Origin: Nocardia nova SH22a | Lineage (GTDB): Bacteria; Actinomycetota; Actinomycetes; Mycobacteriales; Mycobacteriaceae | NCBI RefSeq assembly: GCF_000523235.1 | Contig: NZ_CP006850.1 | Coordinates: 7,006,001-7,070,000 of the forward strand | Direction of reading: 5' to 3' | Length of the DNA stretch: 64,000 nt | The notes under the pieces: generated by a model | Databases searched by the model: none | What the model was told of the DNA's origin: nothing | The model's input: only the letters and a program-made list of their open reading frames with translations | Made by a program: the position numbers and the translations under genes | Part shown: piece by piece, positions 1 through 64,000 of the stretch | Position numbering within the stretch: the stretch's first letter is position 1 | Layout: each line of letters starts with the position of its first letter

Positions 1-1024
1 CGACGACGCGCCCTGCAACCGTGGTGTGCTCGACCAGGTAGCTGCGCTGCGCTGGGTACGCGAAAACATCTCCGGTTTCGGCGGAGATCCGGACGGGGTG
101 ACCTTGATCGGTCAGTCGGCAGGCGCCTCGTCCATCCTCGGCCTGATCGCCGATGACGTTGTGCCGGAACTGTTTCGGCGCGGCATCGCGCAGAGTCCGG
201 GGAAGATCTTCGTTCCCGCCGACGAAGCCCGCGCGGTATCGGCGATGATCACATCAGAACTCGGTGTCCGACCGACCGTGGCGGAGCTGGCAGCGGTTCC
301 GTCCGAGGCGATCCATGCGGTCCAGATGACGCCGGTCGCAGTCATGTCGGCCGATCCTTCCCGATGGACTCTTCCGAACGCGCCGTATTCACTGATCATC
401 GACAACGAACTGTTCAGAGCCGCACCGTGGCTCACCCAGCGCGCGTCCGGAACCGGCCGCGAACTGATCTGCGGCTACACCACCGACGAGGCCCGGATGT
501 TCACCGTCGACGCGGACCTGTCGGCCATCTCACCCGCCGACACTGCCCGCGCATGCGGTCTGGACGCGAGCGCGGTCGACGCCTACCGCACCGCGAATCC
601 GGGCAGCACCGACGACGACCTGCACGCCCTGATCCTCTCCGACGCCCTGTTCCGAATTCCCGCACTGTGGTGCGCCGAGACCTCCGCCGCCGCGGGACGC
701 GACACCTACCTCTATGAATTCGCGTGGAAGAGCCCCGCACGCGACGGCGCCCTGCGAGCCTGTCACGGACTCGACGTCCCCTTCACCTTCGACACTCCGC
801 ACGCACACCTGGCAACCACCCTCATCGGCCCAGAAGTTCCTCCGGACTTCGCCGGTCTTTCGAACGAAATGCGCAGTGCCTTCACCGCTTTCGCCACCAC
901 GGGCAATCCCGGTTGGCCGCGGTTCGACAGCGCCGAGCGAACCCGGAAGATCTGGAAGACACCACCGACGGTGGGCTGCGATGCGCTGGCGACATCACGT
1001 CGCATCTGGGGCGCTCCGGAGTGA
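1..1024 (+). CDS. Type-B carboxylesterase, 5' end outside window
   Basis: This is the C-terminal part (about 340 residues) of a carboxylesterase/lipase of the alpha/beta-hydrolase COesterase family, which hydrolyses carboxylic esters. The frame is open from the first base, so the start lies upstream. Visible motifs are FGGDPDGVTLIGQSAG around 80-125, where GQSAG is the nucleophile elbow (GESAG in most members, so Glu is replaced by Gln), and ACHGLDVPFTF near 755-790, which supplies the catalytic His. It ends with the usual ATTGNPGWPRFD segment. A full-length paralogue lies at 19255-20745. Its substrate cannot be inferred. Confidence 0.9.
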   Translation, partial: DDAPCNRGVLDQVAALRWVRENISGFGGDPDGVTLIGQSAGASSILGLIADDVVPELFRRGIAQSPGKIFVPADEARAVSAMITSELGVRPTVAELAAVPSEAIHAVQMTPVAVMSADPSRWTLPNAPYSLIIDNELFRAAPWLTQRASGTGRELICGYTTDEARMFTVDADLSAISPADTARACGLDASAVDAYRTANPGSTDDDLHALILSDALFRIPALWCAETSAAAGRDTYLYEFAWKSPARDGALRACHGLDVPFTFDTPHAHLATTLIGPEVPPDFAGLSNEMRSAFTAFATTGNPGWPRFDSAERTRKIWKTPPTVGCDALATSRRIWGAPE

Positions 1025-1084
1025 GGGGCCGGAACTCGGCCGCAGACCGTGCCCGGCCGAACATGTGGCCCGCCGGGTGCCGGC

Positions 1085-1519
1085 TCACACACTCGGATCC
1101 CTTCCGAGATCGATGATTTCGGGCGGCTCGACCGCAATCACGTTGACACAGTGCTCATCCACGAGAAAGTACTCCCGAAACCACCCCACCTCACGCCCCT
1201 GCCAGAACGCGGGCCGCTGCCGCTCCAGATCGAGCCACCCACCCCGGACAACCTCCCACAACCACCCCTGCGGCTCACTGTAGGTATTCCAGTACTCGAT
1301 GAGCGCAGCCTCGTCCATCACCCGAAACCCGATCGGCTCACGAAAAACAACGTGCGCATACGAGAACCCCGGCCCTTGGATCGCGATGGTGAGATCCCCA
1401 TCGAACCGAATATCCCGCACCGCCTTACGCGCATACCGCCGCGACTCATCCACCAGCCGACACTCGGGGGTGAAGGTGGATTCAGGACCGTTCGACTCGC
1501 TGGGCACAAGGCTGATCAT
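1085..1519 (-). CDS. Hypothetical protein, 144 aa
   Basis: I do not recognise the family. The frame encodes an acidic soluble protein without a signal peptide or membrane segment. Coherent protein-like stretches such as IQGPGFSYAHVVFREPIGF and WLWEVVRGGWLDLERQRPA, together with high third-position GC, argue that it is translated. I chose the ATG at 1519 (MISLVPSESN); an in-frame ATG at 1570 would add 17 residues of poor composition. No clear ribosome binding site is visible. It is convergent with the esterase ending at 1024 and divergent from the SnoaL-like gene at 1658. Confidence 0.6.
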   Translation of the reverse strand: MISLVPSESNGPESTFTPECRLVDESRRYARKAVRDIRFDGDLTIAIQGPGFSYAHVVFREPIGFRVMDEAALIEYWNTYSEPQGWLWEVVRGGWLDLERQRPAFWQGREVGWFREYFLVDEHCVNVIAVEPPEIIDLGRDPSV

Positions 1520-1657
1520 GCCGAACACCGAGCAACGAGACCATCGGTTTATCCCCGCCGTGGAAGTCATCGCGCGCCCAGTGACAGGGGAACTCGTATG
1601 CCGACCAGTGCGGCGTCCGATTCTCGCCGGTGCCAACAGGCTGCCACCGCCAAAATC

Positions 1658-2107
1658 ATGAGCATGCCAGCCGATGCGATGACCACCTTGCGCGCCTTCT
1701 ACACAGCCGAAGCGGCCCACCTCACCGACGGAGCCCCCTTCGAGAACATGTCCCGCCACCTCGCCCCCGACATCGTCATGTACCAGGCAACAAGCCTCCC
1801 CTACGGCGGAGAATGGCACGGCCACAACGGCTTCCGCCGCTTCATCACCGCAATGAGCAACAGCTGGGACGGCCTGTGGTTCGACGACCAGACCTTCGTC
1901 ACCGACAACAACCGAATCGTCGTCCACACCCACGGCCGCCTACGAGCCCGCCACACCGGCCGCGAACTGGAAACCTCACTCCTACAATGGATCACCTTCC
2001 GAGATGACCTGATCACCGAGTTCCGGCCCTATTATCACGACACGTCCGCAGTCCTAGCGGCCCTGGGCGAAACTCCCGCGTCCGAAGGCGACTCACCTAC
2101 GCGGTGA
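1658..2107 (+). CDS. SnoaL/NTF2-like fold protein
   Basis: A 149-residue protein of the nuclear-transport-factor-2-like (SnoaL-like) superfamily, a small alpha+beta barrel used by ketosteroid isomerases, polyketide cyclases and many uncharacterised enzymes. The pattern is typical: an N-terminal helix (MTTLRAFYTAEAA), then DIVMYQATSLPYGGEWHGHNGFRRF, where the pocket is built, and the strands LQWITFRDDLITEFRPYYHDT at the end. The ATG at 1658 gives MSMPADAM; ATGs at 1664 and 1679 are possible and none has a strong ribosome binding site. The substrate is unknown and the gene stands alone. Confidence 0.75.
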   Translation: MSMPADAMTTLRAFYTAEAAHLTDGAPFENMSRHLAPDIVMYQATSLPYGGEWHGHNGFRRFITAMSNSWDGLWFDDQTFVTDNNRIVVHTHGRLRARHTGRELETSLLQWITFRDDLITEFRPYYHDTSAVLAALGETPASEGDSPTR

Positions 2108-2162
2108 ACGGAAAGACCCCTTCGAGGCATCATGTCTCGACGTCTGGCAACTCTGCTGCCCC

Positions 2163-2342
2163 TCACGACGGCCGAGGAGTCTCACCGTCTCCAACCTGAT
2201 CGCGAATCTCATTCGCCGGTTCCTCTCGAGCCGTCGGCTCCGGCCACAGCAGGGCGCCCACAAAAACCGCCAGCGGAAGCCCAACTACGACAACCCAGCC
2301 CGCCAGCACCCACCAGCTCACCCGCCAAGCTCCGCGGCGCAT
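2163..2342 (-). CDS. Small single-span membrane protein, 59 aa
   Basis: A 59-codon gene runs from the ATG at 2342 to the TGA at 2163. The product begins MRRGAWRVSWWVLAGW, continues with a hydrophobic span (VVVVGLPLAVFVGALLW, about residues 17-33) and ends in a charged tail (EPTAREEPANEIRDQV). Positive N-terminal residues and an acidic tail suggest an N-in single-pass membrane protein. It lies 49 bases downstream of the 2392-2694 gene on the same strand, so the two probably share a transcript divergent from the XRE regulator. I know no function for it. Confidence 0.6.
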   Translation of the reverse strand: MRRGAWRVSWWVLAGWVVVVGLPLAVFVGALLWPEPTAREEPANEIRDQVGDGETPRPS

Positions 2343-2391
2343 ACGCCCGCCGTAAACTCGTTATTCCGCCCAGCTCGCAATGTCACATTGA

Positions 2392-2694
2392 TCATCGCCC
2401 AGGCCCCAGAGCGGACCATCGCACGAAAGACATTCTCGGCCATACAGTCTCGATGTCCACGACATGCATCAACGCGTCCAGCTCTCCCGCGCACAAGCAG
2501 GCCGGAGCCGGGACCAGGACCGCGTCGACATCGGCCCCACGGACGTAATCGACAAGGGGAACAACGAAGTCATCCGGCCAGATCAGCGCATAACCCAGCC
2601 GCCGGGCCAGGCGACGGATCTGCGCCGCGTCCCACTCGGGCGATCCTGACACTTCCGGGTCGATCCAGCCAAGTGCGGATGGACACCCTCGCAT
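2392..2694 (-). CDS. Small hypothetical protein beside XRE regulator
   Basis: A 100-residue protein of a type I associate with Nocardia-lineage regulator cassettes; its function is unknown. Visible features are IRRLARRLGYALIWPD, VPLVDYVRGADVDAVLVPAP and a C-terminal DIETVWPRMSFVRW. The middle part resembles the start of a serine-recombinase-like fold (a ...VRGADVDAVL... strand), but no catalytic Ser or Arg set is present. The ATG at 2694 is well supported by AGGGGG six bases upstream. It is divergent from the XRE gene and probably cotranscribed with the 59-residue membrane protein. Confidence 0.7.
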   Translation of the reverse strand: MRGCPSALGWIDPEVSGSPEWDAAQIRRLARRLGYALIWPDDFVVPLVDYVRGADVDAVLVPAPACLCAGELDALMHVVDIETVWPRMSFVRWSALGPGR

Positions 2695-2843
2695 GCGCTA
2701 CCCCCTTCTGAATGAGTTCTCCAACGTGATCGCCCGGAAGGCAGGACCATGCATCCAAGGCTTGAACCCATATTCGAACCAATTGAAGGACTAATAAAGG
2801 ACATAACAGAGGACATCTGTCGGCCATATCGACCGATATCCGC

Positions 2844-2872
2844 GTGAAGATGCGCTCAAAAGCGGCTAACCT
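2844..2872 (+). promoter_or_regulatory. Probable leaderless promoter of XRE gene
   Basis: TAACCT at 2867-2872 is a fair -10 box and GTGAAG at 2844-2849 a weak -35 with 17 bases between. The ATG of the regulator follows the -10 by only six bases and has no separate ribosome binding site, which fits a leaderless transcript. Confidence 0.45.
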
Positions 2873-2878
2873 CAGGGC

Positions 2879-4141
2879 ATGACGACCCCAGGGAACACCG
2901 CGCTGCGCGCCGCCCGGCAGGCACTCGGCTACCGATCACAATCAGCACTGGCAGAAGCACTCAACGAGACGGCGCGAACGATCGGTCTACGAATCTCGAT
3001 AAGCACAAGGACTGTTCGACGTTGGGAATCCGACGAGTCGCCATGGCCCCATCCCGAGCACGCCGCCGCGTTGGAGGCGTTGTTCCAACGACCGATCAGG
3101 GAACTCGGGTTCACGCCACCCTGGGACGAGAACGGCACTGCCACAGATGATTCGACGAAAGGCTCGCGTCGATGGGCGCCCAGGCAATTCGGCCCTTCGG
3201 CCATGTCACTACCTGCCTCCGCAGCGAATGACTACACAGCGATAACCGTTGGCCACCGACACCTCTACTGGTCCTTGCCCGGCGCGACGCTCCATCACGC
3301 TGCTGCCGAACACGCGGCAATGGGACTGGATATGCTGCGCCACGCCGCCGGTTCATCGAGAGAAGCTCTTGCCAAGGCAGTCTCGGAATCAGCACTCCTC
3401 GCCGGTCGCATCGAATTCTTCGATCTGCAACAACCAGAGCCAGCTCAGGCCCATTTCACCAACTCACTCCAAGCCGCCCATGATGCCGGTGACGCACTGC
3501 TCGGCGGTGCAGCACTGGCACACATGGCCTTCATCCCGGCATTCTCCGGAGATCCTGCCCGTGGGGAAGAAGCTCGAGACCGACTTCGCGCAGCACGCAC
3601 CTTCGCCCGTCGCGGTGAGGCGAGCGCCGAATATCTGGCGTGGCTGGATGCGGTCGAGGCGGAGGTCGAGACGCGTTTCGGTGACACACGCCGAGCGCTG
3701 ACGCTGATCCATGAGGCCGAGGAGCGGTACCGCAAAGACGACAGCGAGGCGAATCCTTCTCCCGCATGGCTCGATTGGTTCACCCCGACTCGGCTTGCCG
3801 GCTTCAAAGGCAACACACTGCTGATCGCTGGCCGGAGTCGCGAGGCGCGAACCACTCTCGAAAGCGTCCTCGCTGACCTTCCCGCCGAGTCGATCAAGCA
3901 GCGGACCATCTATCTCGCGGATCTGGCCGCGGCCGCGGTCCTGGACCAAGATCCCGAACTAGCCTGCGCCTACGCCGAGCAGGCCCTCGACGGTCTGGGT
4001 CAGCACTGGTACGCAACCGCGATGGATCGTGTGAAGGCTGTACGCCAGGCCCTCAAACCATGGGACTCACGACCGGTAGTACGACAGCTCGATGACCGTC
4101 TCTACGACTGGCACACCACGGTGAACTCACTGGTTCGATGA
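2879..4141 (+). CDS. XRE-family regulator with TPR-like C-terminus
   Basis: A 420-residue transcription regulator. Residues 10-75 form an atypical Cro/cI helix-turn-helix (SQSALAEALNETA ... STRTVRRWESDESPWP), the form usual in large actinobacterial XRE proteins. From about residue 130 onward the protein is all-helical with repeated Ala-rich pairs (LLAGRIEFFDLQQPEPAQAH, ALAHMAFIPAF, ACAYAEQALDGLGQHW), read as tetratricopeptide-type repeats that sense a peptide or protein ligand. The ATG at 2879 directly follows a -10-like box. Its 3' end overlaps the convergent HAD gene by 15 bases. Likely targets are itself and the two divergent small genes. Confidence 0.85.
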   Translation: MTTPGNTALRAARQALGYRSQSALAEALNETARTIGLRISISTRTVRRWESDESPWPHPEHAAALEALFQRPIRELGFTPPWDENGTATDDSTKGSRRWAPRQFGPSAMSLPASAANDYTAITVGHRHLYWSLPGATLHHAAAEHAAMGLDMLRHAAGSSREALAKAVSESALLAGRIEFFDLQQPEPAQAHFTNSLQAAHDAGDALLGGAALAHMAFIPAFSGDPARGEEARDRLRAARTFARRGEASAEYLAWLDAVEAEVETRFGDTRRALTLIHEAEERYRKDDSEANPSPAWLDWFTPTRLAGFKGNTLLIAGRSREARTTLESVLADLPAESIKQRTIYLADLAAAAVLDQDPELACAYAEQALDGLGQHWYATAMDRVKAVRQALKPWDSRPVVRQLDDRLYDWHTTVNSLVR

Positions 4142-4789
4142 AGTATTCTCTGCCACAACAATTTCCGGGAGCTCGGTGAGATCGCGGATCTTCCAGTCGG
4201 ACAGATCCGCAACTTCCGGGCTGTCTCGCAGAATCCACCCCCACGCTCCCCGCTGGATGTAGGCCGTACGCATACCGGCCTTCTTCGCGGGCGCAACATC
4301 ATTGTCGATGCGATCGCCGACGTAGACGATCTCCGACGCAACGCAGGGTGCGACTTCGACCACCTTGGCGAAGAACTCGACCGACGGCTTCTCAACACCC
4401 CAATCATCGGACGTGGCAATGAAATCCGTCGGTAGATCGAGACTCCGCAAAATCTTCCCCGAGCGAACCGTCTGATTACCTACGACGCCAACCCAAACAC
4501 CCAACTCCTGCAGTTTCGACAGAGCAGGACGGACATCCGAGTACAAGTCGTCCTCGCCGTAGGTCTCGGGCACACCAGCATCAACCCGAGCCTGACGCTC
4601 ACGCGTCAGATCAAATCCCGGCCGGAAGGCCTGGAACGCATGGCGGTAATCGAGTCCGTTGGCAATGGTGGCACCGAAGACCGCAGAGAAGGTATGCCGA
4701 GGAACCCCGAGCCAGTCAGCCCACGAGCCGTACTCCCGGCTCTCGTCCACCAGCGTCTCACCAACGTCGAACACCACAGCCGAGATCAT
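4127..4789 (-). CDS. HAD-superfamily hydrolase
   Basis: A 220-residue haloacid-dehalogenase-type phosphatase. Motif I is VVFDVGETLVDE (nucleophile Asp and general acid Glu-Thr variant, residues 5-16), motif II is VGVVGNQT, motif III the Lys of WGVEKPS, and motif IV VGDRIDNDV. The cap sequence (WLGVPRHTFSAVFG ... FQAFRPGFDL) is of the small helical type. The ATG at 4789 is preferred over an upstream in-frame start because the fold begins at once; TACTTT six bases before it could be the -10 of a leaderless transcript. The substrate is unknown. It overlaps the end of the XRE gene by 15 bases. Confidence 0.85.
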   Translation of the reverse strand: MISAVVFDVGETLVDESREYGSWADWLGVPRHTFSAVFGATIANGLDYRHAFQAFRPGFDLTRERQARVDAGVPETYGEDDLYSDVRPALSKLQELGVWVGVVGNQTVRSGKILRSLDLPTDFIATSDDWGVEKPSVEFFAKVVEVAPCVASEIVYVGDRIDNDVAPAKKAGMRTAYIQRGAWGWILRDSPEVADLSDWKIRDLTELPEIVVAENTSSNQ

Positions 4790-4997
4790 GAGGTAAAAGT
4801 ACCGGGACGCGACCACGAGCGTTTGCCAGAGCACACATCCGCGACAGCAAGTACCTCAAAGTCCGTGGAACGATCCACGTAAGCAGCCGAGTACCACCAT
4901 CCCGGCCGCCGAGTGGAAAGTCTTCCCCTCGGGATCTGCAAAGGTGCCCGCTCAGCACTCGGACGAACTCCCGCTGTCAGTCGGGCGACTTCGACCA

Positions 4998-5621
4998 CTA
5001 CGGCCAGCGCCCGCCTACGCCCGGATTGGCCAGCACTGGCAAACCGGTCGCACGGATTCTCGCTGCTGATCTGACTGCCGTGAGAGACGTGTGAAACCCG
5101 TTCCGTGCGTTGCCCATTAGATTCAACGGTACATCGAGCGTTGCGATCAGCTCGTCCTCGACAGTCCACGGCGTCGGATCGGTTATCCATGAAACCAGTG
5201 CGTTCTCGTGCATCCATTGCGACAAGAGACTCTCGCCCAAACCGAAATGCATTCGACGGCCCGAGCCGAACAAGCGGAGCTCGATCCCGAGCTCATCCGA
5301 CAGCAGACACCCGAGTGACAATCGCAGCGTCGAACCAGCCGCATTACCCGTGTAGTGCGTCCTGATCCTTGATCTGAGTGTCTGTCGACTTGAAGCCTTG
5401 CCGTTGGCAGGCGGCTTCGACGGACCGATTCCGGTATAGAGCAGCGTAAGACCAGACTGTGTCTTGCAGCCTCCGACATCGATTTCGGCTGGCAATCTCC
5501 GAAACCACCAGCCATAGATACCGCGCTCTGCCGGGACCGGCGACGGCTTCGTCAGTACCTCGGCGCGAGGATACGGGCGGGCCGCCAGATAGTCCGCCAA
5601 CCGCGACGAGTCAGTTACCAC
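4998..5621 (-). CDS. GIY-YIG nuclease-like protein
   Basis: A 207-residue protein with a GIY-YIG-type N-terminal half: GIYGWWF at about residues 34-40, LLYTGIG at about 60-66 and LRSRIRTHY at about 82-90, matching the GIY strand, YIG strand and catalytic-Arg helix. The rest (SLGCLLSDELGIELR, LSQWMHENALVSWI) resembles a stand-alone actinobacterial subgroup rather than UvrC or a homing endonuclease. GTG at 5621 is the start; no ribosome binding site is evident. About 205 bases without a recognisable gene separate it from the HAD gene downstream. Its substrate is unknown. Confidence 0.75.
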   Translation of the reverse strand: MVTDSSRLADYLAARPYPRAEVLTKPSPVPAERGIYGWWFRRLPAEIDVGGCKTQSGLTLLYTGIGPSKPPANGKASSRQTLRSRIRTHYTGNAAGSTLRLSLGCLLSDELGIELRLFGSGRRMHFGLGESLLSQWMHENALVSWITDPTPWTVEDELIATLDVPLNLMGNARNGFHTSLTAVRSAARIRATGLPVLANPGVGGRWP

Positions 5622-5648
5622 GCAATGATCGTGACAGACGCCGGTCCG

Positions 5649-6728
5649 CTACACGTTGAAACGGAACTCGACCACGTCCCCGTCGTGCATGACGTAGTCC
5701 TTACCCTCCATCCGCACCTTGCCCGCGGACTTGGCGGCCGCCATCGAGCCTGCCTCGACCAAGTCGTTGTATGCGACGACCTCGGCCTTGATGAAGCCGC
5801 GTTCGAAGTCGGTGTGGATGACTCCCGCGGCCTTGGGGGCGGTGTCGCCCTGGTGGATTGTCCACGCGCGGGCCTCTTTCGGGCCTGCGGTGAGGTAGGT
5901 CTGGAGGCCCAGGGTGTGGAAGCCTGCTCGGGCCAGGGCGTGCAGGCCCGGCTCGGTTTGGCCGATGGATTCCAGTAGCTCCAAAGCCGATTCGGCGTCG
6001 AGCTCCAGGAGTTCGGCTTCTACCTTGGCGTCGAGGAAGACCGCATCTGCCGGGGCGACAGCGGCTTTCAGTTCGGCTACGCGTGCCTCGTCGGTCAGGA
6101 CCGACTCGTCGGCGTTGAAGACGTAGAGGAACGGCTTCGTGGTCAGCAGGGACAACTCGCGAAGCAGCTCGGCGTCGAGCTTGTCGCGTACGGCGAACAG
6201 GGTCTTGCCCTCGTTCAGGAATTCCTGGGCCTGCTTGGCGGCGTCGGCTACCGGCTTGCGGTCCTTTTTGACCTTGGCTTCCTTGTCGAGGCGGACGACC
6301 GCCTTTTCCAGGGTTTGCAGGTCGGCGAGGATCAGTTCGGTTTCGATGACCTCGATGTCGCTGAGGGGGTCGACCTTGCCGTCGACGTGGACCACGTCGT
6401 CGTCGGCGAAGACGCGGACCACCTGGCAGATGGCGTCGGCTTCGCGGATGTTGGCGAGGAATTTGTTGCCCAGGCCCGCGCCCTCGGAGGCGCCCTTGAC
6501 GATGCCCGCGATGTCGACGAACGACACCGTGGCGGGCACGATGCGTTCGGAGGTGAAGATCTCGGCGAGTTTGTCCAGCCTCGGGTCGGGCAGCGGCACC
6601 ACGCCGACGTTCGGCTCGATGGTGGCGAACGGGTAGTTCGCGGCGAGCACGTCGTTGCGGGTCAGCGCGTTGAACAGCGTCGACTTTCCGACGTTGGGCA
6701 GGCCGACGATACCGAGGGTGAGACTCAC
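5649..6728 (-). CDS. ychF: Redox-regulated ribosome-binding ATPase YchF
   Basis: The 359-residue length and motifs fit YchF/OLA1, an Obg-family P-loop protein that prefers ATP to GTP, binds ribosomes and is linked to oxidative stress. [15 protein letters not shown] (residues 8-22) is the P-loop. NADES near the middle is the altered G4 motif (NxxE rather than NKxD) that explains ATP preference. A coiled-coil segment and the C-terminal TGS domain ([18 protein letters not shown] ... [11 protein letters not shown]) complete the fold. In mycobacteria it also neighbours the ispH/xseA block, as here. Confidence 0.97.
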
Positions 6729-6880
6729 GGTTGCAGGAGTCTACGCGGCGCGACCCGGGCAGTTACATCTGCCCAGGTCGCGAGGCTCGAGATGGAGTGC
6801 CCCTTGCCCGCCCTCGTCGTCGCGGATCTGCACGTGGTGGTGCGGCGTGTGCCGTTACCTGTCACTTGTGCGCGATGCTG

Positions 6881-6925
6881 GGCTGCGTTGTGGTGGGGAG
6901 TCGAACCCCGCACTGCCCATCGTGC
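6881..6925 (-). other. tRNA 3'-half-like sequence (remnant)
   Basis: Read on the minus strand, 6895-6909 is GGGG-TTCGACT-CCCC, a T-arm with the standard seven-base loop but only a four-pair stem. It is preceded by a small GCAC/GTGC hairpin (6910-6925), like a variable arm, and followed by ACCACAAC. I find no matching 5' acceptor strand, D-arm or clear anticodon arm, so this is not an intact tRNA. It may be a decayed tRNA or chance. Most of 6729-7001 otherwise shows nothing. Confidence 0.25.
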
Positions 6926-7001
6926 ACCAGCAAGGTGGGCCGTATTGCCCGCCGACCCCGCGGGTTGTGCACGCCTCCGCGGCGACTACCTGCTCCATCT
7001 C

Positions 7002-7472
7002 TCAGTCCAGCAGATCGATCTCCCAGTTGGCGCGCTGGATGCGGACGTCGAGTTCACGCAGTTCGCGGGCGAGGTCGTCGGCCTGCGCGCGCAGTTCGGC
7101 GACCGGGAGCGCGGAGAACATCTTCAACTCCGAGCGCAGCTGCCGCCCGTAGCCGCCCTGCCCCCGGCCGACCGCGGCATCCGCGGCGCCGGTGACGATC
7201 GAATGGCGCAATCGCAGCGCGTCGCGACGAGCCAGGGCGTCGGTGACGGTTCCGTCGTCACCGATCCGGGAGACCGCGTTCGTGCGATTGATGCGCCGGA
7301 CCAGATCTTCGAACTCGTCGAGAGTCTGCCCGGCCTCCACGAGCAGTGCCGCGGCATCCTCGGCGGGCTCTTCACCCTCCTGGAATCGCGCATTGCCACC
7401 GATCCGTGTGCGCAGTTGTTCGATCCGCTTCACCGCATCCGCGCGCAGTGCCAATGCCTCGGCCAGCTTCAT
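7002..7472 (-). CDS. DIP1984-family protein
   Basis: A 156-residue, charged, almost wholly helical protein of the DIP1984 family (sometimes labelled septicolysin-like), of unknown role. The family pattern is KLAEALALRADAVKRIEQLR at the N-terminus, LVRRINRTNAVS in the middle and DLARELRELDVRIQRANWEID at the C-terminus, predicting a helical hairpin or coiled coil. ATG 7472 is chosen because GAGGAGGGG lies just upstream; longer in-frame starts lack such a site. It is divergent from the heme-binding-type gene at 7667. Confidence 0.85.
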   Translation of the reverse strand: MKLAEALALRADAVKRIEQLRTRIGGNARFQEGEEPAEDAAALLVEAGQTLDEFEDLVRRINRTNAVSRIGDDGTVTDALARRDALRLRHSIVTGAADAAVGRGQGGYGRQLRSELKMFSALPVAELRAQADDLARELRELDVRIQRANWEIDLLD

Positions 7473-7666
7473 ATCCCCTCCTCGAATCGCATGCCGGACG
7501 GAGTCTAATCGCGGGCCCGACCGATCTACACGCGATTTTCCGATCGGCACGGCAGATTCGTCACGGCGGCAACCGATTCGACCGTTCGGGCATCTGGATT
7601 CGCTCGGCAGGTGCCGCACCGAACCGAAGGATTCACCACTCCCGAGCACCGCACTATGGTCGTCCT

Positions 7667-8104
7667 ATGGCGCAGACACCTCGACTTCCCGGATTGAACT
7701 CGGCCGATGCCGATTGGCTGGTATCCACCGCGCTGGCGATCGGTGCCGAATGTGGTTTTCCGCCATTGGCAGTCGCCGTTGTGGATGTCAGCGGAGAGGT
7801 GGTCGCGCTGCGGCGGGCCGACGGCAGTATGCCGATGACCAGTCGGCTCGCGGCGGCGAAGGCACGCAGTGCGCTCCTGACGCTGCAGCCGTCGGGGCGA
7901 ATCCCGTTGCCGGGCGAGATCGTCGACAGCATTCAGCACCTCTACGGCGGCGACTACATCCCCTTCGCGGGCGGGGTGCTGGTGACGGAGAACGGTGTGA
8001 TCGTCGGGGCGGCCGGTGCGTCGGGAGCCCATGCCACTCAGGACGAACAGGCCGTGCAGACCGCCGTGGATCGCTGGCACGAAGACCGCTCACACTCCGC
8101 ATAG
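7667..8104 (+). CDS. GlcG/HbpS-family heme-binding-like protein
   Basis: A 145-residue protein of the GlcG/HbpS (DUF336) family. Members bind heme or cobalamin-like ligands or act in glycolate and diol metabolism. The family signature is VAVVDVSGEVVALRRADGS near residues 38-56, AAAKARSALL, then YGGDYIPFAGGVLV and GVIVGAAGASGAHATQDE at the C-terminus. No signal peptide is seen, so it is cytosolic. It starts at ATG 7667, with TATGG-like AT-rich sequence just upstream and no strong ribosome binding site. No metabolic partner is adjacent. Confidence 0.85.
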   Translation: MAQTPRLPGLNSADADWLVSTALAIGAECGFPPLAVAVVDVSGEVVALRRADGSMPMTSRLAAAKARSALLTLQPSGRIPLPGEIVDSIQHLYGGDYIPFAGGVLVTENGVIVGAAGASGAHATQDEQAVQTAVDRWHEDRSHSA

Positions 8105-8190
8105 GCGATCCCCCTTCGACATCCTGGCCAACCGCCATTCGGCTGGAAACGGCGGGCTCCGGGTCAGGCGCAGATTTCCGGTGCGCGCAT

Positions 8191-8808
8191 TCAGGCGCGC
8201 GGCTCGCGCCCCAGGTAGCGCAGCAGGGCATCCACGGCGCCGCCACCTTTTCCGTCGACCACGTCGGCGTATGCGCCCCACTGGCGCAGCGGTTCGATCA
8301 AACCTGTTGCGGCGGTGAGGAATGCGGTGGACAATTCCTCGGTCAGCGGGGAGGGCTGTCCGGTGGCGATGGCTATGTCCCAGGCGTGGACGCCCGCGTC
8401 GAGGGCGCACATCACGGCGGCGACGGGGGTGGGCAGGGGGCCGTGCGGGAGTGGGGTGGGGACGGTTTCGGTGTCGTCCGTGACGGTGGCCCAGGCTGCG
8501 GCCGTTTGGTCGACGGCGGCGGTGATCAGGTCGGCCGCGGTGCCGGTGAGTTCGCCGGAGGGGGCGAAGGGGTCCTCGGCGGGGCCGGTTCCGATGCCGA
8601 GGGCCGCGGCGTAGGCGAGTTGGTCGCCGGCGGCGTGCTGGATCACCTGGGTGACGGTCCACTGCGAGCAGGGAGTGGGCGACTGCCACTGAGCTTCGGC
8701 GATTCCGGCGACCGCGGTGCTCAGTGCGCGGTAGGACTCGGCCAGCACATGCCGCCACACGGGAGCGAGGACGGCGGCGGGATCGGTGGTCGGAAGGGTG
8801 GTGTTCAT
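8191..8808 (-). CDS. TIGR03086-family DinB-like metal-binding protein
   Basis: A 205-residue member of the actinobacterial TIGR03086 (DinB/mycothiol-dependent-maleylpyruvate-isomerase-like) family, a four-helix-bundle fold that binds a metal through His residues. SQWTVTQVIQHAAGDQLAYA carries the first His and GVHAWDIAIATG the C-terminal His motif; TPCSQWTV is the usual family lead-in. The function is unresolved; some relatives act in thiol-dependent detoxification. It is divergent from the YafY-type regulator at 8907 across 98 bases, so that regulator may control it. Confidence 0.85.
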   Translation of the reverse strand: MNTTLPTTDPAAVLAPVWRHVLAESYRALSTAVAGIAEAQWQSPTPCSQWTVTQVIQHAAGDQLAYAAALGIGTGPAEDPFAPSGELTGTAADLITAAVDQTAAAWATVTDDTETVPTPLPHGPLPTPVAAVMCALDAGVHAWDIAIATGQPSPLTEELSTAFLTAATGLIEPLRQWGAYADVVDGKGGGAVDALLRYLGREPRA

Positions 8809-8906
8809 GGTGGAGCCTTTCGTTCTTTATCGGCGTTGAACTCAGACTATGTGGCTATTAGGCTGACTTTCTTCCTAATTGGAACGGGGCTGCGAAAGGC
8901 ATTATT

Positions 8907-9860
8907 GTGACCTCCACCACAACTCGCGTCCTGCGGCTGCTCTCGCTGTTGCAGGACCGCACCTACACCGGCCGGGAGCTGGCGCAGCGGCTGCGGGTCA
9001 CCGATCGAACGTTGCGCCAGGACATCGCCCGGCTGCGGGAACTGGGCTATCCGGTCCATGCCGAGCGCGGTCCGATCGGCGGCTATCGGCTCGGGCAGGG
9101 CAGGACCATGCCGCCGCTGCTGCTCGATGACGACGAGGCGGTCGCGGTAGCGGTAGCGATCGGGCTGGCCGAGGACGGCTCCACCGGCATCGCCGATATC
9201 GACGAGAATGTGGCGCGGGCGCTGGCGAAACTGGAGCGAATTCTGCCGATTCGATTGCAGCGCAAGGTGAGCGCGCTGCGCACCGCCACCGAGATCGGCC
9301 CGGCGGTCACCGGTTCACGCGAACCCGACGCCCCGGTTCCCGCGCAGCTGCTCGCCACCATCGCCGCGGCGATTCGCGGCACCCGCGTTCTGGAAACGGA
9401 CGTCGGTCGCGTCGAACCGTATCGCCTGATCAATTGGCAGCGCCGCTGGTATCTGGTCGCCTACGGCCTCGAAAACCATTCCTGGCGTGCACTTCCCGTG
9501 GCAACGCTGGATCAAGTCGCCACGGGTTCGCACCATTTCGCCGCCCGCGCGCTGCCCGACGACGATCTGGTGGCCTTCGTACTGCGCGAAATCGCCACGG
9601 CCGGTTGGCGAGTCCACGCTCGCGTGACGGTGCTCGCACCCGCCGAAACGGTGATCGCGCGCATCAACCCGACCGTCGGCGTGGTCGAGCCCATCGACAA
9701 GCAGACCAGCGCGTTGTACACCGGCGCAGACACTTTGGAGACCATCGCCATCTATCTCAGCATGCTGATGATGGACTTCCGGGTCGACGGCCCGCCCGAA
9801 TTGGTGGAGCACATTCGCACGTTGGGCCGCCGCTATACGTCTGCCGTCTCACACGCGTAA
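8907..9860 (+). CDS. YafY-type regulator with WYL domain
   Basis: A 317-residue transcription factor. The N-terminal HTH (residues 1-60: LLSLLQDRTYTGRELAQRL, TDRTLRQDIARLRELGYP) is of the DeoR/HTH_11 type and is followed by GPIGGYRLG. The central WYL domain shows NWQRRWYLVAYGLE, and a C-terminal WCX segment follows. WYL domains sense small or nucleic-acid ligands. GTG 8907 has AAAGG nine bases upstream. The likely target is the divergent TIGR03086 gene. Confidence 0.88.
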   Translation: MTSTTTRVLRLLSLLQDRTYTGRELAQRLRVTDRTLRQDIARLRELGYPVHAERGPIGGYRLGQGRTMPPLLLDDDEAVAVAVAIGLAEDGSTGIADIDENVARALAKLERILPIRLQRKVSALRTATEIGPAVTGSREPDAPVPAQLLATIAAAIRGTRVLETDVGRVEPYRLINWQRRWYLVAYGLENHSWRALPVATLDQVATGSHHFAARALPDDDLVAFVLREIATAGWRVHARVTVLAPAETVIARINPTVGVVEPIDKQTSALYTGADTLETIAIYLSMLMMDFRVDGPPELVEHIRTLGRRYTSAVSHA

Positions 9861-10152
9861 ACACCGATCCCAACCGCCGCGAGCACCACCCAGCGCGATC
9901 GCCCAGCCCGAGCCGCCCGCCGGGTTCAGCTCGCCACCGCCTGGGGCAGGACACCGCCGACCGCGATACCGTGGTGAGGCTGACCGCGCAAGTGCGACGA
10001 GGTCGGGGAAAGCAGTCCTACCGGCACTTTCCCACCCGCACCGCAGCGGGCCTGACCGTAATTCCGCTCAGCCCTATCCGCCGCATCCTTGTCGGCGACC
10101 TGAGCGGCGCGTTCGAGGAAGTAGGTCCAGCACCAGCGAAAATGCCCAGCGC
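9861..10152. other. Intergenic, no supported gene
   Basis: These 292 bases separate two convergent genes. A 76-codon frame on the minus strand (10156 down to 9926) opens with a TTG overlapping the grpB-like stop as TTGA. Its first third (FRWCWTYFLERAAQVADKD) looks protein-like but the rest does not. It may be a decayed gene tail; I do not call it. Confidence 0.4.
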
Positions 10153-10740
10153 TCAAAGCATTCCGGCCGCGCGAAAGAGCCTGTCGTAGATCACTCGGAT
10201 CACAGGTTGCTTGCGCAGGTTGTAGTCCATGACGGCCCCACCACCCGGCACCGCGGAGCGCTTCGCGGCCTCGTAGAGCGCGCGATCGTCGGGATGGGTG
10301 CGCAGCCAGTCCCGGAACATGCGGTGCCGGATGACCTCCGGACAGTCGGGGCCGAAAACGTGCAGGTTGACGCGGGGATCGGGCAGGTGCAACATGCGAT
10401 GCTCATGCCACGACGGTTCGCGGATGATGTGCGTGTAGCCGAGTGGTTCCAGCAGCGGCACATACGTTTCCTCGGCACGGGGATCCGCGATGGTCAGGTC
10501 GACATCGACCACGTCCTTCGCGGCCAGCCCCTCCACGGAGGTCGACCCCACATGGTCGATATCGATCACGGCGACGCCGAGTGCGGTGCGGATCCGGGCC
10601 GCCTGGGTCTCGAAGCGCTGCGGCCAGTTCGGGTCGTAGGCGACGATTTCGACGGGGTCTTCCTCCGGGCGGCCACCGACCCACGGGTCCACGTCCGGGT
10701 CGGGGTCGGTATGCCGGGTGATCTCTGCGTGGCTGGGCAT
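10153..10740 (-). CDS. GrpB-family (nucleotidyltransferase-like) protein
   Basis: A 195-residue GrpB/UPF0157 protein, a nucleotidyltransferase-fold family whose biochemical role is unsettled. The hallmark is VEIVAYDPNWPQRFE at residues 30-44, then IDHVGSTSVEGLAAKDVVDV (residues 61-80, the nucleotidyltransferase-like HxGSTxVxGLxAKxxxD motif). The C-terminal RDWLRTHPDDRALYEAAK helix is typical. ATG 10740 gives the expected length; a further ATG eight codons upstream is possible. It lies downstream of, and on the same strand as, the sugar importer genes. Confidence 0.9.
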   Translation of the reverse strand: MPSHAEITRHTDPDPDVDPWVGGRPEEDPVEIVAYDPNWPQRFETQAARIRTALGVAVIDIDHVGSTSVEGLAAKDVVDVDLTIADPRAEETYVPLLEPLGYTHIIREPSWHEHRMLHLPDPRVNLHVFGPDCPEVIRHRMFRDWLRTHPDDRALYEAAKRSAVPGGGAVMDYNLRKQPVIRVIYDRLFRAAGML

Positions 10741-10790
10741 GAGGGGCGATCCTAGTGCCCACATCCCCTTGCGCCGGTTCGCATTCCGAT

Positions 10791-11645
10791 TCAGCGGCCA
10801 CCGAGACCGGACTGCGCGATGCCACGGACGAAGGACTTCTGCGCATACAGGTAGACGACCAGCAGCGGAAGCAGCACGATCAACGCGGCGGCCATCAGGA
10901 TCGGCCAGTTGGTGTGGTACTGGCCCTGCAATCGCACCAAACCCAAAGTGACCGTGGCGATATCGTTGCGCTGGATCATCACCAGCGGCCACAGGAAATC
11001 GTTCCACACCGTGATCCAGGTGAGGACCGCCAGCACCATCATCGCCGGACGGGCCTGCGGCACCAGGATGCGCCGGTAGGTCTGCCAGATGGTGCAGCCG
11101 TCGAGGATGGCCGCCTCCTCCAATTCCACCGGGAGCGTGCGGAAGAACTGTCGCATCAGATAGGTGCCGAAGGCGGAGCCGAACAGGCCGGGCACGATCA
11201 TCGCCCACGGGGTGTCGACCCAGCCGAAGGCCCGCATCAACAGGAACTGCGGAATCACGGTGACGGTGATCGGGACCATCAACGTCGCCAGATAGGCGAT
11301 GAACAGGACTTCGCGGCCGGGAAATCGCAAGCGCGCGAAGGCATATCCCGCGAGGGAGCAGAACAGCACCTGCCCGGCGGTCACGCATCCGGCATAGATT
11401 GCGGTGTTGACCAGCATGCGCCCGAGTGGCAGCAGATCGAATGCCTCGCGGTAGTTGGACCAGTGCGGGTTCGTGGGCAGCGGATTCGGATCGGCGATCT
11501 CGCCCTCGGATTTCAGCGAGGCCGCCAGCGCCCAGAGGATCGGGCCGATCGCGCACCAGGCGATCGCGATCAATGCCAGGTAGATGAGCATTCCCCGGGC
11601 GGTGCGCCGAATGATCGCCCGTTCGGCCAGGCCACGATCCTTCAT
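10791..11645 (-). CDS. ABC sugar importer permease (MalG type)
   Basis: A 284-residue inner-membrane permease of the carbohydrate uptake-1 family with about six spans. The cytoplasmic EAA loop that docks the ATPase reads VELEEAAILDGCTIWQTYRR. The ATG at 11645 overlaps the upstream permease stop as TGATG, with GGAGGAG just before it, so the two are translationally coupled. It pairs with the permease at 11645-12505 and the binding protein at 12727-14058. No ATP-binding subunit is encoded nearby, so a shared MsiK-like ATPase elsewhere must energise it (inference). Confidence 0.95.
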   Translation of the reverse strand: MKDRGLAERAIIRRTARGMLIYLALIAIAWCAIGPILWALAASLKSEGEIADPNPLPTNPHWSNYREAFDLLPLGRMLVNTAIYAGCVTAGQVLFCSLAGYAFARLRFPGREVLFIAYLATLMVPITVTVIPQFLLMRAFGWVDTPWAMIVPGLFGSAFGTYLMRQFFRTLPVELEEAAILDGCTIWQTYRRILVPQARPAMMVLAVLTWITVWNDFLWPLVMIQRNDIATVTLGLVRLQGQYHTNWPILMAAALIVLLPLLVVYLYAQKSFVRGIAQSGLGGR

Positions 11646-12505
11646 CACTGCTCCTCCCGCCGCGACCACCACAGTTGGATCAGCGTGAGCACCAGCAGCA
11701 AGGCGAACATCACCCAGGCCAGCGCGGCCGCGTATCCGACCTCGTAGAACCGGAAGGCGTCCTCGAACAGCATGATTCCGAGCACAAAGGTCCCGGTCTC
11801 CGGACCGCCGTTACCGTCGGTGAGCGCGTACGCCTGGTCGAATGCCTGCACCGAATTGATGATGGTGATCACGAAGACGAACGAGAGCGGACCGCGGATC
11901 AGCGGCACCGTGATCGAACGAAAGCGCCGCAGCGCCCCGGCGCCGTCGATACGAGCGGCCTCGTACAGGTTCTCGGGTACGCCCTGCATGGCCGCCAGCA
12001 GGATGACCGTGGCGAACGGCACGCCCTTCCACACCGTGACGATGCTCAACGCCACCAGGGCCCAGTTCGGATCGCTCAGCCACGGCACCTGCGCCAGGCC
12101 CAGGCCGACGAGTATCCGGTTGACGAGCCCGTCGTCGGCGGCGAACAGGAAGCGCCACACCACCGCCATCGCCACCGTCGAGGCGGCCAGGGGCAGGAAG
12201 ACCAGCGTCCGGAAGATGCCGATCCCCCGCAGCGTCCGGTTGAGCGCGGCCGCGACAGCCAGACTGATCACGACGGTCGGAACGAGTGTGAACAGAGTGA
12301 ACAGTGCCGTATTGCGCAGTGCGATGTAGAACAGCGGATCGTGCGACAGGCGGCGGAAGTTGCTCGTCCCGACGAACCGCATGGGGCTGAACAGATCCCA
12401 CGAATGAAAGGCGAGATACAGCGAAAATCCCAGGGGGAAAAGGAGAAACAGGCCCACCGACGCCAGGTTCGGTACCACGAACCGCATTCCGGCCCGCGCG
12501 CGCAT
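11645..12505 (-). CDS. ABC sugar importer permease (MalF type)
   Basis: A 286-residue permease. The first membrane span starts almost at the N-terminus (FVVPNLASVGLFLLFPLGF), followed by a periplasmic loop with SPMRFVGTSNFRRL. The EAA loop is PENLYEAARIDGAGALRRF. The ATG at 12505 was chosen because the fold begins immediately. The frame is open further upstream and about 220 bases separate it from the binding-protein stop, so an alternative GTG start cannot be excluded. Together with the MalG-type subunit it forms the membrane channel of a sugar importer. Confidence 0.92.
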   Translation of the reverse strand: MRARAGMRFVVPNLASVGLFLLFPLGFSLYLAFHSWDLFSPMRFVGTSNFRRLSHDPLFYIALRNTALFTLFTLVPTVVISLAVAAALNRTLRGIGIFRTLVFLPLAASTVAMAVVWRFLFAADDGLVNRILVGLGLAQVPWLSDPNWALVALSIVTVWKGVPFATVILLAAMQGVPENLYEAARIDGAGALRRFRSITVPLIRGPLSFVFVITIINSVQAFDQAYALTDGNGGPETGTFVLGIMLFEDAFRFYEVGYAAALAWVMFALLLVLTLIQLWWSRREEQ

Positions 12506-12726
12506 CCGATCTACCGCCGAGCCGTGCGAGCGTTGGACCGTGCGGCGGTGCCGTCCTCGATGCCACCACGGGCGGACGTGGGCATTCCGCTCGCCCGCAC
12601 CGGCGAGACTTCCGGACGCACCCGATGAGCGATGCCGACCGGCCTCATCCGGCCGGAAGGCGCGCTCCCCCGCTCGCACATCGCCGTTCCCCACGATCCG
12701 GGCAGCCGTATCCGCCTGCCGGGCGC

Positions 12727-14058
12727 TCATATCCGCTCCCGCAGCAGCCGATCGACATCCGACGCGGTGTCGGCGAGCGACCGCGCCGGCGCCGCACCCC
12801 GCAGCACCCGGTTGCAGTCCCGCGACAACAGCGAATCGACCTTTCCCCAGGCGGGAGTTACGGTCGTTTGTCGCGAATGCGCGGGCCCCTCGGTGAAAAT
12901 CTCCCTGTTGCGCACATCGCGGTGCGCGGCGGCGAATCCGGGCGAGGCCATGGCCGAGCGCAGCACCGGGACGAACAACCCCGACCGGGCGATGAGTTCC
13001 TGACCTTCCGGTCCCGTCGCGAATTTGACGAATTCCCACGCCTTTTTGCGATGGGGACTGGAGGCGGCGATCGCCAGTCCGGTGCACCCCACATCGGTGA
13101 TCGCATCGGGACCACCCTGCGGGCCGACCGGCAGCGCGGTCACGTCGAAGTCGAGATCGTCGTGCTCGGCCAGTTCCGAATACAGCCAGTGCCCGCCGAG
13201 CAGCATGCCCGCTCGCCCGGCCGCGAACACCTCCGACGCCGTCAGCGATTGCCGATCGGCATTCGAGGGCGCGACACCGTAGCGCACCGACAGATCCGCG
13301 TAGAACTGGAAACCCTCCGCGAACCGCGGATCGCCCATCTCGGTGCGGGTGGGATTCTTGGGCGGGCTGAACCATTGCGCGCCGTTGTTCATCGCGAAAA
13401 CTGCCGCCGAGTAGTACGGCACCCAGCCGTCGACGAAACCCCACTGCCGCACCCGGCCGTGACCGTCGCGTTGGGTCAGAGCCTGTGCGGCACGGAGGAA
13501 TTCGGCATACGTCCAGCTGTTCGCCCAGCGGGTGGGCGGGTGAATTCCGGCCCGGTCGAACAGTTTCCGGTTGTAGTAGACGAAGACCCCGGACCACTGT
13601 TCGGGCAGTGCGTACTGACCGTTTCCGTAGGCGAAGGTGTCGTAGAGCGTCGGATAGCTCTGACTGCGCAGGTTCGCCGCGAACTGCGGGTCGCGCGCGA
13701 GCATGGTGCCGAGATCGAGCAGGACGCCGCGCTCGGCCAGTCCGGCGTAGAGCAGTTCCCAGGACATCAGGATGTCCGGGCACTTCCCGCCCGCGCAGTA
13801 GGTCAGCATCTGTTGCAGCGGGTCCGGACTGGACAGGACGGTGCGGATTCTGATGTCCGGTCGGCGCGTGGCGAATTCGTCGATGATTCGCATGCGGGCT
13901 CTCGCCTCCTCCGGGCGGGCCTGGAAGAAGAAGGTCAGCTCGTCGTCGTGGTCCGCGCATCCGGCGGACAGCGCGCCCAGCGCCGCGACCGATGCCGCCG
14001 AACGCAGGACCGCGCGCCGGGAGGTCGAATGCCGGGATGTCGGATCGGGTGTCGCCAC
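12727..14058 (-). CDS. ABC sugar-binding lipoprotein
   Basis: A 443-residue extracytoplasmic solute-binding protein of family 1 (MalE/UgpB-like). The N-terminus has a twin-Arg-like STSRRAVLRSAA stretch, a short hydrophobic span and a lipobox ending ALSAGC, so it should be a Tat- or Sec-exported lipoprotein. GMLLGGHWLYSEL and KKAWEFVKFATGPEGQELI are typical family segments. AAGGAGGTG lies immediately before the GTG at 14058; a GTG five codons earlier at 14073 is the alternative start. It heads the importer operon. The ligand is not predictable; no sugar hydrolase or LacI repressor is adjacent. Confidence 0.9.
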   Translation of the reverse strand: MATPDPTSRHSTSRRAVLRSAASVAALGALSAGCADHDDELTFFFQARPEEARARMRIIDEFATRRPDIRIRTVLSSPDPLQQMLTYCAGGKCPDILMSWELLYAGLAERGVLLDLGTMLARDPQFAANLRSQSYPTLYDTFAYGNGQYALPEQWSGVFVYYNRKLFDRAGIHPPTRWANSWTYAEFLRAAQALTQRDGHGRVRQWGFVDGWVPYYSAAVFAMNNGAQWFSPPKNPTRTEMGDPRFAEGFQFYADLSVRYGVAPSNADRQSLTASEVFAAGRAGMLLGGHWLYSELAEHDDLDFDVTALPVGPQGGPDAITDVGCTGLAIAASSPHRKKAWEFVKFATGPEGQELIARSGLFVPVLRSAMASPGFAAAHRDVRNREIFTEGPAHSRQTTVTPAWGKVDSLLSRDCNRVLRGAAPARSLADTASDVDRLLRERI

Positions 14059-14394
14059 GCACCTCCTTCCCACCGCCTCGCCGCGGGCGACAGCTGCCGG
14101 AAGTGCGGCAACTACCGCAGATCAGCACCGCAGCTTACGGATCGGAGCCGCACCGGCCCGGTCCGACACGCATCCCACCGAGGTTGTCCGGAAATTCGCG
14201 AGGCCGAATCACGGCACGGCGCCGGGGCACGGTCCGGTCTCGGGCATGTGAACCGATGGTTCGGACCGACCCAACCCGATTCATCCTTCGGTGTATTCGG
14301 CTACGTTGTCTCAGTCGGTATGTCCGTTCCCCGCGTGGGGTGCGGAGATACGAACAGCATGTACGCGCGTAGAAAGCACGGGAGAGTAGCTCGC
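14059..14394. other. Divergent regulatory region, importer operon and cstA
   Basis: These 336 bases lie between the divergent binding-protein gene and cstA. I see no gene. A small GAACC-gat-GGTTC palindrome at 14250-14262 and scattered CGGACCGAC-like words are the only notable elements; neither matches an operator I can name. Confidence 0.4.
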
Positions 14395-16677
14395 ATGGCG
14401 ACCATCGAATACCTCCGAACCGACCCGGAACTGCCTCCCGTCGGGATCGTGGACCGCCGCCGCCTCACACCCGCCAAGAAGGCGATCTTCGCGGTGATCG
14501 CGATAGCCGGAGCCGTCGCCTGGGCGATTCTGGCCGTCGTGCGCGGCGAGAGTGTGAACGCGGTGTGGATCGTCATCGCGGCGGTCTGTACCTATGTCCT
14601 CGCCTACCAGTTCTATTCCCGGCTGATCGAATGGAAGATCACCAAGCCGCGCGACGACACCGCCACGCCCGCAGAGGAATTGGAGAACGGCACCGATTAC
14701 ATGCCGATGGATCGGCGGGTGCTGTTCGGACACCACTTCGCCGCCATCGCGGGTGCGGGACCGCTGGTCGGGCCGGTGCTGGCGGCGCAGATGGGCTATC
14801 TGCCGGGCACGCTGTGGATCGTGATCGGCGTCGTGCTCGCCGGTGCGGTCCAGGACTATCTGGTGCTGTGGGCGTCGGTGAAACGGCGCGGCCGCAGCCT
14901 CGGGCAGATGGCGCGCGATGAGCTGGGTGTGGTCGGCGGCGTCGCGGCGCTGGTCGCGGTGCTGATCATCATGGTGATTCTGCTGGCCGTGCTGGGCATC
15001 GTGGTGGTAAACGCGCTGGCCGCGACCAAGGGGGCCGACGGTCACCTGCACGGCGGCAGTCCGTGGGGTGTGTTCTCGATTTCGATGACCATTCCGATCG
15101 CGGTGCTGATGGGCCTGTACCTGCGCTATGTGCGGCCGGGCAAGGTCGGCGAGATCTCGATCGTCGGTTTCGCGCTGTTGCTGCTGGCCATCGTCTCCGG
15201 GCGGTGGGTGTCGGAATCCGGTTGGGGCCGTGATCTGTTCACCCTGTCCGGCACGACGATCGCGTGGATGCTGATCATCTACGGTTTCATCGCCTCGGTG
15301 CTGCCGGTGTGGTTGCTGCTGGCGCCGCGCGACTATCTGTCGACATTCATGAAGGTCGGCACCATCGTGTTGCTGGCGCTGGGCGTGCTGATCACCATGC
15401 CGGTGCTGCACGCGCCCGCCGTCTCGCAGTTCGCGGGCAATTCCAGCGGTCCCGCCTTCGCGGGCAGCCTGTTCCCGTTCCTGTTCATCACCATCGCGTG
15501 TGGTGCGCTGTCGGGATTCCACGCGCTGGTGTCCTCGGGCACCACGCCGAAACTGCTCGAGAAGCAGTCGCAGGCGCGGATGATCGGCTACGGCGGCATG
15601 CTGATGGAATCGTTCGTCGCCGTGATGGCGCTGATCGCCGCCTGCATCCTGGACCAGCATCTGTACTTCGCGATGAACACCGGCGGGCTCACCAGCGCGC
15701 AGGCCGCGGCGGACAAGGTCAACGCGCTCGGCCTGGGCGGTACGCCGATCACCGCGAACGACCTGAATCAGGCCGCCCACGATGTCGGTGAGCAGGCCAT
15801 CTATTCGCGGACCGGTGGTGCGCCCACGCTGGCCGTCGGAATGGCCGAGGTGATGCACAACTTCATCGGCGGCACCGCGATGAAGTCGTTCTGGTACCAC
15901 TTCGCGATCATGTTCGAGGCGCTGTTCATCCTCACCACCATCGACGCGGGCACCAGGGTCGCGCGGTTCATGCTGTCGGACACCCTCGGTAACCTCGGTG
16001 GCCCGGCGCGCAAGTTCAAGGATCCGTCCTGGCGGCCGGGCGCCTGGCTGTGCACGTTCATCGTGGTCGCGGCGTGGGGGTCGGTGCTGCTGATGGGCGT
16101 GACCGATCCGCTCGGCGGTATCTACACGCTGTATCCGCTGTTCGGTATCGCCAATCAGTTGCTGGCCGCGGTCGCGTTGACGGTGGTGCTGGTGATCGTG
16201 GTGAAGAAGGGGCTGGTGAAGTGGGCCTGGATCCCGGCACTGCCGCTGATCTGGGATCTCGTGGTCACCATGACGGCCTCGTGGCAGAAGATCTTCTCCG
16301 GCGACAAGAACATCGGCTACTGGACCCAGCACAACATCTACAGTGACGCCCGCGACGCCGGGAAGGTGCTGGCACCGGCCAAGAGCATGGCCGATATGGA
16401 CAAGGTCGTGCGCAACACCTTCATCCAGGGCACGTTGTCGATCATCTTCGCGGTGCTGGTGTTGATCGTGGCGGTCGTCGGTGTGATCGTGTGTGTACAG
16501 GCGATTCGCCGGGGCGGCGGTACCACCACCGAGACCCCGGAGGTGCCGTCGAAGATCTTCGGGCCCACGGGTTTCGTGACCACCAAGGCGGAGAAGGAGG
16601 TGCAGCGCGAATGGACCGAACTGGAACGACCCGGAACGGCGAAACCACACGCGACCGCACCGGAACCGGCGTCGTGA
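14395..16677 (+). CDS. cstA: Carbon starvation protein A, peptide/pyruvate transporter
   Basis: A 760-residue polytopic membrane protein with well over a dozen hydrophobic spans, of the CstA/BtsT family that imports peptides or pyruvate on carbon limitation. Diagnostic segments are GHHFAAIAGAGPLVGPVLAA near residue 115, YLPGTLWIVIGVVLAGAVQDY and MEVMHNFIGG-type sequence around residue 480. ATG 14395 follows GGGAGAG at good spacing; the frame is open far upstream but without coding character. The stop overlaps the GTG of the ybdD-like gene, a conserved pairing. Confidence 0.96.
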   Translation: MATIEYLRTDPELPPVGIVDRRRLTPAKKAIFAVIAIAGAVAWAILAVVRGESVNAVWIVIAAVCTYVLAYQFYSRLIEWKITKPRDDTATPAEELENGTDYMPMDRRVLFGHHFAAIAGAGPLVGPVLAAQMGYLPGTLWIVIGVVLAGAVQDYLVLWASVKRRGRSLGQMARDELGVVGGVAALVAVLIIMVILLAVLGIVVVNALAATKGADGHLHGGSPWGVFSISMTIPIAVLMGLYLRYVRPGKVGEISIVGFALLLLAIVSGRWVSESGWGRDLFTLSGTTIAWMLIIYGFIASVLPVWLLLAPRDYLSTFMKVGTIVLLALGVLITMPVLHAPAVSQFAGNSSGPAFAGSLFPFLFITIACGALSGFHALVSSGTTPKLLEKQSQARMIGYGGMLMESFVAVMALIAACILDQHLYFAMNTGGLTSAQAAADKVNALGLGGTPITANDLNQAAHDVGEQAIYSRTGGAPTLAVGMAEVMHNFIGGTAMKSFWYHFAIMFEALFILTTIDAGTRVARFMLSDTLGNLGGPARKFKDPSWRPGAWLCTFIVVAAWGSVLLMGVTDPLGGIYTLYPLFGIANQLLAAVALTVVLVIVVKKGLVKWAWIPALPLIWDLVVTMTASWQKIFSGDKNIGYWTQHNIYSDARDAGKVLAPAKSMADMDKVVRNTFIQGTLSIIFAVLVLIVAVVGVIVCVQAIRRGGGTTTETPEVPSKIFGPTGFVTTKAEKEVQREWTELERPGTAKPHATAPEPAS

Positions 16678-16928
16678 CAACTGAGTCCGCCCACGATGGG
16701 GACCGCTCGGCGACGCGCTCTCGCGCCGCCGTCCTCCTCGGCGCTCCGCTGCATGCCGTGCGGTCCGCCGCCGGGTATCTGAACGCGGTACTCGGCGGGC
16801 AGGACTATGCGCGGTACGTGGCGCATCTGCGGCGCAGGCATCCGGACCGGCCGATTCCGACCGAGGGCGAATACTGGCGCGATCGGCACGCCGCCGCGGA
16901 ACGCAACCCCGGCACCCGCTGCTGCTGA
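16674..16928 (+). CDS. YbdD/YjiX family small protein
   Basis: An 84-residue protein of the YbdD/YjiX family, usually encoded directly after cstA/btsT and needed for full transporter function. The family core is YLNAVLGGQDYARYVAHL followed by RRRHPDRPIPTEGEYWRDR, and the chain ends in the typical RCC. GTG 16674 overlaps the cstA stop by four bases (GTGA), so translation is coupled. The N-terminal 25 residues are polar and poorly conserved. Confidence 0.9.
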   Translation: MTTESAHDGDRSATRSRAAVLLGAPLHAVRSAAGYLNAVLGGQDYARYVAHLRRRHPDRPIPTEGEYWRDRHAAAERNPGTRCC

Positions 16929-17117
16929 ACGTCGGGTCAGCGCGGTCGGCAGCGGCGCCGAAATCATTGCGGCACTGCGGAACAGCCCCTTTTCGGGCGT
17001 TATGTCCGCCTGCTCTGAGAAATTTCCTGTGATAGCACACAGACATGGCGCTGAAACGTTGTCCTTACTGGGTAGTTGTCTGTTTTCCGCTAGCGCGGGC
17101 GGGCGCGGGCTGACAAG

Positions 17118-18695
17118 GTGGACAGCGTGAGTGTGAACGGTCTGGATTTCGAACGCTGCTATCGAGCGGTGGCCACCCGTGATGCCCGCTTCGACGGGCA
17201 ATTCGTCACGGCCGTGCGAACCACCGGAATCTACTGTCGGCCATCGTGTCCTGCTATCACTCCGAAGCGTACGAATGTCACGTTCCTGCCCACGGCGGCC
17301 GCGGCGCAGCAGAGCGGCTTCCGCGCCTGCCGCCGGTGCCTGCCCGACGCGGCGCCCGGTTCACCGCTGTGGAACACCCGCGCGGATCTCGCGGCGCGTG
17401 CGATGCGATTGATCGCCGACGGGGTGATCGAGCGCTGCGGCGTGCCCGGACTGGCCGAGAAGCTGGGGTATTCCCAGCGTCAGCTCACCCGGGTGCTCAC
17501 CGCCGAACTCGGCGCCGGACCGCTCGCACTGGCCCGCGCCCACCGCTCCCACACCGCCCGGCTGCTCATCCAGACCACGCGAATGCCCATGTCCGACATC
17601 GCTTTCGCGGCCGGATTCGCGAGTATCCGGCAATTCAACGACACCGTCCGCGAGGTGTTCGCGGTGAGTCCCACCGTGCTGCGCGAGGAGGCCCGCCGCC
17701 TGCGCGGCGACACCCTGCCCGCGACGAACGGCACCCTCACCCTGCGCCTGCCCTACCGGGAACCACTCGACGCGGGCTGGCTCGAATGGTTCCTGTCCGC
17801 CCACGCGGTGCCCGGCCTGGAGAGCTGGGAGGACGGGGTGTACACCCGCAGCCTGCGCACCCCGCACGGATACGCGACGGTGCGCGCGAGTATCCATCCC
17901 GGACATGTGCGGGCGAGCCTGGCACTGCACGATATGCGGGATCTGGCGCCGACGGTGTCGCGGATGCGGCATCTGCTCGACCTCGACGCCGATCCGGCGG
18001 GCATCGACGCGGCGCTGGCCGACGGGTTCGGGCCGGGCGGTCCGGGGATCAGCGCGGGCATCCGCGTGCCGGGCTGCCTGGACGGCCCGGAACTGTTGCT
18101 GCGCACCATGATCGGGCAGCAGATCTCGGTGTCGGCGGCGACAACCCACACCGCCCGGCTGGTGGACGCCCTGGGCGAGAACATCAGCGGGCCGATGCCG
18201 CGGCTGTTCCCCACCGCCGAGGCCGTCGCCGAGCGCGGCGCCGACGTACTCAGCGGGCCCGCCCGCCGCACCGCCTCGATCGTCGCGGTGGCGCGGGCGC
18301 TGGCCTCGGGTGATCTGTCGCTGCACGCCGGGCGCACCGCGGCCGATGTGCGACGCGATCTGCTCGCTCTCGACGGTGTCGGCCCCTGGACCGCCGACTA
18401 CGTCACCATGCGCCTGCTCGCCGATCCGGACATCCTGCTGCACACCGATCTGGTGGTCCGCCAGGGCGCGGCGCAGTACGGCATCGATCTCGCCGACACC
18501 TCGCGCTGGGCGCCGTGGCGGTCGTATCTGTCGATGCATCTGTGGAAACGGGCACTGTCCGAACGCCCGGGACGGGTGGGGGTGCGCCCCGGGGTCTTCC
18601 CGGCCGGGGACGCCGCCCGGCTCATCCGCGACGGCAGCCCGCGTGCGGCCGAGGGCGCCTACCGCCGGACCGTGCCGACGGGCGGACGCCGATGA
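17118..18695 (+). CDS. alkA: Ada-AlkA fusion: methyl-sensing activator and DNA glycosylase
   Basis: A 525-residue multi-domain protein. Residues 12-80 are the Ada zinc/methylphosphotriester domain (GIYCRPSC and ACRRC supply Cys40, 44, 71 and 74). Residues 90-190 are an AraC-type HTH (MPMSDIAFAAGFASIRQFND). The rest is AlkA: an N-terminal domain, then helix-hairpin-helix LLALDGVGPWTADYV with the downstream HTDLVVRQG catalytic Asp segment. It excises alkylated bases and activates repair genes once its zinc site is methylated. The O6-methyltransferase domain of Ada is absent but is supplied by the overlapping ogt. GTG 17118 or 17127 may be the start. Confidence 0.95.
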   Translation: MDSVSVNGLDFERCYRAVATRDARFDGQFVTAVRTTGIYCRPSCPAITPKRTNVTFLPTAAAAQQSGFRACRRCLPDAAPGSPLWNTRADLAARAMRLIADGVIERCGVPGLAEKLGYSQRQLTRVLTAELGAGPLALARAHRSHTARLLIQTTRMPMSDIAFAAGFASIRQFNDTVREVFAVSPTVLREEARRLRGDTLPATNGTLTLRLPYREPLDAGWLEWFLSAHAVPGLESWEDGVYTRSLRTPHGYATVRASIHPGHVRASLALHDMRDLAPTVSRMRHLLDLDADPAGIDAALADGFGPGGPGISAGIRVPGCLDGPELLLRTMIGQQISVSAATTHTARLVDALGENISGPMPRLFPTAEAVAERGADVLSGPARRTASIVAVARALASGDLSLHAGRTAADVRRDLLALDGVGPWTADYVTMRLLADPDILLHTDLVVRQGAAQYGIDLADTSRWAPWRSYLSMHLWKRALSERPGRVGVRPGVFPAGDAARLIRDGSPRAAEGAYRRTVPTGGRR

Positions 18696-19207
18696 GCGTC
18701 GGCGACTACGCCACGGTCCCCACCCCGCTGGGGCCCTTCACCGTCATCACCGACGCCGACGCGGCGGTGCTCGCCTCCGGCTGGACCGCCGATGTGGAGA
18801 ATCTGCGCGGCGTGATCCATCCGAGGCTGCGTCCGGACACGCTGCGCCGCTACGACGCACTCGACGAGATCACCGCCGCGGTCGAGCAGTACCACCACGG
18901 TGATGTGCGCGCGATCGATGCCGTCGCCGTGCATCAGCAGTCGGGGCCGTTCCTCGAACACGCCTGGCAGATCCTGCGGAAGGTTCCCGCCGGATCCCCC
19001 ATCACCTACACCGCCTTCGCCGGGCGATCCGGTCGCCCCGACGCCGTCCGGGCCGCCGCCAACGCCTGCGCGCGCAATGCCGCGGCCTTGTTCGTCCCGT
19101 GCCATCGCATTCTGCGGACCGACGGCACACTGGGCGGATTCCGGTGGGGCCTGTCGTGCAAACGCTGGTTGCTGACTCACGAACAGAAAGTCGCCGAATC
19201 CATGTGA
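18692..19207 (+). CDS. ogt: Methylated-DNA--protein-cysteine methyltransferase
   Basis: A 171-residue suicide methyltransferase that removes methyl groups from O6-methylguanine. The active-site motif FVPCHRIL is present near residues 133-140, preceded by RAAANACARNAAALF (DNA-binding wing region) and followed by GGFRWGLSCKRWLL. The ATG at 18692 overlaps the alkA stop as ATGA, so the two form a translationally coupled adaptive-response operon, probably activated by the methylated Ada domain of the upstream product. Confidence 0.96.
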   Translation: MSVGDYATVPTPLGPFTVITDADAAVLASGWTADVENLRGVIHPRLRPDTLRRYDALDEITAAVEQYHHGDVRAIDAVAVHQQSGPFLEHAWQILRKVPAGSPITYTAFAGRSGRPDAVRAAANACARNAAALFVPCHRILRTDGTLGGFRWGLSCKRWLLTHEQKVAESM

Positions 19208-19254
19208 CGGCTGGCTCCCGGCGGGCAGAATCGGGACGTCGAAGGGAAGTCGGT

Positions 19255-20745
19255 ATGGAGATCATCGCGTCCGTCGCCGGTGGCAAGGTTCGTGGCGTCG
19301 CGGAAGGGGGTGTCAGCACATTTCTCGGGATTCCATATGCGGCCGCGCCCGTGGGCCCGGCTCGATTCGAGTTGCCGCGTCCGGTAGAGAGCTGGGACGG
19401 TGTCCGCGACGCGCTGACGTACGGGCCGACCTGTGTGCAATCGTTCTATCCGGCGCCGATTCACGCGCTGATCGGCAGTGACGGGCTGCCCGGGGACGAC
19501 TATCTCAATCTGAACGTGTGGACGCCGGATCCGGGTGGTTCGGGGCTTCCGGTTCTGGTGTGGATCCACGGTGGCGCGTTCACGCGCGGGTCCAACGCCC
19601 GCACGATGTACGACGGCAGCACCTTCGCGCGCGACGGTGTCGTGGTGGTCGCCATCAACTACCGGCTCGGAATCTCCGGATTCGCCGCTGTGCCGGGTGC
19701 GCCGCTGAATCGCGGACTGCACGATCAGGTGTTCGCGCTGCGCTGGGTGCGCGACAATATCGCCGCCTTCGGCGGAGATCCGGATAATGTCACCATTTTC
19801 GGCGAGTCCGCGGGCGGGATGAGCGTGGTCGATCTGATCGCGGCTGCCCCGGCGCGGGGACTGTTCCGCCGGGCGATCGTGCAGAGCGGCAACGGATCCG
19901 CCGTCGCCGAGGCCGCCGATGCGGTCAAGGTCGCCGAAATCCTCGCGGGGACACTGGGAATCGAGCCGACCCGGGCGGCCTTCGGCGAGCTCGGACCCGA
20001 CGCGCTGCGCGGCGCGCAGGACCAGGTGGCGCTGGAACTGATCACCAATCCCGATCCGAACCGCTGGGGCGCCTCGATCGTCGGCAACGGACTCGGCGTA
20101 CTGAGCTTCTTCCCGGTGATCGACGGCGAACTCATCGAGGAGCGGCCCACCGACATCCTGGCCCGGACCACCGACCGCGCGGTGCCGCTCATCATCGGCT
20201 GGACGGCCGAGGAGTTCCGGTTCTTCACCTTCCCCACCGGTATCGCGGCCGGGATCGTCCCCGCGACGCTGGGCCCGGCGCTGGCCCGCTACGGCCTGGA
20301 TCCCGCTGTCGCCGAGGTCTATTCGGCGAATCGCCCGGAGGCCACACCCGCCGACCTGTTCGCAGCGATCATCACCGACCTGGTGTTCCGCGACGACTCG
20401 ATGCGGATAGCCGAGGCCAACGCCGCCGCCGGTGCACCGACCCACGTCTACGAATTCGGCTGGCGCAGTGGCATTCCCGACCTGGGCGCCTGCCATGTGC
20501 TGGAGATCCCGTTCGTGTTCGACAAACTGTCCGAGGCCCATTCGCTGACCGGCGAACATCCCCCGCAAGACCTGGCGGACGACATCCATCGCGCCTGGGT
20601 GAATTTCGCGACGCACGGCGACCCCGGATGGGCGCGCTTCGACGAACAGCGGCAGATACAGATCTTCGGCCACCCCGAGTCCGCAATCGTCGCCGACCCG
20701 CGCGCCGACGAGCTGCAGGCGCTGCGCGAGTCCCGTCGACACTAG
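19255..20745 (+). CDS. Type-B carboxylesterase
   Basis: A 496-residue COesterase-family carboxylesterase, cytosolic (no signal peptide). Motifs in order: GKVRGVAEGGVSTFLGIPYA at the N-terminus, DDYLNLNVWTP, the oxyanion-hole motif WIHGGAFTRGS, the nucleophile elbow TIFGESAGG (Ser about residue 190), an acid residue in IIGWTAEEFRFF, and the catalytic His in [19 protein letters not shown] precedes ATG 19255. It is a paralogue of the truncated esterase at the window start. The substrate is unknown; similar enzymes cleave p-nitrobenzyl-type esters. Confidence 0.93.
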   Translation: MEIIASVAGGKVRGVAEGGVSTFLGIPYAAAPVGPARFELPRPVESWDGVRDALTYGPTCVQSFYPAPIHALIGSDGLPGDDYLNLNVWTPDPGGSGLPVLVWIHGGAFTRGSNARTMYDGSTFARDGVVVVAINYRLGISGFAAVPGAPLNRGLHDQVFALRWVRDNIAAFGGDPDNVTIFGESAGGMSVVDLIAAAPARGLFRRAIVQSGNGSAVAEAADAVKVAEILAGTLGIEPTRAAFGELGPDALRGAQDQVALELITNPDPNRWGASIVGNGLGVLSFFPVIDGELIEERPTDILARTTDRAVPLIIGWTAEEFRFFTFPTGIAAGIVPATLGPALARYGLDPAVAEVYSANRPEATPADLFAAIITDLVFRDDSMRIAEANAAAGAPTHVYEFGWRSGIPDLGACHVLEIPFVFDKLSEAHSLTGEHPPQDLADDIHRAWVNFATHGDPGWARFDEQRQIQIFGHPESAIVADPRADELQALRESRRH

Positions 20746-20765
20746 CCCGCACACACCGAACTCCC

Positions 20766-20875
20766 CAAGGCACTGAGCCCCACGGGACACTCAGCCCGCA
20801 CAGCACCAAGCCATACGCCACCAAATCCATACGGCAACGAGTCCGTACGGCACTGAGTCCGTACGGCTTCGAGCT
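20766..20875. repeat. Degenerate 16-bp tandem repeat
   Basis: Copies of a word close to GAGTCCGTACGGCACT recur with exact 16-base period; the TACGg/c core starts at 20814, 20830, 20846 and 20862. Weaker copies extend leftward to about 20766, and further non-periodic copies of the core occur at 20892 and 20926. The array lies in the spacer between the convergent esterase and sbcC genes. No function is known. Confidence 0.6.
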
Positions 20876-20947
20876 TGCAGGAGCGGGTTCATACGGCATC
20901 GAGTTCGCACTCGATATACGGTTCGGCCGGGTGCGGGGCGGAGCTGG

Positions 20948-23900
20948 TCAGGCGACGATTGCCTGCAATCTGGATCCGTTGGGGTCGCGGATGACGTGCA
21001 AGCGGCTGGGGATTCGCTGCCGCATCTCGTCGACGTGGCTGACGACGCCGACTACTCGTCCACCGGAGCGCAATTCGTCCAGTACGCCCATTACCGCGTC
21101 GAGGGTGTCGGCGTCGAGGCTGCCGAAACCCTCGTCGATGAACAGGGTGTCGAGGACCAGGCCGCCCGATTCGGCGGCGACCACGTCGGCGAGGCCGAGC
21201 GCGAGCGACAGCGAGGCCATGAAGGTCTCACCGCCGGACAGGGTTTTCGCGGGCCGCACCGCGCCGGTGTAGTCGTCGCGGATGTCGAGGCCCAGACCGC
21301 CGCGGCGACCGCGCGGACCGGCGGCGTCGGAATGGACGAATTCGTAGCGGCCACCGGACATTCGGCGCAGCCGCGCCGAACCCGCGACCGCGACCTCCTC
21401 CAGCCGGGCGGCGAGCACATACGACCGCAGCGACATCTTCCGATTGTTGGCGCCGCGCCCTGCCACCACCTCCGACAGATCCGCGAGTTCGGTGTGCGCG
21501 CGCTGCAGCGGCGCGATCCGGTCGGCGGCGGCCCACAACTGCCCGCTCAATTCCTCGAGCTGTGCGACCCGGCGCGCACCGTCGGCCTGCGCGGCGACGG
21601 CGGCGTCGCAGCGGCGGCGCGCCTCGGCCACCTCGGCCTCCAGTCCGGCGAGGTCGACCGGTGCGGTCGCGGCGGCGGCCTGCACCTCGGGCTCGGCCAG
21701 CACCGCCTCGGCATGTGCCCGCAGACGGTCCGCGGTCACCAGCTCGGCGTCCAGATCGGCCTGCTGCTGTGGCGTCCGGCTCGCGGCCGCAACGACTTTC
21801 GCGTACTCGGCGAGGACTGCGTTGCCAGGAGTGCCGTCCGGTACCCCGCCGTCGGCGACGGGAAGATCGGCGGCTCGCGCGGCCTGTTCCACCCGGCGGG
21901 CGAGGTCGGCGAACTGATCCTCGGCCACCGTCGCCTCGCCACGGGCGGTGAGCAGATCGGTGGCGTCGGCGATGAGATTCTCCAGGCGGGCGCGCCGACG
22001 TTCGACCGTGCGGTCCGCACCGGCGGCGGCACGGACGCGGGCGGTGAGCTCACCGAGTCGCCGATCGGCGGCCAGAATGCGTTCCTGGATCGCGCTGGAT
22101 CGGCTCTCCAGGTCGCGCAGGCGGGCATTCAGCTCGGTGTCCGTGCCGCGCAGCCGGGCCACCGTCTCGGTGAGGTCCTGGGCGGCCGCGGCGCTCGCCC
22201 GGGTGGTGCGCAATCGCTCGTCGGCGGCGTCGCGGGCGGCGGCCAGCTGTGCCGGATCACCGTCGCCGCCGCGTTCGGTCAGCAGTTCCACGCGGCGCTC
22301 GAGTTCGGTCCGATGCGCGAGGGTGCGGTCACGCCGCTGTTCGGCGGCGCGTTCGGCGCGCACGGCCTCGTCCTCATCGGATTTCGCGACCGTGACCGCC
22401 GCCGGGCGCGCGGGTTCGGGATGTTCGGGCGATCCGCATACACCGCAGGGCTGTCCCGCCACCAGCGCACCGGCCAGTTCGGCGGCCATCCCGGCGAGGC
22501 GACGCTCACGTAGATCGAGCGTCCGTTCGCGGGCATCGGAATGTGCCGCGCGAGCCCGCTCGAATTCCTCGGTGGCCGTGGTCAATTCGGTACGGGTACG
22601 GACCAGTTCGACGGCCGCCTCGGCCGCGGCGCGCGCCTGCTCGCACTCGCGCTGCACACCCGGCAGCGCGACCTTGGCATCGGCGGCCTCCCGCAGCGCG
22701 GACTCCGCCGAACGAATGGCCTCCGGCAGTTGCTCCCGCTGCTCCGAGAGCTGCTTCAATTCACCGGTCACCGAGGCGTGATCCGAGCGCAGCCCGGCCA
22801 ATTCGGCCGACACCCGACCGGCGGACTCGGCATCGGTCCGCACCTCCTCGAGCGAGCCGATCTGCGCCGACCACCGCTGCACCGCCATCTCGATACGCGG
22901 CGCGGGCGAACGATCCGAGCCGAAACGCGCGGCGCCCGGGTTGCCCGTGCGCTCCGCCGTCTCGGGGCGTGGATCGTGCGAACCGTCGATGCGAACCGTC
23001 GACCCCGGCCGCAGGCCGTCCGAACCCTCGACGCGGTCCGTCGAGTTCGATCGCAGAGCGTCCGGACCATCGATACGATCGGCCGAGTCCGATCGCGTGT
23101 ACTCCGAACGGTCGGTGTGGTCGGTCGAGCCGGTGTTGGGGGTCGCGCTGGTGCGTGGATGGTCGGAACCTGTGCGCACCCCGGAATGTTGCGGGCTACC
23201 TGCGGCGGCGTTCGAGGACACGAAATCCAGTGAGAACAACCCCAATTCGTCCGGTTCGCCGCTCGCTGCGATATCGACCGGCACCGAATCGGCGACTGCA
23301 CTGCGGGACGATGCCCCCGACTCTGCGACGCCGACTACCGCCTTACCGGCGCCAACTTCCGCCGGCCCGTCTGTTCGCTCGTCGGCGACATCGAACGCCT
23401 TGTCGTATGGGTCACCGTGGTCAGGGTCGTCGCTCGCCGACTCGCACAGGACCGACAGTTCTACAGCCGTCTCCGTGTCTCGTAGCTCACCAGCGGCGAG
23501 ATCTGCTGCCGCCCAGGCCGTTCCGGGCAATTCTGCGCTTTCCGGCTCGAGTAGGCGCCCCGCCAGACGTTCGGCCAGTTCCAGCGCGCCCTCACCGCGG
23601 CGGCGCAGGGTCACCGCCGCGGTGCGCGCCTCGGCGAGTGCGGCCGCGACCGGCTCCACGCGGCGTGACCGTTCGAGATCGGCCCGCACCTGCTCGCGAT
23701 GGTCCGTGGCGGCGGTGTAGTCCTCGAGCTGGCGACGGGCGACCGCACCGCGCTCGCGGCGTTCCCGGATCCGGCGCTGTTCCTCGGCGGCGGATTCCAG
23801 TTCCGCCGAATTCTGTTGCAGCTGCGCCATTGTCGAGGCCGCCGACTGCGATTCGGCACGGGCCTCGGCCAGTAGGCGCTGCGACCATTCCACCGCGTCC

Positions 23901-24589
23901 AGCGGGTTCACCGCCTCGGCGGCGCCCAATCCCGCGGTCACCGCCACCTGGGCGATCAGCCGATCGACACTCTGCCGATGGTTCTCCAGCAGCGCCGAAC
24001 TCTCCCGGCGCCGCTGCACGAGCCACTGTTCGACCACACCGAAGCGTTCGGTGTCGAACAGCCGCTCGAGCAGTTTCTCCCGATCCTCGTTGTCCGAACG
24101 CAGGAATCGCGCGAAATCACCCTGCGGCAGCAGCACCACCTGGAAGAACTGATCGGCACTCATCCCCAGCAGACGGCTCACCTCGTCGCCGATATCGGGG
24201 ATCCGGGACAGATTCTGTCCCTGGCCGTCGAGCCATTCCAGTGTGGCGGAGGGCTGTTCGGTTCGCATACCGGTGCCGCGCTTCTTCGGGCGCTCGAACT
24301 CCGGCGACCGGATCAGGCGCAGACGGCGACCGCCGAGTGTCGCCTCCAGGACCACCTGGGGCCTGGTCTGCGGATCGGCGTGATCGGAATGCAGGCGTTT
24401 GCTCTCCCCCCGCGCGCCCGGAACCCTGCCGTACAGGGCGAAAGCGATGGCGTCGAGCACCGTCGTCTTCCCGGCGCCGGTGTGGCCGTGCAGCAGGAAC
24501 AATCCGTCGGCGCCGAGTTCGTCGAAATCCACGCGGGCGGTCTCGCCGAACGGACCGAAGGCCGTGAGCTCCAGCCGATGCAGCTTCAC
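20948..24589 (-). CDS. sbcC: Exonuclease SbcCD subunit C, with inserted repeat region
   Basis: A 1213-residue Rad50-like ATPase that with SbcD opens hairpins and processes DNA ends. It shows Walker A GHTGAGKTT (35-43), Q-loop VVLLPQGDFARFLRS (151-165), long coiled coils, a zinc hook CGVC (715-718) and a C-terminal signature SGGETFMASLSL with Walker B LFIDEGFGSLD. Residues about 378-568 are low-complexity, Ser/Asp/Gly-rich and not coiled coil; they include five 14-residue repeats (490-559). This makes the protein roughly 150-200 residues longer than I expect for actinobacterial SbcC. It is transcribed 19 bases after sbcD. Confidence 0.95.
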   Translation of the reverse strand: MKLHRLELTAFGPFGETARVDFDELGADGLFLLHGHTGAGKTTVLDAIAFALYGRVPGARGESKRLHSDHADPQTRPQVVLEATLGGRRLRLIRSPEFERPKKRGTGMRTEQPSATLEWLDGQGQNLSRIPDIGDEVSRLLGMSADQFFQVVLLPQGDFARFLRSDNEDREKLLERLFDTERFGVVEQWLVQRRRESSALLENHRQSVDRLIAQVAVTAGLGAAEAVNPLDAVEWSQRLLAEARAESQSAASTMAQLQQNSAELESAAEEQRRIRERRERGAVARRQLEDYTAATDHREQVRADLERSRRVEPVAAALAEARTAAVTLRRRGEGALELAERLAGRLLEPESAELPGTAWAAADLAAGELRDTETAVELSVLCESASDDPDHGDPYDKAFDVADERTDGPAEVGAGKAVVGVAESGASSRSAVADSVPVDIAASGEPDELGLFSLDFVSSNAAAGSPQHSGVRTGSDHPRTSATPNTGSTDHTDRSEYTRSDSADRIDGPDALRSNSTDRVEGSDGLRPGSTVRIDGSHDPRPETAERTGNPGAARFGSDRSPAPRIEMAVQRWSAQIGSLEEVRTDAESAGRVSAELAGLRSDHASVTGELKQLSEQREQLPEAIRSAESALREAADAKVALPGVQRECEQARAAAEAAVELVRTRTELTTATEEFERARAAHSDARERTLDLRERRLAGMAAELAGALVAGQPCGVCGSPEHPEPARPAAVTVAKSDEDEAVRAERAAEQRRDRTLAHRTELERRVELLTERGGDGDPAQLAAARDAADERLRTTRASAAAAQDLTETVARLRGTDTELNARLRDLESRSSAIQERILAADRRLGELTARVRAAAGADRTVERRRARLENLIADATDLLTARGEATVAEDQFADLARRVEQAARAADLPVADGGVPDGTPGNAVLAEYAKVVAAASRTPQQQADLDAELVTADRLRAHAEAVLAEPEVQAAAATAPVDLAGLEAEVAEARRRCDAAVAAQADGARRVAQLEELSGQLWAAADRIAPLQRAHTELADLSEVVAGRGANNRKMSLRSYVLAARLEEVAVAGSARLRRMSGGRYEFVHSDAAGPRGRRGGLGLDIRDDYTGAVRPAKTLSGGETFMASLSLALGLADVVAAESGGLVLDTLFIDEGFGSLDADTLDAVMGVLDELRSGGRVVGVVSHVDEMRQRIPSRLHVIRDPNGSRLQAIVA
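22913..23122 (-). repeat. Five 14-codon repeats inside sbcC
   Basis: Five in-register 42-base units encode residues 490-559 of SbcC. The best units read DRIDGPDALRSNST, DRVEGSDGLRPGST and VRIDGSHDPRPETA; the outer two are more degenerate. They sit in a disordered-looking insertion in the coiled-coil arm. Confidence 0.75.
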
Positions 24590-24608
24590 GCGCCCACCTC
24601 CGCGCCGG

Positions 24609-25796
24609 TCACGCCGACAACTCCTGATCGGCGGATCCGCCCGAGGCCGCCAGGCTTTCCGCCACCGGTTCGCGACGGGCCGCCGACAGTGCCTGCTCGA
24701 TCAGTGTCATCTCCCCCTCCGACGGCTCGCTGTACACATCGGTCAGGAAACTGCGCGCGATCTCGCTGTCACCACGGCCGTGTACCCGCTCCCGATAGCG
24801 TAGTTGCGTATTTCCCTCCGGCCGTGCCCATTCCACGTGAACGGCGTGCGGAAAGCGCTCCTTCAGGCGGCGCAGCGCCTCGACCGGGCGGGCGTGATCG
24901 GTGAGAATCGCCGAGACGTAGTCATCGCGCGCGGCCTCGTATTCGGCGCCGGTCAGCAGATCGTCCAGCAGGCCCGTCAGCTGGGTCAGCCCACGCACCA
25001 TGGGCAGATCGAAGCGCCGCACCTCGGTGAGACCGTTCCCGTCGAGATCGACGATCCACACCGCCTTGCGATGCGACCGCTCCCCGAACGAATACGGCAG
25101 CGGCGACCCGGAATATCGCACCGACTCCGACAGCGTCTGCGGCGAATGCAGATGTCCCAGAGCCACGTAATCGATCCCCTCGAACGCGCCCAGCGGGACC
25201 GTTTCCACACCCCCGACCGCGATGGAACGCTCCGAACCGGTCTGTTCACCGCCGACGACGAACGCGTGCGCGAGCAGCACGGCGCGCGGATCGCCCCGGC
25301 GCGCCCGATCCGCGCGAATCCGCGCCAGCGCGGCGTCCAGGATCTCGGCATGCGAACGCGCCTGCGGCACATCCAGTTCCACCCGCGTGATCTCCGGCTC
25401 CAGATACGGGATGCCGTAGAAGGCCACCGGCCCGAACTCGTCGGACAAGAGCACCGGCCGATCCACATCCGCCACCGAAGTCCGCAGATGCAGCCCGCCC
25501 GCCGCCGCGAAACTGCCCAGCGCTCCCAGCCGCGTCGGCGAATCGTGATTACCCGAGGTCGCGACGATCACCGCCCCCGCCGCGCGAATCGCCTCGAACC
25601 CCCTGTTACACACCGCGATCGCATCCGCACCGGGAATGGACCGGTCGTACACGTCACCCGGTACGACCACCACATCCACCTTGTGCGCGGCGACCAGCTC
25701 GGCCACCGCCTCCAGCGCACGAGCCTGATCGGCCAGCAGATCGACACCGTGGAAGGTGCGACCGATGTGCCAGTCCGAGGTGTGCAGCATCCGCAT
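24609..25796 (-). CDS. sbcD: Exonuclease SbcCD subunit D
   Basis: A 395-residue Mre11-like metallo-phosphoesterase that forms the nuclease of the SbcCD complex. Metal-binding motifs are all present: HTSDWHIGRTF (residues 4-14), VVVPGDVYDRS, VATSGNHDSP and VALGHLHSPQ. The start MRMLHTSDWH at 25796 matches the family; in-frame codons upstream have no family likeness. It precedes sbcC on the same strand by 19 bases and is divergent from rmuC, another recombination gene. Confidence 0.95.
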   Translation of the reverse strand: MRMLHTSDWHIGRTFHGVDLLADQARALEAVAELVAAHKVDVVVVPGDVYDRSIPGADAIAVCNRGFEAIRAAGAVIVATSGNHDSPTRLGALGSFAAAGGLHLRTSVADVDRPVLLSDEFGPVAFYGIPYLEPEITRVELDVPQARSHAEILDAALARIRADRARRGDPRAVLLAHAFVVGGEQTGSERSIAVGGVETVPLGAFEGIDYVALGHLHSPQTLSESVRYSGSPLPYSFGERSHRKAVWIVDLDGNGLTEVRRFDLPMVRGLTQLTGLLDDLLTGAEYEAARDDYVSAILTDHARPVEALRRLKERFPHAVHVEWARPEGNTQLRYRERVHGRGDSEIARSFLTDVYSEPSEGEMTLIEQALSAARREPVAESLAASGGSADQELSA

Positions 25797-25978
25797 GGCT
25801 CGCAACGGTAAGCCATCCCCCCGACAAGTTCGCGAAGACAGGCCATTCCCCGCCACCCCCAGCCCACCCCACGGCGACCGTGCCCACCCAACGTTCCCCG
25901 GTTCGCCAAAAGCGCTTCCCGGACAGGCACCACACACCACACCCCAATCCTGTCGGTACCTTCATGCACAATCCCCCC

Positions 25979-27115
25979 ATGACCGCATCGATGCTGTTCG
26001 CGTTGTTGTTGGTGTTCTGCGCAGGGGTTGCGCTCGGATGGCTGGGGCATTCGGCCCGGGCAGGGCAGCGGGCTGCCACCGCCGAAGCGCAGCTGTCCGC
26101 CATGCGCGAGAACGAACGATTACTGCAACAGTCACTCGGCGCCGCCAGTGCCGATGCGGCGCGGCACAATTCGCAGGCGATCGGAACGCTGGTCGAGCCC
26201 TTGCGGGAGGCGCTGGGCAGTTTGAACCAGCACATCCGGCAGGTGGAGCACCACCGCATCAATGCCTATTCGGGCCTGCGCGAACAGGTCGCGGGGATGC
26301 ACCGGGTTTCGCAGCAGTTGTCCGCGCAGACCGGCGAACTGGTCTCGGCGCTGCGCGCACCGCAGGTGCGAGGGCGCTGGGGTGAGGTGCAACTCGAGCG
26401 TGTGGTCGAGTTGGCCGGGATGACCAAGCACTGCGATTTCGACACGCAGGTGACCGCGACCGGTCACAACGGCACCGTGCGCCCCGATCTGGTGGTCCGG
26501 CTGTCCGGTGAGCGCAGCCTGGTGGTCGATGCCAAGGTGCCGCTGGCCGCGTATCTGGATGCCACCGCCGAAACGGATCCGGACCGCCGTGGCGAACATC
26601 TGGCGCGGCATGCGAAACATCTACGCGCGCACGTCGACCAGCTGGCGGGCAAGGCCTATTGGGAAGCGTTCGACCACAGTCCCGAATTCGTGGTGCTGTT
26701 CATTCCGGGTGATCCGTTCCTCGATGCCGCCCTGACAGCGGACTCGGGTCTGCTCGAGTACGCGTTCGGCCGCAATGTGATTCTCGCAACGCCGACAACC
26801 CTGATCGCATTACTCCGGACGGTCGCCTTCGGATGGCGGCAGGAGGCGCTGTCACGAGATATGGCAACCGTTCAGCAATTGGGGCGGGAGCTGTATACCC
26901 GACTGTCCACGACCGGCTCGCATCTCGACAAACTCGGAACCCAACTCGGCAAGGCCGTCGATGCTTTCAACCACACGGTGGCCTCGATCGAGTCCCGGGT
27001 GATGGTCACCGCGCGCCGTCTGCACGATCTCGACATCGGCGATCGAGCGGTCCCGGCGATAGGTGCCGTTCAGTCGTGGCCGCGCGCGGTAGGCTTCTCG
27101 GACACCAACGAGTAA
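25979..27115 (+). CDS. rmuC: DNA recombination protein RmuC
   Basis: A 378-residue RmuC homologue with an N-terminal membrane anchor (SMLFALLLVFCAGVALGWLG), a coiled-coil segment and the PD-(D/E)xK-like nuclease domain. RGRWGEVQLERVVELAGM and RSLVVDAKVPLAAYL are the family motifs. RmuC limits inversions at short inverted repeats and its gene often lies near other recombination genes, as here beside sbcCD. ATG 25979 is chosen because it directly precedes the anchor; upstream in-frame starts add a proline-rich stretch. Confidence 0.93.
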   Translation: MTASMLFALLLVFCAGVALGWLGHSARAGQRAATAEAQLSAMRENERLLQQSLGAASADAARHNSQAIGTLVEPLREALGSLNQHIRQVEHHRINAYSGLREQVAGMHRVSQQLSAQTGELVSALRAPQVRGRWGEVQLERVVELAGMTKHCDFDTQVTATGHNGTVRPDLVVRLSGERSLVVDAKVPLAAYLDATAETDPDRRGEHLARHAKHLRAHVDQLAGKAYWEAFDHSPEFVVLFIPGDPFLDAALTADSGLLEYAFGRNVILATPTTLIALLRTVAFGWRQEALSRDMATVQQLGRELYTRLSTTGSHLDKLGTQLGKAVDAFNHTVASIESRVMVTARRLHDLDIGDRAVPAIGAVQSWPRAVGFSDTNE

Positions 27116-27160
27116 CCCCGGCCGCCGCTCGGCCTCGACGCACGTTCCGGCCGCGGCAGA

Positions 27161-27166
27161 TAGTGT
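27161..27166 (+). promoter_or_regulatory. -10 box, probable leaderless start of DUF6542 gene
   Basis: TAGTGT is followed by seven bases and then the GTG at 27174. This spacing places transcription start at or next to the start codon, and no ribosome binding site is present. Confidence 0.4.
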
Positions 27167-27173
27167 GCTTTAC

Positions 27174-28064
27174 GTGGCAGCTACCCAACGCGAGCGATCC
27201 GATGTACCCGCCTCGCACCTCTCGATAGTCCCGTCGGTGCCCGGCGTGCCCGCCGGCGCCGCGGTGCTGATCGCGGTGGCGTGCACGTTCATCGGGTTCT
27301 TCATCGACTCCGGAAGCAGCAATAAAGAGCTGACGCACGTCTTCGCCGCCTTCTACCTCATCGGGTGCCTGATCGCGGCGTGTGTGGTCCGTTACCGCGG
27401 GCTGTTCACCACGATGGTGACACCGCCCTTACTGCTGTTCATCGCGGTGCCGCTGGCCTATCAGCAGCTGACCGGGCACAGCTCCACCTCGGTGAAGGAC
27501 ATCCTGCTCAACCTGGCCATCCCCCTGGTCAACCGGTTCCCCACGATGGCGGTCGTGACGGTCCTGGTGCTGTGCGTGGGCGCGCTGCGGGTGTGGTTGT
27601 ACCGCAACGCCGACACCGCCCCGCGCCCGGCGCGCGACCGTGCACGCGGCAGCGACAGCTGGAATCCGCGCTCCGACCGTGCCCGCCGTTCCCGGTCCGC
27701 CGCCAGCGGTGCGGACGAGACGCTGCGGGGCAGCTCCCGTACCCGCAAGCGCGACACCGACGCTCCCAAGTCTTCCAAACGCGGCAGCACCGCCAAGCGC
27801 GGCGAGACCACCAAGCGCGCTGCCGCAGCGACCAAGCGAGCCGCCGAGCCCGAACCCGCGCGGGCCGGTCGCCGCGCGGCCGGAAAGGTCGCCGAGCGTC
27901 CGCCGCGCGTCTCCCCCGGCGCCTCCTATCCCAGGGCCGGTGAGCGCACCCGCACCGCGGAGCGCACGCGGGTCGCCGAACCACAGCCCCGCCGCGGCCG
28001 CCCCCAGCCCGCCAACGACGTTCCGCCGCATCCGCGGCCGAATGTGCGCTACCGCGACCGCTGA
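27174..28064 (+). CDS. DUF6542 membrane protein with long basic tail
   Basis: A 296-residue protein with three or four membrane spans in its first half (VLIAVACTFIGFFI, FYLIGCLIAACVV, MVTPPLLLFIAVPLAY, MAVVTVLVLCVGALRVWLY) matching DUF6542, a family of unknown function placed next to ispH and ychF in mycolata. The C-terminal half, from about residue 145, is disordered and extremely Arg/Lys/Ala rich (KRGSTAKRGETTKRAAAATK), resembling histone-like tails that bind nucleic acid or anionic lipid. GTG 27174 is preferred over GTG 27165 because of the -10 spacing. Confidence 0.85.
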   Translation: MAATQRERSDVPASHLSIVPSVPGVPAGAAVLIAVACTFIGFFIDSGSSNKELTHVFAAFYLIGCLIAACVVRYRGLFTTMVTPPLLLFIAVPLAYQQLTGHSSTSVKDILLNLAIPLVNRFPTMAVVTVLVLCVGALRVWLYRNADTAPRPARDRARGSDSWNPRSDRARRSRSAASGADETLRGSSRTRKRDTDAPKSSKRGSTAKRGETTKRAAAATKRAAEPEPARAGRRAAGKVAERPPRVSPGASYPRAGERTRTAERTRVAEPQPRRGRPQPANDVPPHPRPNVRYRDR

Positions 28065-28328
28065 GCAGTCCTCACGACGCGCGGTGGCCGCCGGGACCAC
28101 CGCCACGTCGGCGGCACGGACGTTCCGCGAATTCCCCACGCACACTCATCGTCTCGGCCGTGTGCCGCGTTACCCTGTCTCCCTCAGCGGTTTCCGCCGT
28201 GCGCGGCATTCGGGCACACGAAAATACTTCAACGCGTGGGATTTTGGACCGCACGAAGATTTCGACCCGAACAGACGGGTACCGCGCGGCTCGATCGGAG
28301 CCGGACGGGGTTCACCTCGCGGGTGTAT

Positions 28329-29336
28329 TCAGCGCCGGGCGGAGGTGCGCAATTCGCGCGGGAGGGCGAAGACCAGCGTCTCGTTGGCCGTCGTCACCGG
28401 CTGCACCTCGCCGTAGCCGTGTTCGGCCAGCAGATCCAGCACGCCGCGCACGAGGATCTCCGGAACCGAGGCGCCGGAGGTGACACCCACCGTGCGCACG
28501 CCCTCGAACCAGGACGGGTCGATCTCGCGCGCGAAGTCCACCAGATAGGAGGCGGCGGCCCCGGCATTCAGGGCGACCTCGACCAGCCGCCGCGAATTGG
28601 AGGAGTTGCGGGAACCGACCACGATCACCAGATCGCATTCCGGGGCCATCGCCTTCACCGCGACCTGGCGGTTCTGGGTGGCGTAGCAGATATCGTCGCT
28701 CGGCGGATCCTGCAGCTTCGGGAAACGCGCGCGCAGCCGCTGCACCGTCTCCATGGTCTCGTCGACCGACAGGGTGGTCTGCGACAGCCAGATCACCTTG
28801 TCCTCGTCGCGCACGTGCACGCCGTCGACCGCGTCCGGGCCGTCCACCAGCTGGACGTTGTCGGGCGCCTCACCGGCGGTGCCCTCCACCTCCTCGTGGC
28901 CCTCGTGGCCGATGAGCAGGATGTCGAAATCGTCGCGGGCGAAGCGCTTGGCCTCCTGGTGGACCTTCGTCACCAGCGGGCAGGTCGCATCGATGGTGTG
29001 CAGGTTGCGGGCGGCGGCGGACTCGTGCACCGCCGGGGACACGCCGTGCGCGGAGAACACCACGACCGAGCCCTCGGGCACCTCGTCGGTCTCGTCGACG
29101 AAGACCACGCCGCGATCGCGCAATGTCTCCACCACGTGGCGGTTGTGCACGATCTCCTTGCGCACGTAGATCGGCGCACCGTGCTTCTCGAGGGTGCGCT
29201 CCACGGTCTCCACCGCCCGGTCCACGCCCGCGCAGTAACCGCGGGGTTCGGCGAGCAGCACCCGCTTGCCCGCGCCGACGCCGGACGCATCGGCCGATCG
29301 GGCGATTCCGACATTCAGTGGGATAGCCGAGGACAT
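28329..29336 (-). CDS. ispH: 4-hydroxy-3-methylbut-2-enyl diphosphate reductase
   Basis: A 335-residue [4Fe-4S] enzyme of the MEP isoprenoid pathway that converts HMBPP to IPP and DMAPP. The three cluster cysteines lie in [14 protein letters not shown] (Cys35), [13 protein letters not shown] and [11 protein letters not shown]. The substrate-binding HGVSPAVHE and [11 protein letters not shown] motifs are intact. The ATG at 29336 gives [10 protein letters not shown]; the upstream extension lacks family likeness. It is divergent from the lipid-droplet protein gene, as in mycobacteria. The product pool also feeds the Z-FPP synthase at 47053-47847. The 28065-28328 spacer holds nothing recognised. 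Confidence 0.96.
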
Positions 29337-29486
29337 GTGCACCAGCTTACGTGCGTGCACGTGACCCCGCGCCCCGCGCCCGCTCACGCACGCGCGACGC
29401 TCCCACAACACCCCCGCATCCGCGCGACAATGAAAGATGTGAACTCTGTTCTTTGCATCACCGCCGGTTTCGGGCAGGCTAGGGGC

Positions 29487-30176
29487 ATGTTCCGACCTCC
29501 CTATCTGGCCCGGGTCGCCGCTGGGGCCGCCGTGTACGCACTCGAGGAAACCCGCCGGTTACCCAGTGCGGCAATACATTTGCCTATCACCGCGATCAGT
29601 CAGCTGCTCCAGACCTCGATGCATCTGCAGCAGTTCATCACCAGCCTCGCGCTCAAGGGCGACGAGGTTTTCGACCGGCTGGGCAATCGCCCGGTGGAAC
29701 AGCCCGAATGGGCCACCTTCGACGAGGACCTCGACCAGGAGACGTCGTTCGACAGCGCCGACTTCTCGTCCCGGCTCAGCCGATTCGACCTGTTCCAGGA
29801 ATCCGACGGCCCCGCCACCGACGAAGCCTCCGCCTCGGTGACGACGATCACGGCGGCCACCACCAATGGCTATGCCCCATCTCACAGCACCGAACCGGAC
29901 GCCGAGGAAACCTCCCACTCGGCCGAACCCGAGGCTCCCGCGGACCCACCGGCCCCCGAACCCGCCCCGCAACCCGAACGTCGCGGCGCCATCGAACCGG
30001 AGGTCGCGACCCGTTACGACTACGCCAACATGACGCTGGCCCAGCTGCGCGCCCGGCTGCGCATGCTCAGCGTGGCGGATCTCACCGCACTGCTGGAGTA
30101 CGAGAAGCAGACCTTCGACCGGGCGCCGTTCGTGACCATGCTGACGAACCGGATCGCCACCGTGCAGGCCAAGTGA
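29487..30176 (+). CDS. Lipid-droplet-associated protein
   Basis: A 229-residue protein of the actinobacterial lipid-droplet-associated type. Residues 1-75 are amphipathic and Ala/Leu rich ([37 protein letters not shown]), suited to coating triacylglycerol droplets. A Pro/Glu-rich linker follows, then a conserved C-terminal helix pair ([19 protein letters not shown] ... [20 protein letters not shown]). It starts at ATG 29487. Its stop overlaps the xseA GTG (GTGA), giving the conserved order also seen in M. tuberculosis. Confidence 0.8.
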
Positions 30177-31471
30177 CCGACTCACCCGCCGACGCCCGCA
30201 CCGCCGGACGCCCGGCCAATTCCGCCGAGCAGCCGTGGCCGGTGCGGACGATCGCGATGAAGGTCGCGCAGTGGATCGATCGACTCGGCAGCGTCTGGAT
30301 CGAGGGCCAGATCACCCAGATCAACCTGCGCCCCGGCACCCGGACCGCCTTCCTGGTGCTGCGCGACACCGCCGCGGACATGTCGCTGTCGATCACCTGC
30401 GATCCGCAACTGCTGCGCGCCTCGGCGGTACCGCTGCAGGAGGGCAGCCGGGTCGTCGTCTACGGCAAGCTGTCCTACTTCACCGGTCGCGGCACGATCT
30501 CGTTGCGGGTCACCGAGATTCGGCCCGTCGGCATCGGTGAACTCCTCGCCCGCATCGAACGGTTGAAAGCGCTGCTCGCCGCCGAAGGTTTGTTCGACGA
30601 CCGGCTCAAGCGCCCGATCCCGTTCCTGCCCGGGACGATCGGCCTGATCACCGGTCGCGCCAGCGCCGCCGAACACGATGTCGTCAGCGTCGCCCAGCAG
30701 CGTTGGCCCGCAGTGCGTTTCGAGATCCGCAACACCGCCGTCCAGGGCCCGTCCGCGGTACCGCAGATCCTGGACGCGCTCGCCGAACTGAACGAGAACC
30801 CCGAGGTCGATGTCATCGTGCTCGCGCGCGGTGGCGGCAGCGTCGAGGATCTGCTCCCCTTCTCCGACGAAACCCTGTGCCGCGCCATCGTTTCCGCGAC
30901 CACCCCGATCGTGAGTGCGATCGGACACGAGCCGGACAATCCGCTGTCGGACTACGTCGCCGATCTGCGCGCGGCCACTCCGACCGACGCCGCCAAACGT
31001 CTCGTCCCCGACGCCGCGGCCGAACTCGCGGGCGTGCGGGACATGCGGGCCCGCTCGGCCGCGGCGCTGCGCGGCTGGGTCGACCGCGAGGCCCGCGGCC
31101 TGCGGCAGTTGCGATCGCGCCCGGTACTCGCCGACCCGCTGCGGATACTGGAACAACGCCACGACGAGATCGAACGACTGCGCACCGCCACCCGCCGCGC
31201 CGTCGACCACACGCTGACCGCCGAGGCCACCACCGCGCGCCATCTGCGCGACAAGCTCACCGCCGTCGGCCCGGCCGCCACTCTCGCGCGCGGATACGCC
31301 GTCGTCCAACGGGTTACGGGCACCGAACGGCACGTCGTGCGCGCGGTCGCCGACGCACCGCCGGGAACCCAGCTGCGGATCCGGGTCGCCGACGGCGTGA
31401 TCACCGCGGCGGCGCTGGGCAGCCAGGCACTCACCAACCCGATCCCTTCCGACAACGAGGAGACGCAGTGA
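30173..31471 (+). CDS. xseA: Exodeoxyribonuclease VII large subunit
   Basis: A 432-residue catalytic subunit of ExoVII, which degrades single-stranded DNA. The N-terminal OB-fold ([20 protein letters not shown]) is followed by the catalytic domain with [33 protein letters not shown] and [18 protein letters not shown], then a long coiled coil. GTG 30173 overlaps the upstream stop and the 3' end overlaps xseB (GTGA), so three genes form a coupled operon. Confidence 0.96.
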
Positions 31472-31695
31472 CCGACAGCGACCTCGCCGAAATCGAGACC
31501 TTCGGCTACGAACGCGCCCGCGACGAACTGGTCAATGTCGTCAAGATGCTGGAACAGGGCGGTATGGACCTCGACGATTCGCTGGCGCTGTGGGAACGCG
31601 GCGAGGCACTGGCCAACCGCTGCGAGGCCCATCTGGCCGGTGCCCGCCGCCGCGTCGAGGACGCCCTGTCCCGCCGCGAGAACCCCGAGGAGTGA
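31468..31695 (+). CDS. xseB: Exodeoxyribonuclease VII small subunit
   Basis: A 75-residue helical-hairpin subunit of ExoVII. The family pattern [20 protein letters not shown] ... [19 protein letters not shown] is complete. GTG 31468 overlaps the xseA stop by four bases. Several small subunits bind the coiled coil of XseA. A VOC-family gene follows after one base. Confidence 0.95.
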
Positions 31696-31696
31696 G

Positions 31697-32041
31697 ATGA
31701 GCATCCGGCGCGTGGTGCCCGACCTGCGGGCCGCCGACATGGAGCGGTCGCGGGCGTTCTACCGCACCCTCGGTTTGGAAGAAGTGATGGATCTCGGTTG
31801 GGCGGTCACCCTGGCCTCCCCCGACAATCCGACCGCTCAGGTCATGCTGGTCGGCGCGAACGCCGATGAGCCGCAACCGGATATCAGCATCGAGGTCGCC
31901 GATGTCGATGCCGTGCACGAGGCGATGACCGCCGCGGGCGCGGATGTGGTCTATGCCCTGCGCGACGAGCCCTGGGGTGTGCGTCGCTTCTTCGTCCGCG
32001 ATCCGGACGGCACGGTGGTCAACGTGGTGACCCACCGCTGA
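31697..32041 (+). CDS. VOC-family (glyoxalase-like) protein
   Basis: A 114-residue single-domain vicinal-oxygen-chelate protein. The beta-alpha-beta-beta-beta modules are visible as VVPDLRAADMERSRAFYRTL and SIEVADVDAVHEAMTAAGAD, ending in RRFFVRDPDGTVVNVVTHR, where the terminal metal-ligand position is usually found. It may be a dioxygenase, a fosfomycin- or bleomycin-resistance-type binder, or a simple ligand-binding protein; nothing here decides. ATG 31697 begins one base after the xseB stop, so it is probably cotranscribed. Confidence 0.85.
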   Translation: MSIRRVVPDLRAADMERSRAFYRTLGLEEVMDLGWAVTLASPDNPTAQVMLVGANADEPQPDISIEVADVDAVHEAMTAAGADVVYALRDEPWGVRRFFVRDPDGTVVNVVTHR

Positions 32042-32045
32042 TCGG

Positions 32046-32609
32046 TCAGGACTGCAGCGGTGCCGCGGTGCCGACCGCCTGCGCCAGCGCCTGGTACGCG
32101 CTCTCCCCGGCCGCGCCCTTGATCAGGACCCGGCTCGCCCCGAAGTCCGAGATCCACGCCGTCTCACTGCCCTCGACGTGATACACCGTCCACTTCTGGT
32201 CGCCGACCGTCCGTGAACCGGACGGGCTGCGGGTTTTCACCACATGATCGGCGAAGGCGCTCTCGGTGGCGTTGGACTGGCTCAACTGGATGTACGTGCC
32301 GTTACCGGTGATGTAGCCGACCGTGCTGATGGTGCCGCCGCTGGGCCCGGTGATGGTGTCGCGGCTGCCGGAGTTGGACTGCCAATCCGACGGCACCTCG
32401 GGATCCCGGATCGGGAACGGGAGCACCTTGGCATCGTCGTGCAGTGCGGACTGCACATCGAACTTCGGCACCTGTCCCGGAGTGGGACCGTGTGCGGTGA
32501 AGGTGCACTGGCTGGCGACCGCGGCCAGCACCACGCAGATCAGTACCAGCGGAATCATCGACCAGATCAGATCCCGGTAGTCGTTCATGATGCGTGGTTT
32601 CTGCGACAC
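32046..32609 (-). CDS. DUF4245 membrane-anchored protein
   Basis: A 187-residue protein with a short cytosolic N-terminus (SQKPRIMNDYRDLIW), one membrane span (SMIPLVLICVVLAAVASQ) and an extracytoplasmic DUF4245 domain (PSDWQSNSGSRDTITG, STVGYITGNGTYIQLSQS, WTVYHVEGSETAWI). The family is restricted to mycolata and relatives and its role is unknown. GTG 32609 is chosen because the QKPR segment is conserved in homologues as I recall them; an ATG at 32588 is the alternative. It is divergent from glpX, as in M. tuberculosis. Confidence 0.85.
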   Translation of the reverse strand: MSQKPRIMNDYRDLIWSMIPLVLICVVLAAVASQCTFTAHGPTPGQVPKFDVQSALHDDAKVLPFPIRDPEVPSDWQSNSGSRDTITGPSGGTISTVGYITGNGTYIQLSQSNATESAFADHVVKTRSPSGSRTVGDQKWTVYHVEGSETAWISDFGASRVLIKGAAGESAYQALAQAVGTAAPLQS

Positions 32610-32792
32610 CACCCAAGTATCCACGCGGCCCGCCGACCGCTCCGGCGGCCCCCGGGACCGGGAGGCGGACATCACAGCGGCCCGACCGGCGCAGACGCTG
32701 TCCCTACGGAATTGGAACACGAGTACCTGATTGGCCGGTCCGACCGTTCTGCGACAATTCACGCAGCAATGGACAACTGAGGAGGCTCCGTC

Positions 32793-33839
32793 ATGACGGC
32801 ACCCACACCCGCACCCAATCGCCGCCGCGAGGCCCCGGACCGCAACCTCGCGTTGGAGTTGGTCCGGGTGACCGAGGCCGGTGCGATGGCCGCGGGCCGC
32901 TGGGTCGGGCGCGGTGACAAGGAGGGCGGCGACGGCGCGGCCGTCGACGCCATGCGCCAGCTCGTGGCCACCGTGTCCATGAAGGGCGTCGTCGTGATCG
33001 GCGAGGGCGAGAAGGACGAGGCCCCGATGCTCTACAACGGCGAGGCCGTGGGCGACGGGACCGGTCCGGAGGTCGACTTCGCGGTCGACCCGATCGACGG
33101 CACGACCCTGATGTCCAAGGGTTCCTCCGGCGCCATCTCGGTGCTGGCGGTGGCCGAGCGCGGCGCCATGTTCGATCCGTCCGCGGTGTTCTACATGGAG
33201 AAGATCGCCGTCGGCCCCGAAGCCGCCGATGTGATCGACCTGTCCGCGCCCATCGCCGAGAACCTGCGCCGGGTCGCCAAGGCCAAGAACTCCCTGGTCT
33301 CCGACCTGACGGTCTGCGTCCTGGACCGGCCGCGCCACGCCCGCCACATCGAGGAGGTGCGCGAGGCCGGCGCCCGCATCCGCCTGATCTCCGACGGTGA
33401 CGTGGCCGGTGCGATCGCCTGTGCCCGGCCGGACTCCGGGACCGACATGCTCGTCGGCATCGGCGGTACTCCCGAGGGCATCATCGCCGCCGCGGCGCTG
33501 CGCTGCATGGGCGGTGCGCTGCAGGGAAGGCTGGCTCCCAAGGACGATGCCGAGAAGCAGAAGGCGCTCGACGCCGGACACGATCTCGACCGCATCCTCA
33601 ATACCGAGGATCTGGTGTCGGGCGAGAACGTCTTCTTCTCCGCCACCGGGGTCACCGATGGTGATCTGCTGCGTGGGGTGCGGTATTACAGCGGAGGGGC
33701 GTCGACTCAGTCGATCGTCATGCGGTCCAAGTCGGGGACTGTGCGCATCATCGATGCTTATCACCGGCTGACCAAGCTGCACGAGTACGCGTCGGTTGAC
33801 TTTGTGGGCGACGAGGACGCGATTCCGCCGCTGCCGTGA
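32793..33839 (+). CDS. glpX: Class II fructose-1,6-bisphosphatase
   Basis: A 348-residue class II FBPase, the gluconeogenic enzyme that hydrolyses fructose-1,6-bisphosphate. Motifs are [48 protein letters not shown] (metal-binding DPIDGT) and [26 protein letters not shown] lies at good spacing before ATG 32793. Fumarase follows 94 bases later on the same strand, giving a central-carbon pair. Confidence 0.97.
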
Positions 33840-33933
33840 TTTGACGATCGCCCCGGGTGTGAGGGGACCGTGTGTGCGAAACGCCTCAGGTGTGGCAGCC
33901 CACTCATTCCCCTCGCGCGCTTAGTGTCGAGTT

Positions 33934-35337
<1,404 letters not shown>

Positions 35338-35442
35338 ATCGCGGGGTCGTGTGCGCCCGGATCCGGTTGGGGGGCCGAATCCGGCTCCGGCGCATCGAGT
35401 TCCGTGATCCGGCGCCCCGCGACGCCGGGCCCGATCCCCGCA

Positions 35443-36630
35443 TCAGACGGCCGAGACCAGCGCCGGGTAGTCGCGCAGGTCGATATCGTTGGCCGCGTTG
35501 TCGCTGTACTTCAGCATGAGACCGAACGCCCACGATCCGAGGAACCAGTTCCGCATCCGGATACCCCGCGCCGTCCGGGGCGCCAGGAACCGTCCGGCGT
35601 TGGTATTGCCCGCGATCTTGGCGTACCGCTTCATCAGCTCGTTGTAGCGGGCGAAGGCCGCGGCGTGATCGCCGTCGGCCAGGGCCAGTTCACCCGCCAG
35701 CACGTAGGCGCCGACCACGGCGAGTCCGGTTCCGAAGCCGCCCAGCGTATTTCCGTATGCCGAATCGCCGACCAGCGCGACGCGGCCCTTCGTGTAGTTG
35801 CCCTTCATCCGCACCAGCCCGAGCGAATCGAGATAGAACGAATCCAGCTCGGCCAGCTCGCTCATCATCGCGGGCACGGGTCCGTCCACACCGGCGAACG
35901 CCTCGGCGAGCACCCGACGCTGTGACGCCTCGTCACGACGGTCGTACTCGAGCCGATCGGCGGCGAACATGTACATGTGCGCGGCCTTGTTGCCGCCGCG
36001 CACGGCGAGCCTGCCCGGCTCGTTGTACGCCGCCGACCGGCCGCGCCGCCGCGGCCCCTCCTGATCGTTTCCCCATCCGGCCGCACCGGCGGTGCAGTAG
36101 TAGTAGCCCTGATGCTTCACGAAATCGGCTTCGGGACCGAAGGCCAGCGCCCGCACCCGGGAGTGGATGCCATCGCAGCCGACCACCAGATCGAAGGTCC
36201 GGGCGGGCGCGTTCTCGAATTCGATCTCGACCCCGGCGGCCGTCTCGCGCAGCGCGGTGATCGAATCACCGAACAGGTATTCGCAGTTCGCGGCGGTGCG
36301 CTCGTAGAGGATCTCGGCCAGATCGCCGCGCAGGATCTCCACGTCACCACCGGTGAAATCGCCTGAGATATCGGCCAATTCGCGGCCCTGCGCATCGTTG
36401 ATGACCATATCGGTCTTCCCGGTCTGCCGCCGCTGGATCTCGTCCCAGATCCCCATCCGCTCGAGCACGGTCCGATGTGTCGCGCCCTTGAAGTCGACGG
36501 CCTGTCCACCCGGGCGCAGCTGCGCGGCACGCTCGACCACCGTGACGGTGAAGCCGTAGCGCTGCAGCCAGAAGGCCAGCGCCGGTCCGGCGATGCTCGC
36601 ACCCGAGATGAGAACTGTCGTATTCCGCAT
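35443..36630 (-). CDS. FAD-dependent aromatic-type monooxygenase
   Basis: A 395-residue class A flavoprotein monooxygenase (PHBH/TetX-like fold). The FAD Rossmann motif is VLISGASIAGPALAFWLQR (residues 6-24), the DG motif LVVGCDGIHSRVRAL is near 150-164, and the GD motif GRVALVGDSAYGNTLGGFG near 290. Relatives hydroxylate aromatic or polyketide substrates or inactivate antibiotics such as tetracyclines and rifamycins. It is divergent from the TetR gene at 36729 with a palindrome between them, so substrate-responsive repression is likely. Confidence 0.9.
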   Translation of the reverse strand: MRNTTVLISGASIAGPALAFWLQRYGFTVTVVERAAQLRPGGQAVDFKGATHRTVLERMGIWDEIQRRQTGKTDMVINDAQGRELADISGDFTGGDVEILRGDLAEILYERTAANCEYLFGDSITALRETAAGVEIEFENAPARTFDLVVGCDGIHSRVRALAFGPEADFVKHQGYYYCTAGAAGWGNDQEGPRRRGRSAAYNEPGRLAVRGGNKAAHMYMFAADRLEYDRRDEASQRRVLAEAFAGVDGPVPAMMSELAELDSFYLDSLGLVRMKGNYTKGRVALVGDSAYGNTLGGFGTGLAVVGAYVLAGELALADGDHAAAFARYNELMKRYAKIAGNTNAGRFLAPRTARGIRMRNWFLGSWAFGLMLKYSDNAANDIDLRDYPALVSAV

Positions 36631-36664
36631 GATGACTCCTGGATCCTTAACTGTGTCTGTCGGA

Positions 36665-36676
36665 CGCTATTTAGCG
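36665..36676. promoter_or_regulatory. Palindrome, candidate TetR operator
   Basis: CGCTA-TT-TAGCG is a perfect 5+5 palindrome in the 98-base spacer between the divergent monooxygenase and TetR genes. Its position between both start regions fits autoregulation plus control of the monooxygenase. It is shorter than most TetR sites, so it may be the core of a longer imperfect operator. Confidence 0.45.
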
Positions 36677-36728
36677 TATGCTGGACGCAGTTTTTCGTCA
36701 AGCCGGAATTTCGGAGAGGATGGTTCCC

Positions 36729-37442
36729 ATGACCGGACCGACTGCCCTCGAACTGCTGTGGGGCGCTACCCAGCGCCCCCGGCGCGGCCCCAAGCCGTCA
36801 CTGTCGCTGGAGCGCATCGTCGCCGAGGCCGTCGCCCTGGCCGACGCCGACGGCCTGGCCGCGGTATCGATGCAGCGCCTCGCCGAGCGACTGGGCTGCG
36901 CGAAGATGGCGCTGTATCGGTATGTGCCCGGAAAGGCCGAGCTCACCGCCCTGATGCTGGATACCGCGTTGGGCGCGCCCCCGGCCCCGCACACCGCCGC
37001 GTCCGACCCCGAGCCGTGGCGCGCGGCGCTGCGGGAGTGGGCCACCACCATCGATGAGCGCTACCGCGCGCACCCGTGGTCGATAGAGCTCACCCCGGGC
37101 GTGCGGCCGCTGGGACCGAACGAACTCGGATGGATGGAGGCCGCGCTCACCGCCCTGGCGGGCACCGGCCTGACCGGAGCCGAACGGCTCGACACCGTGG
37201 TGCTGCTCACCGGACACGTCCGCAGCCTGGTCCAGCAGACCAGGGCCAGCAGCCCGCAGGAGGCCGAGGACGAGCTGGCCCGCCAGGTCGGCGCGGTCAT
37301 GGCCGAACACGCCGAGCGTTTTCCCGAGGTCGTCGCCGCATTCGCCGATTCGGGACCCGACGACAGCAACGCGGCCCTCGAATACGGCATCGAGCGCATC
37401 CTCGACGGTGTGGCCGCCCTGATCGCGAGACGCGCTGGATGA
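36729..37442 (+). CDS. TetR-family regulator
   Basis: A 237-residue repressor. The HTH is SLERIVAEAVALADADGLAA followed by SMQRLAERLGCAKMALYRYV (about residues 20-65). The C-terminal domain (LLTGHVRSLVQQTRA, HAERFPEVVAAF) is of the TetR_C class found in tetracycline- and drug-type repressors. ATG 36729 has GGAGAGGA eight bases upstream, better than the ATGs at 36678 and 36720. It probably controls the divergent monooxygenase and perhaps the following epoxide-hydrolase-like gene. Confidence 0.9.
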   Translation: MTGPTALELLWGATQRPRRGPKPSLSLERIVAEAVALADADGLAAVSMQRLAERLGCAKMALYRYVPGKAELTALMLDTALGAPPAPHTAASDPEPWRAALREWATTIDERYRAHPWSIELTPGVRPLGPNELGWMEAALTALAGTGLTGAERLDTVVLLTGHVRSLVQQTRASSPQEAEDELARQVGAVMAEHAERFPEVVAAFADSGPDDSNAALEYGIERILDGVAALIARRAG

Positions 37443-37498
37443 GGACGATCCGGACGCGAAATCCCCCTTCGGCGCGTCGGCACGCTTACAGTCGGACT

Positions 37499-37942
37499 AT
37501 GGGCGAACTACCGGAGCTACAACAGAACGCCGTGACCACGGTGCGCGAATTCTTCACCGCGATGGAAATCGGCGCGGTCAACGAGGCATTGGATCTCCTG
37601 GATCCCGACATCGTCTGGAAGAACACCTCACTGCCGGATATCCGCGGTATCCAGCGCGTCGGCATGGTCCTGCGGGGCCTCAGCCGTGACGCGTTCGGTT
37701 TCCGCGCGGACATGCATCACATCGCCGCGGAAACCGATGGCGCGCCGGCCGTCGAGGGCGAGACGGTTCTCACCCAGCGCACCGATTATCTGCGCATGGG
37801 CCCGCTGGAGGTCGCCTTCTGGGTGTGCGGCACCTTCGAACTGGTCGACGGCCGCATCACCCTCTGGCACGACCACTTCAGCTGGGAGAACCTCCTGCGC
37901 GGTACGGCGGCGGGAGTCTGGAACATGATCCGCCGCCGATAA
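37499..37942 (+). CDS. Limonene-epoxide-hydrolase-like (NTF2-fold) protein
   Basis: A 147-residue protein resembling limonene-1,2-epoxide hydrolases and mycobacterial EphG. The pattern VREFFTAMEIGAVNEALDLL, PDIVWKNTSLPDIRG and ELVDGRITLWHDHFSWENLL matches the family, with the final Asp-His-Phe strand near the catalytic acid. An upstream Arg/Asp pair (QRTDYL) could complete the active site. Placed after a monooxygenase-controlling TetR gene, it may open epoxides made by that monooxygenase (inference). Confidence 0.8.
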   Translation: MGELPELQQNAVTTVREFFTAMEIGAVNEALDLLDPDIVWKNTSLPDIRGIQRVGMVLRGLSRDAFGFRADMHHIAAETDGAPAVEGETVLTQRTDYLRMGPLEVAFWVCGTFELVDGRITLWHDHFSWENLLRGTAAGVWNMIRRR

Positions 37943-38017
37943 GCCGGAACGACTGTCGGCGCCCGGCGAGGAATCGCGGCCCGGGCGCGCACCGGCAGTG
38001 CGTCACCGCCGTTCACC

Positions 38018-38875
38018 TCAGCGCCGCAGATGTTCGATCTCGGCGCGCGCCGCATTTCCGGCACTACCGAAATCGTTGCGCGAGAAGATGTTCCAACGCT
38101 GCAACAGCGGCGCGAAGACCAGGTCGCCGGTTCGGGCGGGGTCGTAGATCCCGGCCTCGGCCAGTACCTCGGTGCTGTTGCGCCCATCGGGCAGGGTCAG
38201 CTCCGGAACCTGGAACTCCGCGATCCGGTCGGCGATCGCCCGCATGGTCTGATCGGGCACCAGATCCAGGGCGGCGGCGACCAGATTGCCGAAGAACTCC
38301 GCCTGCAACTCGTCGTCGATCGCGATCCGCTCGGCGATCGCCGTCACCGTCGAATTCTCCCGCAGCGCCGCGATATTGCAGTGCCGCACCACCGAGGCGG
38401 ACTCCTCGAACGCGCACTGCGCCAGCACATCGAGCAGATGCAGGGCCGGGCGCCGGAAGCCGGTGGTCATATGTGTCATCCGCGCGCGCTCGAGCTCCAC
38501 CGGATCCACCGCGCGAGTCACCATCAGGTAGTTGCGGATGAGGATTTCGTGCCGGTTCTCCTCGGCCGTCCAGCGGCCCACCCAGCGCCACCACGGACCG
38601 CTGCGCAGCCGTTTGCCGAGCTCCCGATGGTACGACGGCAAATTGTCGGCGATCAGCACGCTCACCGTGAGTGAAAGGGCGGCAATCTCGCCCAGCTCGA
38701 CCTGTTGCGGATCCCAGTCGACACCGCCGAGGAAGGCGAAGTTGCGTCCGTCGTCGAACGGGACGTAGTCGTGCGGCTGCCAATCCCGCACTTTCTCGTC
38801 ATGTCGCCGGAGGTTGTCCTCGACGGCTCCGGCCAGCGATTCCAGCAGCTCACGGTCGGTCAACAGAGTTTGCAC
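38018..38875 (-). CDS. DesA2-like acyl-ACP desaturase with degenerate di-iron site
   Basis: A 285-residue member of the soluble acyl-[ACP] desaturase family, in the position of M. tuberculosis desA2 between glyA/phoH genes. HDYVPFDDGRNFAFLGG and GRWTAEENRHEILIRNYL are clear family segments, the latter with the EENRH iron-binding motif. The second DExxH motif reads IAIDDELQAEFF (DDELQ), and the helix where the first Glu ligand should lie (LSLTVSVLIADNL) has Thr instead. Two usual iron ligands therefore seem missing, as far as I can align by eye, and catalytic activity is doubtful. Confidence 0.85.
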   Translation of the reverse strand: MQTLLTDRELLESLAGAVEDNLRRHDEKVRDWQPHDYVPFDDGRNFAFLGGVDWDPQQVELGEIAALSLTVSVLIADNLPSYHRELGKRLRSGPWWRWVGRWTAEENRHEILIRNYLMVTRAVDPVELERARMTHMTTGFRRPALHLLDVLAQCAFEESASVVRHCNIAALRENSTVTAIAERIAIDDELQAEFFGNLVAAALDLVPDQTMRAIADRIAEFQVPELTLPDGRNSTEVLAEAGIYDPARTGDLVFAPLLQRWNIFSRNDFGSAGNAARAEIEHLRR

Positions 38876-38935
38876 CCGGACAACGTACCGACTGGCCGCC
38901 CGGATCGGTGGATTTACCTGCGATGCACAGCGAAA

Positions 38936-38968
38936 CGGCGGCAGGACTGTGGCACAGCCCTGCCGCCG
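38936..38968 (-). terminator. Strong hairpin downstream of LGFP gene
   Basis: A 10-pair stem CGGCGGCAGG/CCTGCCGCCG encloses an inner CTGTG/CACAG pair. It starts 17 bases after the LGFP lipoprotein stop (minus strand) and lacks a T-run, as is usual for actinobacterial terminators. Confidence 0.6.
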
Positions 38969-38985
38969 CGGTCGACGCGCGTCCC

Positions 38986-39558
38986 CTACTTGGGCGTCAC
39001 CTGCGTCTGCCGGTCCGAGGAGTTCCAGGTGATGGTGCCGCCGGTGAAGTCGCTCTCCTTACCGTTCGGATTGTCCTTCTCATCGCTGGTGGGATAGCCG
39101 AGATGGCCGTTCACGCCGCCCTCGCCCTCCCAGGCCGTGCGGATATCGCCCCACACCACGTGGGCTTGGGTCTGTTCGCTCCAGCAGATGGCGCCGCCGG
39201 TGAATTCCTGACACGAGCCGCCGTTGGGCCCTTCTACGGCCGCGCCGGTGGGCTCCCCGAGCGGGCTCTGCGCGCCGCCCATCTCGTTGTACTTGGCGAG
39301 GATGTTGCCGGCGACGGCGATCTCCTGGCCGTTCTGGGTGGTGATCTTGGTCTCGGTTGCCGCGGCGGTGCCGCTCGGCATCTCGCCGGGAGTCGTGGTG
39401 CCCGAGGCCATCGCGCCGGTGGTCTCGGCCATACCGGCCGTCGTGGTGGCCGAACTGTTGTTGTCGTTGTCGTCGCTGCTGCAGGCGGCGGTGAACAGGA
39501 GTGCCGCACCGGCGAGTGCCATTGCGGCGGCGGCGGAACGTCGAGCGAAGTGGTGCAT
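38986..39558 (-). CDS. LGFP-repeat lipoprotein
   Basis: A 190-residue exported lipoprotein. The signal peptide MHHFARRSAAAAMALAGAAL ends at a lipobox FTAAC. A Thr/Ala/Met-rich linker follows, then LGFP-type repeats (SPLGEPTGAAVEG, GHLGYPTSDEKD), a module found on actinobacterial cell-envelope proteins including mycolyltransferases and believed to bind the wall. ATG 39558 is preferred because GAGAGG lies six bases upstream; ATG 39564 abuts that site. A strong hairpin follows the gene. Confidence 0.85.
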   Translation of the reverse strand: MHHFARRSAAAAMALAGAALLFTAACSSDDNDNNSSATTTAGMAETTGAMASGTTTPGEMPSGTAAATETKITTQNGQEIAVAGNILAKYNEMGGAQSPLGEPTGAAVEGPNGGSCQEFTGGAICWSEQTQAHVVWGDIRTAWEGEGGVNGHLGYPTSDEKDNPNGKESDFTGGTITWNSSDRQTQVTPK

Positions 39559-39759
39559 GTCCATCCTCTCGAAAGGTGCCGGTCGGCGACATCGCCAGAG
39601 GCGACGCCACCGACCGACTTGCCAGCGCCCGGCTATGGTCCGGCGAATCGAAGCGAAAGATCGACGACCGCACCGAGCAGGGTTCTTCGCGGAATATACC
39701 CGTCATCGTGTGAGATGAACCATATTCCACAAGTTTGCTGGCTCAGACCCTTTCGAGCG

Positions 39760-41139
39760 TCAGGAGTTGGGACCGTATTCCTCGAGCATCTCGGTGACCA
39801 GTGCGGCGATCGGCGATCGTTCGCTGCGGGTCAGCGTGACGTGCGCGAAAAGCGGATGACCCTTGAGCTTTTCGATCACCGCGGCCACCCCGTCGTGCCG
39901 CCCGACCCGCAGGTTGTCGCGCTGGGCGACATCGTGGGTCAGCACCACCCGGGAACCGCTGCCCAACCGGCTCAGCACCGTGAGCAGGACGTTGCGCTCC
40001 AGCGACTGCGCCTCGTCCACGATCACGAACGAATCGTGCAGCGACCGGCCGCGAATGTGGGTGAGCGGCAACACCTCCAGCATGCCGCGGGAGAGCACCT
40101 CCTCCATCACCTCGTGACTCGCCAGCCCGTCGAGAGTGTCGAAGACCGCCTGGGCCCACGGGCCCATCTTCTCGCTCTCGCTGCCCGGCAGATAGCCCAG
40201 CTCCTGACCGCCCACCGCGTACAGCGGCCGGAAGACCACGACCTTGCGCTGAGAACGGCGCTCCAGCACCGCTTCCAGGCCCGCGGTCAGCGCCAGCGCC
40301 GATTTACCGGTACCCGCCTTACCGCCCAGCGAGACGATGCCCACGCTCTCGTCCAGCAGCAGATCCAGCGCGATGCGCTGTTCGGCCGAACGTCCGTGCA
40401 GTCCGAACGCCTCCCGATCACCGCGCACCAGCTGCACCCGTTTGTCCGCGGTCACCCGGGCCAGCGCGCTGCCGTTCGTGCCGAGCAGCCGAATGCCGGT
40501 GTGACAGGGCAGATCCCGCGCCTCGTCCAGATCGACGATGGAATCGGCGTAGAGGCGATCCACCACATCGGCGGCGACCTCCAGTTCCGCCATTCCGGTC
40601 CAGCCGGAGATCACCACGTCCTGAGCGTGATACTCCTCGGCGGGCAGGCCCACCGCGCCCGCCTTGACCCGCAGCGGAATGTCCTTGGACACCAACACCA
40701 CTCGCTGTCCCTCCGCGGCCAGATTCAGCGCGCAGGCGAGGATGCGAGAGTCGTTGGTATCGGTACGGAAGCCGACCGGCAGCACGTTCGGGTCGGTGTG
40801 ATTCAACTCCACCTGCAGCGTGCCGCCGTCGGTGCCGATCGGAACCTGCTGATCCAGACGTCCGTGCCGCAGACGTAGATCGTCGAGGTTGCGCAGCGCT
40901 TCGCGGGCGAACCAGCCGAGTTCGTGATGATGCCGTTTGGCCTCCAATTCGCTGATCACGACCAGCGGTAACACCACGTGGTGCTCACCGAAACGCGTCA
41001 TGGCCCAGGGATCGGACAACAACACGGAGGTATCGATCACGAAGGATTTGCGGGGCGAGGTGCCGGCTCCCTTTCCGGAGCCTCCGCTCTGTTCGGAGCG
41101 GGTATTCGAGGGAGCGATGACGGAGCGTGCATCAGTCAC
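39760..41139 (-). CDS. phoH: PhoH2-type PIN-PhoH ATPase/RNase
   Basis: A 459-residue PhoH2 protein combining an N-terminal PIN ribonuclease domain ([15 protein letters not shown] near residue 32, [12 protein letters not shown]) with a C-terminal PhoH ATPase/helicase domain (Walker [14 protein letters not shown], Walker [23 protein letters not shown]). Such proteins unwind and cleave RNA and, in mycobacteria, are expressed with a small upstream antitoxin-like PhoAT. GTG 41139 has AAGGAG six bases upstream. I see no clear phoAT frame in the 300-base upstream region. Confidence 0.94.
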
Positions 41140-41440
41140 GGTGGGCTCCTTTGTTGTCCGTGCCATACCCGCACGGACGTTCTCGCTGGGCCGGTCCGCC
41201 CTGGGGTCAAACGACCCGAGGGCCGGGTACCGGCCCCCTCGTACTGAGTCTCTCAGTCACGATCAGAACCTCCCGGACGAGTCACAACGACGCGGCTCGC
41301 ACTTCGACGGTACTGCGATTTCACGATTCCGGCTCCCGAGATGACAGGCGTGTCGATGAATATGTCGTGAACGCCCACCATTAGCTATCGGTCAGCTACA
41401 TGGTTGCCCACGAGCCGGTTCCGGCGGCTAGAGTCGGTTC
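41140..41440. other. Divergent spacer between phoH and 90-aa gene
   Basis: About 300 bases with no supported gene. Near its right end TAGAGT lies six bases before ATG 41441, preceded at 19 bases by TTGCCC, a possible leaderless promoter for the 90-residue gene. A GAGGGCCGGGTACCGGCCCCCTC-type imperfect palindrome lies near 41218-41240 upstream of phoH. Confidence 0.4.
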
Positions 41441-41713
41441 ATGAGCGATCCCGCGGAACTGGACAAGCTGTCGTCGAAGGAACTCCACGACCGAGCCGTC
41501 AAACACGCCGTGCGCCACGGCGATGTGAAGTTCCTGTGGCGCCTGCTGGAGCAGATCCCCGCGGCCGCGGCGGCCACCGGTGACATCGGGGAGAGCGAGG
41601 CCGACATCAAGTACGTGCTGCCCATGCTCGACGACTACGTCCACGCGGGTGAGGGCAAGATCGCGGAGGTCCTGCGGCCGCTCTACATCGAATACCTCAG
41701 CGACCACGACTGA
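41441..41713 (+). CDS. Conserved hypothetical protein, 90 aa
   Basis: A 90-residue acidic helical protein (LSSKELHDRAVKHAVRHGDV, KFLWRLLEQIPAAAAATG, DIKYVLPMLDDYVHAGEGKI). It has no signal peptide, no cysteines and no motif I recognise. Its composition, length and position beside glyA suggest a genuine conserved actinobacterial gene. Probably leaderless (TAGAGT six bases before the ATG). A strong two-way hairpin separates it from convergent glyA. Confidence 0.75.
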   Translation: MSDPAELDKLSSKELHDRAVKHAVRHGDVKFLWRLLEQIPAAAAATGDIGESEADIKYVLPMLDDYVHAGEGKIAEVLRPLYIEYLSDHD

Positions 41714-41775
41714 TCACCGTCGAATTCGCCAGGGCGGCAACACTGTTCGAGCCCGAGCCGATCGACCGTGAAACG

Positions 41776-41818
41776 ACACAGGCCGACCGGCGTCGCGATG
41801 ACACCGATCGGCCTGTGT
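41776..41818. terminator. Bidirectional hairpin between 90-aa gene and glyA
   Basis: An 11-pair stem ACACAGGCCGA/TCGGCCTGTGT encloses a further CGG-GTC/GAC-CCG helix. It sits between the convergent stops at 41713 and 41834 and should terminate transcription from both sides. Confidence 0.75.
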
Positions 41819-41833
41819 GCAGGCGGTGACTAC

Positions 41834-43132
41834 TCAGCCGAGCAGTTTCCAGTCCTCGAGGCCCTCGTAGAGCGGGAAGTCCTGAGCCAGCTTGGACACC
41901 CGGGCGCGCAGCGAGTCCAGGTCGGCGTTGCCTGCCAGCGCGGTGGCGATGATGTCGGCGACCTCGGTGAACTCGACGTCACCGAACCCGCGAGTGGCCA
42001 GCGCGGCGGTGCCGATCCGCAGACCCGAGGTGACCATCGGCGGGCGCGGGTCGAACGGAACAGCGTTGCGGTTCACCGTGATTCCGACCTCGTGCAACAG
42101 ATCCTCACCCTGCTGACCATCCATCTGCGAGTTACGCAGATCCACCAGCACCAGATGCACATCCGTGCCGCCGGTGAGCACCGTGACACCGTTACCGGCC
42201 ACATCGGCGCCGGTCAGCCGCTCGGCCAGGATCTTCGCCCCCGACAGGGTGCGCTCCTGACGCTGCTTGAACTCCTCGGTCCCCGCGATCTTGAACGCGG
42301 CGGCCTTGGCCGCGATCACATGCATCAGCGGACCACCCTGCTGGCCCGGGAACACCGAGCTGTTCAGCTTCTTCGCGAACTCCTGCTTGGCCAGGATCAC
42401 ACCCGAACGCGGACCACCCAGGGTCTTGTGCACGGTCGAGGACACCACATCCGCATGCGGCACCGGCGAGGGATGCAGACCCGCGGCGACCAGACCGGCG
42501 AAGTGCGCCATATCCACCCACAGGTACGCGCCCACCTCGTCGGCGATCTCACGGAACGCCGCGAAATCCAGATGCCGCGGATACGCCGACCACCCCGCCA
42601 CGATCACCTTCGGCCGCACCTCGAGCGCCTGCTTGCGCAGCGCCTCCATATCGACGCGGTGGTCCTCCTTGCTCACCCCGTACGCGTGGACCTCGTAGAG
42701 CTTGCCGGAGAAGTTCAAACGCATGCCATGGGTGAGGTGACCACCGTGGGCCAGGTCCAGGCCCAGCAGTTTCTCGCCCGGGTTCATCAACGACATCAGC
42801 ACCGCGGCATTGGCCTGGGCGCCCGAATGTGGTTGCACGTTGGCGAATTCGGCGCCGAAGAGTTCCTTGACCCGGTTGCGTGCCAGGTCCTCGACCACGT
42901 CCACGTGCTCGCACCCACCGTAGTAGCGGCGACCCGGGTAGCCCTCGGCGTACTTGTTGGTCAGCACACTGCCCTGGGCCTGCAGCACCGCGCGCGGCAC
43001 GAAATTCTCCGACGCGATCATCTCGAGGGTGTCGCGCTCACGGGCGAGCTCGCCCGCCATCGCGGCAGCCAACTCCGGATCGAGCTCGGCAAGCGACTGG
43101 GTATTGACAGATGCGGCGGTCGTCTGGGTCAC
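41834..43132 (-). CDS. glyA: Serine hydroxymethyltransferase
   Basis: A 432-residue PLP enzyme that converts serine and tetrahydrofolate to glycine and 5,10-methylene-[37 protein letters not shown] and the PLP-lysine motif [16 protein letters not shown] are intact. GTG 43132 fits the family start (MTQTTAAS...). TAGACT seven bases before it (43140-43145 on this strand) is a likely -10 of a leaderless transcript. Two long direct repeats lie further upstream, shared with the peptide gene promoter region. Confidence 0.97.
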
Positions 43133-43139
43133 GCGGAAC

Positions 43140-43145
43140 AGTCTA
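43140..43145 (-). promoter_or_regulatory. -10 box of glyA
   Basis: On the minus strand TAGACT is followed by seven bases and the GTG start codon; no ribosome binding site is present, so transcription probably starts at the codon. Confidence 0.45.
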
Positions 43146-43154
43146 TGCGGTGAG

Positions 43155-43257
43155 TGCGACGGGCCTGGAGGAGGCAGCCTGCGTAACCCCGCAAGGCCCC
43201 GCGGGCGCCGCCATCGGGCACAGCGGCGGCTGCGACGGGCCTGAAGGAGGCAGCCTG
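43155..43257. repeat. 27-bp direct repeat pair upstream of glyA
   Basis: Copies at 43155-43181 and 43231-43257 begin TGCGACGGGCCTG and end GAGGCAGCCTG, differing at one base (G versus A at position 14) and offset by 76 bases. Each ends in an AGGC-A-GCCT palindrome. They lie between glyA and the first short peptide gene, near the -35 region of glyA. Confidence 0.8.
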
Positions 43258-43289
43258 TCATCCGAACGCATGACCCCACCCATGGGGGC

Positions 43290-43317
43290 TTGTCCGGTCG
43301 CAAGAATCCCGTAACAT
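43290..43317 (+). promoter_or_regulatory. Possible promoter of the peptide genes
   Basis: TTGTCC at 43290-43295 and TAACAT at 43312-43317 with 16 bases between resemble a sigma-70-type promoter pointing to the short ORF at 43382. The expected start near 43324 would leave a leader of about 60 bases. Confidence 0.35.
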
Positions 43318-43381
43318 TCGCCGGGCTGTCAACGACTATGACGGCGTTATCGAAATCATTCGAGCAAACTCAGGGGTTCAC

Positions 43382-43501
43382 ATGCTGTATTTCACCGCGG
43401 GTACCGGCAACTCGATTACCGATTTGCTTTTCGCCCTCCTGAAGTCTTCCTGCTCCATCTCCGCTGGTGGCGCGGCCGGCTGCTCCGGCTGGGGCGCATA
43501 G
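43382..43501 (+). CDS. Short hydrophobic Cys-pair peptide 1, 39 aa
   Basis: A 39-residue peptide of no family known to me. It starts MLYFTAGTGNSITDLLFALL, a hydrophobic/amphipathic helix, then KSSCSISAGGAAGC (Cys24 and Cys34, C-x9-C) and ends SGWGA. AGGGG lies five bases before ATG 43382. The Gly/Ser/Cys-rich second half resembles a ribosomally made modified-peptide core, but no modifying enzyme is encoded within the window. The general plan (helix, Cys, [IL][ST], Cys) matches peptides 2 and 3 further downstream, so the three probably belong together. An antisense frame covers it but is less convincing. Confidence 0.6.
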   Translation: MLYFTAGTGNSITDLLFALLKSSCSISAGGAAGCSGWGA

Positions 43502-43535
43502 TTCCGATTCCGCCTGGCGCGGAGGTGATCCGGAC

Positions 43536-43560
43536 GGGTTCGCGACTCGTGCGCGAACCC
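43536..43560 (+). terminator. Hairpin after peptide 1
   Basis: A perfect nine-pair stem GGGTTCGCG/CGCGAACCC with a seven-base loop begins 34 bases after the stop of peptide 1. There is no T-run. It could terminate or attenuate transcription before peptides 2 and 3. Confidence 0.5.
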
Positions 43561-43692
43561 GGGTCGGCTCCCCCGGTGAAATACTCCCGAACAGATCGAT
43601 AGCCGCGAACCGGTCATTGCGATTCGCGCCACTTCGGTAATCCCGCTCTCCCGATTCCCGTATCCCGCGTTGCTAACCGATGCGCCGCTCGT

Positions 43693-43737
43693 ACCGATAT
43701 TCCCGATATCGGTCCACAAGTCCACCGGTACCGATAT
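43693..43737. promoter_or_regulatory. Palindrome and repeated half-site before peptide 2
   Basis: ACCGATAT-tcccg-ATATCGGT (43693-43713) is a perfect 8+8 inverted repeat. Its left arm with flanking bases, GTACCGATAT, recurs at 43728-43737, 20 bases before ATG 43757. Three copies of one half-site just upstream of a gene suggest a regulator-binding region; an RNA hairpin is also possible. Confidence 0.5.
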
Positions 43738-43756
43738 GTGATACGAGGAGAAGCGC

Positions 43757-43864
43757 ATGACACCGACCTTCGCACCCCCCAGCTCTCCGCTCGAGGCGCT
43801 GATGATGTGGCTGCGCAACAGCCTCTGCACGATTTCGGCCGACGTCCCCTGCATCTACACCTGA
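43757..43864 (+). CDS. Short Cys-pair peptide 2 (LMMW family), 35 aa
   Basis: A 35-residue peptide starting MTPTFAPPSSPLEALMMWLR, followed by NSLCTISADVPC (Cys24, Cys32; C-x7-C) and IYT. A proline-rich lead precedes an amphipathic helix centred on LMMW. GAGGAG lies exactly six bases before ATG 43757, as in peptide 3, so translation is well supported. It is a clear paralogue of peptide 3: PT[FY], PL[EQ]ALMMW and the Cys spacing are shared. There is no signal peptide in the usual sense. Possible roles include a secreted disulfide or modified peptide, a pheromone or a membrane-active peptide; none is shown. Confidence 0.75.
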   Translation: MTPTFAPPSSPLEALMMWLRNSLCTISADVPCIYT

Positions 43865-43894
43865 TCCGGGACATCCACTCGCGAGGAGTACACC

Positions 43895-44002
43895 GTGCAT
43901 CCCACCTATGTACCTGCCAACCCGCTGCAAGCACTGATGATGTGGTGGAGCCACGTCATGTGCGAATTGACCTCCGGCGGTCAGTGCATGATGCCGATGT
44001 GA
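43895..44002 (+). CDS. Short Cys-pair peptide 3 (LMMW family), 35 aa
   Basis: A 35-residue paralogue of peptide 2, thirty bases downstream of it. It starts MHPTYVPANPLQALMMWWSH, then VMCELTSGGQC (Cys23, Cys31; C-x7-C) and ends MMPM. GTG 43895 has GAGGAG six bases upstream, the same arrangement as peptide 2, although the start codon differs. The methionine content (seven including the start) is striking. The gene stops four bases before the stop of the convergent DUF885 gene, leaving no room for a terminator between them. Confidence 0.75.
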   Translation: MHPTYVPANPLQALMMWWSHVMCELTSGGQCMMPM

Positions 44003-44006
44003 CCGC

Positions 44007-45203
44007 TCACATTCGCCGGACGGCGGCCGGAGTGAGTGGTTCGTCGAGCAGTCTGCCGAACCGCGCCACCCGGTCGCCGGTATCGGCGGCGCGGTCCAGC
44101 CAGCCGCCCAGCAGCCGATATCCCTCGACGTAGGTGCTGATATACGCCCGCCACAGCGGTGAGGACAGGAATCGCAGCGACTGCCGCGCGCGTTCGGGGG
44201 TGCTCAGACTCCAGCGCTGCAGAAATCCCGCCACCTCGTCGGCATCGCGGCCGCGGTCGTGCAGGAGCAGCGCCGCATCCTGGCGCACCCCGAGCAGTTT
44301 CGCCGAGGCGATCGAAAGCCGTTGTGCGCGTTCGCCGTCGAAGCGCAGGCCGAGATCGGCGTAGATCTCCTGCGCCCAGATCCCCCAGTCCGGCCCGATG
44401 ATCGACTTCAGGGCCAGATCGGCCAGGCCCTCCGCCATCAGGCACTGCGGCGTGTTGACCACGAACAGCGTCTGCTCGTCCTGTCCGGCGGCGACCAGTC
44501 CGGCCTCCTTGCGGCAGTGCTCGGTGTGATGACCCGGATATGCCTCGTGCGCGATCAGTGCGGGCAGGTTCGCCATATGTTGTTTGAGGTCGGAATTGAT
44601 CGCCACCCGCGACCGGTAGTTGCCGAGGTAGTAATTGAATCCCGACCACGGCTTGTCGCCGACGATCTCGTATTCCACCTGCTCGTGATCCGGCAGCGGA
44701 TAGCGTTCGCGCACCCGTTCGCGCAGTGCGCCGGAGAATGCCCGCACGCATTCGGTGAGACGTTCGGGGGGAATCTCGTCGGCCTTGCGATGGGCGGTCA
44801 TGCGGTCGAGCAGTGGGCCGTCACCGGCCAGGACCTCGTCCAGTTGACGGTGTGCGTCCTGGTAGTCGTCGATATCGCCGAGTTCGATATCGACATCGAA
44901 GTAGGCCCGCACCTCTTCCACGAAGGAGATGTCGTCACCGGCGAACTTGCGGCCCGAGCATTCCAGCGCCAGCAGATGCGCGGCCAGGAATTCGGTCCGC
45001 TGCTCGTCCAGGCCCGCCTCCGGCAGTTCCTTGTGCAATGCCGCCGCCCGGTCGGCGAGTTCGCGCGGCTGTGGCGCGGGCGCCGATTCCACCGCCCGGC
45101 GCAGTGCCGGATCTCCGGTGTAGGCGTCGACGAATCCGGGTTCCAAACGGTCGAATGCCAGTCCCAGACGCAGATATTCGGTGACGAACGGGTGCGCGTG
45201 CAT
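44007..45203 (-). CDS. DUF885-family putative metallopeptidase
   Basis: A 398-residue protein of the DUF885 family, thought to be zinc-dependent peptidases related to the carboxypeptidase Taq/M32 group. The hallmark is LIAHEAYPGHHTEHCRKEAG, a HExxxxxH-type zinc motif, with a further Glu in CLMAEGLADLAL as a probable third ligand. It is cytosolic (no signal). ATG 45203 (MHAHPFVTEYLR) is preferred; ATG 45281 would add 26 residues of low likeness. It is convergent with the peptide genes, four bases away, and divergent from coaA. Confidence 0.85.
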   Translation of the reverse strand: MHAHPFVTEYLRLGLAFDRLEPGFVDAYTGDPALRRAVESAPAPQPRELADRAAALHKELPEAGLDEQRTEFLAAHLLALECSGRKFAGDDISFVEEVRAYFDVDIELGDIDDYQDAHRQLDEVLAGDGPLLDRMTAHRKADEIPPERLTECVRAFSGALRERVRERYPLPDHEQVEYEIVGDKPWSGFNYYLGNYRSRVAINSDLKQHMANLPALIAHEAYPGHHTEHCRKEAGLVAAGQDEQTLFVVNTPQCLMAEGLADLALKSIIGPDWGIWAQEIYADLGLRFDGERAQRLSIASAKLLGVRQDAALLLHDRGRDADEVAGFLQRWSLSTPERARQSLRFLSSPLWRAYISTYVEGYRLLGGWLDRAADTGDRVARFGRLLDEPLTPAAVRRM

Positions 45204-45428
45204 GACATCCGACGATAGTCGCTTCCCGTTCGCGGCCTCCGGCGCCGGACGAAACCTCCGCGACGGCGAGAGAAATGTCACCGAGGTTACTGGCCGGTAA
45301 TATCACCCCGTGTTCGACGGGTCGTTGACCACGAGGACAATTCGGCTATGCGAGGACTGTCCAGCAGAGTTCACCGCGCCGGGCACGGCGCCGCCTCGAC
45401 GGCGACACCGGATCAGGAGTGTGAGTAG

Positions 45429-46361
45429 GTGGCCCGGATGAGTGAGCCGAGTCCGTACGTCGAATTCGATCGCAAACAATGGCGCACTCTGCGCAAGTCG
45501 ACACCGCTGATTCTCACCGAGGAAGAACTGACCGGCCTGCGCGGTCTCGGTGAGCAGATCGATCTCGAGGAAGTCGCCGAGGTCTATCTGCCCTTGGCTC
45601 GATTGATTCATCTGCAGGTCGCCGCGCGCCAGCGCCTGTTCGCCGCGACCGCGACCTTTCTCGGCGAGACCCATCCCGATCAGCAGGTGCCGTTCGTGAT
45701 CGGTATCGCGGGCAGTGTGGCGGTCGGCAAATCGACCACCGCGCGTGTGCTGCAGGCGCTGCTGGCGCGGTGGGATCACCATCCGCGCGTGGATCTGGTG
45801 ACCACCGACGGATTCCTCTATCCCACAGCGGAGCTCACCCGGCGCGGCATCATGCACCGCAAGGGCTTCCCGGAGAGTTACAACCGCCGCAAACTGCTGC
45901 GCTTCGTCACCGAGGTCAAATCCGGTGCGGCCGAGGTCTGCGCGCCGATGTACTCACATATCGTCTACGACATCCTGCCCGACCAGTACCACTGTGTGCG
46001 CCAGCCCGACATCCTCATCGTGGAGGGGCTCAATGTGCTGCAGACCGGGCCGCGGCTGATGGTGTCGGATCTGTTCGATTTCTCGATCTACGTCGACGCG
46101 CGGATCGAGGATATCGAGCGCTGGTACGTCAATCGTTTTCTCTCGCTTCGTAAGACGGCGTTCGCGGATCCGCAGTCGCATTTCCACCATTACGCCAAAT
46201 TCACCGACTCCGAGGCGACCGTCGCGGCCCAGGAGATCTGGAACGCCACCAATCGTCCGAATCTGGTGGAGAACATCCTGCCGACCCGTCCGCGCGCAAC
46301 GCTGGTGCTGCGCAAGGACTCCGACCACAGCATCAACCGGATCCGGTTGCGCAAACTGTAG
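45429..46361 (+). CDS. coaA: Type I pantothenate kinase
   Basis: A 310-residue kinase catalysing the first and controlling step of coenzyme A synthesis. The P-loop [16 protein letters not shown] (about residues 92-107), [30 protein letters not shown] and [12 protein letters not shown] are all present, and the chain ends INRIRLRKL as in M. tuberculosis CoaA. GTG 45429 gives the [13 protein letters not shown] start matching that protein ([13 protein letters not shown]). It stops three bases before the stop of the convergent hypothetical gene. Confidence 0.97.
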
Positions 46362-46364
46362 AAC

Positions 46365-46961
46365 TCAGGCGGGCCAGGCCGCGTCCAGGCGGGCGGCGAC
46401 ATCGATATCGCGCACGGCCGCGATATGCGGTTTGCGGATCTCGCCGGAGACATAGCGCGCCACGAATCGTCGGATCTCGTGATCGACGCTGGCCAGCAGT
46501 CGCAAGAGCTGACCGCGCCGGGTCCCGGTGGTCACATCGATCCGCACGTCGGCCGGACGCGGTTCGGCGATGTCGATGATGATCCGCAGCGGGGCCGCGG
46601 TCCGCACGGTCAGGTGGACGTCGACGAAGCCCGTGATCGCGAACCGGTGCCGGTCGACGGCCAGATCGAGCAGTAGGTCGATATCCAGCGGGATGGCCAG
46701 GTCGAAGCCGACGACCTCACCCGCCGAACGCTCCAGCTCCGGCTGACCGAGCAGCACCTTGGCCGACGCCCTCGCCAGATGGGCCGGGCCCACCCCGATC
46801 GGGCCGAAATCGAATGCGCTGCCCGCCAATTCGGCGAAGACCCGGGCGATGCGCTGTTCGGAGGCGGCGTAGGCCACGAACCTCCGGCCGAATTCGCCGT
46901 AGCCGACATAGGGCACCAGCGTGCCGGACGCCGGTGCCGGACCGGCCCGCATCTCACTCAT
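46365..46961 (-). CDS. Conserved hypothetical protein, 198 aa
   Basis: A 198-residue soluble protein without recognised catalytic motif. VGYGEFGRRFVAYAASEQRI near the N-terminus and VVGFDLAIPLDIDLLLDLAV followed by repeated beta-strand-like segments (FAITGFVDVHLTVRT, LRIIIDIAEPRPADVRIDV) suggest a beta-rich fold with a short C-terminal helical part (HEIRRFVARYVSGEI). Similar proteins occur near coaA in mycolata. ATG 46961 is used; an upstream in-frame ATG at 47012 would add 17 residues. Its role is unknown. Confidence 0.75.
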   Translation of the reverse strand: MSEMRAGPAPASGTLVPYVGYGEFGRRFVAYAASEQRIARVFAELAGSAFDFGPIGVGPAHLARASAKVLLGQPELERSAGEVVGFDLAIPLDIDLLLDLAVDRHRFAITGFVDVHLTVRTAAPLRIIIDIAEPRPADVRIDVTTGTRRGQLLRLLASVDHEIRRFVARYVSGEIRKPHIAAVRDIDVAARLDAAWPA

Positions 46962-47052
46962 GTTCGCGACGGTACGCGAAAGGCCACCGCGCACCGGGCG
47001 ATGATCATGCAATGCAACAGATCCTGAGCCGGGCCGTTATCCGGCAGACGAC

Positions 47053-47847
47053 TCAGATTCCGTACCGGCGATGCCGGGCGGCGTAGTCGCGCAGGGCGCG
47101 CAGGAAGTCCACCCGCCGGAATTCGGGCCAGTAGGCCTCGGTGAACCAGATCTCGGAGTACGCGCTCTGCCACAACAGGAACCCCGACAGCCGCTGTTCC
47201 CCGGAGGTGCGGATGACCAGGTCGGGATCGGGCTGGCCGGAGGTGTAGAGGTGCTGGCCGATGGCGTTGACGGTGATCGACTGAACCAGATCCTCGCCGG
47301 TCTCCCCCGCCGCGATCTCCTGGCGCACCAGCGACTGCACGGCGTCGGCGATCTCCTGCCGCCCGCCGTAACCGATCGCAACGTTCACGTGCACACCGCC
47401 GCGGCCGTGGGTCTCGTCGGCCGCCTTCTGCATCCGGCGGGCCACATCCTCGGGCAGTCCGGCGAGGGTTCCGACGATGCGCACGCCCCAGTTGTTCTCG
47501 GGCGCGGACAACTCCTCGACCACGTCGGTGATCACCTCGAACAGGGTTTCCAGCTCGTCGGCGCCGCGGTTGAGATTCTCGGTGGACAGCAGATACACCG
47601 TCACCATCTCGATGCCCTCGGCCTGACACCAGCCGACCAGTTCGGCGATCTTGAGTGCGCCCACCCGGTGCCCGTGGGTGACGTCGGTGAAACCGTTCTC
47701 CCGCGCCCACCGGCGATTTCCGTCGCAGACCACGGCGACGTGACGTGGATGTTGTTTGCCGGCGAGCTGTTTCGACAGCTGCGTCTCGTAGATGCGATAC
47801 GGCAGGTTGCGCACCTTACCGCCGAGCACCCGACTAGCAAGCTTCAC
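47053..47847 (-). CDS. uppS: Short-chain Z-isoprenyl diphosphate synthase (Z-FPP synthase type)
   Basis: A 264-residue cis-prenyltransferase. AVVCDGNRRWARENG holds the catalytic Asp and the DGNRRWA signature; VYLLSTENLNR and DLVIRTSGEQRLSGFLLWQ are family motifs. Its close likeness to M. tuberculosis Rv1086 (short-chain (2Z,6E)-farnesyl diphosphate synthase) and its position suggest it makes Z-FPP as precursor for decaprenyl phosphate, the carrier for wall arabinan and peptidoglycan. GTG 47847 has AAGG nine bases upstream; a TTG three codons earlier is possible. It is divergent from the hemolysin III gene. Confidence 0.94.
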   Translation of the reverse strand: MKLASRVLGGKVRNLPYRIYETQLSKQLAGKQHPRHVAVVCDGNRRWARENGFTDVTHGHRVGALKIAELVGWCQAEGIEMVTVYLLSTENLNRGADELETLFEVITDVVEELSAPENNWGVRIVGTLAGLPEDVARRMQKAADETHGRGGVHVNVAIGYGGRQEIADAVQSLVRQEIAAGETGEDLVQSITVNAIGQHLYTSGQPDPDLVIRTSGEQRLSGFLLWQSAYSEIWFTEAYWPEFRRVDFLRALRDYAARHRRYGI

Positions 47848-48017
47848 GGCTGCCAACCTTATCCACTACCTCTCGCGTGGCGCCCGAACTCTCCGCCGAC
47901 CTCTGCCGCGCAGAGATGGCAGCGGACACCACGAATCAGCTCCCTGGTTTTCAATCGACCATATATCGGCGGCCGAGGGCACGCGGAGCCAACTGCCGGT
48001 ACAGTGGCCGAAGACCT

Positions 48018-48037
48018 AACCTACGGAACCGTAGGTT
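48018..48037. promoter_or_regulatory. 20-bp perfect palindrome, candidate TetR-type operator
   Basis: AACCTACGG-AA-CCGTAGGTT is a perfect 9+9 inverted repeat ending 16 bases before GTG 48054 and overlapping a TAACCT -10-like box (48017-48022). Its size and form match TetR-family operators, and its position would let a repressor block the hemolysin III gene. No TetR gene is adjacent. Confidence 0.6.
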
Positions 48038-48053
48038 ACTCAGGAGGTAACAA

Positions 48054-48773
48054 GTGCCCGAATCGGCGAACCCGGCGCTCGGCACCCCCGGCCCCACCCT
48101 CGAGGACCTGGCCCGGGAGGGCCTGCGCACGCTCGCGGTGAAACCTCGGATGCGAGGCTGGATCCACACCTATGCCGTGGGCATCGCGGCGGTCGCCGTC
48201 GCCGTCCTGGTCGCGGTCGCCGCCACGGTGTCGGCCACCGCCGGTTGGTCCACCCTGATCTACGGGCTGACGGTCTGCGGCCTCTTCGGTGTCAGCGCCG
48301 TCTATCACCGGGTCACCTGGCGCACCGACCGCGCCCGCACCCATATGAAGCGCGCCGATCATTCGATGATCTTCCTGTTCATCGCCGGCAGTTACACCCC
48401 GTTCGCGCTGCTGGGCCTGCCGGGGCGGACCGGAATCACGCTGCTGAGCGTGGTGTGGATCGGCGCGGTCGCCGGGGTCGCGCTGAAACTGTTGTGGCCG
48501 ACCGCACCGCGCTGGGTCGGGGTGCCGCTGTATCTCGTGCTGGGCTGGGCGATCGTGCCGGTCGCCGCGCCCCTGACGCACAACGTCGGGGTGGCGCCGA
48601 TGGTGCTGCTGCTGATCGGTGGGATTGCTTACAGTGCCGGGGCGATCCTGTACGCGACGAAGTGGCCGAATCCGTGGCCGGAGGTCTTCGGACATCACGA
48701 ATTCTTCCACGCCGCAACGGTTCTCGCGGCACTCTGCCATTACGTCGCGATCTGGCTGGTCGTATTGTCGTAG
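48054..48773 (+). CDS. Hemolysin III / PAQR-family membrane protein
   Basis: A 239-residue seven-span protein of the YqfA/hemolysin III (PAQR) family. The metal-site motifs SAVYHRVTWR (first His), HMKRADHSMIFLFIAGSYTP and the final GHHEFFHAATVLA (His cluster) are intact. Relatives are putative ceramidase- or hydrolase-like membrane enzymes tied to membrane fluidity. GTG 48054 is preceded by GGAGG. A 20-base palindrome overlaps its promoter. The M. tuberculosis orthologue (Rv1085c) neighbours the Z-FPP synthase in the same way. Confidence 0.93.
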   Translation: MPESANPALGTPGPTLEDLAREGLRTLAVKPRMRGWIHTYAVGIAAVAVAVLVAVAATVSATAGWSTLIYGLTVCGLFGVSAVYHRVTWRTDRARTHMKRADHSMIFLFIAGSYTPFALLGLPGRTGITLLSVVWIGAVAGVALKLLWPTAPRWVGVPLYLVLGWAIVPVAAPLTHNVGVAPMVLLLIGGIAYSAGAILYATKWPNPWPEVFGHHEFFHAATVLAALCHYVAIWLVVLS

Positions 48774-48817
48774 GACAAGATCACCGGTAACGTGCCGCGG
48801 CCGCACGAGCGGGTTCT

Positions 48818-50401
48818 ATGCTCGTTCGTGCCATCCGTCCGAAACCGGTACCACCGAACAGACCACTGCCAGGGGCTATGACCAGTCGACTCGTGCTCTG
48901 GGCCCTGCGTGCACGCTGGGGCCTCTCGACGGTGGTGATGGCCTGCAATCTGGGTGGACTCGCGGTCATCATCGTCGAACTGTGGTTGAGCGGATTCCTC
49001 GGCAACCTCGGCGAGGAATGGTTTCGCACGGCGTCGCAGACCGCCATCTACCCGATCCTCGGCGCGGTGGCCGGCATCATCCTGGCCGTGCGGGACCGGG
49101 TGTACTACTTCGGCTGGATCGACCAGACCCGCAGACCCACCCGGCCCGAGGCCGAGCGACTGCTCAAACTGCCGATAGCGATCACCTCCCGCGCACTCGC
49201 CATCTGGATACCCGGCGTCTTCATCGCCACCGCGCTGTTCGCCCAGGTGGTACCGACGCGGGCGCTGTGGGCGATCGGCGCGATGTTCTTCCTGGGCGCG
49301 CTGGAATCGGCGGGTTTCACCTTCCTGGTCGTGGACCGGCTCATCCGGCCCACGATTCCGGTGATCGCGCGCGTGCTCGGCGGTACCTCGCACTGGAGCG
49401 CGACCGTGCTCAACCGGCTGGTCGTCTCGTGGGCGGTGGCCGGTGCGATGCCGCTGCTGATGCTGATCACCGTGCTCGGCGATCCGGTCGCCGACGCCGG
49501 TGACCGGGTACGCACCGCGCTGTACATGTCACTGGTCGGACTCCTCGTCGGCGCCCTGACCACCGCCACTCTGGCCCGTTCGGTCGCCGCGCCGCTGCAC
49601 GCGCTGCGGCGGGCGCTGGACCGGATCGCCCGCGGTGAGCTGTCCGCTCGGGTGCCGATCACCAGCGCCAGCGAGATCGGCCGGCTGGAACTGTCGGTGA
49701 ACGAACTGGCCGAGAACCTGTCCGAACGCGAGCGGATGCGCGATGTGTTCGGCCGTCACGTCGGTAACGAGGTCGCCGAGCGGGCCCTGTCCGGCGGGGT
49801 CGACCTGACCGGCGATGTGCGGGTGGTGACGGCGCTGTTCGTCGATGTCACCGGCTCGGTGGAGCTGTCCACCGAACTGGCGCCGCGGGAATTCGTCGAG
49901 AAGCTGAATCGGCTGCTGGCCGTGGTGGTCTCGGCGACCGAGGACAACGGCGGGCTGGTCAACAAGTTCGAGGGCGATGCCGCGCTGTGCATCTTCGGCG
50001 CGCCGATCGCGTTGGGCGACAATGCCACTCCCGCCCTGCGCGCGGCCCGGCGCATCCGCGACGAGGTCGCGCTCGGCGGGGAATTCGACATCGGAATCGG
50101 GGTGGCGCGCGGTTCGGTGTTCGCCGGTGACGTGGGCACCGACACCCGCCTGGAGTTCACCGTGATCGGCGACGCGGTCAACGAGGCATCGCGGCTGACG
50201 ACCGAGGCCAAGGAGGTGCCGCGCCGGATCCTGGCCAGCCAGGCCGTGATCGAGGCCGCGACCGAATCCGAACGCTCCCGGTGGGTGCTCTACGAGAAGA
50301 TCCAGCTGCGCGGGCGCAAGGAACCGACCGCGGGGTGGACCGACCGCAAGCCGGTGGGCCGGGTGGAACCCCGGGTGCCCGCCACCGCGGCCGATTCCTG
50401 A
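48818..50401 (+). CDS. Membrane class III adenylate cyclase with HAMP domain
   Basis: A 527-residue receptor-type cyclase. The N-terminal half has about six membrane spans (VVMACNLGGLAVIIVELWL ... LYMSLVGLLVGALTTATLA), then a HAMP linker (LARSVAAPLHALRRALDRI). The cyclase domain shows ALFVDVTGSVELS (metal Asp), NKFEGDAALCIFGAP (Lys substrate residue and second metal Asp) and LEFTVIGDAVNEASRL (Asp, Asn and Arg transition-state residues), so it should make cAMP. ATG 48818 or ATG 48878 may be the start. It follows the hemolysin III gene on the same strand. Confidence 0.93.
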   Translation: MLVRAIRPKPVPPNRPLPGAMTSRLVLWALRARWGLSTVVMACNLGGLAVIIVELWLSGFLGNLGEEWFRTASQTAIYPILGAVAGIILAVRDRVYYFGWIDQTRRPTRPEAERLLKLPIAITSRALAIWIPGVFIATALFAQVVPTRALWAIGAMFFLGALESAGFTFLVVDRLIRPTIPVIARVLGGTSHWSATVLNRLVVSWAVAGAMPLLMLITVLGDPVADAGDRVRTALYMSLVGLLVGALTTATLARSVAAPLHALRRALDRIARGELSARVPITSASEIGRLELSVNELAENLSERERMRDVFGRHVGNEVAERALSGGVDLTGDVRVVTALFVDVTGSVELSTELAPREFVEKLNRLLAVVVSATEDNGGLVNKFEGDAALCIFGAPIALGDNATPALRAARRIRDEVALGGEFDIGIGVARGSVFAGDVGTDTRLEFTVIGDAVNEASRLTTEAKEVPRRILASQAVIEAATESERSRWVLYEKIQLRGRKEPTAGWTDRKPVGRVEPRVPATAADS

Positions 50402-50410
50402 GTCGGTGCT

Positions 50411-50424
50411 CCGGGCGTGCCCGG
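50411..50424. terminator. Small hairpin between convergent genes
   Basis: CCGGGC-gt-GCCCGG is a perfect six-pair palindrome in the 35-base space between the cyclase stop and the thioredoxin-domain gene. It could act in both directions but is short. Confidence 0.4.
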
Positions 50425-50436
50425 GATCGCCGGACC

Positions 50437-52344
50437 TCAGCCGTTGAGCAGTGCGTCACGCACGCTGCCGGGCTCGGTTACCGGAAGATCACACACCACG
50501 CCCCGGCAGATGTAGGCGGCCGGAGCACCGCTCACCGGCGGACGATCGGCGAGCAATGGGGTCGAATCCTGTTGCCCGGTCACGATCACCGCACCGCCGG
50601 GCGCGAATCGACGTGCGGTACGCAGCAATTCGTCCCCGCCGTCACCGCCGGGCACCGAGATCGCGATCTGGATCGGCCCGGCCAGCATCGCCTCGGCCAC
50701 ACCGAGCCACTGCCCGCCCGAGCGCGGGGCGCGGGCCAGTACGAGGGCTCCCGCATTCGCGGTCGCCTCCGCGAGGGCACGGTAGCGGGCCGCCCGGTCC
50801 GGATCGCTCAGCGCGGCGGCGATGGTCAGGGTTTCGGCGAAGGACGAGGCACCGGCGGGGGTGGCGCCGTCGATCGGATCGCGCGGGCGGGCGATCAGGG
50901 TCTCGGCGTCCGCGGCGGTGTCGAACCAGCTGCCCGGATTCGCCGGATCCTCGAAAAGCCTTGTCGCGGTATCGATCAGGTCCTGTGCGTGGTCGAGCCA
51001 GAAATGCTCACCGGTGGCCTGGTGCAGGGACAGCAATCCGGTCGCGAGCCAGGCGTAATCCTCCAGCACACCGGGTGCGGATCCGGCCACACCGCCCAGC
51101 GAGGCGCGGACCAGGCGGCCGTCGATCACGTGGCGGTCCAGCAGGAATCGCGCGCAGCGGGCCGCGGCGTCCACCCAGTCCGGCCGGTCGTGTGCGGTGC
51201 CCGCCTCCACGAGTGCGGTGACGGCCATGCCGTTCCAGGCGGTGACCACCTTGTCGTCGCGCTCGGGCTGCGGGCGCCGGTCGCGGGCCGCACGCAGGCG
51301 CCGCCGGATCTCGTCGAAGCGCACGGCGTCGGCGGGATCGTCGTCCGGGCCGGTCCCGGGGTCGGTGTAGCGGGTGAGCACCGATGCGCCGTGTTCGAAG
51401 GTGCCCTCGGGGGTGACGCCGAAAACCTTTGCGGCCCAGCGTCCGTCCTCCTCACCGAGGACGTCGGCGAGTTGCTGCGGAGTCCACACGTAGGTGGCTC
51501 CCTCGACGCCCGGGGCCCCCGGTTCCGGATGGGTGTCGGCATCGAAGGCCGAGGCGAAACCGCTCTCGGCGGTGATCAGATCGTTCAGCAGGAACCCGGC
51601 GGTCTCCTCGGTGACCCGTTGCGGCAATGCGTCATCGGAGTCGATTCGGGCGAGATGCGCGTACACGCGCAGCAACTGGGCATTGTCGTAGAGCATCTTC
51701 TCGAAATGCGGTACGACCCAGGCGGCATCGACCGAGTAGCGGGCGAACCCACCGCCCAGCTGATCGTGGATGCCGCCCCGCGCCATCGCGGCACAGGTCA
51801 GCGAGACCACCTGCCGCACGGCCTCGTCCCGAGTGCGCTCGTAATGCCGCAACAGCCCCTCGAGCAGCGCCGACAGCGGAAACTTCGGCGCCCCACCGAA
51901 ACCCGCGAACCGATCGTCCACATCCCGCAGCACCGCCGCCACCGCGTGCGCGAGCAGTTCCGGCCCGATCCCGACCTCACTACCGGGCAACCCGGCCGTC
52001 TGCTCCCGCAGCGCCTGAGCCACCTGCCCCGCCGCCTGATCGACCTCGTCGCGCCGATTGACCCAGGTATCGGAGACCGCCGTGAGCAACTGCGTGAACG
52101 ACGGCATCCCACCCCGCGGTGTCAGCGGGTAGTACGTACCGCAGTAGAACGGCTCCCCCGCGGGCGTGAGGAAGCAGGTCATCGGCCACCCACCCTGCCC
52201 CGTCATAGCGACCGTCGCCGACATGTACACCGCGTCGATATCGGGCCGCTCCTCCCGATCCACCTTCACACACACGAAGTTGGCGTTCATCAATTCGGCG
52301 GTCGCGGGATCGGAGAACGATTCTCGCGCCATCACATGACACCA
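50437..52344 (-). pseudogene. Thioredoxin-domain (DUF255/YyaL) protein, 5' end lost
   Basis: This frame encodes the C-terminal ~635 residues of a YyaL/Rv1084-type protein: WCHVMARESFSDPATAELMN, VKVDREERPDIDAVYM, GGWPMTCFLTPAGEPFYCG, then the glycosidase-like (alpha/alpha)6 domain (GGGFARYSVDAAWVVPHFEK, DDKVVTAWNGMAVTAL). In intact relatives some 55 residues precede this, including a SPYLxQHxxNPVxW segment and the first Cys of CHWCH. Here likeness stops exactly at Trp of WCH, at about 52344. The frame continues upstream to 52506 with unrelated sequence, so a hybrid ORF may still be translated, but the thioredoxin-like active site is broken. Confidence 0.75.
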
Positions 52345-52606
52345 AATGAGTTGTTGAGTGCCGTAGCTACCAATGGCAAGACGCATACCCAACTGACAAC
52401 AGTATGGGCACGTCTCGCCTGGTCGCTTCAGCACTTGCCTCCTCTCCCCACTCCCACCAATCCACAGGATTAGTGGAGTGCTGTCGCAGGTACGGCGACG
52501 TAGCACTACCCAATCGGTTCATACGCTCACCCTACGGCCCTTCCGCGACAGCGGCGTTCGCGCGTCGATCAACAGTTCTGGACGGACGCTTCCGGCACGA
52601 CGCCCG

Positions 52607-53506
52607 TCACGCTCTGGATCCGTCGAATGCTGGTGTCCTACGGGCCAAGATTTCGGCGTGGGCGGCGAACCCTCGCGAGCCGAATCCGGCAGCTGACGCC
52701 GCCCGCAGGTTCTCGACGGCAGCGTCGATCACGCGTGTCTGAAGTCCGGCTGCCTCGATGCAGACCAGCGCAGGCTCGAGCCCCGCGAGGTAGGTGTCGA
52801 TCGTGGCCTGATCGGTCTCGTACTGGCCGGTCGCGATCTCGGTGATCGCGTCGGCGGCCGTCCGACCGAGGAAGTCCAAGGTGATCGGAGTCATGGCGGC
52901 CAGCAGTGCCGGATCGACTCCCTCTTTCAGGACATATGATGTCGCCTCGACGAACGCACTCAGCGAGGCGACGAAAAAGGCACCCACCAACGCGATGTTC
53001 AGCACGCTGGAAGCGGTCACGAGGTCGGAGACGTAGGCGGATGATCCGCCGAGCGTCATCAACGTCTTCTCGTGGCGAGCCCAAGTCTCCGGCGACCCGG
53101 AGTAGACGATGGCGCCCTCGGCCGTCCCGATGGACTGTGGGTAACAGATGATCGAGCCGTCGACGGACTCGCCGCCGCGCTCAGCCATCGCGGCCTCGAA
53201 CGCGACCACCTCGTCCGGAGCGCCGCTCCCCAGGTTCACCACAGTCTTGCCCGCTAGGTCGGCGATGTTCCCGAACGCCTCCAGCGTCGCGCCGTAGTCC
53301 GTCACGCAGGTGACGATCAACGGCGCCGAAGCTACGGCTTCACGGACATCGGTGATAGCACGAACACCGTCCGCGGTCAGCGCCTCTGCCCGCTCGTGCG
53401 TGCGGTTCCAGGCAGCCGTGGAATAGCCGCCGGCCGCGAAGGCTCGCGCCAGTGCGGACCCCATCAGGCCGCAGCCGAGCACCACGACATCGTGTGATTC
53501 AGCCAT
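52607..53506 (-). CDS. NADPH-dependent imine-reductase-like oxidoreductase
   Basis: A 299-residue protein of the beta-hydroxyacid-dehydrogenase/imine-reductase group. The nucleotide motif VVLGCGLMGSALARAFAAGG (residues 8-27) with WNRTHERAEAL after strand two points to NADPH. YPQSIGTAEGAIVYSG and the helical C-terminal domain (ALLAAMTPITLDFLGRTAADA) match imine reductases, which dimerise by domain swapping. ATG 53506 (MAESHDVVVLG) has AAGGAG upstream; ATG 53545 would add 13 residues. It lies in the island right of the broken thioredoxin-domain gene and left of a replication-gene remnant. Confidence 0.85.
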   Translation of the reverse strand: MAESHDVVVLGCGLMGSALARAFAAGGYSTAAWNRTHERAEALTADGVRAITDVREAVASAPLIVTCVTDYGATLEAFGNIADLAGKTVVNLGSGAPDEVVAFEAAMAERGGESVDGSIICYPQSIGTAEGAIVYSGSPETWARHEKTLMTLGGSSAYVSDLVTASSVLNIALVGAFFVASLSAFVEATSYVLKEGVDPALLAAMTPITLDFLGRTAADAITEIATGQYETDQATIDTYLAGLEPALVCIEAAGLQTRVIDAAVENLRAASAAGFGSRGFAAHAEILARRTPAFDGSRA

Positions 53507-53564
53507 GTTCAGGACACTCCTTGCCGATCTTGTCGGACGTTTCATTCGCGGTCATACAGGTCTA

Positions 53565-53586
53565 ATCAAATGACTTGATCAAATGA
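53565..53586. promoter_or_regulatory. Direct repeat upstream of imine-reductase gene
   Basis: ATCAAATGA occurs at 53565-53573 and again at 53578-53586, thirteen bases apart, about 60 bases upstream of ATG 53506. The stretch is AT-rich compared with its surroundings. It may be the binding site of an unlinked HxlR/MarR/TetR-type regulator. Confidence 0.4.
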
Positions 53587-53769
53587 ACATAGCAACTGAT
53601 CGACTGGGAACACCCCCTTTTCGCCGACATTCCTCATGGCGATCACATGCCCGAGCCGCGTTGGTCCGCGCTTCATCACTCGCCTCCCTCCAGGAGGCAT
53701 TCAATCCCCGGGATCGGAGGCGCGCTGCCGCACGTACCGGGATGTGGCACCACCTGCCCGTACCAGAAC

Positions 53770-54310
53770 TCACCGTCCGGTCCGCCCGTCCAAGATTCGG
53801 GCGATGGTGTCGTAGTGCTGCTCCGATCGATTGGGGCGGTCCCGAAGGTGCCACCGAAGCCACCCGCTCAGCGATCGCAGACATAAGCAGTTGCGCCCGC
53901 GAAGGCATCCGGGTGCCGAGCGCGACCGTGGCCCACGTGTAACGGCGTGGATCCCGCGCGGCTTCATCGATACCCACGGCCGCGAGTTTGCGGCGAACAA
54001 ACTCGATCCGATCCGCCTTGTGGTCACCGAGCGTCTTCCCTGTCCACTTCTCCGACGTCAGCACCCGGTTGCCGGGCAACGCCAGGGTCTCTCGCCGATG
54101 CGCACGCGCCTTGCACACTCCCGGAACGGTTTTCGCGGTGGCGCCTTTCGGAATCAACCCGTAGAGCAGCCAGATAGCGCACCGCGGACTACACGGCGTC
54201 CGGCACAGCGCGGCGTGCAACCGGTCGTAGTGATCGCAGGCCGCTCTCGACGGGATTCGCTGTGGCGAATCCGACCATGCAGTCGGACGTCACACCTACC
54301 GGGACTGCTG
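53770..54310 (-). pseudogene. RepSA-type replication initiator remnant
   Basis: Reading the minus strand, fragments of an actinomycete plasmid/ICE replication initiator appear in shifting frames: a FATANPVESGL-like piece near 54270, ACDHYDRLHAALCRTPCS, then AIWLLYGLIPKGATAKTVPG, KWTGKTLGDHKADRIEFVRR and MPSRAQLLMSAIAERV. At about 53855-53865 the frame shifts and continues as WLRWHLRDRPNRSEQHYDTI to a stop at 53770. At least two frameshifts and a missing N-terminus make it non-functional. It marks a decayed mobile element; no integrase or transfer gene is left nearby. Confidence 0.65.
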
Positions 54311-54403
54311 TGGCAGATCAACCACGTACCAGTCGGCGGATCGATCACACGATGGTTCTGCGGACAGTCCGGCTCGAGATCGGCGGTCCAGCTGGGCGCA
54401 CGG

Positions 54404-55819
54404 TCAGGCCGCGTCGGTGAGGGCGGGCATCATCGCTCGCAACACCGGCTCCCAGCGGGATTTCTCGTCCGGGAAGCAGCGGGCGAGGACGTCGATCATG
54501 ATGGCCGGGGCGGTCGAGGCGCCGGGCGATGCGCCGAGTAGTCCGGCGATTGTGCCGTTCGCGGCGACGACGGTTTCCGTGCCGAAGGTCAGTGTGCCGA
54601 TGCGGCGGACGTCGGGTTTGACGAGTTGGGCTCGTTGGCCGGCTTGGATCAGGTCCCAGTCGGCCGGGGTCGCGGTTGGGTAGAAGCGTTGCAGGTGGGC
54701 GAATTTGCGGCGGCGGGTGGATAGGAGTTGGCCGATCAGGTAGCGGACCAGCGATAGGTTCTGCACGCCCACAGCCAGTAGGACCGCGATGTTGTGCGGG
54801 CGCAGGGTGGTGAACAAGTCGGTGAGGCGGCCGTGTTTCAGGAGCCGGGTGCTGAAGGTGGCGTAGGGGCCGAACAGGAGTGAATCGCGGCCGTCGACCG
54901 TGCGTTTGTCCAAGTGCGGCACCGACATCGGGGGTGCGCCGAGCGGTGCCTGGCCGTAGATCTTGGCGTCGTGCTGTGCGACCACCCGGGGGTCGGCGGT
55001 GCGGAAGAACTGGGCGCCGAACGGGAAGACCGCGTAGCCGCGGACTTCCGGGACGCGCGCCTTCTGCAACAACTTCAGGGCGTAACCGCCCGCGCCCACG
55101 AAGACGAAGCGGGCGCGAACGGTGAAGCGCCGCTTGGTGGCTCGGTTGCGCACGGTCACCGTCCAGACGCCGTCGGGGTCACGGTGCAGGCCGGTGACCT
55201 CGTGGCCGAGGCGTATTCGCGCACCGGACGACTTCATCACCCCGGCGAGTGCCCCGGTCAGGGTGCCGAAATCGACGTCGGTTCCGGCCTCGTACCGGGT
55301 GGCGGCCATCGGCTCGGCGCCGTCGCGTCCGGCCGCCACCAAGGGCGCCCACTCGGCGATCACCGCGGGGTCCTCGGTGTAGCGCATGGCCGAGAACAGC
55401 GGCAGCTCCCGCAGGGTTTCGTACCGTTTCCGCAGGTAGTCCACATCGCGGTCACCGAAGACGACATCCATGTGCGGCGCCGGGGTGAGGAACAAGTCGG
55501 CGATATCGCCGTCGGCCACCAGCGCCGACCAGAACTGGCGCGAGAGCTGGAACAGTTCACCGATCCGCGCGGCCTTCGACGGATCGGCGGGATCGGGCAT
55601 GTAGTTCAGCTCGCACAGCCCGGAATGGCCGGTACCGGCGTTGTTCCAGGCATTCGAGCTTTCGGCGGCGAGTTCGCCCAGCCGTTCGAACAGGATCACG
55701 GATCGTTCCGGGCAGGTCTTGGCGAGCATCGCACCGAGGGTCGTGGACATGATGCCGCCCCCGATCAGCAGGACATCGTAGATCTCCTCCGGCACAGAGG
55801 GTTTCGCTGTGTACGCCAT
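54404..55819 (-). CDS. mqo: Malate:quinone oxidoreductase
   Basis: A 471-residue FAD-dependent, membrane-peripheral enzyme that oxidises malate to oxaloacetate and passes electrons to quinone. The FAD motif is DVLLIGGGIMSTTLGAMLA (about residues 15-33), with ESSNAWNNAGTGHSGLCELNY and LLGASPGASTAPAIMIDVL as family signatures. ATG 55819 has GGGGAGGT four bases upstream, better than GTG 55846. It is divergent from a LysR gene with 90 bases between. Fumarase at 33934 supplies the substrate in the TCA cycle. Confidence 0.97.
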   Translation of the reverse strand: MAYTAKPSVPEEIYDVLLIGGGIMSTTLGAMLAKTCPERSVILFERLGELAAESSNAWNNAGTGHSGLCELNYMPDPADPSKAARIGELFQLSRQFWSALVADGDIADLFLTPAPHMDVVFGDRDVDYLRKRYETLRELPLFSAMRYTEDPAVIAEWAPLVAAGRDGAEPMAATRYEAGTDVDFGTLTGALAGVMKSSGARIRLGHEVTGLHRDPDGVWTVTVRNRATKRRFTVRARFVFVGAGGYALKLLQKARVPEVRGYAVFPFGAQFFRTADPRVVAQHDAKIYGQAPLGAPPMSVPHLDKRTVDGRDSLLFGPYATFSTRLLKHGRLTDLFTTLRPHNIAVLLAVGVQNLSLVRYLIGQLLSTRRRKFAHLQRFYPTATPADWDLIQAGQRAQLVKPDVRRIGTLTFGTETVVAANGTIAGLLGASPGASTAPAIMIDVLARCFPDEKSRWEPVLRAMMPALTDAA

Positions 55820-55909
55820 GGTTACCTCCCCGAGTTCGGTGACCATGTCATCGTCGCCGCCGCCAATCCGATCCGTCTACGGCCAATATCGGTCGCTTAC
55901 CATCCGAAT

Positions 55910-56821
55910 ATGGATGATTTCTCGCCGACGCAGGTGGAAGCGCTGATTCCGCTGCTGGCGGCGTTCGATGCCGCGGCGAGCCTCGGGCACATCACTCGTG
56001 CCTCGGAAGCGCTCGGGGTACCGCAATCCTCGCTGAGCCGCCGGTTGAAAGCGGTCGAGAAGATCGTCGGCACCCCGCTGTTCCAGCCGATGGGACGGGG
56101 TATCGCACTGACCCCGGCGGGCCGGGAGCTGTTCGAGCGCACCCGCGGACTGGTCCGCACCCTCGGCGATGCCGTGCGGGTCGTGCGCGGTGACGCCGAT
56201 CCGGAGGGCGGGCTCGTCCGCTTCGGATTTCCGCTCACACTGGGACCGGTCAGCGTCCCGTCGATGCTGGCCGACTTCCATGCCGGGGCGCCCCGTATCC
56301 GGCTGCATCTCGTCCAGGCGCACGGCGAGGGGCTGGCGGAGTTGCTGCGCGAGGGACGGCTCGATCTCGCCGTCATGATTCCCGCGCCCGCCGATCTGCC
56401 CGCAACAGTGCTGGGGCACCAGCGCATTCACCTCTACGTCGCCCGCGACCACCGGCTCGCCGACCGCCACACGGTCGACTTGGCCGAACTCGCGGATGAG
56501 ACGTTCATCGCCAACCCACCGGCCTACCACCTGCGGCGCCTGCTCGATTCCTGGTGTGCCGAAGCCGGATTCGCACCGGAGGTAGCCTTCGAGATCACCG
56601 AATTCGAGACGCTGCGCTCCCTCGTCGCCCACGGACTGGGCATCGCACTGCTGCCCGCACCGGAACTCGAGCATCCTGAGTTACGGCGCATCGAACTGTC
56701 CGGACCGCGTGCGAGGTCGATCGCCCTGGCGTCGGCCGCGCATCGGCCCACCCCCGCGGTCGCCCGGCTGCACGACTACATCGCCCGCCACGCGACCACA
56801 CATCTCGCCACCACCTGGTGA
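55910..56821 (+). CDS. LysR-family regulator, divergent from mqo
   Basis: A 303-residue LysR-type regulator. The winged HTH is FDAAASLGHITRASEALGV ... PQSSLSRRLKAVEKIVG (residues 19-58), then FQPMGRGIALTPAGRELFE. The substrate domain starts at GGLVRFGFPLTLGPVSVPS; LVAHGLGIALLPAPE is near the C-terminus. Divergence from mqo over 90 bases is the classic LysR arrangement, so it probably controls mqo in response to a dicarboxylate. ATG 55910 is used; no ribosome binding site is obvious. Confidence 0.92.
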   Translation: MDDFSPTQVEALIPLLAAFDAAASLGHITRASEALGVPQSSLSRRLKAVEKIVGTPLFQPMGRGIALTPAGRELFERTRGLVRTLGDAVRVVRGDADPEGGLVRFGFPLTLGPVSVPSMLADFHAGAPRIRLHLVQAHGEGLAELLREGRLDLAVMIPAPADLPATVLGHQRIHLYVARDHRLADRHTVDLAELADETFIANPPAYHLRRLLDSWCAEAGFAPEVAFEITEFETLRSLVAHGLGIALLPAPELEHPELRRIELSGPRARSIALASAAHRPTPAVARLHDYIARHATTHLATTW

Positions 56822-56979
56822 ACAGATCGTGCAATCCCCGACCAGATTTCGGGAATTCCCGATGGCATGGCGCACTGTGCACGATTTGTTCGAGCATCGG
56901 CCGAACGGGAGAACCCCTGGAAACAGGATCGCACCGAAACCGTAACCGTAAGCGGCGGAGGAACGGGTACTCACCCGGC

Positions 56980-57141
56980 ATGGACGACACAATGCGCAAC
57001 CGGTCGGCGGGACGACGGCGCCCCTGGTTCGCAGATCTCGAAGAGGCCGAGCGGCGTGGCGCTCACGGCAATGCCGGGCTCGGATACTTCGATTGCGATT
57101 GCGAGATCTGCCATCGGCGGTTCCGTCCCGCGGCCGTGTGA
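56980..57141 (+). CDS. Small Cys-rich protein (CxCxxCH), 53 aa
   Basis: A 53-residue candidate gene: MDDTMRNRSAGRRRPWFADL, then EEAERRGAHGNAGLGYFDCD and CEICHRRFRPAAV. The CDCEICH cluster could bind zinc. The first half is basic, as in small nucleic-acid-binding proteins. A GGAGG lies about 17 bases before ATG 56980, rather far; ATG 56992 would be the next start. It lies 53 bases upstream of the first Y RNA, on the same strand as the Y RNAs and rsr. I know no family for it. Confidence 0.5.
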   Translation: MDDTMRNRSAGRRRPWFADLEEAERRGAHGNAGLGYFDCDCEICHRRFRPAAV

Positions 57142-57193
57142 GATCGCGATAAAAGAGATGCGCCGGATATCGGCTGTGCCGTACCGTCATCCA

Positions 57194-57332
57194 CGCGCCC
57201 GGTGCGCAGGCAGCGGTTACTTCCACTCTTAATGGGCATGTCGCGGGTTCGAGTCCCGCCCAGGTGATCTTCACCTGGTAGCTCAGTCGGCAGAGCAGCT
57301 TCGTACCGTCGCCGACATCGATCTCGGGCGCG
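57194..57332 (+). ncRNA. Y RNA 1 (YrlA-like, tRNA mimic)
   Basis: The segment folds as a bacterial Y RNA. Its ends pair (CGCGCCCG 57194-57201 with CGGGCGCG 57325-57332). A second stem pairs GGCAGCGGTTAC (57209-57220) with GTACCGTCGCC (57303-57313), the expected Ro60-binding region. The distal end is a tRNA elbow in permuted order: T-arm GCGGG-TTCGAGT-CCCGC (57243-57259), acceptor-like CCAGGTG/CACCTGG (57260-57278) closed by a five-base loop, TA, and D-arm GCTC-AGTCGGCA-GAGC (57281-57296). No anticodon arm exists. The rsr gene follows, as in known Ro60/Y RNA loci. Confidence 0.88.
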
Positions 57333-57344
57333 CCAACTTTCCGT

Positions 57345-57390
57345 TGCGGGAGCCGCATTCGACCGAATACGGCTCCCGCACTGCTGTTTT
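57345..57390 (+). terminator. Intrinsic terminator after Y RNA 1
   Basis: An 11-pair stem TGCGGGAGCCG/CGGCTCCCGCA encloses an inner ATTCG/CGAAT helix and is followed by CTGCTGTTTT. It begins 12 bases after the closing stem of Y RNA 1 and is the most classical terminator in the window. Confidence 0.85.
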
Positions 57391-57492
57391 CGGACCGTGT
57401 AACCCTTACAAAACCTGCACGAGCTCCCCGCTCCGTGCGACCGGCGGAAAATGGGATGCGCGTGGCCGGTACGAGCGCATACGCTCGGTTTC

Positions 57493-57602
57493 GCGTCCGG
57501 TGCGCAGGCCACGGTTACTTCTGGCATATACGGGTTCGAATCCCAACCGGTCCCCGGCTCGTCCGGGAATCGGAGACCCGTGGCCGAATTGTCCTCGGAC
57601 GC
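57493..57602 (+). ncRNA. Y RNA 2 (divergent paralogue, no D-arm)
   Basis: A second Y RNA copy. It shares with Y RNA 1 the internal-loop word GTGCGCA and the GGTTACTT stretch. The outer stem GCGTCCG (57493-57499)/CGGACGC (57596-57602) and inner stem GGCCACGG (57507-57514)/CCGTGGCC (57578-57585) differ in sequence from copy 1 but keep pairing by compensatory changes. The distal part has a T-loop (GGG-TTCGAAT-CCC, 57532-57544) and a long hairpin 57547-57573 closed by a five-base loop, where copy 1 has its acceptor-like helix. I find no D-arm. Confidence 0.8.
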
Positions 57603-57610
57603 ACATAGTT

Positions 57611-57687
57611 TCGCACCTCCAGGTGCGATGCCGGGCCTACCGGCACCGGAGAACTCGGGAGGCGGGCGCCCACTGCTGCCCGCCTCC
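57611..57687 (+). terminator. Two hairpins between Y RNA 2 and rsr
   Basis: TCGCACCT-cc-AGGTGCGA (57611-57628) and GGAGGCGGGC/GCCCGCCTCC (57658-57687, ten-base loop) are perfect stems. Neither has a T-run. The first may end Y RNA 2; the second lies just before the rsr ribosome binding site and could instead shape the rsr leader. Confidence 0.5.
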
Positions 57688-57709
57688 GTCGCAGTACGGG
57701 GGAATTCGT

Positions 57710-59317
57710 ATGAGCAAGTTCAATACCGCACGCCTGCGGCACGCGGTGACCTCACCGATCCGCTCGGTCCGGACGCTCGGCGGCCGCACCGCCGAGGGGG
57801 CTCCGGGCCATCTGCGCACGCCGCAGGGTGAGCTGTTCCTGCTCGCGGTGTCGAATATGGTGGGCGAGAACACCTTCTACGAATCCGCTCCCGACCGCGA
57901 CAACCGCTACGCGGAGCTGGTGCGCGAGGTCACCCTGCTCGATCCGGAGTGGACGGCGCGCTTTCTGGGCTGGCTGCGCGGTTCGGCGAATATGCGCAGC
58001 GCCGCCCTGGTCGGCGCCGCCGAATTCACGCGCGCGCGACTGGATGCCGGGCAGGCGGGCCTGTCCCGTCAGGTGATCGATTCGGTGCTGCGGCGCGCGG
58101 ACGAACCGGGCGAGCTGATCGCGTACTGGTTCGCCGCCTACGGACGCGCACTGCCGAAGCCGATCAAGCGCGGTATCGGCGATGCGGTCCGCCGTCTCTA
58201 CGACGAACGAGCGCTGATCAAGTGGGATTCCGAGACGAATGCGGTGCGATTCGGCGATGTCCTGGATCTGACCCACCCGGCGCCGTCCGCCGAAAAGGCT
58301 TGGCAGAGTGCGCTTTTCCGCTACTCGCTCGACCGGCGTCACGGTCGCGGCGGGTCGGCGCCCGAGGGCCTGCCGGTGCTGCGGGCCCGGGCTCGTCTGC
58401 TCACGGTGCCCGTCGGCGAACGGCGGCGACTGTTCGACGACGGTGACCGTGCGCGTGAAACACTGCGCGCCGCGGGAATGACCTGGGAGTCGGTCGCGGG
58501 CTGGCTGCAGGGCCCCATGGACGCGCAGGTCTGGGAAGCGCTGATTCCGTCGATGGGTTACATGGCGAAATTGCGTAACCTCCGCAATCTCGACCGGGCG
58601 GGGGTGAGCGACGAGGTGGCGGCGCAGGTCGCGGCCGAACTCGCCGATCCGGCGCGGGTCGCGCGCTCGCGGCAGTTGCCCATGCGGTTCCTGTCGGCGT
58701 ACCGGGCGGCGCCGTCGCTGCGCTGGGGTCATGCCCTCGACACCGCGCTGGGGCATTCGCTGGCGGCGCTCCCGGCGCTGTCCGGCCGCACCCTGGTGCT
58801 GGTCGACACCTCGGCATCGATGGATTCGGTGTTCTCCGCCGACGGTTCACTGCGGCGCTGGGATGCGGCGGCGATCTTCGGCATCGCCCTGGCGTCCCGA
58901 TGCGAACGGGCCGATGTGGTGTCGTTCTCGCAGGGCGGGCAGTGGCAGGACCACACGTATCCGGCGAGCCTGGTGTTCCCCCTGCGCGATCACGAACCGC
59001 TGTTGCGGGCCGTGCAGCGGTGGAAGTCCGACGGTTACTTCATCGGCCACGGCACCGACACCGCCGGCGCGGTGCGCACGCACTACGCACGGCACGACCG
59101 GGTCGTCATCCTCACCGACGAGCAGGCCACCGGCGCCGATGTCGGCACGGCGATCCCGGCCACGATTCCGCTCTACACGTGGAACCTGGCGGGCTACCGC
59201 TACGGCCACACGCCGAGCGGTTCGCACAACCGGCACGTGTTCGGCGGACTGACGGATGCGGCATTCGGGATGATCGCGCTGCTCGAGGCCGGATCGAACG
59301 GCGACTGGCCGTTCTGA
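57710..59317 (+). CDS. rsr: Ro60-like TROVE-domain RNA-binding protein
   Basis: A 535-residue bacterial Ro60 orthologue. Residues about 20-330 form the HEAT-like TROVE ring (QGELFLLAVSNMVGENTFYE, FLGWLRGSANMRSAALVGA, GELIAYWFAAYGRALPKPIK) that binds Y RNA and misfolded RNAs. The C-terminus is a von Willebrand A domain with an intact MIDAS: LVLVDTSASMDS, GHGTDTAGAV and VILTDEQ. Ro60 with Y RNA tethers nucleases in RNA quality control and stress survival. ATG 57710 follows GGGGGAA. Two Y RNA genes directly upstream on the same strand complete the ribonucleoprotein locus. Confidence 0.96.
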   Translation: MSKFNTARLRHAVTSPIRSVRTLGGRTAEGAPGHLRTPQGELFLLAVSNMVGENTFYESAPDRDNRYAELVREVTLLDPEWTARFLGWLRGSANMRSAALVGAAEFTRARLDAGQAGLSRQVIDSVLRRADEPGELIAYWFAAYGRALPKPIKRGIGDAVRRLYDERALIKWDSETNAVRFGDVLDLTHPAPSAEKAWQSALFRYSLDRRHGRGGSAPEGLPVLRARARLLTVPVGERRRLFDDGDRARETLRAAGMTWESVAGWLQGPMDAQVWEALIPSMGYMAKLRNLRNLDRAGVSDEVAAQVAAELADPARVARSRQLPMRFLSAYRAAPSLRWGHALDTALGHSLAALPALSGRTLVLVDTSASMDSVFSADGSLRRWDAAAIFGIALASRCERADVVSFSQGGQWQDHTYPASLVFPLRDHEPLLRAVQRWKSDGYFIGHGTDTAGAVRTHYARHDRVVILTDEQATGADVGTAIPATIPLYTWNLAGYRYGHTPSGSHNRHVFGGLTDAAFGMIALLEAGSNGDWPF

Positions 59318-59320
59318 ACG

Positions 59321-59349
59321 GTGGCCTCGCCCGTCCGGGGCGGGGCCAC
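59321..59349. terminator. Hairpin between rsr and esterase gene
   Basis: GTGGCCTCGCCC pairs with GGGCGGGGCCAC around a five-base loop (one mismatch). It starts three bases after the rsr stop and can also serve the convergent esterase gene. Confidence 0.65.
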
Positions 59350-59397
59350 CCGGATCGTCACCGCTGTCCCCGTACAGACCGAAGTGAGAGCCCCCGC

Positions 59398-60381
59398 TCA
59401 GGCCCCGATGCCGCCCGCCAGCACGGGCCAGGAATCGTGCAGATCCTGTTCGAACAGCCCCCAGGTGTGCGCGCCGCGTGGCCGTTCGATGTAGACGGCG
59501 GGCACCCCGGCCTGCGTCAATCGACCGGCGAAGGCCGAGGTGCACACGGCAGCGAATGCCTCGACCGGCGGGAATGCCCAGCCGCGGTCGATCGCGCCGG
59601 GAATCCCCGACGCCGCGGACAGGTAGATGGCCTTGCCCCCGAGAGCACCGGCTCGCGCGAACGCGTCGTGCACCGGCCAGGCGCCGCCCCCGGGCGGGCC
59701 CCACATGTTGCCCGGATTCCCGCCGCCGCGGATCACCTGCGCACTGACCATCGCGATGCCCGCCGGATCGTTGCCCCAGGGACAGCCGCTGTAGGAGGCG
59801 ACCGCGTCGTAGCGCTGCGGCGCCTGAATCGCCAGATCCACCGCGGACCCACCGCTCATCGACACCCCGGCCACGGCGTTGCGCCCGGTGGTACCGAGTT
59901 GGGCGTCGATCACTCCGGGCAGTTCCTGGGTGAGATAGGTCTGCCAGCGATTGCGGCCCACCGCCGGATCGTCGCTGAGCCAATCGGTGTACATGCTGTA
60001 GGCGCCGCCGACCGGCATCACCACATTGACGTGCTTGTCGGCGAAGAAGGCGCGCACATCGGTGTCGTCCCACCAGGAGATGTTGTCCACACCGCCGCCG
60101 ATGCCGCTGAGCAGGTACAGCGTGGGCGCCGGACCGCCGCCCGCCGCCTGGATGACGCGATTGGTGATCACCCGGTCCATCGACGGCGAGTACACATCCA
60201 TCCGGACCGCCGCCGGGCCCAGCGGTTGCCGGTCCACCATGTGGGCCGCGGGCTCGGCCTCCGCCGGTACGGGCGAGACCACCGACATGACAGCCGCCAC
60301 CACGACCGCGGAGAACAGTGCGATCCGATATCTCATATCGGCGAGCCGAGACGAAGCCGTCATGATCATGTGAGCACCCAT
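59398..60381 (-). CDS. Secreted esterase of antigen-85-like fold
   Basis: A 327-residue exported alpha/beta-hydrolase of the Ag85/esterase-D family. After a charged N-terminus, the signal peptide span is IALFSAVVVAAVMSVV and cleavage is likely near AEAEP. PTLYLLSGIGGGVDNISWW and the nucleophile elbow AVAGVSMSGGSAVDLA match mycolyltransferase-type proteins; the terminal ERPRGAHTWGLFEQDLH supplies the catalytic His. It may transfer mycolates or be a plain envelope esterase; the canonical C-terminal Ag85 features cannot be confirmed. ATG 60381 is used; ATG 60369 and 60336 are also possible. Confidence 0.85.
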   Translation of the reverse strand: MGAHMIMTASSRLADMRYRIALFSAVVVAAVMSVVSPVPAEAEPAAHMVDRQPLGPAAVRMDVYSPSMDRVITNRVIQAAGGGPAPTLYLLSGIGGGVDNISWWDDTDVRAFFADKHVNVVMPVGGAYSMYTDWLSDDPAVGRNRWQTYLTQELPGVIDAQLGTTGRNAVAGVSMSGGSAVDLAIQAPQRYDAVASYSGCPWGNDPAGIAMVSAQVIRGGGNPGNMWGPPGGGAWPVHDAFARAGALGGKAIYLSAASGIPGAIDRGWAFPPVEAFAAVCTSAFAGRLTQAGVPAVYIERPRGAHTWGLFEQDLHDSWPVLAGGIGA

Positions 60382-60567
60382 CCGCGATCAGACCTACCGG
60401 AATCGGATGCGCCACACCGCCATCCGACGCTGCCGTTCCCAGGTATACCGGAACGAGCGAGCCACGGCAGCGATGCGCATGCCTGTCCGGCAAGTCGTCA
60501 TGGTCCGGTTACCGGGCCGCGAACGCCGCGGGCGAATACGCGTCCGGGTGAGCGCCGGACCGCGATC

Positions 60568-60939
60568 TCAGGATTTGCCGCCCGACGACGACTCCGGCCC
60601 GCCGTCCCCGCGTCCTGCGCCGTTGGCCGCCGGATGCGGAGTGCCGGAATCCGGCTCGGCGGCCGGATCCGATTCGGTGTCCGGACCGGCCACACCGTGT
60701 TCGGTGCCCTCGTCGGCTTCCTGATCCGGTTCCGGATGCTCGCGCGAGAAATCGGCGGGCAACTTCTTGATGTGCTTGTTCATCGAGCGGATCAGCAGCA
60801 CCGTGCCCGCGAGCAGCACCAGGATGATCACCAGCCCCAGCGGGGATGCCTTGCCGAACTCCGGCCCGGTGGGGTTGGTGGTGGTGTTCTGGGCGAGCAG
60901 TGCGGAGTGCGCGAATATCGCCGACATCGCTGACATCAT
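60568..60939 (-). CDS. Small membrane protein coupled to mca
   Basis: A 123-residue protein with one membrane span ([16 protein letters not shown], about residues 34-49), a short basic stretch [11 protein letters not shown] and a long acidic Pro/Glu/Asp/Gly-rich tail predicted to be disordered. It corresponds in position to Rv1081c of M. tuberculosis, of unknown function. The ATG at 60939 overlaps the mca stop (ATGA), so it is translationally coupled to mca. The following 186 bases to the esterase stop region contain nothing I recognise. Confidence 0.8.
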
Positions 60940-61844
60940 CGAACCAGGTCCTCGGTCTCACGGATACCGGCGAACAGGTCGGTCTCCGGTATGGCGGTAC
61001 GCACCCGGGTTTTGGCCAGTTCGAATTCCTCCGTCGGCCACAGCCGCTGCTGCATTTCCAGCGGGATGGCGAAGAACATGCCATTGGGGTCGATCTGGGT
61101 CGCGTGCGCCCGCAGCGCCTCGTCGCGCTGCGGGAAGTATTTGCCGCATTCGATCTGCGTGGTGACCCGCGACATCACATCGCCGTGTTCGGCGGCGGCC
61201 TTGCGAATGCGGTCCATGAAGTCGCGCATCGGGAACGGTTCCCCGATCCGGTCGAACTCGTCGGCGAAGGTCTCCAGCCGTTGCAGGCTGAAACCGTGGT
61301 TGTAGTAGAGCTTCAGCGGCGTCCAGGGTTCGCCCGCGTCGGGGAAGCGCTCCGGATCGCCGGCCGCCTCGAAGGCCGCCATCGACACCTTGTGGCACAT
61401 GATGTGGTCCGGGTGCGGGTAACCACCGTTCTCGTCGTAGGTGGTCATCACATGCGGTTTGAATTCGCGGACCACCCGCACCAGCGCCTCGGTGGCCTCC
61501 TCGAGGGGCACCAGCGCGAAGCTGCCGTCCGGTACCGGCGGCAGCGGATCGCCTTCGGGCAGACCGGAATCCACGAATCCGAGCCAGCGGTGCCGCACAC
61601 CCAGCGCCTTGGCGGCGGCCGACATCTCCTCGCGGCGGACGTCCTCGATGCGATCGAGAATGCCCGGCACATCCATCGCGGGATTGAGGATGGATCCGCG
61701 TTCGCCGCCGGTGAGGCTCACGACGAGCACATCGTCGCCCTCCGCGGCGTACTTCGCGGTGGTGGCGGCGCCCTTGCTCGACTCGTCGTCGGGGTGGGCG
61801 TGGACCGCCATGAGGCGCAGCGGCCGATCGAAGCTGCCGCTCAC
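60936..61844 (-). CDS. mca: Mycothiol S-conjugate amidase
   Basis: A 302-residue zinc amidase that cleaves mycothiol conjugates, releasing mercapturic acids for export and recycling GlcN-Ins. Zinc motifs are [13 protein letters not shown] (residues 13-25) and [10 protein letters not shown]. The gene shows that the host makes mycothiol, so it is an actinobacterium. GTG 61844 is the start; no strong ribosome binding site is seen. The small membrane protein gene overlaps its 3' end. Confidence 0.96.
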
Positions 61845-61994
61845 TTCTCGTTCACCTCGTTGCTCACCGTTTCACCTCGTAGCCGTCCGCCGTGCCGAGC
61901 GGCACGCGGGTGTCCCAACCGCATTCCCTATAGTTCCATCCGACGGTCTTTTGTTCCGACCTACCCCCTGATCGACCACGGGAGCAACCACATC

Positions 61995-62486
61995 ATGAGC
62001 GAGGCGGCGCCGCAGTCCGACCGGACCGAACCGGACGGTCACGCCGCCGACGGCACCGGCACCGCGGAGAAGGCCGCCCGGGTATCGGATCGTTACGGAT
62101 CCGCACCGCGCCGCAATCGCCGCTGGATTCCGATCGCGCTCGGTATCGTGGTGGTGATCGCCGGGCTGATCGTCGCCTACGTGGGGTATCGGCAGTACGG
62201 ACCCAAGGATATCCAGCCCGATCAACTCGGTTACGACCTCGTCGACAATTCCACCGTCACGGTGCACTTCAAGGTGACCCGCAAACATCCCGAACAGCCG
62301 GTGGTCTGCGTGGTGCGGGGTATGGACACCGAGGGCAGCGAGGTCGGCCGCCGCGAGGTCCTGGTGCCCGGCTCCGACAGTGGCACCGTCGAGTTGAACA
62401 CGACCGTCAAAACCACCTCCCGGCCCGCCAACGGCAATATCTACGGTTGCAGCGGCGAGGTACCGCCCTATCTGAGGGCGGGCTGA
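61995..62486 (+). CDS. DUF4307 membrane protein
   Basis: A 163-residue protein with a charged N-terminus, one span (WIPIALGIVVVIAGLIVAYVG, about residues 44-64) and a beta-rich extracytoplasmic DUF4307 domain (STVTVHFKVTRKHPEQPVVC, GSEVGRREVLVPG). Two cysteines (VVCVVRG and YGCSGE) could form an extracellular disulfide. GGGAG precedes ATG 61995. It is divergent from mca with the same order as in mycobacteria. Function unknown. Confidence 0.85.
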   Translation: MSEAAPQSDRTEPDGHAADGTGTAEKAARVSDRYGSAPRRNRRWIPIALGIVVVIAGLIVAYVGYRQYGPKDIQPDQLGYDLVDNSTVTVHFKVTRKHPEQPVVCVVRGMDTEGSEVGRREVLVPGSDSGTVELNTTVKTTSRPANGNIYGCSGEVPPYLRAG

Positions 62487-62531
62487 CACCCCCGTAATCA
62501 AGGCTTCTACCTGCACATATCCAATTCGTGC

Positions 62532-62573
62532 TAGAATGGCGCGAACACGGTTCCGGACGCTCGGAGCCGTGTT
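62532..62573 (+). promoter_or_regulatory. greA promoter and leader hairpin
   Basis: TAGAAT (62532-62537) is a good -10 box. Starting seven bases later, AACACGG-tt-CCG pairs with CGG-ag-CCGTGTT (62544-62573), followed by T. The hairpin would sit at the very 5' end of a leader of about 220 bases before greA, where it could stabilise the message or attenuate transcription. The rest of 62574-62764 holds no gene. Confidence 0.5.
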
Positions 62574-62764
62574 TGCTGCATTGACGGCCAGCGCTGCCGG
62601 GTCCCGGGCACACAATGTCCGCGACACCGTCGGGGTTCGAGGAACATCCCCCCGGATCGCTCTAGCCGTCGACCGTTGCTGTGCGCGCACGCGTGTGTAC
62701 GCGCACCGGGAACGGGCATTACGGACCCCGGCGCGCCGGGAACAACTACTAGGGAGTGATCGAG

Positions 62765-63259
62765 ATGACTGAGACGCAAGTGACCTGGCTCACACCGGAG
62801 TCGCATGAGAGGCTCAAGGGCGAACTCGACGCGCTCATTGCCAATCGTCCGGTCATCGCGGCCGAGATCAACGAACGCCGCGAAGAAGGCGACCTCAAGG
62901 AGAACGGCGGCTACCACGCCGCCCGCGAGGAGCAGGGCCAGCAGGAGGCCCGTATCCGGCAGCTCCAGGAACTGCTCAACAACGCCAAGGTCGGCGTGGC
63001 GCCGACCAAGTCGGGCGTCGCGCTGCCGGGCTCGGTCGTGAAGGTCTACTACGACGGTGACGAAACCGACACCGAGACCTTCCTGATCGCGACCCGTGAG
63101 GAAGGTCTCGGCGGTAACGATCTGGAGACCTACTCACCCAGCTCGCCGCTGGGCGGTGCGCTGATCGACGCCAAGGTCGGCGAGACCCGCGAATACCGCC
63201 TGCCCAACGGCAACATGATGAAGGTGACCCTGGTCAGCGCGGAGCCGTACCACAGCTGA
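62765..63259 (+). CDS. greA: Transcription elongation factor GreA
   Basis: A 164-residue GreA that rescues backtracked RNA polymerase by stimulating transcript cleavage. The N-terminal coiled coil ([20 protein letters not shown]) has the acidic tip [19 protein letters not shown] with the catalytic Asp and Glu, and the C-terminal FKBP-like domain ([31 protein letters not shown]) binds polymerase. GGGAG lies eight bases before ATG 62765; GTG 62756 is an alternative. Confidence 0.96.
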
Positions 63260-63315
63260 CCCGGCTCGGCCGGGTCGGCAGCAGCCCGGCCGCACGCCAC
63301 AATCCCACCGAACGA

Positions 63316-63349
63316 CGAATGGCCGTACCGATTCCGGTACGGCCATTCG
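63316..63349. terminator. Bidirectional terminator between greA and metB
   Basis: A perfect 15-pair stem CGAATGGCCGTACCG/CGGTACGGCCATTCG with loop ATTC lies between the convergent stops at 63259 and 63361. It is the longest perfect hairpin seen in the window. Confidence 0.85.
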
Positions 63350-63360
63350 CTCATCGGGTG

Positions 63361-64000
63361 TTATCCCAGCGCCCGCTCCACATCGGCGAGCAGATCGCTG
63401 ATGTCCTCGATGCCGACCGACAGCCGCACCAGATCGGCGGGCACCTCGAGTTCGGAGCCCTCGGTCGAGGCGTGCGTCATCGCACCGGGATGTTCGATCA
63501 GCGATTCCACTCCGCCCAGCGATTCGGCGAGGGTGAAGATCTTCGTGCGCGCGCAGAAGTCCAGCGCCGCCTGACGGCCACCGGCCAGGCGCACCGAGAT
63601 CATGCCGCCGAAACGGCGCATCTGCTTGACCGCGACGGGATTACCGGGATGCTCGGGCAGGCCGGGATAGATGACCTGCGCGATCGCCGAGTGATCGGCG
63701 AGGAATCCGGCCAGCGTCTCGGCATTGTCGCAGTGCCGATCCATCCGCAGCGCAAGGGTTTTGATACCGCGCAGGGTGAGGAAGGCATCGGTGGGGCCGG
63801 GTACCGCACCGGCGCCGTTCTGCAGGAAGGCGAAGGCCGTGTCGAGTTCGGCGTCGTCGGTGATCACCGCACCGCCGACGACATCGGAATGCCCGCCGAG
63901 GTATTTCGTGGTGGAGTGCAGCACGATGTCCGCGCCGAGCAGCAGCGGCTGCTGCAGGTACGGGGACGCGAAGGTGTTGTCCACCACCAGTTTCGCGCCG
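63361..64000 (-). CDS. metB: Cystathionine gamma-synthase/beta-lyase family enzyme, 5' end outside window
   Basis: The C-terminal ~212 residues of a Cys/Met-metabolism PLP enzyme; the frame stays open to the window edge. VDNTFASPYLQQPLLLGADI and the PLP-lysine motif VLHSTTKYLGGHSDVVGG are present, then GPTDAFLTLRGIKTLALRM and the C-terminal SLGGVESLIEHPGAMTHAS and DLVRLSVGIEDISDLL. In M. tuberculosis metB (cystathionine gamma-synthase) follows greA in the same convergent order, supporting the symbol, though lyase and synthase cannot be separated by this part alone. Confidence 0.92.
   Translation of the reverse strand, partial: GAKLVVDNTFASPYLQQPLLLGADIVLHSTTKYLGGHSDVVGGAVITDDAELDTAFAFLQNGAGAVPGPTDAFLTLRGIKTLALRMDRHCDNAETLAGFLADHSAIAQVIYPGLPEHPGNPVAVKQMRRFGGMISVRLAGGRQAALDFCARTKIFTLAESLGGVESLIEHPGAMTHASTEGSELEVPADLVRLSVGIEDISDLLADVERALG

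Follow-up and report, generated by a model that had tools for sequence, protein, structure and literature searches.

Between glyA and the next gene in Nocardia nova SH22a lie three very short open reading frames in tandem, and the locus raises the question whether ORFs of this size are genes at all and, if so, in which process their products could take part. The window, i.e., the whole stretch of DNA analysed here, comprises 64,000 bp of a genome that consists of one contig of 8.35 Mb.

Three short ORFs in the glyA gap

The initial annotation described ORFs of 39, 35 and 35 codons, and these are present on the + strand at 43382..43501 (peptide 1, 39 aa), 43757..43864 (peptide 2, 35 aa) and 43895..44002 (peptide 3, 35 aa, with a GTG start). 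The elements shared by peptides 2 and 3 in that description (PT[FY]xP, PL[EQ]ALMMW and C-x7-C) were found in the translations, and the corresponding spacing in peptide 1 is C-x9-C. Furthermore, the proposed ribosome binding sites are in place on the + strand: AGGGG five bases before the ATG of peptide 1 (43372..43376; AGGGG is also present in group B1, see below), and GAGGAG six bases before the starts of peptide 2 (43745..43750) and peptide 3 (43883..43888). GAGGAG-N6-ATG is weak evidence by itself, as the 8.35 Mb contain 106 copies vs 36 of the reversed pattern; the reality of the ORFs rests on homology.

The divergent neighbour (41834..43132, minus strand, start at 43132) is glyA, as annotated; its product, serine hydroxymethyltransferase, matches PF00464 with an E-value of 3.1e-153. 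The convergent neighbour (44007..45281, minus strand) had been labelled DUF885. A gene is located there, and a DUF885-like gene was found in 145 of the 148 genomes of the genus, but the label itself is weak (Pfam DUF885, E = 0.91, 9.5 bits at a cut-off of 32.4). A 27-bp direct repeat with one mismatch (43155-43181 and 43231-43257) is located between glyA and peptide 1. As the peptide 3 gene lies 30 bp downstream of the peptide 2 gene and has no promoter motif of its own, the two are probably cotranscribed. A stable hairpin with the outer pair at 43986-44056 (-39.4 kcal/mol, z = -4.22; 0 of 200 shuffles equally stable) spans the peptide 3 stop codon as well as the 3' end of the convergent gene, and possibly serves as a terminator shared by both genes.

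Two related peptide families and their distribution

A search started from peptide 3 over 148 genomes of the genus yielded clear relatives; the set of 90 peptides collected includes the low-scoring G012 and G106, which were retained by hand. Peptides 2 and 3 belong to family A (consensus xxxPxxVPxNPxEALLxxLSxLxCxLSSGGxCxVxx; no variation at two Pro, one Leu or either Cys among 20 sequences) and peptide 1 to family B (MLxFIAGxGIxDxLxALLKSxCTxSSGGAxCxxWGA; both Cys invariant in 21 sequences). The profiles of the two families align with an hhalign probability of 95.5 and an E-value of 1.5e-8, which bears out the suggestion that peptide 1 is a distant relative of the other two. Their common plan consists of an N-terminus without a Sec signal, a hydrophobic helix, Cys, a Ser/Gly-rich loop, Cys and a short tail. 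All 90 peptides contain exactly two Cys, spaced by 4-10 residues (7 residues in 42 peptides); with the assigned starts, their lengths are 29-51 aa, and 88 of them have no Lys or Arg before the helix (a crude criterion for a Sec-like N-terminus). AF2 places the helix at residues 11-27, the mean pLDDT values of 73.4 for peptide 2 and 65.0 for peptide 1 indicating modest confidence; the hydrophobicity H of the helix is 0.28-0.42 at a moment of 0.32-0.48.

The codon patterns agree with the earlier view that the peptides are under selection. Pooled Nei-Gojobori dN/dS values are well below 1 in all five groups (0.136 in V, 0.242 in B1, 0.271 in B2, 0.385 in M and 0.203 in L), and start, ribosome binding site and stop are conserved as well. 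In group V, the variable columns are distributed over the three codon positions as 8, 4 and 19 of 36 codons. Among the 90 genes, 69 have a ribosome binding site match of five or more nucleotides, 13 one of four and eight none. These comparisons thus give good support to three genuine micropeptide genes from a single superfamily, and we infer that all three are translated.

The family also appears to be undescribed, as had been proposed. Neither Pfam nor NCBIfam has a model matching the three peptides at E-values up to 10, and we found no literature on these peptides in open-licence PMC text. A protein profile search (E ≤ 0.01) returned 55 proteins named "hypothetical" or "uncharacterized" protein, and wherever the source name shown includes an organism, it is Nocardia. 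A tblastn search with one family A peptide against plasmid and phage collections gave no match at an E-value of 0.1.

The initial annotation had made its case dependent on homologous ORFs at the same locus in related genomes, and such ORFs are common. The intergenic site between glyA and the DUF885-like gene was examined in 126 genomes (100 fetched, 25 from earlier loci, and the window), with only + strand matches kept as members (the best minus-strand match listed had a domain E-value of 0.98). At least 79 of the 126 genomes encode a member there, on the strand opposite to both neighbours; the counts for this site are lower bounds, since in 19 genomes the stretch stopped short of glyA. One copy is present in 70 of these 79 genomes, two in seven and three in two; family A was found in 54, family B in 29 and both in four. 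A further 16 members were read at unlinked sites, where the neighbours are, e.g., a P450 (PF00067) and a protein kinase (PF00069) at L099, a fatty-acid-desaturase-family (alkB-like) gene at L108, or a membrane protein without Pfam match at L101 and L104. The glyA site was examined in nine of the 16 genomes with unlinked copies: eight have no member there (one of them, G004, seen in part), and G021 has a weak relative. Inspection of the translated neighbours at four kinds of locus revealed no shared partner enzyme or exporter. Some family A copies look degraded, as G038, G071 and G146 have no start and that of G109 (L053) is split between frames; we take this to be a sign of gene loss.

Outside the genus, L052 in genus g15 is the one convincing A-like ORF among the candidates scored (at most 25 per genome) in 301 genomes from 31 genera; it has no GTAAC or CTAAC within the 160 bp scanned. 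In 20 genomes of other genera, no member was found next to the DUF885-like gene, whether or not this gene adjoins glyA there.

The promoter motif and its probable sigma factor

In upstream alignments, CGTAAC is located some 70 bp ahead of the start codon in groups of both families. A strict motif, GTAAC[A/G]-N16/17-CG[A/G][T/C], precedes 49 of the 90 peptide genes and none of 367 control genes (script-predicted genes in the window and 20 loci), and a broad version precedes 54 peptide genes and three controls; the Fisher values of 3e-41 and 5e-42 for the strict and broad comparison are overstated, because the upstream sequences are related. GTAAC alone occurs in 59 of the 90 upstream regions, whereas shuffled sequences gave a mean of 6.9 and a maximum of 12. 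Furthermore, of 48 distinct sites, 12 have CG[AG][TC] at offset 17 from GTAAC and 30 at offset 18, 42 in total, with about one expected per offset; other offsets score as well (12 at offset 14, five each at 9 and 26), and these peaks are ascribed to the relatedness of the sequences. All 16 unlinked copies scanned have related sites as well: four strict ones, six of GTAAC-17-CGCT (by reading), five of CTAAC-17-CGAT and, at L015, CTGAC-17-CGAT. In the eight genes without a ribosome binding site, GTAAC lies 18-51 nt upstream of the assigned start, as expected of leaderless mRNAs. An ECF-type promoter before the family genes is thus well supported in most lineages. The broad motif is absent from 36 of the 90 genes, which include the majority of group B2 and the whole of group M (four genes); the upstream regions of six group B2 genomes (G127, G073, G130, G011, G074, G024) have no GTAAC and have in common a block with CTGGC...GCCAG-like arms.

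In the window, the putative promoter of peptide 1 (P1, 43311..43336, + strand) consists of the -35 element GTAAC (43311-43315), 17 nt and the -10 element CGAC (43333-43336); it is ECF-type and sigma-D-like, and is conserved in group B1 of family B. The corresponding element read upstream of peptides 2 and 3 (P2, 43673..43698, + strand) is a variant of the same type, with CTAAC (43673-43677), 17 nt and CGAT (43695-43698), i.e., the form found before five of the 16 unlinked members.

Which sigma factor could read this motif? The Corynebacterium glutamicum sigma-D promoter has GTAAC[A/G] with GAT, and its regulon comprises envelope and mycolate genes according to PMC6338062; porH, cmt1 and ProtX are listed among its members in PMC11175481. 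The -35 element GTAAC[A/G] recurs in the strict motif of 49 of the 90 Nocardia peptide genes, whereas the -10 element is CGAT, CGGT or CGAC rather than GAT alone, with a spacer of 17 or 18 nt from GTAAC. Both promoters of the window deviate from the C. glutamicum consensus, P1 in the -10 element (CGAC) and P2 in the -35 element (CTAAC), and CGGT is the -10 element of many family A promoters. RsdA is present in 30 of 30 genomes of the genus, and 27 of 30 have GTAACGCC-N14-CGAT at the start of sigD. The three genomes without this usual sigD site (L234, L236 and L239 in G001, G025 and G027) all carry a B2-type peptide; the B2-type genomes G024, G011 and G028 retain the site.

In the genome of the window, GTAACR-N16/17-CGAT occurs at 30 sites vs seven for the reversed pattern, and a version with CCGRT shows no excess (14 vs 15 reversed). 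The genes behind the GTAACR-N16/17-CGAT sites include sigD and genes for FAS-I-type (PF22690), FabD-like acyltransferase (PF00698) and mycoloyltransferase-type esterase (PF00756) proteins, among others; several of the sites are intragenic and probably noise. Two more such sites are present in the window itself, 28148-28173 and 29991-30017 (-) (L322, L323). Among the mycoloyltransferase-type genes, two of the 20 scanned have GTAACG-17-CGA[TC] (22 were found; L282 and L283 were left out). Taken together, sigma-D, the sigma factor of envelope stress, is the likely reader of the motif, and other ECF factors could read these promoters as well.

The search for the sigma-D-type motif in the genome of the window also led to a further peptide, designated here family C. 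Its ORF (L329/L330, G000:C1:8264821-8264922) encodes 34 aa without Cys, MLTNVLNVLLAAWGGVSAGSSGYQIPPGTLPFGS, and its ATG, preceded by GGAGG, lies 57 bp past the sigma-D-type site (L329). Family C is present in 122 of the 148 genomes of the genus (E < 1e-6) and, with a natural-variant query (E ≤ 0.01), in 91 of 301 genomes from 11 of 31 genera. Of 30 genus loci fetched, one had no ORF; 28 of the other 29 have GTAAC 73-117 bp upstream, the exception being L341, and CGRY follows at offset 17 or 18 in 22 of the 29, with CGAT at offset 16 in six more (by reading). In a further set scanned at offsets 16-18, the motif precedes 12 of 25 family C genes (9/12 in the genus, 3/3 in g16 and 0/10 in g23, where the ten genes are near-identical). 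The motif has thus led to a conserved micropeptide, although it is not universal before family C.

A proposed role in the mycolate envelope

The short length, the absence of a Sec-like start, the helix, the Ser/Gly-rich loop, the conserved gap and the ECF-type promoter together point to peptides of the mycolate membrane made under envelope stress. Specifically, we propose sigma-D-type envelope-stress micropeptides which would be exported without a Sec signal, closed by a disulfide and active in or on the mycolate membrane, a proposal for which we consider the chances about even. Disturbance of the mycolate envelope would free sigma-D from RsdA, and the peptides would then be made and, lacking a Sec signal, pass out of the cytoplasm in the manner of PorA, PorH and ProtX. 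Outside the cytoplasm, the two Cys would close the Ser/Gly-rich loop by a disulfide, and the amphipathic helix would insert into the mycomembrane or lie on it. Ser residues of the loop may be O-mycoloylated as an anchor; note that mycoloylation falls on flexible Ser/Gly-rich stretches without a strict consensus according to PMC11066868. The peptides would thereby patch the mycomembrane or tune its permeability, perhaps as oligomeric channels. Location, disulfide, mycoloylation and pore formation are all predictions from the features listed above. Families A and B could be the fast-diversifying part of a broader group of sigma-D micropeptides, to which the Cys-less family C would belong as well. 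We also put forward, tentatively and as rather doubtful in its entirety, a sigma-D-induced mycomembrane micropeptide layer of the Nocardia group, in which the disulfide-looped families A and B and the deeply conserved family C of this and ten other genera, all without Sec signal, would have mycolate-acylated Ser/Gly loops and act as stress-responsive channels or patches of an origin independent of PorA/PorH.

This envelope-stress reading is stronger than the alternatives of a RiPP, a pheromone or a type I toxin. As RiPP precursors, the peptides would have the helix as leader and the C-(S/T/G-rich)-C segment as core, in which an enzyme encoded elsewhere would form a crosslink, e.g., a thioether of the labionin or lanthionine kind. 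A length of about 35 aa and a hydrophobic helix would fit a precursor, and 83 of the 90 peptides have Ser or Thr after the first Cys, within a Ser/Thr-rich loop. The precursors of class III lanthipeptides are likewise short and carry Ser, Thr and Cys towards the C-terminal end, and their ring motif S/T-x2-S/T-x3-C is conserved. In the Nocardia peptides, however, [ST]xx[ST]xxxC (counted with exactly this spacing) is present in no more than 20 of 90, both Cys are equally invariant, and inspection recognised no modifying enzyme in the 19-kb neighbourhoods; we judge a RiPP improbable. A linked synthetase was likewise not recognised on inspection of the translated neighbours at the four locus types. 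A secreted disulfide peptide acting between cells (pheromone or bacteriocin-like) would be consistent with the fast divergence between groups around a fixed Cys pair and with the several copies in some genomes, but 88 of the 90 peptides have no basic N-terminus of the Sec kind, and no exporter, receptor or immunity gene was recognisable by inspection around the loci; we judge it to be of similarly low probability. The initial list of possible roles is thereby narrowed: membrane-active or envelope peptides are favoured by the sigma-D-type promoter, whereas RiPPs and secreted pheromones have lost ground on the N-termini, the ring motif and the absence of a shared partner recognisable by inspection around the loci.

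The peptides could also be small inner-membrane proteins or hydrophobic peptides of the type I toxin kind, unrelated to the mycomembrane. Length, hydrophobic helix (11-27 in AF2) and tandem copies would agree with this, but the ECF-type promoter is of the kind common to envelope genes and the Cys pair is invariant, so that we regard it as unlikely. Chance ORFs or a non-coding element were rejected and are scarcely credible: short ORFs are frequent in GC-rich DNA (68 with 25 aa or more within 5.5 kb), but dN/dS indicates purifying selection, start, ribosome binding site and stop are conserved, homologues occur at the locus as well as at unrelated loci, and all Rfam matches are sub-threshold. 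An attenuator leader peptide was rejected as well, as the next gene is convergent here and the neighbours differ at other loci.

The closest parallel to the envelope-stress reading is provided by PorA, PorH and ProtX of Corynebacterium, which are tiny and helical and have no identifiable Sec signal according to PMC12632848. According to PMC5944148, their genes are short ORFs arranged in tandem within a conserved gap and differing in number, as is the case here, and porH and ProtX are assigned to the sigma-D regulon in PMC11175481, in line with the sigma-D-like promoter of the Nocardia peptides. However, no profile relation to PorA/PorH was found in Pfam or NCBIfam (three peptides, E up to 10, profiles only), the gap is groEL2/ppk2 in Corynebacterium and glyA/DUF885-like (or another locus) in Nocardia, and the invariant Cys pair is a feature of the Nocardia peptides, the parts of the cited sources on PorA/PorH/ProtX reporting no Cys loop. 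The Nocardia peptides may thus work like PorA/PorH, by analogy, and are not filed as members. MspA-type porins of Nocardia and Rhodococcus (PMC9233653) reside in the mycomembrane of this bacterial group; with about 200-270 aa and a Sec signal, they are unrelated to the peptides.

Overall, the family is real and undescribed and the regulatory clue is strong and specific, whereas the proposed function is moderately supported. How micro-proteins without a signal reach the mycolate outer membrane is an open question according to PMC12632848, and the promoter-linked micropeptide set across the genus provides a testable list of candidates. Short ORFs behind sigma-D-type promoters, which have already yielded family C, offer a way to more micropeptides. 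The window also encodes a mycoloyltransferase-type esterase at 59398-60381 on the minus strand (PF00756, E = 8.1e-27).
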